The notes under the pieces are model-generated. The model saw nothing but the letters and a program-made list of their open reading frames with translations, was not told where the DNA came from and searched no databases. This document shows positions 1 to 64,000 of a stretch of 64,000 nucleotides of DNA, piece by piece. How positions within the stretch are numbered: the stretch's first letter is position 1; each line of letters begins with the position of its first letter. This stretch comes from Dermatophagoides farinae (taxonomy: Eukaryota; Arthropoda; Arachnida; Sarcoptiformes; Pyroglyphidae): the NCBI RefSeq assembly GCF_024713945.1, contig NC_134678.1, positions 5,456,001 through 5,520,000 on the forward strand, given 5' to 3'. The translations under genes and the position numbers were made by a program.

Positions 1-1709
1 TTCTTTTTGATCACCAATAATAATAATAATAATAATTTCCATTATTATTATTCTGGTTTTTGATGATCATCATTGGCATATATAACTTGTTCATCAATTT
101 TGTTTTTATTGTGGTTGTTATTTTTTTGTAATGCAAAAAAATCAACAATCATTCTTTATTTGAAATTTGATCGACAAAAAAAAAAGAAAAAAAGAAAAAT
201 TCATTCTGATCAATTCAAATATGATTGAATGGTTGGATTTTCTTTTCCTCAACATCCATTTTATCATCAATTGAATTTATAATAATAAATTTATTAACAT
301 GAATGATGATGATGATGATGTATAAATTTATACTTGGCACTTAATTTGCATCTATGTTTAATTTGATTTCCTGGGTCTTTTTTTTTTGATTCCCTCCACC
401 GCTACTTTATTTTGACTACAATAAAATTTCATTACCATTCATTTTTCTATCTATCTATCAGTTATAATAATAATAAATAATAATAACAAACTATTTTACT
501 TTTGGTTTTTTTTGTTCGGGTCTTTTTTTTTGAAAAGAGCCAGAAAAATGGATTGAATATCTATATATATGGTAGACATTGCATAAATTTGTGGTCCACT
601 CATCAGCAGTAACCACAAACAAAGAGAAAAAATGAATTAATATTATCAAAATTATCATCATGAACCAATTGAATATAATGACGATGATGACGATGATGAT
701 GCTGATAATAATAATAATAAAACAACCAATATCACTCAAAAACCAGATGCATAAAAGAATGAATGAATGAATGAAATAGAATAATAGAATAAATATACAA
801 ACATCGAAACAAAAGCGTGTGTCTAAACAAAACAAAATAACAGACAGGAAAAAAAATGATGATTTGAGAAAAAAAGAAACAAAATATAAAAATGAAAAAT
901 ATATTATGCAATAGAAAATTAATTTTGTAGATTGTTGTAGATGTCCAATAAATTATTATCTTCATGAATATTGATACATCAAGTAGTGGTGTGTTTGCAT
1001 CATCACCATTTGAATCTGGTATCTTTTCAGACCATTCAGCCATAATAAAACATATATATGATACAGTGGTACTTTGGTTTATGATGTAGAAAAAAAAATA
1101 ATTTGTCCCAAGATTGCCATCATAGTTAACTAAGGTATTGTTTTTTGTTTAATAACCAATGATACAACTGTAGTTGAAAATGATATTCGATATTTTTTTT
1201 TATTTTTTTATTTTTTGATTTCGTACACAGTTTTGACCAAAAGGAAACATAAATTTGAATTCAAATGATTTTATGTTTGTTGAAAGTTTTCTTATACACA
1301 CCAAGGAAATGCTTCATTATCTATTTTTTTTCTCTTTCTCTCTCTCTCTCTCACTTGCTTTATGTTTAAATCAACAATTATTATTCATTCACATGGTCCA
1401 GTATTATGAATTTATTTTTATTTTTTTTTTATTATCATTTCTTTCTCTTTGTTGATTTGCACGAGCCAGACACACGATCCATTTGCATACACATACATAA
1501 CAAACATATATATGTTTTTTTTTCGTTCATTTTATTTCCTATTTATGGAGTCGACACGCACCATATGTGTCCTAGGGTTTACATTTTTTTTCCATTTATA
1601 TATTTCTTTTTTCGTTTTCATTGCTGTTGCTGTTGTTGTTGTTGTTGATTGAGCATCACAAAAATGTTTATTCTTTCTTTTCATTTTCAATTTGAAAAAA
1701 TTCATTATA

Positions 1710-1908
1710 CAGTAATACCCCGCTTAACGCGGGGGTTACGTTCCAAAAATTCTGAGCGTTAAGCGAAACAGCGCTAAGCGGGGCTATCTTTACATAATGC
1801 ATTTTTACCCTTCATATACAATGTAACAATGTAATGCAATGTAGGGTAATTATACAGCGTTATATCGAATCAGCGCTAAACGGGGCAGCGTTAAGCGGGG
1901 TATGAGTG
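1710..1908. mobile_element. Small nonautonomous DNA transposon (MITE), pogo/Tigger-like
   Basis: A 199-bp GC-richer island in AT-rich DNA. Its ends are inverted repeats: CAGTAATACCCCGCTTAACGC at the left, and at the right the reverse complement of CACTCATACCCCGCTTAACGC. A TA dinucleotide flanks each side (1708-1709, 1909-1910), consistent with a TA target duplication. Subterminal copies of GCGCTAAGCGGGG-type words occur on both arms. There is no coding capacity. Family assignment by TIR start and TA duplication is tentative. Confidence 0.72.
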
Positions 1909-4406
1909 TATACCCATTGTATATGTGTTTTAGGGTTTTCAACATTTCTCAACATTGTGTGATGACAAAATGAATTTCTTTTTCTTTTTTTTTTATTATG
2001 ATTGAAACAAACAGAAATATATGCTGAATATGATGTGACCTCATCATCATCAGCATATGCTGCCTCAATATCTTTTTTTTTTGCTCATTCTACATTTCTC
2101 CGCTCACTGACAAGGTCTTATCGTCTTAACTATATATTTACAGAGAAAAAATCAACATTTTCTTTATCTTAATGGATTTTGTTCGCTCATTCGTTCATCA
2201 TCATCATCATCAATTTCTATAGTTTTTATTTTTTTATACTATCCGAAACCTAAAATTGTAAATAAAGATGAAAATTTCGACATTTTAATGAGTGTGTATA
2301 AAGAATATGAGAATGCATAAAACTTTCTTCCTTTCTTTTCTTTTCTGTTTTGGTTTCTTCTCCTCTCCTATGACCAAATGGTTTCTTGATTATATCTCTC
2401 TCTTTCTCTCTCTCTCACACACAAATACTTTTTACATATTCATCATCGATAGGATCATTCACTTTACGATGATATGATGATTGTAATAATGATAAAGAAT
2501 GCTTTTTTTCAAATATATTTTTTCCATCATTAATGTTTGCTCACACACACACACAAACACACACACTGTCCTGTCATATTATCCGAAATCGACAAAAAGA
2601 AAAAAGAATACCGAAGAAAAACAGAAAATAAAAACATGTTGCTGCTTATGTAATAATAGTAAAATGTTTTGAAGATAAATCAATTAATCCATTTTTCACA
2701 TCACATGTGTATTCACATGGAAATAATGAATTTCTTCTCCTTATCATCTACCCCATTTCCACTATCCATTTATCCACTGTGTGTAATTTTAGCTTATACT
2801 ATGTATTCAATGATAATCTTCGAGGTTGACACTTTGTTACAAACACATTACACTTTTTTTTAAGTGTACATCATCGTTAAAAACTTTTCTTTTTACATTA
2901 AAATTTCACAATCAAATCCATTTTTTGTTTGTTGTGTAGAATCGCTATTATTATTATATATGGTTGTTATTTTATTTTTCACTTCGTTTTTTTTCGTTTG
3001 TTTGTTTGTCAAAACAATAATGTTTCCGGTTGTTTTATCAAAATTAACCAATCTCACTTCGTCTTCAGAATTCGGTTCACTTTCATATATGAGTAATAGT
3101 CATTGTTTTAAAAAATTTCAAATTTAAAAATTGTATATTTTTAGCAATTTAATGACGTTTTTGTTTTTTTTTTTGTTTTGATTCTCTCATCCCACCACCA
3201 TTGCCATATATCAGTCGAATCAAATCAATCCCACAATCTTTTTTTTTCTCATCACAGTTTTTTTTCTACTACTGAATCGAGGAAATGAATTTAATAGAAT
3301 AATAGAATATAACATGATTCACATGAATCCAATTCTGTCGATTGCGATGTAAACATGAAAGATTTTTTTTCCAACATTCATTAGAGAAAGAATTTTCATT
3401 TTATTTTCGTCATCATCATCATCATTATTATCATAATGATAATAGTAGGTCATTTTAGAATTTTTGTATGATTTTGATCGATATTTTTACATTCCATCCT
3501 GAGAAATTATTTTTGATTAGCTGAAACAAAAATTGACTATGTTCTATTCATTTATTAATTCATAATGGAAAAAAAGAATTCAAGAACCAAATTCAACAAA
3601 CGAAAAAATGATGATGATTCCTGTGTATATTGTGAAATGGAAATGAAAACAAAACAAAACAAAAGGACAAACGTGTATAGCGGTGTATTCGATCTATTTT
3701 GACAATCCAATAGTTGTCTATCATCTATTTTTTTTTGTTGTTGTCTACAGTATGAATGATTTAGATTGAATGGATCTTTTCATGTTTGTGAATGGTACAC
3801 AATTCCGATCGATTCATTTCATCCTTTTTTTCTATTCTTCTTCTTCGTTTGTTTTTTTTTCTTGCATGGAACCATAGAATTTTCATGTGATGTGAAATCA
3901 TTATTTCCATGATGCTCATGATGATCATTCTTTTTGCTATTTTTTTCGAATGGTAGATGGGTGGTGATGATTTCTGTGTATGTTTGTGTTAGAGCTTCTT
4001 GGGTATTTTGGGTGATATTTTTTTTTTTTTTTTTTAAATGTCATTACAAACAGACATTTTGTTTGTGTTTCTGTTATAATAATAATGTATATATAAAAAT
4101 GTATTGTAGATATTGACATGCTTGTTAATGTGTGTTTCATTTTGTTGGTTTATGTCTGCATTCGATTGATTTTTTTTTGTGGGAAGTGAAAAAAAAACAA
4201 TTGCATCAACTGAATTGAGTGGAATCAATGTGAAACAGCTAGGAAAAGAAATGAATTCTTTGTCGGTCTGTGTTTTTTTCCTGGATTGTTTTCTCTCTCG
4301 CTCACTTTTTACAAACCTTTGTTCGTATATAATAATTAGCTATAGTTTGTTTAAATTGAAAATTTTTATTGTCATTATTAATGATTGAAATTTCTGTTGT
4401 TGTTTC

Positions 4407-4407
<1 letters not shown>

Positions 4408-4460
<53 letters not shown>
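4408..4460. repeat. A39 homopolymer followed by (CA)7
   Basis: Thirty-nine consecutive A (4408-4446) run directly into a CA dinucleotide tract to 4460. The longest homopolymer in the window; its length is likely unreliable in any assembly. Confidence 0.95.
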
Positions 4461-7400
4461 TTTTCCAACACAAAAAAAAATGTAACAAACAAACAAATGA
4501 TGACAAAATGAAAATGATGATTACTGAGTAAAAGAACCAAAGAAGAAAACATTTTTTTTCAGTTCTTTTCCTATTTATCAATGCGTTTTGTATATATGTT
4601 TTGGTTGACACGTGTCAAATTCAAATTTTCACATTGTTATTTTCTCAAACATTCAACATGGATAAAACACGTGGATCTCATATACAACACTGTTACACAA
4701 ACCAGAATAAATTTATTTGTACATTATTCAATGTTTTTGATCCAAACTAACTAAACCGTTTTCGTATCTATATATATATATAGATTATAAAGATTATTTT
4801 GTTGTTGTTGAAGCTCAATGCTAGATAACTTTTAAATTAACTCGCACACACACACGATTCATGAAGATGATTCTGAAATGAATGAACCCTGGAAAAAGAT
4901 GTTGATACCAGGACTGCCAAATTATCTATTGTTCACTATATAATGTCCAAAAAAAAAAGATATTAATTGAAGAATTAATCTTTTTTTCCACTATCTATTT
5001 TGATGTTCATGTTCATGTTCGTATGTGTGTGTGTGTGTTTGCACGAATTTCATTTATTTTTTTTTCTGGCTGGACCGGATACCATCGCTGATCCGAGTAG
5101 ATTTTCGTATTTTATCTATTTTTTCCGTTTTTTTAGCATTTTGAATTAAAAAAAAAAATAGATTGATGATGTTGATGACTATGGTATTGTTGTTTAACAG
5201 GGTCATATTCGATTTTCAAAAATAAAAAGAAAAACAAAAACAAACAATCTACAAATAGAATAAAGAACAGATGGACAAGTTAGTCTAAATCCGATTAAAT
5301 TTGGCTTAACATCATCAACAGTGTCAGTAGACACAGGATTAAGCAATAACTGTATATAGATGACAAATTAGTTCAATGTAGCATTTGCAATATGGATATT
5401 TCAACTATTACATTGGATGCTTCTGTCTGTGTGTGTGTGTATGTTGAATATATACAATTTATTATTATCTTTAGTTGCAATAATTTATTAACATCTTGTG
5501 CTGTTTATATGTGGCCAATGGCCAAATGTCATCATTATCATATATCTTAATTACAGCCATCATTTTCGATTATTACCGTTTTATTTTTTTCTCTCTCTCT
5601 CTCTTCCTGGTTTTTCCACACACATTTATCATCTAATCAATGAAATGATGATGGTGTGTGGTAGGTAGAAAATTTTAAATTTAAATTCAATTTGAATGAT
5701 GATGATGAAAAATGAATTAACATCATCATCATCATTATCTATCGTATTGATTTAGAATTCTGAATGTAGCGAGATGGAAAAAAAATTTATTCAACCAGCC
5801 GAATAAGAAAAAAAAACCAACGTTTCGTTCATTTCGTGAATCGTTTCTTTATGGTTATTCATTGATAATTAATGAACTTTTTTTTTCGCAAAGGGTGGTG
5901 GACAGACAGGATGAAATTTTCAGGAACTTTCATTTCATTTTTAATCATGTTTGTGTTACACTTTTACAGAAGAATTTTCTTTATTATAAACCATTCATTT
6001 CAGTTGATGATCTTTATATTGTCCGCTGTCTCTTTTCTGTTTTTTTTTTTGGTTGATGATATCTTAATCCTATACGGAACGGCAGTATATTACGTGTGTT
6101 TGTGCTTAACTTGTCTGTATGTCTTTTACTTGAATGAAAGTTTTTTCTTCTTCTACGCAAAGAAATTGATAATTAATTATTAATTATACATTTTTTTTCA
6201 AGAACCAAAAAAAAAAAAAAAAATGAACCTTGTTTGCCGGGCCATTTGCACACACCTTGAATCTTTTTCTTCTTTTTTTTGACGCTTCTTATTTGGCTTC
6301 ACTTTATATGAATTGTATTGAATGAATGAATGAATGAACAATCTTGGAAAACTTTTTCTTCGTCTTCAATTTTATGAATATAGAATACAGTTTTTTTTCC
6401 GCTTGAATAATTGACGAGATGTTTTTTTTAGTGTTAAACTTTTTTCTGCTCTCTTTTGCCCGTTTTTTCTTACCAAAGAAAATTGTGTGTATGTGTGTAT
6501 GATCAAATTCGTATGCACATATAATAAACCTGTCATATTCCTGTTTTTCTTTTTGCATTAGAAATTGAATGAACTGACTTCTGATTATGAAATGAAATGA
6601 AACTTGAAATGTGAAATAGCAAAAAAAAAATTATTAACTTAAATAATTGTTATTATATAATTGAAGCGCGAAAAATAAAATTCAAACCATCCTCTTCAAA
6701 CCTATGTTGTTTATGTGTAATATAAGATCTACAATCTTCAGATGATTGGTCAATAATTTATTCGACAAATAGAATGAAAAATAGGAAAATAAATTCAAAA
6801 AACAAGTTGAATGAATATCGTTTTTTTCTACTGCACTTCTTTATTCCACTGTCCATTTATTGGCTACCTTAAAGTTGTTAATTTAACCACCAATACGATA
6901 ATTTTCTTAACGAAATTATCTTATTTCATGTTTATGTCTTTTTTTTCGCAATCACATTTCACATAATAAGATGGAGAAAATTGTTATGATTTTTTTCTTT
7001 GCTTTAAAAATTTTAAACTGAAGGTAACCAAAAAATAAAAAAATAAAATTTTTTATTCGTTGAAATAAGGTGTGTGAAAAGGTAAAGATAAAATGATAGT
7101 TCTCATCATTTATGATCATTTGTCTGGTCGGTTAACTCTATAACCGGATTGGCTAATTATATTAATCATTTTTGACCATACGAATGTGTGAGTTCCAGGA
7201 GTTTGTTTTTTTTCTTGTTGTTGTTGTTGTTGTTCGCCTCATTATGATTTATTCAAGTTGAATGAGGTGATTTTTGATTTTGATTTTCAATCATCATCAT
7301 CATCATCATTACCAAAATGTTTTTAGTTTAGTCATCTACAGACAGACGAATTATCCATTTATTAAATTAAAGAAAAAAAAATATATATAAGGTATGGTCA

Positions 7401-9334
7401 AAGTTCATGTGGTGAGAGATATTAATATTAATAATAATTATTCATCTCAACCTTTCATCGCCATTCCATCATTAATAATAATTATTATTATCCATAATTT
7501 AGATTGTAATTATCATTTCAAATTGTTGCTATTAGTCAACCGAATCAACCAACAACAACAACAACAAATGTTCTGTCCTTGATCGGGTCATACCAACAAC
7601 CATAGCAATGTTGAGGAAGGTCAAATTGAACATTCAAACAATATACATACATCATCTTTATTGTACTTTTTTTTCTCCTACTTCTCACACATTCATTATG
7701 TATTGTGTGATGTGAAACAACAACAACAACAACAAAATTATGAAATTCCATTCTGACGATGATAATAATAATAATGAATATATTCAGACAAATACCGGTT
7801 GAATGATTCAATATCCAATAGGATTTGCTTTGTTTTTTTTTATATAATCGGATTTTCTCCAATTTTACAGTTGTTGAAAATTCTCACTTTTTTGAAACTC
7901 TATTTTCATCATCATTATAATTATTTTAATGAAATTGAAAAAAAGAATGTTCCATTGTTCCTCATAATGATGAGGACGTTGATTTTGAACAAAAAAAATC
8001 ATCCAGTTAGCTTAGATTTGACAAATTTTTTTTTGTTGTTCACCAATCAAATAGTGTTGAATCTTTTTTTGTAAATGAAATTAGTAATCATGTACCCTGT
8101 TTTTTTGTTGTTGTCGTTCAAAAAGCAATACTTGTCTTGATTTTTTTTTATTAACAATTCGATGTATACATGGGAATGTCTATATGATGATGATGGTACA
8201 AATGGACAATTTATGTTCACAATCTTCTTGTTTGTTTGTTTGTTTGTTGATGTTAAGGAATTTTTCGTTTTCTTCGTTAAGCAGACATTTGTTGTTTATG
8301 ACTATAGTAATTTTTTTTTATCCTGAATAAGAAAAAAGACCAAGTCAATGTTGATGTGTATGTGTGTTCTCACCATCAATCGACAGATGTTTGATGAAGA
8401 CAAAAAAAAAACAAAGTTAGGATATACATTGCCAACATGATCATTATTTTGTCCATCGACAAAATTCAATTTGTTCGTTTAAATGTTTTTCTGGCTATGA
8501 TCTTCATAGAACAACAACAACAACAACAGAAATCCAATACCGGGATTGACTTGAAATCATTCTATTCATCGATCCAAATCAAATGATCAAACATACTGTT
8601 GTAACCACTTTTATGAATGATACTTGTATGTATGTTATAGCTTACTAACTTGACATGGTGAGAAAAAAAAACAATAAATAAAACAAGTATATACAAAAAT
8701 TGTCATAAATGAACAACAAATGCCATTCGATTTACGCTAAATACTTGAAATGATAATAATAATAACGATATAATACAATAAATTAATGTCAAAAAAAAAT
8801 TACCACCCTCCACTCGATTTATTCAAGAAGATGATACAGTAAACTTTTTTCTTTATATATTCGCGAGTATCATTTTTAACTCTCAAGCACACACACATGG
8901 TTTCGATTCATTTTTATTTACACTTCAACGACTATGGTTACCGAATGAACCGATAATTTGTGGCCTGGATATGTTTGTTTGTTAATTCATATTGAAAAAA
9001 AACCACATAACGGTTTTTTTTCTCTCAATGTATTTTGATAGATTTATAATTGAATTTTTTTTTGTTTCGTTGTTGTTTAGTTCATTTAAACCAGTGAGTT
9101 TTTTTTTTTGTCTTTTGACTGTTTTCTATTTCAGCTGGTTCATGTTATATGATACGATAAGATATACAAATGTATTGTTTAGTTTATAACAAAAAAAAGT
9201 TTTCGTTTTTTTTTGAAATCTCAGATTCCATAAAAATGTCTATTGTTTATGTTGTTTAAGAGTTACTATTCTATCGATCTATTTTACTCTCAGTTATTTT
9301 AATGGAATTTTTTTTTCTCATTTTCATTTTACAG

Positions 9335-12300
9335 ATGCTAATCTAACGCTAACAACATCGGCCATATTGAATCTAACTTCGTTACATAATCCTCATGTTA
9401 ATCTACATTCACACAATCATCATCATCATCATCATCATCAACTAAATCATCAACATAATTCGTCAATAACAAATTCATCATCCACTACGACAATAAAAGC
9501 AATAATTGAAGATGATGAATCTAGTTTGCCATTGTTGCCTTTAGAATCATCACATCCGTCTTTAGGAATCGGATCATCTACATCATCTTCCTCTTCGTCA
9601 TCAACATCATCATTTGATCATACAATCCATCCGGATAAGAATAATCCAAAAGGTTTACGTTTTGAAGAGGAACCGGCAGATTCCTATATTGTACGAAGTA
9701 AATCGGCTATACTACGTTGTCGTACATTGAATGCATTGAACGCTTGGTTTACGTGCAATAGTGGTATGTTTTATTTATTTGTCTCTAAAGAGTTATTTGA
9801 AATTTAAAATTAATTTCCGTTTTCATGCCAATTTTTTTCAAACTGTCAATCGGTTCAATCGATTTGCCTTTAGGTGATGAACGTCGTATTCAAAGTAATC
9901 AGAAAATTTCCAACTATGTTGATCCACAGACCGGTATTCGTTTGGTAAGTTTGTTTCGTTTCGATTTTTTTTTTCATTTCTTTCTTCATTATTGTTCAAT
10001 TTTGATCTTTTTTTTCAATTTATATTTGAATTTTTGAATTAAGCCCGTAGGGTTAGTAATATAGTTGTCATAAGACAAATATAGTTACATCCTCATGCTC
10101 AAATGAATGATATTATATAATGCATTCCTTCAATCATCGATTACTATTACGGTTGAGTGCATTCAATGTAGTATTATTTCATGGAGACAAAAATTGTCAT
10201 CATCACCATGGTGGTTACAAACGATGATGATGATGATGAGGATTTTGATGATGATAGAATCAAATGTTGTTAACAGGATTTTCTCAAACACACTGAGGAG
10301 GGTATACAAAATTTACACATTTTTTTTTGTTTCACTCTTTGTTTTCAACATGGTTCCGATTGGGTTGACTTGAATTCAATCTAGTGGAAATAGATGTTTG
10401 TATATATACTATACACATCACATCTATCCACGATATGCCTAAATACATCACATACAGTCATCAGAAAAAAAACAAATCGAGTCGTGTCTTTTTCGTCATT
10501 TCAATTATTTTATCAAAAAAAAAAAAAAAAAACTAACACATACACTATAGATTCGGATCATCTAAATCGTATAGCACTATGTATAAAAAAGTTTCCGAAA
10601 CAAAAAGACAATCGATGCGTATAAAACATAAATGTAAAAAAAACCCAAACAATTCAGAATAGAATTTAGCCCAAAACTGGATACGAATCAAACGCTTCGT
10701 TGACTTGAACTAGTTATTTCAATTTTTTTTTTGGAGGGGTGTGTGCTACTATAGCTTGAAATGTTCTCTTTCTTTTTTAAAAAAACTGTCATTTAAGAAT
10801 CGTCAAGAATTCTGATATGAGCAGAATGGTTGTCTTTCCATTTACCAATGATGTATTATGATGATCTTAAGAATTAAAATTATACATACAGTCCGAATAT
10901 AGAAATTCTTGTTTTCATAATAATGCTCACTTTTGCTATTAGTTGATAAATGAAAAAAAAAATTCTCTCTTTCTTCATTTTTAAATTTGAATTTATCATC
11001 ACCATCAGGCCATGAGCAATTGAATTCATATTTTGTTTTGGTTATTCTTTTTTTTTTGTTTTTGTTTTGTTTTTATTTTCATTTCTATTCAAACGATTCT
11101 TTGAGTTCTTATGGTTTCATGATAATTTCTGATATGAGAACCGCGTGTGTTCTGTGTGTGTGTTCTGTGTGTGTGTGTGTATAAATGTGAAAAAATGTGT
11201 TTGTTTTGAATGGTGAATGAATGATAAGAAAAGAGAATTTTATTTGCCATCTTGGTGTTGATGGAAAAACGGGGGAGAAAAAAAAGAAGAAAAAGTATGA
11301 ATGGATGAATGAATGAATGTTTATATTCCTTAGTAAAATGAAAATTGAAAACAATTGTCAGCATACAATTTATCTTTTTTTTTCTGTTGTTTTGAAAAAA
11401 ACGCATTTCCAAAGTGACGCCATGGCTCCCATTTTTTTTCCCCATTTGTTAGATCTGTTGTGTCTATTGTGTTTGTGTTTGTGTTTGTTCATGCACAAAT
11501 GCTCAACGAATGCAGAATACGATAAAAAAAAATACAGAATAACCGTATCAGATTCACGATTGATCTAAATTCAATTTGTATTATTCATTTCGAATTTATA
11601 TCGGGAAAATCTTCTTTTCAAAATAAAAATATAATATTGAATCCAAAAAAAAAAAAATATCATCCATTTGATGTGTATGGGTATAAGGTATGTAAGGATC
11701 ATTTAAATACATATTGGAATGGAAAAATGGAAATGTTCCTTATTTTTCCATATGAATTGCTCTCATTTCACATTTTAATTCAATATAAATTCAGTTTTGA
11801 ATTTATTTTTCTCCATTTTTTTCAAAATTTACCAAACAAAACAATAGTTTAGCTCACACACGCAATGCCCAAGTATTATTCTGTTTAAAATGATTCCTAC
11901 GATTCACATCCATCAATTTCATCTATTCAGGTCTGAATACAAAAAAAAAAAAAAAAATACATGGAATGGATCATAATCTATCATTGGATGTCAAAATTTT
12001 TCAAGATGACCAGAACAACAACGAAAAAAAAAATTGAGTTGTTCTTTTTCTTTCTTGTTTTTATTACAGTTCCCCGAAAATATTTTGTTGTTCGAACCAC
12101 ACAAATATTTTTGTTCATTTTTTTTCATAATTTTCATTCATTCAGACATTCTTTATGTGGCATTTTTATGACATACGAAAATAATTCTTGTGGTTTGTTC
12201 CATCAATGTCATCATCATCATCATCATAAAATATATATTCTCTACATTGAATCTATCAGATTAAAATTTGTATAAGACGACAATTGTCAAATGAAAGACT

Positions 12301-15300
12301 TTTCTTTCTCTTTGTTCATTTTTATTGTCGATCGTCATATTGTATGTGTATCGGTTGGTGTTTTTATTGTGAACAGAATTTTCATAAATGTTTGGTGCAA
12401 ATATTTGTAAAAAAAAGTTCAATCATTGTGTGTACTAACCGTTCTTTTGTTGGCAATGTCCACCACCACCACCACCGCCATCATTTTTTTCAATTTAAAA
12501 TCTTTTTTTTTGAATTTTCATATTGCAAAAAAAAAATTGAAATGTTTATGAGCCACGAAATCGAGACCATTGTACAAGTGATGTTTATTTACATTTTTTT
12601 CCTCTCAACAAGAATTGAATTCATTTCAATTTAATTTCAAGTTGGAATCACATTTTTTTTCTACTTACTATAGACGATCGAATTTGAAATCGAAATATAA
12701 AAAATAATAACAAGTGAAAAATTCTTCAAGAATTCTATTTTTTACTTTTTCTTCTTCATTCAATTTTTTTTTCTCTCTTCATATATAATAGATTGAAATC
12801 GATTTGGAAATTACCCGAAGCGACGTTGAAGAGCATACCAATTCTGGCTATACGAATCCGTATCAATGTTGGTGTACCGCATATGGTGGACATCATCAAA
12901 TTATGAGCCGTAAAGCATCCGTTTCATTTGCTTGTAAGTTAAAAATGAAATTTTCTTACTTTTCCCTTTTCTTTCTATTTTTTTCTCACTGATTCTTCAC
13001 TTTCATATATATATATATATCTATTGGGAATAATTTCCATGGTTTTTTTTTGGGTATCAATTTTTTCCAGAATGTTATGTGTGTGTCCTATTATCGGTTT
13101 TTTTATGCGGAAATGTTTTTTTTTTCTCAACTGTTTTTCTCATATATGTTATATTAATACTTTGCATGTGGATTTAAATGGATGCTAAATTAATTTAAAA
13201 CAATCATAATCAAAACATACAATACACACACACGAATACCGTAAAAAAACCGATTTTGATTGCTCAGATTTATTATTGTCATTATTTACTCAGATTTTTT
13301 TTGTGTGTGTTTTGTTTTCATCGTAGTCATTTAGTTCATTTCCGAGACTAATTTCATCATTACACATTCTGTCAATTGCAGGCTCATTGTTTAGATTTTT
13401 GTTTTTGCATGGCCTTTTTCATTTATTCCGTTTAGAATGATGATGATGGTATTGGTGGTGGTGGTGGTATTGTCAGCGATACGCGAAATGTCGTTAAGGT
13501 TTTTTCTTTATTATTATTATTATTTTTTTGTAACAAATTGATTTGTTTTTATCGAAACCAAATTTTTTTTCATGATAAAAAGAATCGAATGAATAGACAA
13601 AAAAAAATCAGTTACTTGAATATAAAAAAAAGAGGATGGAATAAAATCGAATAATGTTTGGTTGATTTTTTTCCCGTTTTATATATATATATACAGTGTA
13701 CACTCGGTATTTTAGTTGTATTAATTCTGGGCGAGGTTTTCAATAATGAATAAATGAAGGAATGAATGAAATCCAAAAGAAAAAAAAACTTTTATAATTC
13801 AAATATAAGTCATATTGTCATAAAAATTCATTCAATTTCGATACAAATATTGGCTATATTTTTTCACTTTGTTTGATTGTCATTGATCTTTTCAATTGTT
13901 TGAATATATGTGTTTGGTTGGTTGGTTGGTGGCGAAAATTCAATCGAACCACAAATATCACGCAATCTAAACACAACAAAAAAAAACCGATAGGGCCGTA
14001 ACTTTTTTTTTTGTATATAACTTGTATTATTCAATATTATGGAACAAATATTCTCTATTGTACACATTTACATTTGTTCATTTCTTGTTTTGGAATATTT
14101 TTGTCTTTTTTTTCTGTTTTTGTTTGTTTCCATTATATCTGATTGTGTGAACATTGATTATTTTTATTTCTATTCGGTTACAAATAATAATAATAATAAT
14201 AACTACGCCACCATGGTACAATATTTAATGAATTGTCAATCTATTTGATTCATAAATATATATAAAAAATGTATTAATCAAATATATTCATCAATATCAA
14301 AATCAATGATCAAAATGATTTACGTTTCAGTATTTTTTTTTTTTTAGTTGTATCAAATAGAACACAGGAAACACGATTACAAGATTTTCAAATTGGTTGT
14401 TGAGTTGTTTTTTTTTTTGTTGTTGACAAACTTTCTCTTCATTTTCATATTCTTGACAAACTCGTTGTACATATTCATTTCTAGAATAATTGTATTGTAG
14501 TGAACAAAGTGAATGTTAAAGACGAAAAAAAATTTGGAACATTCAAGCGTAAAGAAAGCGGACAATGATCATCGATCATTTGTGTATATGTCATCACATC
14601 ATCATCATCATCATCAGATATAATAATTTGTGTATACAGAAGAAATTGTAACTATAGCCAATTGCTACTTGGTATAGAGCACACACATCTCTACATTCGC
14701 TACGTAAATTGTTCATTGAAATCGGTGACATACACACACACACACACACAAATAACCGTTTTTTTTTTGTTCACCACTCCCCACATATATCTTCTATATG
14801 TATGTGTGCTCTAAATTCAATTACATTTTACACAGTTAAGCATTGATCATCATCATCATTATTGCCAATGATGAGCCCGGAATTTTTCACGAATATTGTA
14901 TTAGAAGAACGACGACCATCACCACTATTATCATCACCATTTTCTATCGCCATCATCATGGTGGCCATGTACGCTAGTATAGCAAACCAATATAAAGAAT
15001 CAAGAGTTCGGTTACCAGAAATAAATGGAGACCGTTTGCATGAGATTAATGTATGTGAGTTTGTATGGCAGCCATAGTGATAATAATCGAGCAAAAAAAA
15101 AAAAAAATGAAAAGCAAAAACAACCAGCTAGATAAGACACACATTCATATCTGATATATATATGCTATTGTTATAATAATATCGGACGATCCAAGTTTTT
15201 TTTTCACCAAATCGGTCCATTCGGTCAGTGATTTTTTTTTCATTTTTTTTCTTCCAAAACGTATGGCCATTTCGTTTTATTTAATGATTACACACACACA

Positions 15301-15421
15301 CACACACACCCACAAACACACTAACAAAAAAAAACGAAATCATTGCACCATAGTTTTATTTTTGTTTGATATTATTATTCGATTATTATGTTGATGATTA
15401 CAATGATGATTATGATGTTCG

Positions 15422-15459
<38 letters not shown>

Positions 15460-18400
15460 TTGTCCTCACCACTTTATAACTAGTGAATACTCACTTTAAC
15501 GATAGAAAAATGACCAATTATTATCTGATTGTTCATTTCTGTATTTTTTCCAAAAAAAAAAAAAAATGAAATTTGGGCGTTACTGTCTACTGTATATGTT
15601 TAAACAACAGTTAGTAACTAAAACATGAACGTGTTCCATTTAGAAAATATTTTTTTTCATCTTGCAATTTGCCACCGAATTTCACATACAAATAGGAAGA
15701 AATGTTCATTGTCATAATCGAAAAAAATGTATTATATTAATGTCAAATGACAATGATAAAATTGTCCTAAAATGTTTCATTGATCGATAATTATCGATTA
15801 ATCGATTATTATTATTTGTAGCAGCAATGAAAATTCTACTATCCATCCTTCATCTTCAAAAAAAAAAAAAAAAACTGAACAACAAAATATAATTAGTCTT
15901 TGGGTAATGTGAATATATATTTTGAGGGACTATGAAACAATCTAAATCGTTTTCGATAGATTATCCTCGTTATCCATGATAATTTCAATTCATTTAGATT
16001 TCATTTTCAGTAGAATTTGGCCAAATAACACAAAAACAATGGATTCTATTTCTGTTTGTTTGTTTGTTTATTTGTTTGTATGTCGGTCGTTCGGTCGACA
16101 ATGGCCATTTATCATCATTTTTAACGTTGTTGTGTCATTGAATTGTTGTTGTTTTTTTTTTGTTTTCGTGAATTGAATACAAAATTTTTTTTTTCATTTG
16201 ATCTCTGGGTGTTGATTCTCATATCTAAAGAAAACTAAAAAGACAGAATTTCATTCATTTTTTAATCATAACCATAGTATGAGAATTCTAGATGTTTTTT
16301 CTTTCTTCGTCTCTGATTCATGAAATGTGTGTTTGTATGTGAAAAAAATATGAATTTCATTTCGTTTCATTCATCAACAAGAAAAAGAGAAAAAAAAAGT
16401 CGAATGTAAACAAACTTATCGAAATACGATTCTCTCATTTCATCGATAAGAAGCTTAGCTCCTTTTTTTTCTCTTGAATTCAGCAAGCATTCTTTGTATT
16501 CAATTTAATAGGATTCGCGTTTGCTTCGTTTGTTTTGCCTGGAACCTTGAAGCGATTGTTTTTCTACACCTTTTTTTTATTTTACATTCGTAATTCTTTA
16601 TTTTTATCTATTATATTGCACGCTATTTTTTCCATTTCCTTCTTATACTTGTTTCCGTTTTATTTTTTTACATTTTTGTTTGTTTGTTGATTTTTCATTT
16701 TTTATTAATATATTGTTTCTTTTTGTTTAATGTTTTATTTTTGTTTTTCATCCATTTCCTTGTTCCATGTTTTCGTTTCTGTCGTATGCTCGAAAATCAT
16801 TCGTTTATATTTATGTGTCTGTATGTGTGTGTGTGCGTTTCATCGTTGGTGGTTTATTTGTTTTGTTTTTTATTTCTCTCACTATTTGTTTGGTTTGTTT
16901 GTCACAACTAAACCTGAACCTGAACCCCATTCGCGCCATCAAAAAAAAAAACGAAAAAAAAAACCGAAAAAAAGACTTAAAGAAACATTTTCATTTGGAA
17001 CCAAAATCGGTTAGAATCGCATTAGATGATGGTAAATCATCCATACAATTCCGTTGCCAACCACCATTTGGTATACCTAAACCGATCGTATTTTGGATGC
17101 GTAACGATATGATCATATTGGAAAGTGAGCCAGAACATTCATCTTCTTCACAATCATTATCATCATCACCATCATCATCATCATCATTGAAATCTAGTCA
17201 AAAATCACAATTTTTAACTGAAAAATTTATACGAAGAAAAAAAAATTTTCCCGATAAAAAAGTGATAAGAAAAAAATTTATTTCAAATAATAAAACGATT
17301 ACTAATTATAGTGGTAATGGTGGCCATCGTAAACGTATGGCAGAATCTGTGAATAATAATTACAATGATAATTACGATGAAGATGAAGACGATGAAATGG
17401 ATGATGAAGATGATGATGACGACGATGATGATGATGAACTGGAATTCGATGCATCTAAACAACCGGAAAAAGAAATCGGTAGCGATGATAATGATGAAGA
17501 TTCAATATTACCACATCATTTTGATTTAGCTGCTGGACATGTTTCAAATTCAAATAATAATAACATTCCAATCAATTATCATATGGCTGATGATTATTCA
17601 CTTGTAATTAAACATGTTACAATGGATGATCATGCCAATTATACATGTGGTGTATATAATGTTGCCGGTGTAAGATTTACTCGACCAGCTACACTTACAG
17701 TATTTGGTAAATTATTTTTTTTTCAACCCCTTATTCATTCACTATTAATGTCCAAACAAACTAACAATATTTGTTAAATTCTAACATATGATTCTGGAAA
17801 ATTTATTTGATTCCCTCGATTTCAATTAACAATTTTTAAATTTTAATTTCATTGATTCTTTATTCATATTTTAATTTAAATTCCATTTTTCATCTTTTTT
17901 GTCCCGAAAAAATAGTGAATGGTGAATGGTCCAATTGGGGTAGTTGGTCACCATGTCAATTGGCACCCGGATTAACAGCACAAGGATTGAAATGTGGTAT
18001 CGGTACACAAAAACGTGTTCGCCATTGTAGTAATCCTACACCAGTTAATAATGGTCAATTTTGTCCCGGTGAATCGGTTCAGGTTACTGAATGTACAATT
18101 CTTTGTCCACCAATCGATGGTTTCTGGTCACCATGGTCACAATGGTCAATTTGTTCACATGAATGTACACAGGTAGAAAAAAAAATTAAATTAAAATTAT
18201 CATTTTTTCTCATCATTGTAATCAATTATTCACTAGGTTCGAAGAAGAATCTGTAATAATCCAATTCCAGAATATGGTGGACACGATTGTTTTGGTTCAG
18301 ATTTTTTGATAAAAAATTGTACAGGTGGTCTATGTCGTAAGAATTTCGGTAAGTTTTATTCTATTTCTTAAACATACAATATATACACAAACAAACATAG

Positions 18401-19355
18401 ATCAAATTAGCTTATCTATAATATCGATCCATTTGAATGCTTATGATCTATGAGTCATTCATGATGATGACAATGATGTTACTATCATCATCATTCATAA
18501 TCACTCATCCGTTCCATTTCATTCCTATACAGCGTATAGCTATTTTTGCTTACTGAGAAAAAAAATGAAAAGTTAGGATGTTTTCTTTTTTTTTCTTTGT
18601 TCACCATTTCAGGGGAAATATAGTTTTGACTTTCCATTAAAGCCATTTCGTACTAAGTTTGTGATGTGTGTTTCACATAAAATCTTTTTTGTACAATGCC
18701 ATTTGCGTGGTTGACTTCTATTCATTCATTTATTCTTATGATGATGATGTTGATGATGATGATGGAATTGACCTCCCCCTGTTCATTCACAAAAATAAAA
18801 AAGGCAAGAACAAAAGACGCCCAAGCCATCCCAAATTGAAGAGGATTGGAATTGTCGGAAGCCAAATTTTCAACATCATCATCATCATCATTCTCGTTTT
18901 CATTCTAGCCATTTGAATGCCATTTCCGGTTTTTTGGAATTAGACCCAATTTCCGATTTATCAAAGATTTTTTCTCTATTCATTTTTTTCTCTGGTCAGA
19001 CAAAAGAAAAAACTTTTGTCAAAATGAAAAAGAATAATTTTTTCTTTCTTTCTCTTTTAACATTTCAATTTTTTATTTTTACCAATCCGCTTTGGTCGAA
19101 TAATTTAGTGACAGATTGATTATTATTCTAGAAAACGAATAATATGGCGTTGAATGAAGTTTTTTGGATTGAAAAAATAAAATTGAAAAAAGAAACTTTC
19201 AAGATTCGACAAGTAAAAATACTGAATGTTTTGAAAATTCTGAAATTTTTTTTTCAATCTTTTAAAGATGAAATCAACCTTACTCCAGTGTGTGTTCTGT
19301 GTTAAGTAAAAAACGAATAGGAAATCCATTAGTTTTGGATCGTTAAAACATTGCG

Positions 19356-19394
<39 letters not shown>

Positions 19395-22300
19395 CTGTCA
19401 TTCCACTTTCAGAACCATCAATGAATTTTGTTTTATAGCTAGTCGCGCGCGCTTCTCATTTACCCCATACTCAGCAGCACCCACACAAATACACACAAAG
19501 AGAGAGAGAGAGAGAGAGAATCCATGGTACATAGAATTAAATCAAATCAAATGTTTGTAAGTTGATCGAGAGTTGAGATGCTTGCTTTTTTCATAAGTAT
19601 GATGATGATGATAAGTGTAATGACCGAATATTCCGATGAGTTGGTTTTTTTTCCTCAACATACCACCACTATATATGCGCCATCAGTTGCCATTTCATGA
19701 CACGAGTATTTGTCCACGAAACATTAAAATAGTGATAAAAGATTCTTTTTTTGATTTTCTCTCTTTTTGATTCTTTACGGCCACATCTAAATGGGAGAAA
19801 CAAGAAAAATAAAACCAAAAAAAAAAAAAAAAAAAAAAACAACCACCAATGAGAATGTGGAATATATTTTGGATTCATCCAATCAAAAAAAAAAAAAAAA
19901 AAAATAATAATGTCTATGTAACCATTACATCACCCATCTACATCATTGTTTGTTGTCCGTTTGTTTTTGTTTTGTTGCTTGTCATCACTATGATGAAAAT
20001 GAAAATAGCAATGATAGAAAAAAACAACTGGAACGATTTGACTTGTCATTGTTTTTTTATGATTGTAAACTGACAATAATTCTTCTTAGTCGTAAGGATG
20101 TTTTGTGTATGTTTAATAACAAACATATAGCACGCGTTTACTGACTAGATTCAATTAAAGAAATTGAAATTGTCGATCTCTTTTTTCTGGTTGCGATTTT
20201 CTTTTCATTTCATTTAGTTTCATTTGTTTCATCTGGAGAAATTTACGATGGTTTTTTTTTGTTCAGTTCTCCTTTCCCTGTATTTCTTTTGATCGTTTCA
20301 TATATTTAATTCATTTGAATCTTCTTTGATGATTCATACATATTCACCAGTTTATTTTATTATCATCACAAATGATGTGATGTGCAAGTGGCTAGAAAAT
20401 TTTTTTTTTATTATTATTACAATTGTCATTTCCCATTCTGATTTTCAATGACAATTTTGCCCTATAGCAGTTTACTGTTTTTCATCACCGTTTTTATGAT
20501 CATGATATACGGTTTTGGATGTTTTCTCGAATAAAATATCGTTTGTTTCATATCATTTCAGAAGTAACGATTACAATTTTTATTATCCTGTTTTGGCTGT
20601 TGTTCCACGATTAATCCAGTCATTGACGATAATTTCACATGAAATTTGTCACATGTTTTACATTGATAATAATCAACCGTTTGCATAGACAATTTTCGAA
20701 TTTTTTTTTATATAGCCATCCGAATGATGAATCATTCGGAATTTCTCTCACTCTGTGTTCCTTATTGAATGTTAATCAATCTATGAAGTTGATTTAGCGT
20801 GATAATGTCGAATGAAAATGTAGATTCTGATGTTTGAAATTATTTCATTGACTTTATTGTTCTTTTTCTTCATCAATTCTTTGAAATGAGATTCTGATTT
20901 TTTTTTTAACATTTGCTTTGTGGTATGAAGATGATGATGATGATGTTATTTCATTGTGCATCCATCATTCAATATTCTGGAACAAAAATAGCAATCAAGT
21001 AAAAACGACAATAACAATGATTCACGATGGAACGATACGCTCAATCAAGCTTGTCATCATCATGTCGTTTTCGTTGTTATCATCAATGTCAATTCTTTAG
21101 ATGAAGATAATGAAATTATAACGAGAGAGAAAAAGAGAGAGAGATGTGCAATCACAATTTTACGATTTACGATTGAAACGAACAAATTTAACCAAACGAT
21201 TCGGAATAATGATATGAGCCCCAAGTAATATTATATAGAGAGAAAGAGAATGATAGAAATTTTATGAAGGAGGATTCAGTCGATTATTCATTGTTTGTGT
21301 ATATGTTGATGCGTATTTCAATCTCCTTCTCTTTATTCATTCAACTAAAGCGAATCAAGCCATTGTCGTGTATTTATGGTTAGCATAGAATTGAATAAAT
21401 TGATAATATAATCAAATTAACTTTTTTTTCCTACTCGATTCGATTGCATTGTATTGCTACTTTTATGTTTGTGAATGTATGTGATTGAATTTGATGGATG
21501 TTTAAAAAATCATTTTCAAAATCATTATTGATAATATATATATAGATTCTACAATCGATTTTTCTTGTCTAGAACCACCATTTTAACTTGGATAATAATG
21601 ATGACATTAAAATTAAATTTAAATTCAACAAAGAAATTTAACAGAAAAATCAAGTCATTTTTTGTTCTCTTTATTCTCTCTTTCTCCCTCGCCCGAGTCG
21701 AAATTAAAGATCCATCTCAAATTTCTTACAAAGAAATAAATAATCATCATTCTTTTTATTTAACGTTTCTTAGCCAACTAAATGATGAATGAAACAAATC
21801 ATGAATGAATCGGAATCAAAATCGGGAACAAAAACAAATCCTTTCCATTTATAGATCATTTATTTTGGAACACAATTTTTACAAACACATGAGTTAGATT
21901 ATATATCAACTTGAATGTGTATGAAAAGATTATATACGAAACAAAAATTTCGAACAAAAAATAAATAAACAAACAAACGAAATGTTTGTGATGATGATGA
22001 TGATGATGATGATGAAATGTGTTTGTCTATGTATGTTTGTTCATTCATTCAATTCTTCATGTGCACGAATTTGATGGAAAAATTTTCATTCTACCATCAT
22101 CATCATCATCATCATCATCATCCAAATACAAAAGCAAACAAAACTCAGTAGCGGTGATGAGAGATGATGGTGTGTGTGTGTGTGTGTGTGTGGATCAAAT
22201 AAAAAGGAAAGCAAAAATCCATGTATCAAATTTCAACCTATCTTTCTTTTTTTTTTCTTTTCTTTCACAAAAGCTTTTTGTGTAATTTCAAGGAACAACA

Positions 22301-25300
22301 CTCATGCAGATAAATCCTAATCATCATCAATGTGTGTGTGTGTAAAAATTTTTTGTCCAAAGTGGACCAAATGTTTTCATGTTGTCCACAAAAACATATT
22401 TACATGGATGAAAATAATAACTTGTACCCTTGAGACCACCAATACCACTAGTAACGACAACAAAACTAAAAATCACAGAATTCATTTGTTTTCTATTATT
22501 TTTAGTTTTTTTTTTAGAAAAGTTTTGATTGACATGTTTATATTTGAAACTAGGAAAAACAAACAAACATGAATGGGTTACTCGTTATGTGAAAACCGAA
22601 AACAATTTCATAGATTCAAATATTTAAACATTAAACATCATCATCATCATAAAACGATACCATCATGTAACAATTTTCATCTCAATATTATATCTATCAA
22701 ATAAATATACAAAACCTTTTTCCCCGGAGAGAGAAAGAGAGTGTGTGAAAGAGAATCATCTCATATAACAAGTGTATTTTGATTACAAGAAAATTGTGTG
22801 GTAAAACGGTAAACGTTGCCCATTCGTTGTTGTCAGAGACTTTTACATTTTTTTTACCTTATCATAACACCATCCAATAACCAAAACGAAAACGGTATAC
22901 ATCAGATTTTTTCAATTCGATGTTTCATAATAATAATAATAATAATAATGAAACATGAATGATGACAACAACAGAAAAGATGGAATATATAACATTCATA
23001 TAAATACCGAAAAATAAAAGAACAATGTATTTGTGAGAATTGAATCGGTAAGCATCTGTGTCTGTTTTTTTTTGGGGGGATGAATGAGAAGAAGCAGAAA
23101 AAAAATCTCATCATCAACATCACGCGACAATTCCAATTCTCAACCTAGCATGGCGCCTTGGTTGTATTGTTTTTTCTACCATTCTCTTTTGTTATTTTTT
23201 TTTCATTTCTTTCAATTCTTTTCTCTCTCTCTGTCTCTCACATAATGTTCACCATATTGGATGAGAAGACAAAGCAAAAAAAAAATTGTTCAGCTTCATT
23301 ATTATTCTGCAATCGAAATCGCACTGCTGTTGTGATCACCATTTTTTTCTTTTTATTTTTTTTTGTCCATGTCTGGTGACAACACGTTTTTTTTCGCTCT
23401 TCATAACACAATGGTACAGAAAAAAAATCAGAATAAAAAACAATCAAATTCTTGTGATATGGAACGAAATAGACGAGAAAAAACTAAATTATTATTTTAA
23501 ACCGAATTTGTTATTTTTGTTTGGACTTTCCGCGTTCATACGAATTGAAATATTTGATTTACCTTTTTCGATATTTCTTGTTGGTTTGGTTGTCTGGTTT
23601 TTATCTTGTCTATTGAGACAGATTGTCAATTATAATTACGACGATTTACGAATGCTATAATAGCTTGTGTGTTTCAACATTGTAATAGGATTCTCTCTCA
23701 CTTTTTTTTGTAAATTTTTTATTGACAAAAGTTAGCTTGTCATTGTCAATCTTTTAGCCAATTAAATGTGACACTTTTTAACTTATTTTTTGAAACGTTA
23801 ATTAACTCTTTTTTTTTATTTTTTGTTTACATTCACTCAGATCCAACCAATTTTATCCAGCCAATCGGATCGCCCACAACTACTCTACAACAGTCAAATG
23901 ATCAAATATATTTTATAATAATATTCATATTGATTCTGATCATATTAACTTTTGTCATCTATATTGTTTTAAAATTTCAACTTCATCGACGACGTCATGG
24001 TGCCAAATCAACAGCTTCACCTTTCAATCATCATTCATGGTTGAATGGTGGTACCGATTCGGATCATCTTTCTCATGGAAGTTTAGGTCCAATAGATCCT
24101 GAAGATTCTCTTGTACCGCAAACTTCTTTGACACCAACATTACTATTGTTACAACAACAGGATGGCCGATTTTATAATAAAGCTGTCAAACCCAGTGGAA
24201 ATTATAATCATTATCCGATGGAACCAATTTTATCCAAACAACAACAATCGGCATCAGCTACTCCACAAAAAATGATGCTTGTATCTCGACTAAATCAATC
24301 GAATCAACAAAATGGCATGTTGGATCATTTTCTGATGCAACCAGGTTCCGGTTCGAGTTTGCAATCAACTCCATTGCATCCGAAAGGTCATCCATTACCA
24401 ACGATTCCTCGTGATGATGATAGCGTCAGTTTTCGAAGTGGTGGATCGAGCGCGAATCGTTATGAAGAACCGCAATTTCATCATTCACTTGTCCAACCAA
24501 TTTCCGGTGTCCGAAAATCAGTTAAAAAAGGCTCACCACATTCATCTAACGGTGGCAATGCTGGCACTAATAGTAGTAGTGGATCAGCCAACACTGCCCT
24601 CACTACTACCGCTAATGATATGAGTCAAAATGAATCCGAGCCAGATTATGCCGAACCAATTATAAATGAATTCGAACAAACAACTAATATTCGACCTCCT
24701 TCGTTGACTACAGCGCCTCCTATTTCACCATCACCACAAAAAAATCTCCGTTATTCTTCGGAAGAATCTTCAGGTTGTTCGGATGGTTCGAATAACATTG
24801 GCTCTCTTTGTGGCCGACATGAGAAATTTCTTAAAATCAATCACGAATTAACTCGGTATGGACATTATTCTTCATTACCAAACCTTGGTGTGTGTTTATA
24901 TTTGCCACCCGAATTCCTCATTCTAACATCAAGCATGTCCGGTAATCATTCTATGAATCGAGCAACCGATGAATCAAATGGTGATTTATACATTCGTTAT
25001 GGTATCGATACTCGTGCTCGATATCCTGGGCTATGTTCCTTAAGCTCAGTGATCACTTTAAATTTATCGAAACAACATCAGCATTATATTGATCTTAATC
25101 GTCCAGCTATACTCTCTTTTCGTCATTGTCTTTCATTTCCCAATCACCAACAACCTATTGATATGGCATCTCGAAAGAATTTAGTAATCATGTGGCAAAA
25201 TCAACAAGAACACCAACACTCATCTAAATCATCATCCAAATGGATTGAATTGATCCGTTTGGATGACCAACAAGATCCTAATTGCTATGCATACCTGGAT

Positions 25301-26698
25301 TCGAATCATGTTTATCTAGTTACTCGATTATTGGGCCGATTCATGTTTTGTTATAAACATGATTTTTCTCAATATGGTTCAACATCCACGACTGCTGATT
25401 CAAATCTCGAATTACCATCTACATTTGGTTCGATTGGCCGATCTGCATCAAAAAGTGCAGAATCTTCAGTGATTTCTAAAATGGTCAATTTTTCCATCAC
25501 CATTGAACAATGTAGTCAAACTGAACATTTAATCAAATGTTTTGTATACGACAATTTACCCGCTTCTGTTTTAATGTTCCAGAATGATCAATTACCATCA
25601 TTAAATTCATCTTCAGAGTCTACAGTGATGAATGGCCAAAATAAGCTTGTCCAAGTACTTATTGGGCGTATGTCCAATCCTTTAATAACAACAGCATATA
25701 ATTCTTCTACTAAAATTTCCTTGCCGCCAAATCGCAGTTCAGCCCTTTGTTTTGAACTTATTCAACAAGCTAATTCTACTCCTTCACATTCTCGTATTCC
25801 AAATATTGGTTCTAATCCACGCATGGAAATTCCTTTGGAACATCTTTGCTCTTTAGGGCCTAATTCAATGCTCCATTGTTCTTTTATGGTGCCGAATGTC
25901 AGAAATACGAACATTTTAATCATGGATAATGACGAAAATTTAGTTGATGATAATGATGATGATCAAGAACAAGATTCTGACGATGATATCGATTTGCAAG
26001 ATTCTTATGATTCAGTTGATGATTCGAGTTTTTCTCCTACTTACGAAAATAAACCTACACGGCCGTACTCACGCAGAAAAAAATCATTATTGAAAAAGAA
26101 TTATAGAAATTTGAATTATGAAATAAAAGTGTGGCAACAAAAACCCGAAACACGTAAACGTTTGCATCATCATCATTCGAATACATTAACATTGAATTAT
26201 CTTAATATGAGGCCATTACATCGTCTACCGTCTAGCGATAGTGCTCAGCAATATTTTTATCATGAAGAATCTTGCCGTTTATTTGGCGATTCTGAATTAG
26301 AACTAAGACGATCCATGGCTGAACGTCTAGATCTTTCTTTATACGGCAACGATCTTAGTCCATGGAAAGAATGGGCAATGGCAATGTTGATGATATCCCG
26401 TGATAATAGCCATCATGGTTGGCTCACATATTTTGAACGACAACCATCACCAAGTATTCAATTAATGGAACTTTGGGAATCAAAAACCATAACAGAATTG
26501 ATGATCGCCATGGTTGATGACAAAATTGGACGACGATCACATCGAAAACGGAATAACAACAAACAATCATCCATACTAATGTCAACGAACCCTATGAAAA
26601 TGAAAGAATTATTCTTCTCGAAATTGTTACATCAAATACAAACAACTATTGGTGGTAGCTCTGATCTTGTTGATTTGATTCTTGGCCACAAGTTTTGA
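9335..26698 (+). CDS. Unc5: Unc5 netrin receptor, 5'-incomplete, 7 exons seen
   Basis: Repulsive axon-guidance receptor for netrin, a type I plasma-membrane protein. Exons: 9335-9763, 9874-9944, 12792-12933, 16975-17706, 17916-18172, 18237-18348 and 23841-26698. All junctions are GT-AG and the joined frame is open for 1532 residues. Domains in order: a His/Asn/Ser-rich leader; Ig1 (exons 1-3, motifs FTCN and YQCWC); Ig2 (exon 4, FRCQPPFGIP to ANYTCGVYN); two TSP1 repeats (WSNWGSWSPC, WSPWSQWSIC); a membrane span at about 23900-23985; ZU5 (about 24880-25400); UPA (about 25480-25910); an acidic linker; and a death domain (about 26330-26560, motif MELWESK). This is the canonical UNC5 order. The protein is much longer than the usual 900-1000 residues because of low-complexity inserts in the leader, Ig2 and the cytoplasmic region. 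The first exon seen starts inside a codon, so the signal-peptide exon is missing. The domain assignment is very sure; the precise 5' end is unknown. Confidence 0.95.
14732..14750. repeat. (AC)n microsatellite
   Basis: A perfect AC tract of about 19 nt in the Unc5 intron. Confidence 0.9.
14836..15050 (+). other. Exon-like island inside an Unc5 intron
   Basis: A mixed-composition block preceded by TTTTACACAG and followed by GTATGTGAGT. It contains an open frame (from ATG 14868, 61 codons, MMSPEFFTNIVLEERR...) and a longer open frame on the opposite strand. Spliced between the flanking Unc5 exons it would bring an immediate stop, so it is not a standard exon. It may be a poison exon, a separate small transcript, or chance. 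Confidence 0.25.
15425..15454. repeat. (TG)15 microsatellite
   Basis: A perfect TG dinucleotide tract in the Unc5 intron between 12933 and 16975. A (CA)n tract lies about 130 bp upstream (15291-15309), so the two could pair as a hairpin. Confidence 0.95.
19359..19519. repeat. Two (GA)n tracts flanking 110 bp of mixed sequence
   Basis: GA tracts at 19359-19387 and 19499-19519 bracket a mixed segment that contains a CGCGCGC core (19443-19449). GA tracts of this kind bind GAGA-type factors in insects; whether that applies here is unknown. Confidence 0.85.
21991..22121. repeat. (GAT)n and (CAT)n trinucleotide tracts
   Basis: A GAT tract (21991-22014) and, about 80 bp on, its complement-type CAT tract (22095-22121). 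They could pair as a long stem in RNA. Dozens of shorter copies are scattered through all the non-coding DNA of this window. Confidence 0.9.
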
Positions 26699-27257
26699 TC
26701 CATACTTTTTATTTATTATCAATTTTCAATTTTTTTAATCTCATTCAACATTTCTTTCACATCTTATTAACGAACAAAAAAACACTTTTGGAAAAATTAT
26801 AATTCAATTGAACAAATCATATAAATGTAAGCAATTTTTTTCAACAAGTGCCTACCCCAAATCATTCAAGTGTCCTAGTTAGCAATTTGAAAAATTTGTT
26901 TATACACTATCCAATGGAACACCATCCAAAGAAACATGACAATAAGAGCTTCGACTATTTAAAAAGAAGCAAAGAAGAAAAATCCGTTTTATTATCCATT
27001 CACAAACAATTCTAATGATTAATGCCCTTATTATTATTGATTGATTGATTGATTGATGTGCATTGATAATAACTTTTTACACTGTTTTTTTTCAATTTAC
27101 TTTTTTTTAATTATTTAATTTTTTTTCCTGTAAATATGAAAAAGATTTACTAATTTGAAAAGATGAATAAAAACATTGATTTATATATTGAAAATTCTTT
27201 TTTTAAAAAAAAACATTGATAAAAAGTATTATTTTGTGAAATAATTATCACTTGTGA
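26699..27257. other. Convergent 3' region of Unc5 and Shmt
   Basis: 559 bp between two stop codons, AT-rich. A plus-strand AATAAA at 27166-27171 may serve Unc5. A (GATT)n run lies at about 27038-27058. There is no gene. Confidence 0.6.
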
Positions 27258-28999
27258 TTAATATTCATCATAACCGGGCAATGGAAATGATCGGGCAAAC
27301 TGTTCGACTTCAGCTCTCAATTCAGCTATTTGTTGCTGGAATTCTTCTGTTTTCAATGTTGCCATGAAATCTTTCAACAATTTTCCAGGCGCTGCTTTCG
27401 TAATTTTTTTGGCAAGTTTTACGCCTATGAAAGTAACAGAAAATTTGTTAAATAAAACCGATTGAAATTAAATTAAACATTCATATAACATTTACCTCGA
27501 TCGATGAACTCGACTACTTTGATCATATCTTCCTTCGTTTAATCCTCTTGTAGTCAATGCAGGAGTTCCTAAACGAATTCCTCCTGGATTTAAGGCAGAT
27601 TTATCACCGGGAACAGTATTTTTGTTGCAAGCAATTTCAATGTCTTCTAAAACTTTTTCAGCACGTGCACCATTGACGCCAAGTGGACGGAGATCGACAC
27701 AGACCAAATGATTATCGGTACCACCGGTAGTAATTGTATATCCTTTAGCAATCAATTGTTCTGCTAATTTTGCAGCATTTTTCACAACCTGTTGTTGATA
27801 TTCTTTGAATTCTGGTGTCATGGCTTGTTTCATGGCAGTTGCAATGCCTGCAATAGCATTCTGATGTGGGCCACCTTGTAACCCAGGGAAAACTGTTTGA
27901 TTGACACGGTCTTCCAAATCATACATGATCTTTTCTCCTTTTTTCGTAACAGAACGAACACCTTTACGATAAAAAATTACTGCTGCACGAGGCCCTCGAA
28001 GTGTTTTATGAGTGGTTGTCGTAACAACATCGGCATATAGGAATGGAGATGGAGCGAATCCAGTTGCAACTAGACCACTAACATGGGCCATGTCGGCCAT
28101 CAAATAAGCATCTACTGAATTGGCTATCTTACGGAAACGTTCATAATCCAAATGTCTTGGATAACAACTGATTCCAGCAATAATTAATTTTGGACGGAAT
28201 AATTTAGCGGTAATTTCCAATTGATCATAATCAATCAAACCAGTGACAGGACTAATTCGATATGGCATCGATTCAAAAAATAATGATGTACAGGATATTT
28301 TCTTCTTATCCGTTTGAAATCCATGGGTAAGATGACCACCATCAGGCAAATCCAAGCCCATAAGACGACCTCCATGTCCGGCTAATGCAGTTAAAGCAGC
28401 TAAATTTGCCGGTGAACCCGAATATGGCTGTACATTGACACCCCATTCTTCAGGGTTACAATTGTAAGCTTCGAGCGCACGTTTCTGGGCTAACAATTCA
28501 ATTTCATCAATATGTTCATTACCACCATAATATCTGTTTGGAATTAATTTTTTTTAATGGAAATTAAAAACAATAATTGAGAAAATTACCTTGCACCAGG
28601 ATAGCCTTCAGCATATTTATTATGTAGACATGTACTCAATGCATGCAGGACGCCAACGCTTGTAATATTTTCCGAAGCAATCATCTCCAGACCACGTTTT
28701 TGACGATCCTTTTCTTTTTTGACAATATCATACAATTCGGGATCACCTTCATCTAATGTTTGCCATAAAATTCCTTTTCCCTTAGTTACGGTGGTTGACA
28801 TTGTTGAAGAGCTATGAAACGGTTTACGCGAAAAATTGTTTGAATATAAAACTATTGGAGTTGATGATGATGAGTACGAAAATGAACACGACAAGTTTGA
28901 TGTACAAATCGAAGATGAAAGCAAAGCTTGATTACAACTATTGGTGGATGAAACTAAGCGAGCTACAAGATGTTGCAGTCTAAAACGAGATGAGGACAT
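27258..28999 (-). CDS. Shmt: Serine hydroxymethyltransferase (SHMT), with one apparent frame disruption
   Basis: PLP enzyme that converts serine and tetrahydrofolate to glycine and 5,10-methylene-THF. Minus-strand exons: 28590-28999, 27496-28533 and 27258-27424, ending in the family-typical PGYDEY. The PLP-lysine motif [12 protein letters not shown] is intact. The first 66 residues are Ser/Arg-rich with few acidic residues, like a mitochondrial presequence. A second ATG at 28801 begins [10 protein letters not shown], so one gene may give mitochondrial and cytosolic forms by alternative starts. Near 27531-27535 the frame changes: the read frame gives [11 protein letters not shown], whereas family members read [15 protein letters not shown], which the next frame supplies after one surplus base. 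Exon 2 is 1038 nt, one more than the splice phases allow. A base-call or assembly error is likelier than a pseudogene, because everything else is intact. It is convergent with Unc5. Confidence 0.93.
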
Positions 29000-30117
29000 C
29001 GAAATGGTGATAGAGAAAGCGAGAAAAAATCAGGAGATAATTTCAACAGTGAGTGTATGAGCATATGATTGAAAAAAGGGCCAGTTTTTCTCGACATGGA
29101 ATGACCAACCTAATTGAAATTATAAAATTGAAATAAATATTGTCAGCAAGAAGAATGACTGGTTTTTATTTAATCCATGATCACATTCATGGTGACACGA
29201 ATTTCAAAAAAATGGTGATAAAAAGTTGAAAAAATTGTAATGGTAATGAAAGAAAGTAAAAATAAAATTTATACCAATGATGATGATCGGTAGCTGAGTG
29301 ATTTGATTTTGAGTAATTGATAGCGCCTTTTTCTAATCACGCACGCTTGCCATTATCATCAAATGCATAGGAAAAAATAACATCATCATTTGGCCACCAT
29401 TCATTCACACAACAGTAATGAAAGATAAAAATCTTATATAAATTTTTCCAAATAAATAGAACTGAAACTTGGAAAAAAAATCGGATCACAACAATATATT
29501 AAACCGAACACAATGACCGGTTTGAATCTTGAATTGAATTTTTCAACGGTGGACAAAAACAACACATGTTACATCATTCAAATAGAACGTGATGAATGGA
29601 AACCAAAATTTTGCAACGGAAATCCACTGGGGATTTTTTTTTACAATCATCCATGAATCGATAATTTCAAAGACAAAATATAATGATTAACGTACATTGG
29701 TACAAGGTATCATGAGATTTTCAATTATATTCTATCAGTAAACTAATATAAACATTGGCCAGATATAAGAGCAATATGAGACCAGATAATCATCATCATC
29801 ATCATTTAAATTTATAAGAATATCAATCAAAAATGAATCACGATGCTGCCATATGCGTGATAGCCAATTTTGTTGATTATTCGTAATGATAAATAATCAA
29901 ATCAGAACTAAATAATTGTTGCAAACTTACGAAAAATTAGGCTATAATTTCTAATGATAATTAATAAACAAAACAAAACAAAAAAAAATCTGATTGGGGT
30001 TTACTCTGTACATTTTTTTTTAAATTTATTCACAATCATATTGGGATGAAATAAAAAAAAATTAACCCAAAAAACTAAATATTGAAAGACAAAATGATGA
30101 TGATGATGAAGATATTT
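29000..30117. other. Intergenic region upstream of Shmt
   Basis: 1.1 kb between the Shmt start and the RMI1 stop; it should hold the Shmt promoter and 5'UTR. There is no recognisable coding sequence. GAT/CAT runs occur at its RMI1 end. Confidence 0.6.
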
Positions 30118-30901
30118 TCAGCAAGATTTCCATGTATCATCTTGATTGCCTAATGCTTCCATTTCAAGTTCGGCATCATATTCTTCCAATATTTCTTGGA
30201 GATCAATGGCACTTAATGTTGATTTTGGAACATTTGCAGTTAATAATTGTAAATTTGAAGTTTTAATCAAAATTGTTCCCAAATATACATCAAATGGTCC
30301 AGAAAGTAAAACTTTTTTACCAATTATTGGATTTTTTAACCAATCCAACGGTTCATATTCAATGGCCAAACATTCTTGATGTCCATCTGTCAAACAGAAT
30401 TGCCACAAACGTCGTCCATATCCATAGAATTTAACTTGGCCATTTTTCTTAACTTTCGTTCCAGATTTTTCTTTTTTTTCTTCTTTCTCATCTTCATTTT
30501 CTTGTTGCTTCTCCTTTCTTTTATCTTTGATACTTTTTCTCACATTAATTTTCGTTGGCAACGGCCGAGATATGTCGATCATTTTCTCAACCTTATAAAC
30601 GATAATTAATAAACAAATTGATAAAAATTCATATAATTACTTGTAGGATATAATGGCCATGAAACGTTCGTTTCTCAACATTTAATAGACTTAAATTTAA
30701 TTCTTTCGGTAAAACTTGCAAACACCATTGGCTATCTTGTTTCCAATCTTCGTCTAACCATCGTTGAAAAATTTCATTAAAATCTGGTATATTCGATGAA
30801 GAATTTAGTCCCAATTTTTGTTCAAACCATTCAGATTTGACTTTTGCATGATTTTCATGAAAAAAAGATTTTAATTGTTGTAGATTTCCGGATGGAAACA
30901 T
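30118..30901 (-). CDS. RMI1: RMI1-like, RecQ-mediated genome instability protein 1 (short form)
   Basis: OB-fold subunit of the BLM-TOP3A-RMI dissolvasome, which resolves double Holliday junctions. Minus-strand exons 30641-30901 and 30118-30591 are separated by a 49-bp intron, among the shortest here, and give 245 residues. The N-terminal helical part (FQRWLDEDWKQ, then LPKELN and GHYILQVEKMIDISRP) and the OB fold (LWQFCLTDGHQECLAIEY, GKKVLLSGPFDVYLGTILI) align with the human N-terminal region, including the LQEILEEYDAE tail matching the human LLEEY segment. A Lys/Glu-rich linker (residues about 105-130) interrupts the OB fold. It ends right after the first OB fold; the human protein is about 625 residues with a C-terminal OB2 that binds RMI2. 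It is divergent from ENOPH1, with 204 bp between the ATGs. The family call is by remembered alignment. Confidence 0.82.
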
Positions 30902-31105
30902 ATTGTTGATTATGAAAATTTTAAAAAATTGTTGATTTTAATCATTCGAATCGAACACATGGATTTCATAATTGTTATTCGCAAATGACGTTAAAAATTA
31001 ATTTAAACAATCAATTTGCGCTTTCTGATTGTTGTCGCTAAAATGTTATAAAAATCGATTGAAAGATTATACGAAAGGAGTCTTTTCCTTTTTCTATTTG
31101 GTTAA
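30902..31105. promoter_or_regulatory. Bidirectional promoter region, RMI1 / ENOPH1
   Basis: 204 bp between divergent ATGs. All core-promoter and 5'UTR sequence of both genes must fit here unless hidden 5' exons exist. GTTATAAAAATCG near 31043 is a TATA-like candidate for ENOPH1. Confidence 0.6.
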
Positions 31106-32076
31106 ATGGTTCGCATTCGAAAGCCGGTTGCAGTGATATGTGATATTGAAGGAACGACTACATCAGTTCGTTTCTGGCATGAAGTCATTGCACCATTTAT
31201 CAAGGAAAATCTCGCAGCATGTCTTCAGGATACATGGACTCAACCGGAAACTATCGATGTTGTTTTAGGAATTCGCCATAAAACTGCTGAAGACATTCGA
31301 AATGGTGATAAAGAACGTATGTGTAACTTAACGCAAACTTATTTCATATCATAATAGTTCTCATCGATTTTTTTCTTTTTGAAATAGTTCCACCAATTCT
31401 TGATGAAAATTCACCGCGAAAAGGTATGTTTGATTAGATGTTAAATTTTATAATCTTGTTGAATTTTTTTGGTTCAAATAGAAATGATCGATAGTATCGT
31501 AAAAAATGTTTGTTATCAGATGCAACAACGGAAACAATCAAACGAATTGAAGGCTGTTCATTTATTGGTTTGGTTATATGGCTATCAAAATGAACTGTTA
31601 AAAGGTCATGTCTATCCAGATGTTCAACCAGCATTTCATCATTGGAAAAATGATCTTGGAATTCGTTTATTCACATTTGCAACAGGCGATACTATAGTGC
31701 AGAAAATGCTTTTTGGATGTTCATTAATGGGTAATTTGAATCCGGTATGTGATTTTATATTAGGTATTCATTGCAGTGAATGATGTTTTAAACCAATTTT
31801 TTATTTCAGTACATTGAAGATTTTTTCAATTATGACTCGGTGGGAAAAAAGACCGATTCAGAAAGTTTTCGAATCATTTCAAAGCGTATACAAATTAATT
31901 GTAATAGCATGGTATTTCTCTCCGATAATTTGGCCGAATTGAAGGCATGTCAGGCGGCTGGCGTTACACCGATATTGGTTATACGATCGCATAATCGAGA
32001 TCTGTTGGATTCTTCTATTCAACAGTCCCTGCCATACAAATACATAAAATCATTTGAAGAATTGGAATTCTATTGA
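31106..32076 (+). CDS. ENOPH1: Enolase-phosphatase E1 (methionine salvage)
   Basis: HAD-superfamily enzyme of the methionine salvage pathway that enolises and dephosphorylates 2,3-diketo-5-methylthiopentyl-1-phosphate. Exons: 31106-31316, 31388-31423 (a 36-nt microexon), 31482-31744 and 31810-32076, with introns of 58-71 bp; 258 residues, against 261 in human. HAD motif I is VICDIEGTTT, with the Asp nucleophile at residue 13 and the family-specific Glu two residues on. The motif II region is FTFATGDTIVQKMLFG, where human has a Ser-Ser-Gly version. The late acidic motif is VFLSDN. The cap-domain signature FWHEVIAPF is present. The start is the first ATG and directly precedes the conserved strand. 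It is convergent with RpS23 (100 bp between stops). Confidence 0.95.
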
Positions 32077-32176
32077 CAATTGACAGAGAGATCCTTTTGA
32101 AAAAAATGTTTTTTATTTGAAATTTTTGCTTTAGAATTTTGTCAATGAAATATACAAAATTATCATTGCTGAAAAT

Positions 32177-32725
<549 letters not shown>

Positions 32726-33007
32726 GATTTAATAAGAAAAAATGCTTTAATATAAACAAAATTCTTTGAAATTAAATGAATTGACACGAGTTTTTCAATG
32801 CTGCACAAGCACACACACGGGAAAAAGGAAGTTTTTTTTCATTGGCAACACAAAAGCATGCATGCATTTGTGCCCAGACACAGAATTGCATACAAAACTC
32901 ATTCACATATACATGAGCTGTTCATATACAATTGAACGCACAAAAATATGAAATTTTCATTCAAATCATGTTATTTATAAAATTAATCAAATTTTTTTAA
33001 ATTTATT

Positions 33008-34072
33008 TTAAAAAATAAAATTTGTTGCAAACGTTAGAAAACCACTATGTCCGGTCACTTCAGTATTCATATAGGTAACCCAATAATTAATTAGCCGATT
33101 TTCTTTGATAGTTTTATCATCTTTTTCTGATTTTTGATTCAAATCTTTGTCGATATCTTTTTCGTCCATTGTTCGTAGCCTTTTATTTGTTCCATTGATG
33201 CCATTATCATCAATATGCTCAAAATCTTCATTCACCGAACATTGGTCTTGATCATCTGAATGGTCGAGAATTTTTGGAAACAATTCATCGTTAACAGAAT
33301 CCGATCTTTCAAATAAATTATCACAAAATTTTAGTTTCTCATACGATGCTTTACGAATTTCGTATGGCCGCAAAACGCATTCGATTGTTTCGATATCTAA
33401 AAAATTTAATTTGGCTAACGTTTGACAAGATCTTTGTACTTGTTCAATGCAAGGAGAAAAACAACAAATCTTGCCACCACTTTTCAAAACTCGTTGTGCT
33501 GATTCAATAGCTTCCCAAGGATTGGGAAGATCGAGGAAAACTGCATCAAATTTTAATGGTTCAAGAAATTGAAATCCTTCAGTACAAACATCTCGTTGTT
33601 GAACATTCACAATGGAATCAATTCCATGTTCACGGAATTCTTTTTTAGCAATTTCTACTCTTTTTTCATGAAAATCAAAAGTAAATAATTTTCCGTTTGG
33701 AGCTATCGTTCGGGCAATAGAATGAGAAAGTGATCCACTGCCAGTACCAGCTTCGATCACTAAAGAACCTGATCGAAGCTGAAGATTCATGAGAATCATG
33801 CTGATATCTGGACCATAAAGAATTTGCGTTCGATGTGGTAACAAAAGTGTCCAAATTTCTGGTGTCATATCCAAAACAAGAACATGTCCCTTACTGCATT
33901 GAATTCGAGAGCCATAAGGTTTGCCAATCAATTCTTCCAAACGTAAGGCACCCAAGCGAGTTTGAAATACTTCATCACGATCCACTTTAACACGATACAT
34001 TTGTCGGGGCGTCAAATAGATTACAACCGTATCGCCTTCATCGATGGTTTTCTTCAATAGACAAAAACTCAT
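33008..34072 (-). CDS. TRMT61A: tRNA (adenine-58-N1)-methyltransferase catalytic subunit TRMT61A
   Basis: Catalytic subunit of the TRMT6-TRMT61A complex, which makes m1A58 in the tRNA T-loop (and in some mRNAs) using SAM. It is a single exon of 354 residues from the ATG at 34072. The N-terminal barrel (GDTVVIYLTPRQMY) is followed by a Rossmann methyltransferase fold with SAM motif VIEAGTGSGSLSHS, post-I acid FTFDFHEKR, and catalytic-site motif FDAVFLDLPNPWEAI. The human protein is 289 residues. The extra length here is an acidic/lysine-rich insert near the C-terminus (about residues 278-335) before the closing GHSGFLTFA. An upstream in-frame Met extension (to 34219) is not like the family and was not used. 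It is tandem with Vps37 upstream. Confidence 0.94.
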   Translation of the reverse strand: MSFCLLKKTIDEGDTVVIYLTPRQMYRVKVDRDEVFQTRLGALRLEELIGKPYGSRIQCSKGHVLVLDMTPEIWTLLLPHRTQILYGPDISMILMNLQLRSGSLVIEAGTGSGSLSHSIARTIAPNGKLFTFDFHEKRVEIAKKEFREHGIDSIVNVQQRDVCTEGFQFLEPLKFDAVFLDLPNPWEAIESAQRVLKSGGKICCFSPCIEQVQRSCQTLAKLNFLDIETIECVLRPYEIRKASYEKLKFCDNLFERSDSVNDELFPKILDHSDDQDQCSVNEDFEHIDDNGINGTNKRLRTMDEKDIDKDLNQKSEKDDKTIKENRLINYWVTYMNTEVTGHSGFLTFATNFIF

Positions 34073-34412
34073 CTTTACAATTATAATATAAAAATTATCG
34101 AAAGATCCACAAGAATATAAAATCAGGAAAAATAATTCTTCATGATGATGATGTTGTACCACCAATTGATAGAACATGCATGCTTGATCATGATGATTCC
34201 AATAATTTATACGTTGCAAGTATCTGCTTATTCTTTATTTTAGAGAATTTTTAGATTTTTTCTATAGAATTTTTTTCGTCGTTCATTTTATCTCCAAAAT
34301 TAACATTTAAACATTCAATTCCTTAGTTTATTTATCAATGTTTATAACATTTTAAAGTAAGCAAAATATTTTTTTGTTTTTGTATTGTTAATCATCAAAG
34401 AATATTTATAAA

Positions 34413-35165
34413 TCATTGGTAATTTTGTGGATAAGGAAAAAAGCCAAATGGATTGGTAGTAGGATAAGGAGGATTGGGATTATTCTCATTCGATGAGCGA
34501 TCACTCATTGATAATTGAGAAAACGGTAGACTTGGTGGTGCAGGAGCAGTTCGCCAAGGTTTAGGCATTGATGATTGAATATTACGAATTTCTTCGGGCA
34601 TCTTTTCTGCTTTAATACGACGCATATGGAATAATTTTCGTTTTTCATTAAAATCCTACAAAACATTATTGAAATTATTTAGAATAGTCAGATATGTATT
34701 AAAAATGAATACCTTAAGAAATTCTTCAATCGTTATCTCTTTGCGAAGAAAAGCGTTAGCAACTTCGTCAGAAGCTTCTTCAGCTTCAGCCATAGCCGCT
34801 TGCATTAATGCTAACGTCGTATCGAGCGAATGTTGTCGACCAAATTCTCGTAATTTGGATTTTTTCTTATCCATCTCTTGTTTCATGTATTGACATTCTT
34901 CATATGATTTCTTTAGTTCTTGTCGTTGAATACGATAAGTCGATTCGAATGAAAGATTATTCTCAGCTATTTTTTTATTCTCTTCGATTAATCGTTCTCT
35001 TTCACATTCCAATGTTTTCACTTGAGGTAAATCCTTAATAAAACTTTCAATTCGTTCATTCGATGAATCATTTAGAATAGAATCAAGTTCATCATTGGTG
35101 AAATTTTTAAGCAATCCATTTATACTGCTTATATCCACTTCAATTTGAGAATAACAATGTGCCAT
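34413..35165 (-). CDS. Vps37: VPS37 subunit of ESCRT-I (Mod_r domain)
   Basis: ESCRT-I component that sorts ubiquitinated cargo into multivesicular bodies. Minus-strand exons 34713-35165 and 34413-34655 (57-bp intron, phase 0) give 231 residues. The Mod_r coiled-coil domain occupies about residues 10-160, with hallmarks LNDSSNERIESFI, VKTLECERERLIEENK and the strongly conserved FLRKEITIEEFLKDFNEKR followed by FHMRRIKAEKM. The tail is short and Pro-rich (PAPPSLPF, YPTTNPFGFFPYPQ), as in VPS37B/C. The ATG at 35165 is the start; a TTATCAG just upstream (35179-35185) could be the acceptor of a 5'UTR intron. It is divergent from TAF10 (316 bp between ATGs). Confidence 0.9.
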
Positions 35166-35481
35166 TTTTTCAATAATTCTGATAAACAAATAAAATGATT
35201 AAAATATTCAATTGATTAAAAAATTGACAATAGTCTTTTGCTCTATCGTTTTTTTAGACGTAGTTAAATTCATCACTGAAATAATAAAATAAAAAAAAAA
35301 TAAAAACAATTATTATTATTATTATTACAACCCATCATTGTACGACTATATTCACTCATGGGTATATACCTAACCTACTCCCAATTAATGAGTCAATCAA
35401 ATTGGCTCATAATTTGCTTTGCTCTGTTTATATTTGGATTGCTTTAAATAAATTATAAGAATAAACTAAAAAAATCATAAA
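35166..35481. promoter_or_regulatory. Bidirectional promoter region, Vps37 / TAF10
   Basis: 316 bp between divergent ATGs. It includes an (ATT)n run (about 35310-35326) and a TTATCAG that may be a Vps37 5'UTR acceptor. Confidence 0.55.
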
Positions 35482-35976
35482 ATGTCATCACTAGATTCTT
35501 TTGCTGGTTTAGGTGGTTCAAATGAAAATAGCCAATCGCAACCGATGGATATTCATGATTCACCATTGACAGCTAATGATGAAGACAAAGCAACAATTGC
35601 CGATGAATCTCAACCAGAACAATCGTATCTTGAAAATGATCCAATCTTTTCTACAGCTGGTCAACAACTTATCGATTTCTTACAATATCTTGAAGATTAT
35701 CAACCAACCATACCAGATTCAGTTACAAGTCATATAATGCATACATCTGGATTCAATACAAATGATACACGAATATTACGTTTGGCTTCATTGGCTAGTC
35801 AAAAATTTATTGCCGATATTGCTAATGATGCTTTACAACATTGCAAAATGCGAACAGCATTGTCACAGAATAAAAAGCAAACAAAAGATAAACGTTATAC
35901 TTTGACATTTGAAGATCTTGTTCCAGTGTTGAGCGAATATGGAATTAACATTAAAAAACCACAGTATTTCTACTAA
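35482..35976 (+). CDS. Taf10: TAF10, TFIID/SAGA histone-fold subunit
   Basis: Histone-fold subunit shared by TFIID and SAGA. It is a single exon of 164 residues. An acidic, disordered N-terminus (about 60 residues) precedes the conserved core [17 protein letters not shown], then [24 protein letters not shown], which is nearly identical to the animal family, and the C-terminal [24 protein letters not shown]. The start is the first ATG. It is divergent from Vps37 and convergent with CENP-A (181 bp between stops). The nearby genes include another histone-fold gene (CENP-A) and, 23 kb away, an H2B-like one; no functional link is implied. Confidence 0.96.
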
Positions 35977-36157
35977 ATTCAATTCATCATTTCTATCCTT
36001 TGATTTGGCTATTTTTATCATTTAGATTTATTTCATAAACACAAAAAGAAAAACCGATTCAATGTAGTTTGTTATATTTCAAGTAAATAATAAAAAATTT
36101 GTTTATACAAATCGAATGGTTGATATATAGGAGATAGTCATAAGAATGGAGCCATAA

Positions 36158-36646
36158 TTAACGGTTACAAATATCGGAAAGACCACGAATACGTCGAACC
36201 AATTGCATGTCTTCAACTTTAATCGTTATACGCTTTGAATTTGAAGCAACAATATTCGAATCTTCAAACAATGAGATCAGATAATTTTCGGCCATCTCTT
36301 GTAAAGCCAATAAGGCCGTTTCTTTCCAACGGTAACCGATCTGTGGACGCAAATCTTCCAGGATATCTTTTACCAATCTATTTTATTAATTGAATAATAG
36401 AATTATTATTCAACAGATAATTCAATAAATTATTTTATGTTTATTTTGAATAATTAATTCACATTACCTCATAAATGGAAGTTTTTGAATTAATAAACAA
36501 GTTGTTTTTTGATAGAATTTAATCTCTTTGAGTGCACGATTTTTATCCCTTCGTTTACGTAATGAATCTGAATGTCGTTTTTTCGGGGTAAGCGATTTTC
36601 GTGGCGTGAAATATTTTCGCCCCAGTTTGCTATTTGTTCGAGTCAT
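36158..36646 (-). CDS. CENP-A: CENP-A / CenH3 centromeric histone H3 variant
   Basis: Centromere-specifying H3 variant. Minus-strand exons 36468-36646 and 36158-36377 (90-bp intron, split Arg codon) give 132 residues. The N-tail of about 37 residues is basic and unlike H3 (contains FTPRKSLTPKKR). The histone fold then reads ALKEIKFYQKTTCLLIQKLP, ETALLALQEMAENYLISLFE and VEDMQLVRRIRGL. Compared with canonical H3 (QDFKTDLRFQSSAVMALQE), loop 1 (EDLRPQIGYRWKETALLALQE) is two residues longer and has the Trp found at that place in human CENP-A (FNWQAQALLALQE). Both are CENP-A hallmarks. An upstream TTTTTTTCAG at 36661-36670 may be a 5'UTR intron acceptor. It is convergent with TAF10. Confidence 0.9.
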
Positions 36647-37263
36647 TTTGTGTTTATATTCACTGAAAAAAACTGGAATCCCGTATGAAGTCAAAGATTA
36701 GATAATCGATAATTAATAATAGAAACCAGAAAAACGTCAAGTTGAAAATTTTCGTTGAAACAAAATCTAGAACATTGAATCACGTCAACGTTTTGTTTGT
36801 ATTTGAGTCAAAAAGTGCTCAATGCCAAGCGCGGGCAAAAATCTTCAGCTCAAAATTCACAACGGTTTTTTTCTCGCATTTGAAAAAATCGACCGTTCAA
36901 AAATGACGTTCGTCGAATTTCAAAATCCTGAAATATGAAAAGATTTTTGTTTTTATTTCGTAGATCTAAAAAATTATTATATTATATATTTACATTTGAA
37001 AATGACAGCTATTCGATTATGCCTGGTGAAAAAAAATGTTAGTTCAACCTAATTCGATTAGCATTAATTATGGAAATAAATGTCATTTTGTTTCTTACAT
37101 CTAAATCATTCAATCAAATCAATAAAGCCGTACCTGGTGTTTTTAAAGCAAAATTTTCAACTTTTTTCCTTACAAATTTTTGTTTGTCAATTTGTATTTG
37201 TAATTCATGTTTTTTCGGCTATAATGAATCAAAAAATATCAAGAAATTTGAAATCAATAAGAT

Positions 37264-38414
37264 TTAATATTTAGCGGTGGTACCATTGTTTGATGATTGA
37301 CGATGAAATGAATTTCTAGACGAACGATCATGTTGATGTCCAGATTTATCAGGCGATCGAGAACGAGATCGATTCCTATTATGACGGCCGCTGCCATGAG
37401 AATAATGTGATGATCGATGATGATGGCTTTCATGATCGCGAGAACGACGTGATGATGTATTTAATCGTCGATCACGATACCGATAATAATTGTCCCGATT
37501 ATCGTGATGTCGTGAAGATCTTGATTCTTCTTTTTCGTCTTCATCACGACGACGTTTTTCCATAATCTCATCGAGAGCATTTTTCAATTTACCATAGCCA
37601 ACATGTTGTTTACCCATAAGATGATCATCTACACGTTGTTGCACATCATTAACAATTAAAAATGCACCACATACATCACAAACTTCCATTTGTTTTTCTT
37701 GTGCGACTCCAATTTCAGCTTTTTTCTGTATCCAATGGCCAGATTGATTTTCACGTTTAATTTGTGCTCGTTCTTCTTTTAACTGATCAACCTCTTTCAT
37801 AGAAGTTTGCGCTTCTTCAACTTTGCCTATGAATAAATTTAAATAAAAAAATCATGAGTCTAAAACTAAAAGGTTTTTGAATTAATAAAACCTTCGCAAC
37901 CAAGTTGTTGAATTTCCTCTAAAAGTTTCTCGATTTTTTCCGTTATTTCACGAATCCGTTCTTGATGTTCTTCATTAAGCGGACACGAATTACCTGCTAT
38001 ATTCATCTTTTCTATTTGGCTCATCTCTAAACGTTGTTTAGCGCGTTTTATTTTCTTTTCAACATCATTCAATTGAGCCTGGCAAAATCGAATGAAATCA
38101 TCTTCGTATTGTCGTTTTTCCAGCTTAGTTGCTTTGGATTGATATTGACGTTTTAGGTAATCATCATGTACTAGTGCACACGGACCAATATCAGCTTTGG
38201 TATTGATGAATAATGCATTTGGACAAAACTTTACCAAGAAATGTTTACAAACCTAATATTATAGAGAAAGATTTAATGTGTATAATGATAGTTTTATGAT
38301 TAAACTTACGGTTTGATCATCCCAATTAAGCATACAACGTTTATCATTTGGCGCTAGATCACGTTCACGACCCATAAGTTCATCTAACAATTGTTTTGCA
38401 GCATTGATGGCCAT
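37264..38414 (-). CDS. LUC7L3: LUC7-like 3 (LUC7L3/CROP), U1 snRNP-associated splicing factor
   Basis: LUC7-family protein that helps U1 snRNP select 5' splice sites. Minus-strand exons: 38310-38414, 37892-38252 and 37264-37826, giving 342 residues. The N-terminus AAKQLLDELMGRERDLAP and the first zinc finger (WDDQTVCKHFLVKFCP ... GPCALVHDDY) are canonical. A long coiled coil, EGKVEEAQTSM, and the second C2H2 finger (CDVCGAFLIVNDVQQRVDDH...GKQH) follow. The tail (about residues 240-342) is Arg/Ser/Asp/His-rich, typical of the splicing-factor RS domain. The intron between exons 2 and 3 has an atypical donor, GTTTTATT. It is divergent from TXNDC15, with 288 bp between ATGs. Confidence 0.93.
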
Positions 38415-38702
38415 TGCCTTTTGTCACTAGAATATTAGATTATTAGATTCCTGATCTATAAGTTGATTTTTATGACCAATGTAAACGATAATGAACAATT
38501 TGAAATAAATCTAAAAAAAATATTGAAAAACATCTGAGCATTTAGAATTCATATATGATATATGCCATGCGTTCATATAGAACGTTAAATGATATTTATT
38601 CATTGAGAAATGCGCCTCAATTACAGCAACAAAACGGAAAAAATATTCAAAGAAATATAATTTTTCGATTTCATACTCATTTTTTTCCATCATTTTTAAA
38701 TC
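38415..38702. promoter_or_regulatory. Bidirectional promoter region, LUC7L3 / TXNDC15
   Basis: 288 bp between divergent ATGs. No obvious TATA box; the sequence is mixed rather than simple, which may mark a real promoter. Confidence 0.55.
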
Positions 38703-41700
38703 ATGAATCGATTCGAATTTCATACGATCATATTTATTATATTTATCTTCATGACAGCTGATTGTACAGATTATTCAGAGAATTCAACAATCGAAATGTC
38801 CGCTGAAAATATAGAATCTATCATACAGAATGATTCGTCAGATATTGATACTAATAATAACAATAATAATCATTCCGATTTGAATGAACAAATCAATAAT
38901 GTTAACCATTCATCAGTTTTCGAAAGTCAATCATCAAAAATCAATGAAGAAAATTCTATGACGACCATAAATAGTCCTAATTATGTCCGATATAACTGTA
39001 CGCCGGTCGAACGGAACGAGGTAGGTTTCTCGTGATTTTATTTTTAGATTTTTTTAAATCTTACGAAATTTCACTTTGTAATAAATTAATGCTATTGTGA
39101 GGGTTTTTTTCAATTTCCAAAAATGGTTTTATTAATTAAATTTATCATCAGTATTGTGTGAAATTGATTGATTTTTTCATCTTTCTCATTCAATCTTGGA
39201 AACTTTATAGGAGTGTGTGTGTGTGTGTGTGTGTGTTTGTTACAGGTGAATAAATCAGGAACAAAATATATTTATAGCTGTAAATGATTGAGATAAAAAT
39301 AAATTCCTGAAATTAAATTAATAACATGAATGATAAAAAATCTTGAAGAATTTCAATATCATTTATAATTTTTTTTCTTGTTTTTTTCGGAATCAAATCA
39401 AAATCCAATGATTTTTGACATTCATTTCATTCCTTATAATTGCACAGTTTAGTGTATCAGATGTTTTTTTTGGGGGGGGGAGATGAGTAGAGTCAATGTA
39501 TAGCAGCGATCGATTTTGAGAGGTTTGATAGGTAGAAAAAAAATTATAAAAATAGTTCCAAGAGAAAAATGAGTTGTTCTGTATGTTCTGTATGGTTATG
39601 ACTCGAATTATAAATCTGAAATAAAGAATTTGACACGATGATAAATGGCAACACTGTGTGTGTGTGTGTTTGTGTGTGTATGAACAAATATAATGTGTCT
39701 GGTATATTGTCATTGTTGTATGAATAAAAAGAGAATCACAAAAAAAATGAAAGGAAAAAAATAGAAATAAAAATTAGAATAAAAATCCAACAGAATATTT
39801 GAATCATTTGCGAAATTCAAATACAATCCAAACACAGAACATTTTTTACGTGTATGAAAATGAAAGCGAGAGAGAGAGAGAGAAAGAAAACTTGTGTATT
39901 ATAATCAAGGCAACGGAACCAAGCGAGAAAAAAATATAACTGAATATAAATGTATTAAATTAAATCTTTAGTATTAGAATTCATTCTTTTGATAAGGTTG
40001 ATGTGATGTTGTTTTTTAGGAAAAAGACAGAGAGGGAAAAAAATGTATGGATGTATGTGAATATGTTAATCATTCAATTATAATGATAATCTTGAATCAT
40101 AAAATATTAATGATTAATGATAATATTTGAGTATGATGACACACACACATATATATAATCAATTACAGATGTCCATTGATTGTGGTGAGAATGCTTCATT
40201 CTTAATTATTGTTGATGTAGCTAATTGTTGTGTCTGACTCAATAAGTTCGATGAATTCAATTGGCCAAAAGTTTGTCCATTGTTAGTAGTAGCATTGCCT
40301 GAATTCATCATTAATTGTTGAAGCTGATGTTGTTGAATATGATGTTGATGTGGATGTTGAGAATTTCTTACAGCCAAAAAGTATCCACCATTTCCACTGC
40401 TATTATTTGATGACTGTTGGCTGCTCGTCGTTGTTTGCTGATGAATAGATCTCAATATAGGATTACTACCTGCAGGACTCATTGGCGATGATAATTGATG
40501 GTGATTGATCATAGGTGATGGTGATTCATTGGGTTCCTCTTTGACAATCTGAAAACCACCGGCACTGCTGCTACCTACACTGCCAACTCCAATCGGATGT
40601 TTGTTCATAGCCGATGCAGTATCGAGGTAATCTGTTGACGGCGAATTCGCTGGTGAATTGATCGAATTGTGATAATCCATTTTATAATCAACCATATCGA
40701 ATTGTTGATCCTCTTTGGAATTGTTTTGACGATGGCCATTGGCAATCGAAGTTTCATTCGCTGTTTGCTTGTTTGATGATGTCATTGAATGTATTTCAGC
40801 CATCTGAATAATGATGAAATAAATAAACAAATTAAAATTAACAATGATAACTATGTGAATGAGAACTTACGATCGATTCCATTGACCTTCCTTCTGTAAC
40901 GTTTAGTTTTTTCAATAGAGTGAAAAGAACTTCTTGTAAGCGATGATTCTCTTCCTTAGTCTTTCTAGTTTCACCTAAAGCTCGATCGAATTCATCATTT
41001 AGACGAACATTTTCCTGTTTCAATAGCTTTAGATAATCAACAGAGGCTTTCAATATAGTGCCTTTGTTCTGTTTCATATCTTTGACCAGTTCAAAATGTT
41101 TTGGATCATCCGCATTTCGTGGCAATAGTGTTCCTAATTCTTTAATACGATCATTGATATTATATCGACGACGACGTTCAATCTGATTATGATTATCTTT
41201 TTTCTGTCGGTCTTTTTGCCATGCTTTTAATTCTTGTTCGGTCAATTGTGGACAAGATGATGATACAGTTGAGGTTGTGCCGGAAAGACGATGACCACCT
41301 GTTGTAACTGATCGTCCTAATTGTGATGAACCGCCAAACCTATTTGTTGCTGATGATTTTATGGCCACTGGGCTTGATTGTGAATTGTTTCCCGGACTAT
41401 TATTGGGTGTTTTGAGCGAACCAGCATTGATTGGCGAATGTGATACTAGATTAGGATTTTGAATCGGATTCGATAATAAGAATGATTCCATACGATCCGG
41501 TAGTGTATGTGGAATCAATGTTTTTTGATCGCCTATATCCATTAGTGCACTATTTTGGCTATTAGGATTGAAGAAATTGTTTCCAGAGCCACTGCTCATT
41601 TCGACAATAGTTGCTGATATATTATCAATATCGTCAATACCGGCCGTATCCAAACGCATTATGCCATCGAAAACATCATCAAAGTCGGAAGCCGAAGATG

Positions 41701-44700
41701 GTCCACCACCTGATAATGGACTTTCTGGACTTAATGCAAATGGCGACGACTGTTGTTCTGGCCTATTTGATGTTTGTGATTGTTGTTGTTGAGAGGCAAT
41801 ATGATTTCTCAATAGACTAGCGCCAATTCTGTCCATGTTATGTCCAGTTTGATTAGCGGTTTGTTGCAATAATGTTGCATTCAATGAATGCGGCCCATTA
41901 AATTGAATATTCTGATTATTATTATGTATTGGTTGATGTTGGATCGAAATTGGTTGCGGTTGTTGTTGATTACTACTGCCGAATGGTGAACTAGAATTCA
42001 TTCCACCACCACCACCACCACCGCCGAACAATTGCAATTGTAGTGGTAAGCTGAATCCTGCTCCTCCAGGTATAATTTGATGATGTGGAGAGTTTGTTGA
42101 ATTTGGAAAATTGATAACCATTGGTTCAGATGCTTGTTGTTGTTGAGCTGAAGGAATGTTTGATGATGATTGTTGATGATCATTAGAATTATTTCCGGCT
42201 GCTGCCGTAACCGTAGATGATGATGAAGATGATGAAGCGAATGTTTGAATTCTAATTCCATTGGAAATGTTTGATGTAGCTGATGTTGTCGGATTCTGTT
42301 GATTATTATTATTATTTGTATTGTTGCTAGATGTCATTGTTGTTGTTGATGATGATTGTTGTTTCGATGTTTGACGCAATTCTTCCTGTAGTAATTGCTC
42401 TTTCATGAGCTGCTGTTTGAAATTTGTTCGCGACATGTTTCATTCGTTTATTATTCTTATTCATACTTATACAATGAAAAACAAAAATGAGTAAAAATCG
42501 ATATCATTACTCAATTTATTGAGAGTATATGTTTATCATGATCAACTCTGTATATATGTGTTGTTTGTGTGATTAGATGATGACGATGATAAGATAGATA
42601 TATATTTCACTTTGATTTTGATATTGAAATCTTCAAGGAACACCAAGAAAAAAAAACATATAGACATATATGAAGATACAAACAGTTTTCAGTGTATAAA
42701 TTTTTCAATAAGCAAAAATTAAATCTTTTTTTTTAATTTATATATAAAAAAAATAAATCTTTTCTCTCAACACGTTCCTTATGAATGAGTATATTTGATC
42801 AATTTTTTTTTTGATTTAATCACTACACAAATCTTCACAATGATTAGTGTTCAATATTGATATTGATTGATATAAATTATGGTGAATGGTGAATGATATT
42901 TTGTATGAATAAAAATTCAAACTATGCAAACTTCAATCGTAAAAAAATCTTGATTGATGATTAATAATGATGATGATGATCGAATAAAACTTTGGAAATT
43001 ATGATGATTTGATCATTTTATTTTTTTTATTTATGTTGAAAATGAAAATATTGAGAAATCATTAAAGATGAACGTTGATTATCCCCCCCACTATTGAATG
43101 AATGAATTAAATCGAATGTGGTGTGATATTCAAAAGTACGGAGAATATATGGAAGATAAAGAAAAAAAAAGAATAAATTATTGTCAGAAAACGATTTTTT
43201 TTTCAAAAAATAAGAAACAATCGATTTTAGAAAGTTATAAAGAATAACACACAAATACACTATTTCTAATCGATTATAATTTACAGATTTCTTCAAAGAA
43301 ATTCACAAAATCACTTGAATGGTGTACATTAATTCTAGCATTAAATAAAAAATTTTGTTTTAACTTTAAAAAAAAATGATTCAACGAACAATAATAAGAA
43401 AAAAATCATTAAAGTAAAACATTATTAATGTAGATTAACATTTGAGGCCTACACATTAATTCTTTTTTCGTACCGGAATTAAATGGAAAAAACCAGAATC
43501 TTATTTCTTATTTAAAAGTTTAAGTTTTTTTTTCTTTCATAGAATGAAGAATAACTTTTTTAACAAAAAAAAAAAAAAAAAAATGTGGATGCGTGTGTGT
43601 GTGTGTGTCGGTGAACAATGAATGAAGGCAAGTCTCGCCAAGTGAATGAATCAGAGCTCAAGTCAGTGAAACAGAAACCAAGTATTTTTTTTTGTGTGTG
43701 TTTTCTTATTTATAACGGGGGTTATACGTTATGAATTAATTAAATCATGACGTCGCATCACTGTGATGCGGAATGAAAGAGAAAATAAACAAACAAATTA
43801 CGTATAGAACAAAGAATGATTAACAACAACTACGATGAAAATAACTAAACGAACCGTAAAAAAAAACATCTAAATGTCTTGTGACATTGGCATCGCACGA
43901 ATATAATGTTTAGAACACACTAATAGCTTAAAAAAATATATATATCAACACATACATTTGGATATACAATTACAATTGGTTAATTGATTCGTAATTTAAA
44001 CGCTTTTCAATCTCTCTATTATTTGTGCGTGTGTGTGTGTGTGTGTGTGTTTATGCAACACAACTTGATTCAAAATGCCACTTCTGCTATTTCATTCTGA
44101 TTTTATTTTATTTTTTATTTTTTTTTTCATTATGCCTACTCTCTCTTTCTCTACCATTCCCTCTTCTTTCCTCTCAGATTAATTGGATCCTAATCGATGC
44201 TATGCCATCCACACCATCATCATCATCATCATCACTATAATAGTATATGAGAAAAGAAAAAAAAATTGAAACAGGATTCGCCATAAATACACTTATATTA
44301 TATTTTATTATATATATTATGGCGCGCCATTTTCTCTTTCTCACTTCAACTATGATATTTTTCTCCATTTGTTGTTGTTGTTGTGTTCTATGTTTATGTT
44401 GTTTATATGTGTGCGGTAAGGATTTCCCTAACCTTGAAAATTTTGTGTAATCGTCGATGTTGTTGTTGTTGTTGATGTTGATGTTGATGTTTTGAGGAAA
44501 AAAATAGTATGTTTGTCTTGATGATGATGATCCTCATGATGATAATGATGATGATGATGATGATACTTTTTGTTGGCATTTTGTTTGTTTATTATGAAAA
44601 AAAATCAACGATAATGGATTTCTAGTACTAATTTTGGTTTTTAAAAGGATTGTAAAATATATTTGTTATTGTACTAAACGATCGGTAATATACTATTGGG

Positions 44701-47700
44701 GTATATATCACCACAAAAACAAAAATTATTTATCATATATTTCACATATTCATAACAAATGACACCGGTATTTCATCCATATGATTACAATAAATAAATG
44801 AATATATAGTTTTATCAATAAGTATAATCATCATCATCATCATATAAAGAAAATCTAATCTTATCATGATTTACGATTAAATCAAAATAATGAACAATGG
44901 AAAATCCCCTCAAAAAAAAGGATTTGAATATATAGAAAATTTAATTCAAGTTTGAAATTAATCTATTTTTCAAAGTACAATATTATAATAATAATAATAA
45001 TGATAAGATTCAGAAATGATTCGATGTTTTGTCGAATCAAATCCGAGTGTTCAAATTCTCATCGAATATATTTTTTTGTTTTGTTTTGTTTTATTTACTA
45101 TCTATCTATTTTGTTAATCAACATTCTATGTATGAATGAAGAATAATATACTGTAAAATAATGTTTTTCTGTAATGTTCGGCATCATTCCGTCCTTGATA
45201 GGTACCACTATATCCTCTTTTTAGAATACAATCTTTTTTTTGTGTTTGTAAGTAGGAAAATAAAAATAAAAAAAAAATATTATTAAGAGAGGCATGTAGT
45301 GTAATCGTTTTGTATGTTTGTATAGAAAAGTTTTCCATGTTTTGAATTTGATCATTCATGTATATATGACGATGATGATGAGAAAAGAGAATCCTTGAGA
45401 ATGGGATTTATATAGAAATAGAGAGAGAGGGAGAAAGTTGTTTATGTGTGTATGTGTCTGTTTGTGAGTGAATTATTATATTTTTATTTTTTTTTCTCAA
45501 TGGATGACAAGCTTGAATCATCAGTTATTCTTATTATTATTCTAGTATAGTGAATAGAACAAAATAAAACAAAAATGAATATACTAGAATCGGATAATAT
45601 GATGCCCAAAAGGCTTTTCTATATTCAAGTAACTTTATATTAGAAAAAAAATAATCAAAATATCACCAAAAACAACAACAACGATTTTTAAAAAAATCGA
45701 CCAACAAACCTCTTTCGTTTCCAAAGAAGGAAATCAATCAAAAATCTCGTTTGAAAACAAAAAGAATTGAATGTATTTGACAACCTGCTGATCAATTTAC
45801 AAACAAACAAATTCTTTCATTGATTTTGAATCTAAAGAATTTGAAGATCACTAATGTTGTTGCTGTTGTTGTCATTGTCGCCGTTTAAGTCGAAATAATT
45901 TCCATTTCCTTAGAATTCAATTCCATTAGACAAAATATCTCATACATTGGTTGGTAATGATGGTGACAGATGAAAAATAAGTTGAAAAGAAAAATCCATT
46001 TTTTATACAAAAAAAAAAAAAAAAAATGAACCAAACTAACCAGTCAACTAGTCTAAAATAATATATAAAACTAAACTATTTGATTATTTGTGTGAGCGGC
46101 GGAAAAAAATCAGTTACAAACGTCATATTCGACCTTCTGATTGTTAGATGGTTGGTGTCGATTGAGTTTGGTTGTTTTCTTTCTCCGTCGTCTCTCCACT
46201 ATTCATAATCTTCTTTCCGTCGTCTTTTTTCTCTTTGTTATCGTCCTACGCACCAGAATCGATAAGAACCAAATTAGTGTATTCTTCAGCTCTCACTATT
46301 TTTTTTTTTTATTTAAGTGAAGCAGAAAATTTGAACATACCGACAACCAACCGTCAAATGCTACTGTCCTATACTAACATAGAAAATCAAGTAGAGGGAA
46401 AAATATTTTTCTCATTTTGTTTTTGGTCCACACTTATAAACTTCCGATTCAAACACACACACACACACAGACAGACACAATCGTTCAATAGTTGACAATC
46501 CTTGAAATATAAATCCTTCACTTTGGTTCACTATACATTATTTCTTTCTTCCGTGAATGAAGATGAAAACATGAAATCATGAAAACAAAATTCTAAATTT
46601 ACTTTCAAAAATAATTTCTCTTGTTTTCCCTCTTGAATAATCCAGAATATTGAAGAAAATAAATGAAAGAGGAACGGCAAAAATTTACCTTGAGCAATTG
46701 AATGCCAATGTCTTCGTTTGTTATTTCAGTTGATCTTTACAAATATATTTTGTCGTCGTTTTCGTTAATGGCTGCCAGGAAATAAAATGATTGATTAAAT
46801 GATAGAAAAAATGAAAAAAAAAATGAAAAGATTCCAACCTATTTCAGAATTATTCAGACAACTCGCTTGCTGTTGCTGTAGTTTTGTAGATACAATTCTA
46901 CGATTAAATTTTTATAATATAAAGAATGTATTGATCCAATATTGATTGTTTGTGAATTTTCAAGACCGAAGGGAAGCCGTAGATGAAAATACAAACATGT
47001 AGCCGATTATACAAACTTTAATAACAAATTATTATTATTATTATAACTATGATGACTATTATAATTAATAGAATTTTCTTTCTTCTTTTCTTTTGGGCTA
47101 GATTATTATTATTTAGTATTTCTGTTATTTTCAATTGAAATCATCTATGACATCATCGATGAAACAAATAATAGAAAAAAATTCGTAGACTTGAAATTGT
47201 CAATGTTGTACCAATTTTTGTTAATAATAATATAATATAATTGTTTCATTTCTTTGGAACACTAAACACACAACACGCACATATGAAGAAAATCCCAATT
47301 AATCAATATATACTGGATTACAATTATATTTAAAAAAAAATACACAATCACAATTGACACAGTGTTGTAGACACAAAAGAAAAATTTACACAATATCTTC
47401 ACAAATCAATTATATTTCACTACTATATGAATGAATTAATGATGATGAAGATGATGATGATGCAATAATCATAATTACCGATCCATAAACAATAATAAAA
47501 ACAATTGTATGTAGGCGTGTTTGAAAGTTTTTTTTTTAATTTGATGGTATGAATATAAAAAATAATTTTCTTCACTGTTGTTTGGGTTCAATTTTTTTTT
47601 TTTTTTTTAGTGAACAAAACGTACACCTAAATCATAGACATTGAAATGAATTTTGTGAAAACACACATTGAATACACGCGAGTGAATTGCAATGAATGAG

Positions 47701-50700
47701 CCATCTAATAAACAGGACTTTTAGCTATTAAAACTAAATGATGATGATAATGACGATGACTATGATGATGATGATGATATTGGATACTGATGGCGACGTT
47801 TTTTTTTAACTTTCTCGTTGATTTCCTTTCTCTTCTTATATTTGCTTCTTTAAGTGTTGATTTTTTTTCTCGTTTCTCCCCTCTTTTCTAAGTATATTAT
47901 CCTATATGTCATTCCAATGTATCATATCCATGCACAATGTACTTTTTTTTGAGGATGATAGTTTTGAAGACGACAACGTTGTTCAATAGGTTTTGATACT
48001 GATCGCTATGGATGATGAACGATGATGATGATGATGATGATATTGGTGCATAATTGTATGTATATACAATATGAGAATTGAAGAAAAAAAAAGAGAGGGA
48101 TTATATATGTACAAAAGCGCACACAGGTTGTTGTCGTCGACGTTTTTGTTGGTTTTGGTATTATTTTTTTTTCTTTTGATTTTGATTGATAAATGGCTGA
48201 TTGTTTTGGAGGTGTTTTGTAACAACACGTCAAAAAAACAATATTTTTTTGGTTGTTATTGTCGACAAAATTATAATTATTACTATGATGATGATGATGA
48301 TAATGATATTTTTTTTTATCACTATCGTGATAACAATGGATCCTATCAATCAATCTAAAATAATATAAAATCTATATGTCTATCTATAATAAGCATAACA
48401 AAAACCCATACATACAAACAATTGGATGATGTTTCAATTTTTTTTTTATTATTCAGTTCACAGTTTTTCTAAACTTTCTTTTTTAGAAAATTAAGAAGAA
48501 AAAAAAAAGAAATAATTAATGTTTCAAATAGTCTCACCGGATTAATTAATTGATTGATTCGAAAAATTTTGGGTTTTTTCTCTGTATGTTGGTTTGTTTG
48601 TTTGAAATGAATCTTATGTTTAAAAATTTCCCGGATCGAAAAAACAAACAAACAAACAAACAAAAATGTCAATGAATGTTTTTGACGTTTTTTATTTGAA
48701 ATGAAATTAAATGGATTTTATTTTTGATCTCGATTTCGTTTTAAATCGTTCTTTCATATTCATGAATGTTGGTTATTCAGAATTATCAATGTTTTTGTTT
48801 TTTTTTTGTTGTTATTGTTGATGTTGTTGTTATTATTGTCGTGCAATGATGCTTGCTTGCTTGCTTGCTTTGTGGAACATGAAACAAGAGAAAAGTTTTT
48901 GCTCTCGATATTGTTTACTTTTGATTTGATGTGTGTGTGTGTGTGTGTGTGTAATGGTATTTTGTTTGTTATCATTGATGCAATGCCTGTAGCTGGTTGA
49001 TTTACTTCAAACAACAACAACAACAACAACAACAAAAAGAATGAACAAGAATTGAATAAAGAACACACACGCACACACTGTGAAACACTGTTAAAGATTC
49101 AATCTCAAAAATAAGCAGCAAAATATCCAACAGGATAAATTTTCGTCGACGTCGTGGTTGTTTTTGTTTTGGTGTGCTGGCTGGTGGTGGTGGTGGCAAA
49201 TTTTTTTGTTTTTGTTTTGTCGAGTTGCAATGTTGATTTTATTTTGGATGCTTGTTTGTACATATATAAAGTATATATATGAAGAAGAAAAAAGATGCCG
49301 AGTATATATGAAAAAAATTCCTCGATATGTTAAGATCGCGGATGGATAAATGCTATGTATAAGAGATGGTTCATTGAAAGAAAGATGGATGTCGATTGTA
49401 TATATGTGTGTGTGTGTGTGTGTTTATATCTTCAATGATATATATATCAATGACGAAAATCCAAAGCGAGCACTAAAAAAAAAAAAATCTTGTATGGCCA
49501 CAAATATATAATAATGATGGAAGCAAAGTATGTGGTTATATAAAAAAGATTGTGTGTGTGTGTTTGTGTATGTGTGTGGTAGCTGTTGCAGCCAAAATAA
49601 ATTTTTCGAAATTTTTTTCTTGAATTTGTTCAATAATTCAGCAAATATCAAAAAAAAAAAAATTTATCAATTAAAATGAATGGATGATGATCATGGTGAA
49701 AAAAAACATTCAAAACAAAATTTTATAAGAGAAAAATTAAGAGAGAATATGTTTGTTTATTATTCTGAGAAAAAAAATGTTGTTTTTCCTTTCTGTGATG
49801 GCGCTGATGATTCAAGAATGCACATCATCATTCAATCATTTATTTTGATAATAACAACAACAACAACAACCAAAAAAAAAAAAAAAAAAAATGAAAACAA
49901 ACTTAATGTATTCACATAACATTGTTAATAATGCCACTACTACATATTGATGTTTTGTTTGTTATTGTTGATGATCCATGGCGTTTATCGACGGCGTCAT
50001 GCTCATTCATTTGAACATCTAATTTTTTACAAAACATTTGGCAAATCTATATATACATATATATAATACACGTTTTTCCTTTCTCTTTCATTTTTTTGAC
50101 TATATAGCGATACGATATTTTTGAATATCTCAAAAAAAAAAAAATTTCGCGCGTAATTTTTTGTCATCTTTCTTGAGTTTATCATTATCCCCTTTTTCAC
50201 CTTTTTTTTCTTCAAAAAAAAAAAAAAAAAAAACGAATATTAAAATCATTCCATTTTTTCCCATTGAATTTCAGACAGCACAACTAATTGTAGTCAATTC
50301 ATCATCGATACCTAGTTATCTTCAATTGAAAAATTATTTCATCGTTGATTTTTTCTATATGAATCATTCAAGTAATGAAAATAATTATCCGGAAGAAAAA
50401 ACATCTACAATTGATAATGAAACAGCTACAACATCTAATATGACCACATCTTCCAATGAAACAGGCCAATGTGCCATAATGATTTTCTATTACAATTGGT
50501 GTCGATTCAGTGCGGCAGCTGCACCACAATTCAATGCACTTGGTCGTCTCTATCCACAGATGTATGTGATGGCCATCGATGCTTATTATCATTATAGGTT
50601 TGTTATAAATAAATAAATCATTGAATTATTAAAAATGATTATTAATCACTAATTGCTGAATTTATATAGTATCACAATTCGTTTCGGTGTTTCGGGTGTA

Positions 50701-51126
50701 CCAAGCATGTATTTCCTTTATAATGGACGTGCTGTAGCCAAATATAATCGTACCGATATCACAATGGATGGTCTTGTTGAATTTATTCGTTCATTAACTT
50801 CATTAGAACCGATAAAACCAAATGTTACCGATCATCATGAAGTTGAAGAAATCAACAATGACGAAGAAAATGTGAATAATGGAAATAAAACATTTTCATA
50901 CGATAGAATTTTCTGGAATATTACTGATAATGATCGTAATGGTCCATTAGTGATACATCTCGAAAATCAGCAAAATTATCTGCTTATATTTTGCTGGAAA
51001 TTTTGCTTAATCGTTTTGTTCTATCATTTTTTTCGTTCAAATTTATTCGCAATGATCAAAGATCATGTTCGAGGAATGTGGAATGAATGGGCACAAACTG
51101 TTCAACATCATGAACATGCCGATTAA
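38703..51126 (+). CDS. TXNDC15: TXNDC15, membrane thioredoxin-domain protein, with an 11-kb intron hosting Mitf
   Basis: ER/ciliary-type single-pass protein with a lumenal thioredoxin fold. Exons: 38703-39020, 50275-50597 and 50670-51126; 365 residues, against about 360 in human. Exon 1 has a hydrophobic signal peptide ([13 protein letters not shown]) and an Asn-rich lumenal stretch with several N-glycosylation sequons. Exons 2-3 carry the fold: [47 protein letters not shown]. The active site is WCRFS, lacking the second cysteine, as in vertebrate TXNDC15. A C-terminal membrane span ([20 protein letters not shown]) and a short tail ending in HHEHAD follow. Joining exon 1 to exon 2 across 11,254 bp rests on matching phase 0, order, signal peptide and length, not on transcripts. 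Exons 2-3 are certain; exon 1 is likely. Confidence 0.85.
39212..39236. repeat. (GT)n microsatellite
   Basis: A perfect GT tract just inside TXNDC15 intron 1, about 190 bp after the donor. Confidence 0.9.
40159..42436 (-). CDS. Mitf: Mitf, MiT/TFE family bHLH-leucine zipper factor (nested gene)
   Basis: Transcription factor of lysosome biogenesis, nutrient sensing and (in some animals) pigment cells. Minus-strand exons 40871-42436 and 40159-40803 (67-bp intron) give 736 residues. The start [20 protein letters not shown] matches the MITF/TFEB N-terminal segment that binds Rag GTPases. [13 protein letters not shown] matches the TFEB Ser211 14-3-3/mTORC1 site. The basic region is [18 protein letters not shown], followed by the HLH ([20 protein letters not shown] ...) and a heptad zipper ([13 protein letters not shown]). 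Long Gln/Asn/Ser/His-rich stretches and a Gly run flank these. Everything through the zipper lies in one exon, unlike the many-exon vertebrate genes. The whole coding region lies antisense inside TXNDC15 intron 1. Upstream noncoding exons are probable (see 46689-46771). Confidence 0.94.
44029..44050. repeat. (GT)11 microsatellite
   Basis: A perfect GT tract in TXNDC15 intron 1, upstream of Mitf. Confidence 0.9.
46689..46771 (-). other. Candidate noncoding 5'UTR exon of Mitf
   Basis: On the minus strand a long pyrimidine tract (poly-T/C, about 46800-46840) leads to TTTCCTGGCAG, followed by 83 nt of mixed-composition sequence without an ATG, then CTCAAG and the donor GTAAATTT. It stands out from the flanking simple sequence. 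It lies 4.25 kb upstream of the Mitf ATG in the same orientation, and a possible acceptor (GTATAAG) sits about 30 bp before that ATG. Inferred only; RNA-seq would decide. Confidence 0.38.
48930..48952. repeat. (TG)n microsatellite
   Basis: A perfect TG tract in TXNDC15 intron 1, with a (GCTT)n run about 70 bp upstream (48850-48870). Confidence 0.9.
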
Positions 51127-52039
51127 TTTGATTTATGATTGATGTATTGATCAATCAAATGATTGATAAATTGATTGATCTTTGAGCTGATTGCCGTTGG
51201 AAATCATTGATCAATCTTTATCAATCGATCATTCAATCGAACCGTAGCGATAAAAGATCAGGATTCAATATTGTGATCATCAATCTATTTGTTTGTTTGC
51301 TTGTTTTAAATATCACATCATCATCAAATAGATTTATTTTTTTTCTGTAAATATTCAAAAATTAAAATATTGAAAAAGAAATTTGTACAAAAACAAAATT
51401 TCTCTTAATTGCTTTCCCACATAACATTAAATCATTCGATTTCATTTTTGGGCTACCCTTTTCTAAAAGTGTTTGATGTTGATAATAAACAAGCGTGATT
51501 CATTCTGATCATTTGACAGGATTGGACTCTCTTTTTGAACATTGGATCGAAATCGATACGGCCATTTTTGTACATTTATTTTATGATCGAATTCGATCGA
51601 TTCGTACATTGCAAAAACAATTTAGCCCATTTTCTCGATTTTTTAAATCTTTTTTCTCATGTCATAGTGCTGCAATCTTTCGGAGGTTTCAATCAATTTT
51701 ATCAAACAACATTTTCAGAGTTCCAAGTTATGTGCGAGCTCATTTTTTTTAATGTTTGTGTATATTTGCACCTTTTTTCGCATCATCATCATCATCCAGA
51801 AATCATCTGTTCAACTTGTCCCATTGATCGTGGTTTTTTAGATTTGTTTTAATTAACATTTGAAATGATTCAAAGTTGATTATCGATCATTGTTGGGACC
51901 AACGGTCGCTGAATCAATGGGACTACATAAATCCATAAATGAAAACAAAACATTAACATCGGAAGCAGCATTTGTATTATAAGGTGATATTTAATTTATA
52001 AATTAGATTTGACTATCAAAACGATTTTGAATGAACAAA
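51127..52039 (+). other. TXNDC15 3' region and TMEM185 upstream region
   Basis: The first 150 bp are rich in GATTGAT / ATCAATC words in both orientations, able to form stems in the TXNDC15 3'UTR. The rest should contain the TMEM185 promoter. A few frames of up to 105 codons match nothing I know. Confidence 0.5.
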
Positions 52040-53614
<1,575 letters not shown>

Positions 53615-53944
53615 TCTCAGATTTATTTTTTTTTTCAAACTCTTCATGTTTAGCAAACTGAAACCTCATATATATTATTTAAGCTGTTAATTATTTAATC
53701 AAATTCTATCATAATTTCCATCAACATCATAGGAGATTTAAAAATTTAGAGCTTGTACAAAAAAAAAACTATTAGAATATTCCAAAAAATGTGTTTTGTA
53801 TAAAAAAAACTTCAATTATTATTTAAACAAAAGTAGTAAAAAATTTTATGTAAATATTATATTTTATTTTGTTTTGCAAACAAAAAAAAAAATTTAGCAA
53901 GTGAAAAATTAACTCAAATAAAAAAAAACATAAACAATGATGAA

Positions 53945-54796
53945 TTAATCTATTCCGGTATCTCCATCGACCGTTTCCTGTAACATAAGAACATGAAGTT
54001 CAGATTTGGGTGTACTACTAACCAATTGATCAATTGAACGATAATTTCCAGGATCTGTAGTAAAAATCTGTATAAATTTTCATTAAAAAATTGATCATAA
54101 TAGAGAAATCGAATACGTTTACCATTTCGATGATACCATCATCGAGAACATTTTCCTCTTCCAAAGTACTAATGAATTCTTTCATTTTCGGTTTATTCTT
54201 CTTATTAGTCAACACTCTCAATTTCATTTGTGCTCGTTCAATCTGAATGACTTTTTTCAGCTGTGGTATTATCTCCAATGCTTGTTGTTTGGATGTTCGA
54301 TTTTGTTTAACCGATACATGTATCTGTCGCATTGATTTTTCAATCATTCCAACTGGATATGGTCGTTTTGTTTCTGGATTAACGCATTTATCCGCAATGA
54401 TTGTAGCGATATCTTTGAATGTAGATTCCAACTGATGTTGACGTTCTTTTTCACTCACTTGTAATTCACCTCTATTCAAGATTTCCAAGCAACATTTCAT
54501 GTGATCATCGGTTTGAAAACATTTAATTAGATCTTCTTTTTTAGCCACTTGTCCTTTCGATACATTGACAAATACTACTGGTGTTTGTAAAACTTCATCT
54601 ATATCTTTTTCACTAGATAAAACGAAAAAAAATCAATCATTCAAGTAAGAACAAGTCAAAATAAATTTTACATTTTTTCACGATAAGAAATGACTTTATT
54701 TTTATAACATGCAATCTCAAAACGTTGGCCGCATTTTTTCATTCGAACAATGGCCACGTTTGTTAGTCGTTGTTGATTAGTAGGAGTTTTGATCAT
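53945..54796 (-). CDS. SBDS: SBDS ribosome maturation protein
   Basis: Works with the GTPase EFL1 to release eIF6 from nascent 60S subunits. Minus-strand exons: 54672-54796, 54123-54612 and 53945-54067; 245 residues (human 250). The N-terminus [20 protein letters not shown] and [11 protein letters not shown], the middle [12 protein letters not shown] and [20 protein letters not shown], and [19 protein letters not shown] are all hallmark SBDS sequence. The C-terminal ferredoxin-like domain runs to [14 protein letters not shown]. The human Gly63 equivalent region is not exceptional. It is divergent from UBFD1 (355 bp between ATGs) and convergent with TMEM185. Confidence 0.96.
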
Positions 54797-55151
54797 CTTT
54801 TTTACGGTAAATATAATTCCAATTGAAGTCAATAACTTCTAATGATGATGGTGATGGAGAAATCACCAATTCAAATATGCGTGCTCGTTTTTTCCAACTT
54901 TACGCCGTCCACTCATTTAAAGAATTTTGTATCGTCATTTATGAATGAAGTTCGTTATTGAAAAAAAAAATCTTTCAGATCACTGTTTGTTCGTCGTAAT
55001 ATATTTGCTTCAATATTGAAGAAACATTAATGTTTTGTTTTGTAGTCAGCAATAACAGCTGCTTTGTTAACGATAATTAATTTATTTTTAAAATATAAGC
55101 TTATTTCTCGAAAGTAATCTGATTCTAAAATATATATTGTCAATTGAAAAA
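54797..55151. promoter_or_regulatory. Bidirectional promoter region, SBDS / UBFD1
   Basis: 355 bp between divergent ATGs. Both genes are housekeeping. Possible 5'UTR introns are not excluded. Confidence 0.55.
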
Positions 55152-56382
55152 ATGACTTTGGATGAATCAGGTTCGAATGTTTTTGGAAAATAACTGAAAT
55201 TAAATTCTATGATTTATTTAAATAGATAAACAAACGTCAGATGATGGTGAAAACAATCATCAAGAAAATATCGATAATGAAAATGTATCAAAACCAAATT
55301 CAACCAAACAACCGGAAGAATCTATGCAATGGACAAGTTCAATCCGAAATTCAGCTGATGACCTTAATAATAATAATAAAGCAGCTATAAAAAGAACTTT
55401 CGATCAGATTTCTGAAGGTTCTTCAACATCTACAAAATCATCGCAAAGTACTACATTGAATGAAGAGAATAATAAAATATTAGATGTTTGTAATGTGACC
55501 GGTGAAGAAACGAAAGATCAAACAATAAATGATGAAACGTCTATTGTTCGAGATGAAAATTCTGTCGATAATGAACCAGAAACAAAAGAACCCGTAACTT
55601 TCAAAGTGGTCTATGCAAAAGAAATCTTTGAGCTTACCAGAGATAAAAATGAAACTATTTTAATATTGAAAAATCATTTGCAAAAACTTACCTCAGTCAA
55701 TCATAGTTCACAAAAACTTTGTTATAAAGGTAAAATATCTAGGATCATTTTTTATTTTATATTTCTTTTTATCCTTTAATAATTTTCAGGAAATTTACCC
55801 GATTCAAAAACACTGAAAGAATGTGGTATAAAGGATGGTGTTAAAGTCATGATGATCGGCTCAAAAGCGACGGATATTTTGGCTGTATCATCAGTTACAA
55901 AAGATTCAGTGGTAAAAGAAAGCAAAGAGCCTGCCCCAGCTAAAGAACCATTGTGTCAGCAAAAGGTTTTTTAAAAGATATTTTATTCGTTTAAAACATT
56001 TCTTATATTTTTCAAAACAATTATTTAGCAACATAAAAATATCATTGATAAAGGATTACCAGAACATGTTATGTCAGGTTGGGTTGGCGAAGATTGTCCG
56101 TTACCACTGGAACCATTGACAGGAATGTTGAATAAATTTGGCAATAAAGTTCGTATGACATTCAAATTGGAACAGGATGAGGTTTGGATATCAACAAAAG
56201 AACGAACACAAAAGATTCAGATGACTCAAATCAAATCTGTGATCAGTGAACCGATTGTAAATTATCAACAATATCATATCATGGCATTACAGGTCGGTAC
56301 AACAGAAGGTTCGAAAATTTGGCTTTATTGGGTACCTGCTCAATATGTTCGAGCCATAAAAACTGTTATATTAAATAGCTAA
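55152..56382 (+). CDS. UBFD1: UBFD1, ubiquitin-like domain-containing protein
   Basis: Polyubiquitin-binding protein with a ubiquitin-like domain; its cellular role is poorly defined. Exons: 55152-55170, 55226-55729, 55790-55965 and 56029-56382, giving 350 residues. An acidic, Ser/Asn-rich N-terminus (about 150 residues) precedes the UBL (FKVVYAKEIFELTRDKNET ... QKLCYKGNLPDSKTL ... GVKVMMIGS). The conserved UBFD1 C-terminal domain follows: LPEHVMSGWVGEDCPLPLEP, VRMTFKLEQDEVWISTKERT, and the closing WLYWVPAQYVRAIK. The first exon encodes only six residues and its donor GTTCGA is weak, so the start is less sure than the rest. It is divergent from SBDS. Confidence 0.92.
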
Positions 56383-56883
56383 ATACAAGAAAAAAAGCAA
56401 TTAATCACATCATCCTGGCCATCCTCAATAAGCTTGATAACAACCGAAATCAAATTTTGTGTAAAATTTCAAAATTTCTATCAAACAAAAATGAAAAATA
56501 TAAATACATAAATCACTTCAATATTTATAAATAATGGTATATGTATTTTTCTCGGAAAAAAATAATAATAAATCCATTCACTCAATTTCATTTTTCGCTT
56601 CTTACATTGAACATAAATTTATGTTAATTCAAAATGATTAAAATTGAAAAAGATTCGTTTTTAATTCAATTTATTAATAATAAATGATGTGGTCTTATAA
56701 TTTTCACCTAGACATATATTAGACAACACACATATGGAAATGAAAAAAAATCAAACAAAACAGAACCGAAAAAAATGAACATAACAAGAAAAAAAATTGG
56801 AAAAAAGATTAATTTAATTCGAAAAAAATTTCCTATTTGTGTTATTGTATGTTTGTTTGTTTTAATTATTTTCAATCATTTTT
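56383..56883. other. Convergent 3' region of UBFD1 and ATG101
   Basis: 501 bp, AT-rich, with ATAAAT/AATAAT polyadenylation-like words. No gene seen. Confidence 0.6.
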
Positions 56884-57982
56884 TCAAAGGGAAAGTTTTT
56901 CGAAAAATTTTCGTAACCTTTCCTGTCCCGGTTGGCCCAACATTTGTCCAAGACCTTTTTCCGATGATCCACTTGTACGTGCATCATTCGAATCTTTACC
57001 ACCAACTTTGTATGAGATCTAAAAATTGAAAATTAATGTTTTATTTTTATAAATTATGGCTATATAATTTACCTTGAAGTTATATGGTTGAATATCCGAA
57101 TAACTTGTATCAAATACATTATCCAATTCAGATTCGGAAGGCATAGCAGGTAAAAAGGCATTCGGTTGGTTCACGATCGATACTATAGATGTTATCTTAT
57201 CGAACAATTGATCTTCAATGCTGGTCTTATTAAATGGTGACTCATTTAAACCATCTACATAAAATGTGATAAATTAAATTTAATTTTAATTAATAAATTT
57301 CATTTCATCTACATACCTTTCAAGCAATTAATTTTCAATGTCCAAACTTCCCAAACTAATGAGTCAAAGACGAATGGTCGACTTTTATTTTTGAGTAAAA
57401 ATTCCAAACTAATGCTACCAGTAGCCGATGTAGTTGAATATAATGATGATAACGAACGTCTTTGTGCTTTTTTATGTTGTTGAGAGCTTTCAGGTACAAT
57501 ATCCAAATTGAATAATGCAGATGCTGGCCGACGGCCAGTTTGATTTGTAGGATTGGCAGCATTTGAGTATTGATTATTCAATGCTCGTAATTCATCGACA
57601 AATATTTTGATTTGATTATTGACTGTTTTTGCCAGATCAACTGATGCCACACGAATGTAGGTAAAATCGATGAAATCACAGATGATCTCTTCGAAACCTA
57701 GTGTTCCAATTGAATAGGAATTTTGTTGCTTATATTGAAACTGTGGAGAAAAAGAATATTAACAATTTAAATCAACCATTTCTAAATCATTTTCAAACCT
57801 TTCCAAAACATCTATTGAAAATCACAGAATGGAAAATGGCCGATACAATTTCATTGATGCGTTTACCCAGACAAGTCTGTTGATTGATATATAAATTATT
57901 AAATTGAATCAATAATAAATTAAATTAAAATTTAATTAAAAACAGAGCTTACAAATTCGAATGCTGTAGAACGTGCATTCAT
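56884..57982 (-). CDS. ATG101: ATG101, ULK1-complex HORMA autophagy protein
   Basis: HORMA-fold partner of ATG13 in the ULK1/Atg1 autophagy-initiation complex. Five minus-strand exons: 57953-57982, 57799-57876, 57317-57740, 57073-57254 and 56884-57018; 282 residues, against 218 in human. Diagnostic motifs: MNARSTAFEF at the start, FQYKQQNSYSIGTLG, CDFIDFTYIRVAS, SLEFLLKNKSR, VWEVWTLKI, LPAMPSESELDNVFDT and DIQPYNFKISYKV. An insert of about 55 residues, rich in Asn/Ser/Arg, sits before SLEFL. The WF-finger segment reads KSRPFVFDSLVWEVW, where human reads KSRWPFSDECIPWEVW, so the tip tryptophan is not present. The carboxy-terminal tail also differs but ends similarly (RKFFEKLSL). Confidence 0.92.
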
Positions 57983-59259
57983 TTCGTTTTATGATGATAT
58001 TTCAAAATTGCGCACAAAATGGAATTATTATTATTATTAGTGTTGTTTTAGGAATCTTGAAGGATGAAATATATTCTTATTATCCAATAATTCATAAACA
58101 AAAAGACAAATTGAAAACCAAAACAATGAAAAAAAAACTAAACAAAGAAAAGCACACTGCGCAAATGTCAATATATTTTGTAACAATAATCACGAAAATA
58201 ATAACAGAATTTCATATAAACATGATAATTCGTGAATGAATATACGATCGTTTACGATCATCATCAATGATGATCATTGACAACAACAATGAATACCAGG
58301 CATGAATGTTGAATAGGATTGTGTAATATCGTCAACAAACAAAAAAAATGAATTAATCAAACTACTACTACCACCATCACAACCATGAGAACATCATGCG
58401 TTTTGTGTTGATTGCTTGATGATTTCGTTTTTTTTTTGGATGGTTGAATTATTTTTTTTTTCTATATGCATGTATTTTGGTATCCTCTTTTAGTTTTCTC
58501 TTTTTTTTCATTATATAGCTCGTATGCGTTGTTTTTAAATTGAATGCATGGATACTCGATGATGGTGTTGATGATGATGATGATGATTTATATAAAGATG
58601 CTAAATCGATCTAACCATATTTTGCTACCAACTGCTGTTTAAATAGATATAATACTACAGAAAAAAAAGGTTTCAATTAGAAAAAGAAACCAAATTAACA
58701 TATTTAGGAAAAAAACCTGTGGATGAAATGATTACAACGAAATAATTAAAAACAGATATAGATTTAAAAAAAACTGTTCAAACTATTGAAAATTAAAATC
58801 AAATCATCATCGATTTAATAAATGTAATGCATCTTGCGTGTTCCAAACGGCCATTTATTAATTTATAAGCAACAGATGGAACATAGCGATTAGATACATT
58901 TTAAATTTTATTTTGCAGATTTAGGGAACGCCAAATGTTGTCAAATTGAACATTTAAAATGCTATAACAAACATTGGAGCTGTAATCTGCTGCTGCTGCT
59001 GCGAGAAATTTTTTTTGGAAATAAAATTTTTTTCATTTTTTTTCCATTGGACAAGTTTCGAACCAGTTGACCATCAAAAATTTACATTACCAGGATTTTA
59101 TCTTGTTTGACTAAATTAATAAAATCACTTTAAATATGTTAATTAAATAATTTAATTATACTATTTGAATTATGGGAAACAATATTTAATTTTTAAAATT
59201 TCAATACAAGACATTATTTGTACAATAAATTTGTTGTTTGTATTTTAAGGGATTTTGCC
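57983..59259. other. Intergenic region, ATG101 / H2B-like gene
   Basis: 1.28 kb of AT-rich DNA between divergent genes. A TATTTTAAG just before the ATG at 59260 could be an intron acceptor, so a noncoding first exon of the H2B-like gene may lie here. A short (CTG)n run occurs near 58990. Confidence 0.5.
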
Positions 59260-61050
59260 ATGTCAAAAAAAAGTGCACCGAAAACATTATCGAACGAAAA
59301 AATTGAATCGGATCCAAACGATTTGGCTGTGAAAAATCAAAATGACCAATCATTTAGTTTTGTTACCAAACGGCCAGTACGCATTTCGAATGCTTCAACA
59401 CTAATTTTAGATTCGCCGATTAAATCGGAAATTCCATCTTCATTATCATCATTCTCAATGCCATCATCATCACCGTCATTTCGTAGAGGTTCAGCATTTT
59501 GGTCAAGTCCAGAACGTTTTGATGATGATGGATATCATCATCCATTGAAAGGAATAATTTTTAAAATAAAATCAACTATGAAAATGGTACAACCTCGTAC
59601 ACCGGAATTTGATCCACCGATGATTGTTGATGATCAATTTGTAACACGTAGAATAAGAATATCTGAAGCACCTACATTAGTACTCAGTGAACTATCTAGT
59701 GATTCGTCAACTAGTCCACCACCATCACCAATACGACAATCGTCTGTTGTTTCGGAGCCACTACTTTCGATGAAATATCAGCAAAAAATATGGACTGACG
59801 AAAATCAAAAATTTCATGAAACCGTTGAAGTATTGCCAAAAGGCGATACATCGACTAATATGAAAGTAACAGATAAATCAGCGAAAATTCCATTCAAACA
59901 ATTAACGGTAACAATGAATGATCAACAAAAACAAGATAATGGCATTAAAAAATTCGAAAAAATTATTACTAGTACACCAAAAAAAGAAATAGTTAACAAT
60001 GATCAATCATATGAACATATAATAATAGAATTTGATGAAACAAGACGAAGAGAGGATGATGTTGCTCGACCACCACCACCATTGGTTGTTGCAAGTAATC
60101 CATCCACAAGTGATGATGGTTCATTACGTTATTCTTCTTATGCTCCTGGCCGTAATATAAATTCTAAAACAAATCTTGATGAGAGTAAATCACGGCCTTT
60201 GATGGCTAATGAATCGGAATCGACGAAATTACTACCAAGTCTGGTAGATATTGACGATTGGAATGATCGACAAAATTTGCATACATTGTCATCATTTGAA
60301 ACAACTTCTCATACAAAAATGATTCGAACAAAACACCTAAAAAGTGGTGGTCTATCATGGCGTTATCCGTCTTATGATGAAACGGGAATTATAGATTCAA
60401 AGACAAACATATTGGACAGCAATAAATTTGAAACAAAGAAATTACCATTGATTGAAGATAAAAAAATAGACAAATACCCGCAAAAGTCGTCGGTTAAAAT
60501 TGAAATTAGCAAAAGAACACCTGAATCAAACGAAAGCAGTAAAAGCATTGATAGCATTCAAATCTCTTCAGTTTCCGATCGACCAGCAAGTCTAGTTGGC
60601 ACTCGATCAGATCGTCAAAGTCAAAGTAAAACATCGTCGATTGCGAGAATTCAACAACGGCGAAGTCGAACTAGATCAAAAAAATTTCGTGGACCATTAG
60701 TTGCTCGTTTGTCTCGACCAAATCGTCAATTGCGACGATTCATTCATAGAATGTTTCATTCAATTATCAATACTCATGATGACGGCAATCAACCAAAAAT
60801 GATGATTAGTAGTGATTCAATCGAAATTCTAAATTCAATGGCTAAAGAAATCATACGTAAATATGCTGAATATGCTGATCAATTAATATTATATAGTGGT
60901 CGTCAAAAAATGGATCGTTGGGTTTCATTTTCAACATTAAATATGTTATTGGCTCCAATATCACATCGAACAAAGCGATCCATTTTCAATATTATTGGCG
61001 AACATGGATATTATCATGATCAAAGTGAAATAAAAATTATGAGACAATGA
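59260..61050 (+). CDS. Uncharacterised 596-residue protein with C-terminal H2B-like histone fold
   Basis: I do not recognise this as a named gene. It is a single long exon from the ATG at 59260; a longer frame from 59218 lacks an ATG. Residues 1-480 are disordered, Ser/Lys/Arg/Asp-rich, with Ser-Pro and Thr-Pro sites and two duplicated motif pairs. One pair is FVTKRPVRISNASTLIL (about residue 34) and FVTRRIRISEAPTLVL (about 127). The other is RYSSY..NINSKTNLDES and RYPSY..IIDSKTNILDS. A basic patch (RRSRTRSKKFRG) precedes residues 485-596. These read like a histone fold: FIHRMFHSIIN, MMISSDSIEILNSMAKEIIRKYAEYADQLILYSGR and VSFSTLNMLLAP. They match H2B in order and spacing (YIYKVLKQV, GISSKAMSIMNSF, EASRLAHYNKR, ITSREIQTAVRLLL). 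A chromatin role is inferred. It ends 237 bp before the Rabaptin ATG. Confidence 0.75.
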   Translation: MSKKSAPKTLSNEKIESDPNDLAVKNQNDQSFSFVTKRPVRISNASTLILDSPIKSEIPSSLSSFSMPSSSPSFRRGSAFWSSPERFDDDGYHHPLKGIIFKIKSTMKMVQPRTPEFDPPMIVDDQFVTRRIRISEAPTLVLSELSSDSSTSPPPSPIRQSSVVSEPLLSMKYQQKIWTDENQKFHETVEVLPKGDTSTNMKVTDKSAKIPFKQLTVTMNDQQKQDNGIKKFEKIITSTPKKEIVNNDQSYEHIIIEFDETRRREDDVARPPPPLVVASNPSTSDDGSLRYSSYAPGRNINSKTNLDESKSRPLMANESESTKLLPSLVDIDDWNDRQNLHTLSSFETTSHTKMIRTKHLKSGGLSWRYPSYDETGIIDSKTNILDSNKFETKKLPLIEDKKIDKYPQKSSVKIEISKRTPESNESSKSIDSIQISSVSDRPASLVGTRSDRQSQSKTSSIARIQQRRSRTRSKKFRGPLVARLSRPNRQLRRFIHRMFHSIINTHDDGNQPKMMISSDSIEILNSMAKEIIRKYAEYADQLILYSGRQKMDRWVSFSTLNMLLAPISHRTKRSIFNIIGEHGYYHDQSEIKIMRQ

Positions 61051-61287
61051 TAACAATCATTATTTATGATTTAAGACATAATAAAACATTATTATTTTTT
61101 GTCAAAAAAAATATCATAGAAATTATAATATTCGCGCCACAATATCTAATTTAATTTGTAACATTTATTATGAAAGTTTCAATTACGGTGCATATGTTTT
61201 CGTATCGTGACAATCGTATAATGAGCATCTTTTCAAGTTTACTTGAATTTTTTTTAATTCAATTCAACAATATATAAACAAACATTG

Positions 61288-63156
61288 ATGATTATGGCAT
61301 CAACATCAACACAATTGAATAAATCGATATCAGAAGAAGTGGACAATCGAAATTTAGAGGAAAATCTCGAACAAAATTTATCCATTCAAACAAGTGAACA
61401 ATCGACAAAATTGGAATCTCTGGACGTAACTGAAAATGATTATACAACTGTTGACCATGACCACAAAACTCTCCATGATTCACTACCGGTAAGCATTATC
61501 GAAATAGTGCTGTTAAACTAAGATTTTTTTTACACATTGTTTAGGCCAAATCACATCCCATCCAAAATCAATCATTTTCATCAACAAGAGCAGAAGATTC
61601 TTCTTCATCGTCATCATCAACATCAACATCATCATCATCAGCAACGACGACGGGTTCATTATGTTCATTAGGACAGCAGCAGCCTACAGCATCATCTCAT
61701 CGATCGCTTTCAACATCGCCTTTACATCAGAATAGCGAATCAATAAAATCGACAAATGTCCCAATAAATGATTTAGTGATCAATCAATCATCACATACGA
61801 TTCCAGCACCATCGACAAGTGGTCGTAAGAACACAATGGCCTGTGAAATGTGCAATAATTATGAAATTCAGCTACAAGATATTCAATATCGTGAAGCTGT
61901 TTTAAATTTAAAGATAGGACAATATGATAAAACAATAAAACAATTGAAAGAAGATCTTAAAAAAGAGCAGACATTTCGTGGAGAATTGGAAGAAAAATAT
62001 GTAGATGAATCGAAACGTTTCGAAACGGATATTAAAGTTTTAAGTTCACAAGTAGATGAAGGTCGATCTAATGTGGAAAAAATGACTATAAAATTCAATA
62101 AAATGGAAAAAAAAGCCAACGATCTTGTGTCTGATCTGATAAGTCAGATTGAAGCATTGAAAAAAGAAATACAACGTTTAGCATTAGATAATGAAAAACT
62201 ATTAGGTCGTCATTTGAAAAAATCTCAGGAAATGTCATCGGAATCAATTTCATTGCCTGGAGATCTAGAATCATTACAATTTTATTGCCTACAATTACGT
62301 GAAAATCTTATTCAAGCCCTTTATAATCGTGAACATTTAGAAGAATCACTACGTTCGGAAAATATGTTTCTCAAAGAACAACTACTCGGTGAACAACAAT
62401 CTCGAGAAAATATTGAAGAAAATTTTTCTCATGAAAATGAAATTCTTACATCCAAGGTACATACATTCGAATCCGAACTGAATGATACTCTTAAACAGAA
62501 TGAAGAGATGAAAGTGGAACTAGAATTAGTGAAAAATAATTTCAATGATCTTTCATTGACATCATCGAATCGGATCAAAGAGCTAGAGGAAAAAGTTGCT
62601 GAATTGTCTACAATCAAAGTATGTCGTGATAGTTTTTATTTCTTGTCCTTTTTTTAATAAAAATAATTTTTTTTTTTGCACACACACTAACAGACAAAAT
62701 CCGAATCTGATTTAGCCTCATTACGTGCCAAGGTTCAAAGTTTACAAGTCGATCTGGATAATTCTGAACAAGTACAACGTGATTTTGTGAAATTATCACA
62801 ATCTTTACAGGTACAATTGGAAAAAATTCGTCAAGCCGATACCGAAGTTCGTTGGCAACATGAAGAAGATGTAAATGAATGCAATGGCTGTAAGAAGACT
62901 TTTCATTCACGTAAAGAAAAGGTAAAAAAAAAGATATATAAATTTTCAATTTCATTAATCTTATATTTGTCATATTCTTGATCAACAGATCAATTGTTTG
63001 CATTGTGGACGAATATTTTGTCTTGAATGTTGTTCAAAATTGATTCGAAGTGGACCAAAGATGCGTACGTATAAAGTTTGCCAAGTGTGCCATACATTGT
63101 TGGATAATCAAACGGCCTGTTGGTTTGTTAACGAAGCGCCGCAAAGTCCAACGTAA
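61288..63156 (+). CDS. RABEP1: Rabaptin-like Rab5 effector with C-terminal FYVE-like finger
   Basis: Endosomal Rab5 effector. Exons: 61288-61488, 61545-62618, 62694-62921 and 62989-63156, giving 556 residues. A disordered Ser/Thr-rich N-terminus (about 170 residues) is followed by long coiled coils (about residues 180-480). It also has the rabaptin signature DFVKLSQSLQVQLEKIRQAD, nearly identical to the vertebrate C-terminal Rab5-binding segment. A zinc finger with FYVE spacing follows: ECNGCKKTF, CLHCGRIFCLECC, YKVCQVCHTLL, with eight Cys in CxxC pairs. The basic R+HHCR signature is reduced to KINCLHCG, so PI3P binding is doubtful. To my knowledge, invertebrate rabaptins carry this finger and vertebrate ones do not. 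Confidence 0.88.
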
Positions 63157-64000
63157 AACGCCATTCCATCCTATATTGATCAACCGATGAATCGAATCAA
63201 AATCTATGGAGAAACAAAACACATTTCGACAATAACGAAAACTTGTGATCACACCTATTACCATTACATGCATTCAAAACAAGTTTCTAAGTCATCCAAT
63301 TATTCTATACTATAGTTGTTTATTTTTTTCCGATTTCAAGTTTGAATTTTTTTTCTTTTCGATTTTTTTCCCAATCCTTTTCAATTTGATTGTTTGATTT
63401 TTTTTTTCATTCTTTGAATTTTTGTTTTTGCTTATTTTATAATTGTATGGATAAACAAACAAACAAACAAACAAATTAATGAATCAAATATATTTGACTG
63501 ATGATTGATTTATTCTTTTTTTTTGAGAAATTATTGCAAATACATAATGTATACCATACTGATGGGTGGTTAAAATTTTCTGTTTATCTTGTTTCACTTT
63601 TACTTTCATTTTTAAATGAAAATTTTTTTTTTTTTTTTTTTGATTGTCACCATCATCACGGTGAACATCATCGATTATTATGTCACCAAACAAGGAAAAC
63701 AAACAGGAAAGGGGGGATACATGTACCATTTTGTATGTATATATGAAATAATATATGAATGAATCGATTTGTTCGGTTGGATTCAATTTCATCATTGTTC
63801 ATCCAATAACAACAACAACAACAACAACAACAGCAGATATACTGTACTGATATGAATGAAAAAAAATATATTTGAACAAAGACAGTTGATTTTCTTCATT
63901 ACGACCATATTTTTGTCCATATCTTCATCAAAATCAATATAGCTTATCATTATTGTTAGGTTTTTTTTTGATGAAATAAGATATTGTGGTTTTTGTGGTG
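63157..64000. other. 3' flank of the Rabaptin gene
   Basis: Poly-T, (AACA)n and (CAA)n tracts; no further gene is visible before the window ends. Confidence 0.6.

Follow-up and report, generated by a model that had tools for sequence, protein, structure and literature searches.

A Dermatophagoides farinae Gene for a 596-Residue Protein with an H2B-like Segment in Its C-Terminal Domain

Introduction

In the 64,000-nucleotide stretch of Dermatophagoides farinae DNA analyzed here (the window), one long open reading frame (ORF) had been described from the letters alone as a giant histone-like protein: an H2B-type domain at the C-terminus of a head of about 480 residues. This locus raises the question of whether such a protein really ends in a histone fold, of which type, and what it would do. 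We found that the gene is real and that its product resembles H2B over loop 1 and one helix. We tentatively propose a scaffold that is anchored to chromatin, evolves fast, contains an H2B-type histone fold in diverged form, and is CENP-T-like in layout only.

Results and Discussion

The Gene and Its Surroundings

The ORF (table 1) begins with an ATG at 59260, and its stop codon ends at 61050. Its frame stays open for 617 codons, for which the chance at the base composition of the window is ~2e-22, and codon preference, trained on five neighboring coding stretches, was above zero in this frame only and in all three thirds of the ORF. Together with the AATAAA at 61080, these observations bear out the 596-residue product first read here, although an upstream 5' exon may exist. 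The GC content by codon position was 0.42/0.41/0.19, compared with 0.42-0.48, 0.26-0.36, and 0.19-0.32 in the neighbors. Genes for SBDS, UBFD1, and ATG101 lie on the 5' side, and a Rabaptin gene lies on the 3' side. No second copy was found in the mite genome (62,435,336 bases, 22 contigs) at E values up to 10, the first pass yielding 2 and 1 candidates.

Table 1. Features of the gene and its product (positions in the window)
Feature	Position	Strand	Residues	Remarks
Gene ORF	59260..61050	+	1-596	596 codons plus stop, uninterrupted
Head repeat 1, first copy	59359..59511	+	34-84	Core FVTKRPVRISNASTLIL
Head repeat 1, second copy	59638..59760	+	127-167	Core FVTRRIRISEAPTLVL
Head repeat 2, first copy	60121..60186	+	288-309	SLRYSSYAPGRNINSKTNLDES; weak
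Head repeat 2, second copy	60355..60420	+	366-387	SWRYPSYDETGIIDSKTNILDS; weak
Basic stretch entering putative alpha1	60622..60753	+	455-498	15 K/R, no D/E; pI 12
Putative alpha1	60721..60768	+	488-503	NRQLRRFIHRMFHSII; no better than shuffles
H2B-like alpha2	60805..60903	+	516-548	ISSDSIEILNSMAKEIIRKYAEYADQLILYSGR; the H2B signal lies here and in the last part of loop 1
Putative alpha3 and last helix	60922..61005	+	555-582	Unscored by the H2B alpha3-alphaC profile
AATAAA poly(A) signal	61080..61085	+		30 bases 3' of the stop

The H2B Signal Is Carried by Loop 1 and Alpha2

A profile of 11 H2B sequences scored 16.1 bits against the last 129 residues, a value that none of 20,000 shuffles attained (best shuffle, 14.8 bits), and hhalign aligned the domain with H2B over 42 columns (P = 1.1e-4, probability 56%). 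When 258 ORF segments with a length of at least 60 residues, from the window, L044, and L046, were ranked for H2B, the protein came 1st with E 0.0014; because it had been picked out of the whole window, this and the other H2B statistics call for further correction. The same segments placed it 92nd for H3, 104th for H4, and 67th for CENP-T, and the H2A search over them returned no row for it. In Pfam, Histone was the top family both for the domain alone (E 0.022, with near-ties DUF6561 at 0.046 and HK_sensor at 0.054) and for the whole protein (E 0.13, with Desulfoferrodoxin at 0.16), in each case below significance, and the score of 15.5 bits missed the Histone gathering score of 26.4. Similarly, H2B was the top match of phmmer against the PDB, at a nonsignificant E of 0.052 followed by an engineered protein at 0.072, and it made up four of the seven rows.

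The sequence-only reading had aligned H2B across alpha1, alpha2, and alpha3. When the domain was cut three ways, the alpha2 score was reached by 1 of 5000 shuffles, whereas the alpha1 score was reached by 1497 of 5000 (AlphaFold placed a low-confidence helix there), and a profile of H2B alpha3 and alphaC gave no score with the matching part of the protein. Thus the central part of that alignment held and its flanks were not confirmed: the H2B signal comprises ~42 residues of loop 1 and alpha2, where the protein shares with H2B (PF00125) and with two divergent H2B variants of the mite, L021 and L030, the pattern ISS....I.NS...I......A..L..Y..R and the predicted span of alpha2. In a MAFFT alignment, in which its identity to three H2Bs was 20, 18, and 13%, loop 1 of the protein was extended by eight columns, and 11 more were added after alpha3; the longer loop 2 noted earlier did not appear. 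Judged by sequence, the resemblance to H2B is real, but narrower than had been claimed, and H2B is the best-matching histone type for the domain.

Specificity of the Signal

With a single canonical H2B profile, 24 shuffles reached the score of the domain. The corresponding counts out of 20,000 were 10 for L021 and 165 for L030, 68 for Dr1, 1906 for TAF12, 8260 for TAF9, and 16713 for TAF10; for H2A, H3, and H4, they were 12809, 2057, and 6678. We also ran a panel of 15 single-sequence profiles with nine queries and 2000 shuffles each. The fraction of shuffles reaching the domain was 0.0005 for H2B, 0.001 for L021, 0.0035 for Dr1, and 0.007 for L030, the three H2B profiles being mutually dependent; it was 0.089 (not significant) for TAF12 and between 0.16 and 0.83 for each of the remaining ten profiles, including H2A, H3, H4, TAF9, and TAF10. 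There was no response to the profile of an NF-YB exon (0.383), a family that we take to be H2B-type. As queries, L030, Dr1, and TAF12 responded more strongly to the H2B profiles than the domain did, and TAF10, although known to have a histone fold, gave weaker H2B signals. Stretches of rabaptin and SBDS, run as two non-histone controls, gave scattered values of 0.009-0.04 (lowest, 0.009 and 0.024), and the joint pattern of H2B, L021, L030, and Dr1 all at or below 0.007 was absent from both.

A TAF or NF-Y profile outscoring H2B had been named as the finding that would overturn the H2B assignment; we looked for one, and H2B stayed best. The Pfam models of TAF9, TAF10, TAF12, and Dr1 gave no match to the protein at E values up to 10, and we rejected these four identities; the genome has separate TAF10 (Pfam TAF10 E 3.7e-40), TAF9, and TAF12 genes, and its Dr1 was named by eye within PF00808. 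TAF12 shares with the protein a long head and a C-terminal histone fold, but the mite TAF12 is a gene of its own (L033, TFIID_20kDa E 5.1e-29) and the similarity falls short of significance. Dr1/NC2-beta (L034), whose fold we take to be H2B-type, is weakly similar in alpha2, but it is short, carries its histone fold at the N-terminus, and passes Pfam PF00808. TAF12 has been termed H2B-like, in the part of PMC12262449 available to us.

The main rival to any histone fold is that a non-histone helical domain has come, by chance or convergence, to hold one amphipathic helix like H2B alpha2, in an unrelated lineage-specific nuclear or regulatory protein. The confinement of the signal to one helix and the near-ties around the Pfam E of 0.13 for the whole protein would fit this explanation, as would the far higher scores of the known histone-fold sequences of this genome: its TAF9, TAF12, Dr1, NF-YB exon, L021, and L030 are, unlike the protein, all clearly above a Pfam cut-off (for Pfam Histone, L021 scores 60.6 bits and L030 46.4 bits). 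Chance does not readily account, however, for an H2B score beyond all 20,000 shuffles, for the first rank among the 258 segments, or for a panel pattern that neither non-histone control reproduced, and we consider it somewhat unlikely.

Predicted Structure

AlphaFold, run on the single sequence of the C-terminal domain, returned a model with a mean pLDDT of 54.5 and a pTM of 0.38. Its low-confidence helices (12-38, 51-79, 90-96, and 102-115 in domain numbering) follow the order helix, long helix, short helix, helix, and the one at 51-79 spans the H2B alpha2 stretch, the bounds of which are those that we assume. Foldseek and VIA-align with this model had no histone among the matches listed. The three-helix histone fold proposed for the domain therefore gained a helix in the right place for alpha2 but is unproven, because the model is of low confidence and its listed matches hold no histone, which would also suit a chance resemblance. 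Adding up the three explanations that include one, we regard a histone fold of some kind as probable.

The Head

The head (residues 1-480) had been called basic and S/T-P-rich. Its eight SP/TP sites compare with 8.3 expected, so the second description does not apply; the first holds for a weak excess of K+R over D+E (75 vs. 62) but not for residues 1-400, which are near neutral (25/24 in residues 1-200 and 30/31 in residues 201-400). The net positive charge is concentrated in residues 401-498. Six of the eight SP/TP sites fall in residues 1-160, as they do in 249 of 5000 shuffles, and there are four [ST]Px[KR] sites compared with 1.3 expected (194 of 5000 shuffles reach four). Two pairs of repeats, with the consensus sequences FVT[KR]R..RIS.A.TL.L and S.RY.SY...I.SKTN, show a weak duplication of motifs, near which CDK-type sites occur. 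With cut points scanned, full shuffling equaled the best repeat in 10 of 400 cases and local shuffling in 7 of 400, and after that repeat was masked, 23 of 400 scan-corrected shuffles were as good as the best one left. The composition suggests that the head is disordered, and a PDB search with residues 1-200 gave no match. No Lys/Arg-rich or SPKK-repeat tail was found in the head, and the idea of a sperm protein gained no support.

A Proposed Chromatin-Anchored Scaffold and Its Relation to CENP-T

According to the explanation that we tentatively favor, the diverged H2B-type fold and the basic stretch preceding it would attach the protein to DNA or chromatin, most probably paired with an H2A-type partner in a handshake dimer. 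The 480-residue disordered head would then be a flexible arm whose duplicated short motifs recruit another protein; some of these motifs adjoin CDK-type sites and may thereby be under phospho-control. Such a protein would presumably be nuclear and evolve fast, and its mode of action would be CENP-T-like in layout rather than that of a histone packing DNA in nucleosomes.

The earlier view that this architecture is found in no named family was wrong, because CENP-T has the same layout, with motifs at the N-terminus of a long head and a histone fold at the C-terminus (PMC12678787, in the part available). Like the protein, CENP-T (PF15511) combines a long head, a basic stretch, and a C-terminal helical domain at a similar length, the human chain having 561 residues, of which the query matched 459-561. 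By sequence, membership in CENP-T failed. The search of the genome with PF15511 (CENP-T_C) gave 20 matches, all of them histone loci except one TAF9, and the protein was absent from them; with a profile of human and chicken CENP-T, 2836 of 20,000 shuffles reached its score. It is nearest to H2B, whereas the best PF15511 matches in the genome are H4 and H3. The two-helix extension by which CENP-T binds CENP-HIKM has no clear counterpart, one low-confidence helix being predicted after alpha3.

The protein might still be the mite CENP-T diverged past sequence recognition; its fold would then sit on centromeric DNA, and its head would bring in Ndc80 or Mis12, controlled by CDK. The likeness in layout and length (596 vs. 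561 residues), the basic stretch 5' of alpha1, and the clustering of SP/TP sites in the first 160 residues agree with this proposal, and the PF15511 search brought up no other CENP-T. Ndc80 is present in the genome (E 1.6e-16), and CENP-C is probable: a candidate matched with E 9e-5 and, at 28.5 bits, fell just short of the cut-off of 29, in a search for which 8 of the 14 control prokaryotes also had matches below the cut-off. The available part of PMC12678787 reports ticks with CENP-T, one with an altered predicted fold and others with different arrangements, in which CENP-W was not found; it names the tick CENP-Ts UniProt A0A224Y4D1 and A0A293LVR6, proposes that CENP-T folds were remodeled in insects and in ticks, and mentions no CENP-T of dust, mange, or spider mites. 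In our searches of the genome, CENP-W had no match, CENP-I and CENP-N had none (nor did the control genomes, so that absence is not implied), and CENP-H gave two sub-threshold matches, suggesting that the complex may be lost. Given this, the failed profile searches, and the preference for H2B, we consider a diverged CENP-T unlikely.

The probable CENP-C gene (L046, G000:C3:4469909) has a long acidic region, and its ORF presumably encodes a C-terminal cupin-like domain and a CENP-C-like motif.

An H2B Outside the Nucleosome?

H2B would also be the best match if the protein were an H2B variant of the nucleosome whose tail is exceptionally long, for example one of the male germline. In the available part of PMC8857922, the germline H2B variants of mammals have tails of different lengths, and in some of them most of alphaC is missing. 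The C-terminal helix is kept even in the divergent variants of the mite, and its residues PGEL, then A, EG, and V, are invariant among six H2Bs (four from this genome); the protein lacks P, G, E, L, A, E, G, and V, which argues against a plain H2B variant despite those mammalian cases. Compared with H2B, it has no recognizable alpha1, alpha3, or alphaC. Loop 1 of H2B contacts DNA, and that of the protein is longer by about eight residues; the 480-residue head is not a DNA-neutralizing tail. The gene also differs from those of H2B in its poly(A) signal, and no histone 3' stem-loop was found at the locus at the Rfam gathering score, which recovers it at only one of four histone loci. We consider a nucleosomal role quite unlikely.

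To return to the chromatin-anchored scaffold, a bolder form of it, which we regard as very improbable, is that in acariform mites the H2B-derived fold would have left the nucleosome and would anchor a scaffold arm, kinetochore-like or chromatin-based, to DNA, as a functional analog of CENP-T that is H2B-type rather than H4-like. Its context is a genome with Ndc80, a probable CENP-C, and no detected CENP-T or CENP-W. If the histone fold is true, the gene presents an H2B-type fold that has escaped the nucleosome and been fused to a long signaling head, and a concrete candidate for the way in which mites tether proteins to chromatin; if the resemblance is due to chance, the product is an ordinary lineage-specific disordered protein. 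The gene makes it testable whether acariform mites kept, lost, or replaced the CENP-T linker.

Other Histone-Related Genes in the Genome

About 23 kb from the gene, on the reverse strand of the window (36158-36700), lies a divergent H3-like gene of two exons (with Pfam Histone, one exon gives E 5.4e-15 and the other 1.3e-4), which is a candidate for CENP-A (cenH3) and adjoins the TAF10 gene (35482-35976, forward strand). More divergent H3-like genes or fragments occur at L008 (C3:5334144), L009 (C12:5125), and L010 (C2:544017), and the mite therefore has several non-canonical H3 sequences. At L036 (G000:C21:191000-193200), a divergent H2A-like gene and a divergent H4-like gene with a changed H4 tail stand head-to-head; H4 variants are seldom reported in metazoans, according to the available part of PMC3156773. 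The H2B variant genes L021 (C14:381898) and L030 (C16:63790) are divergent but of normal length, and both retain the alphaC helix. Two H2A genes on C9 (L018 and L019) have ~22 extra in-frame codons 3' of RLLRKG, perhaps an intron.
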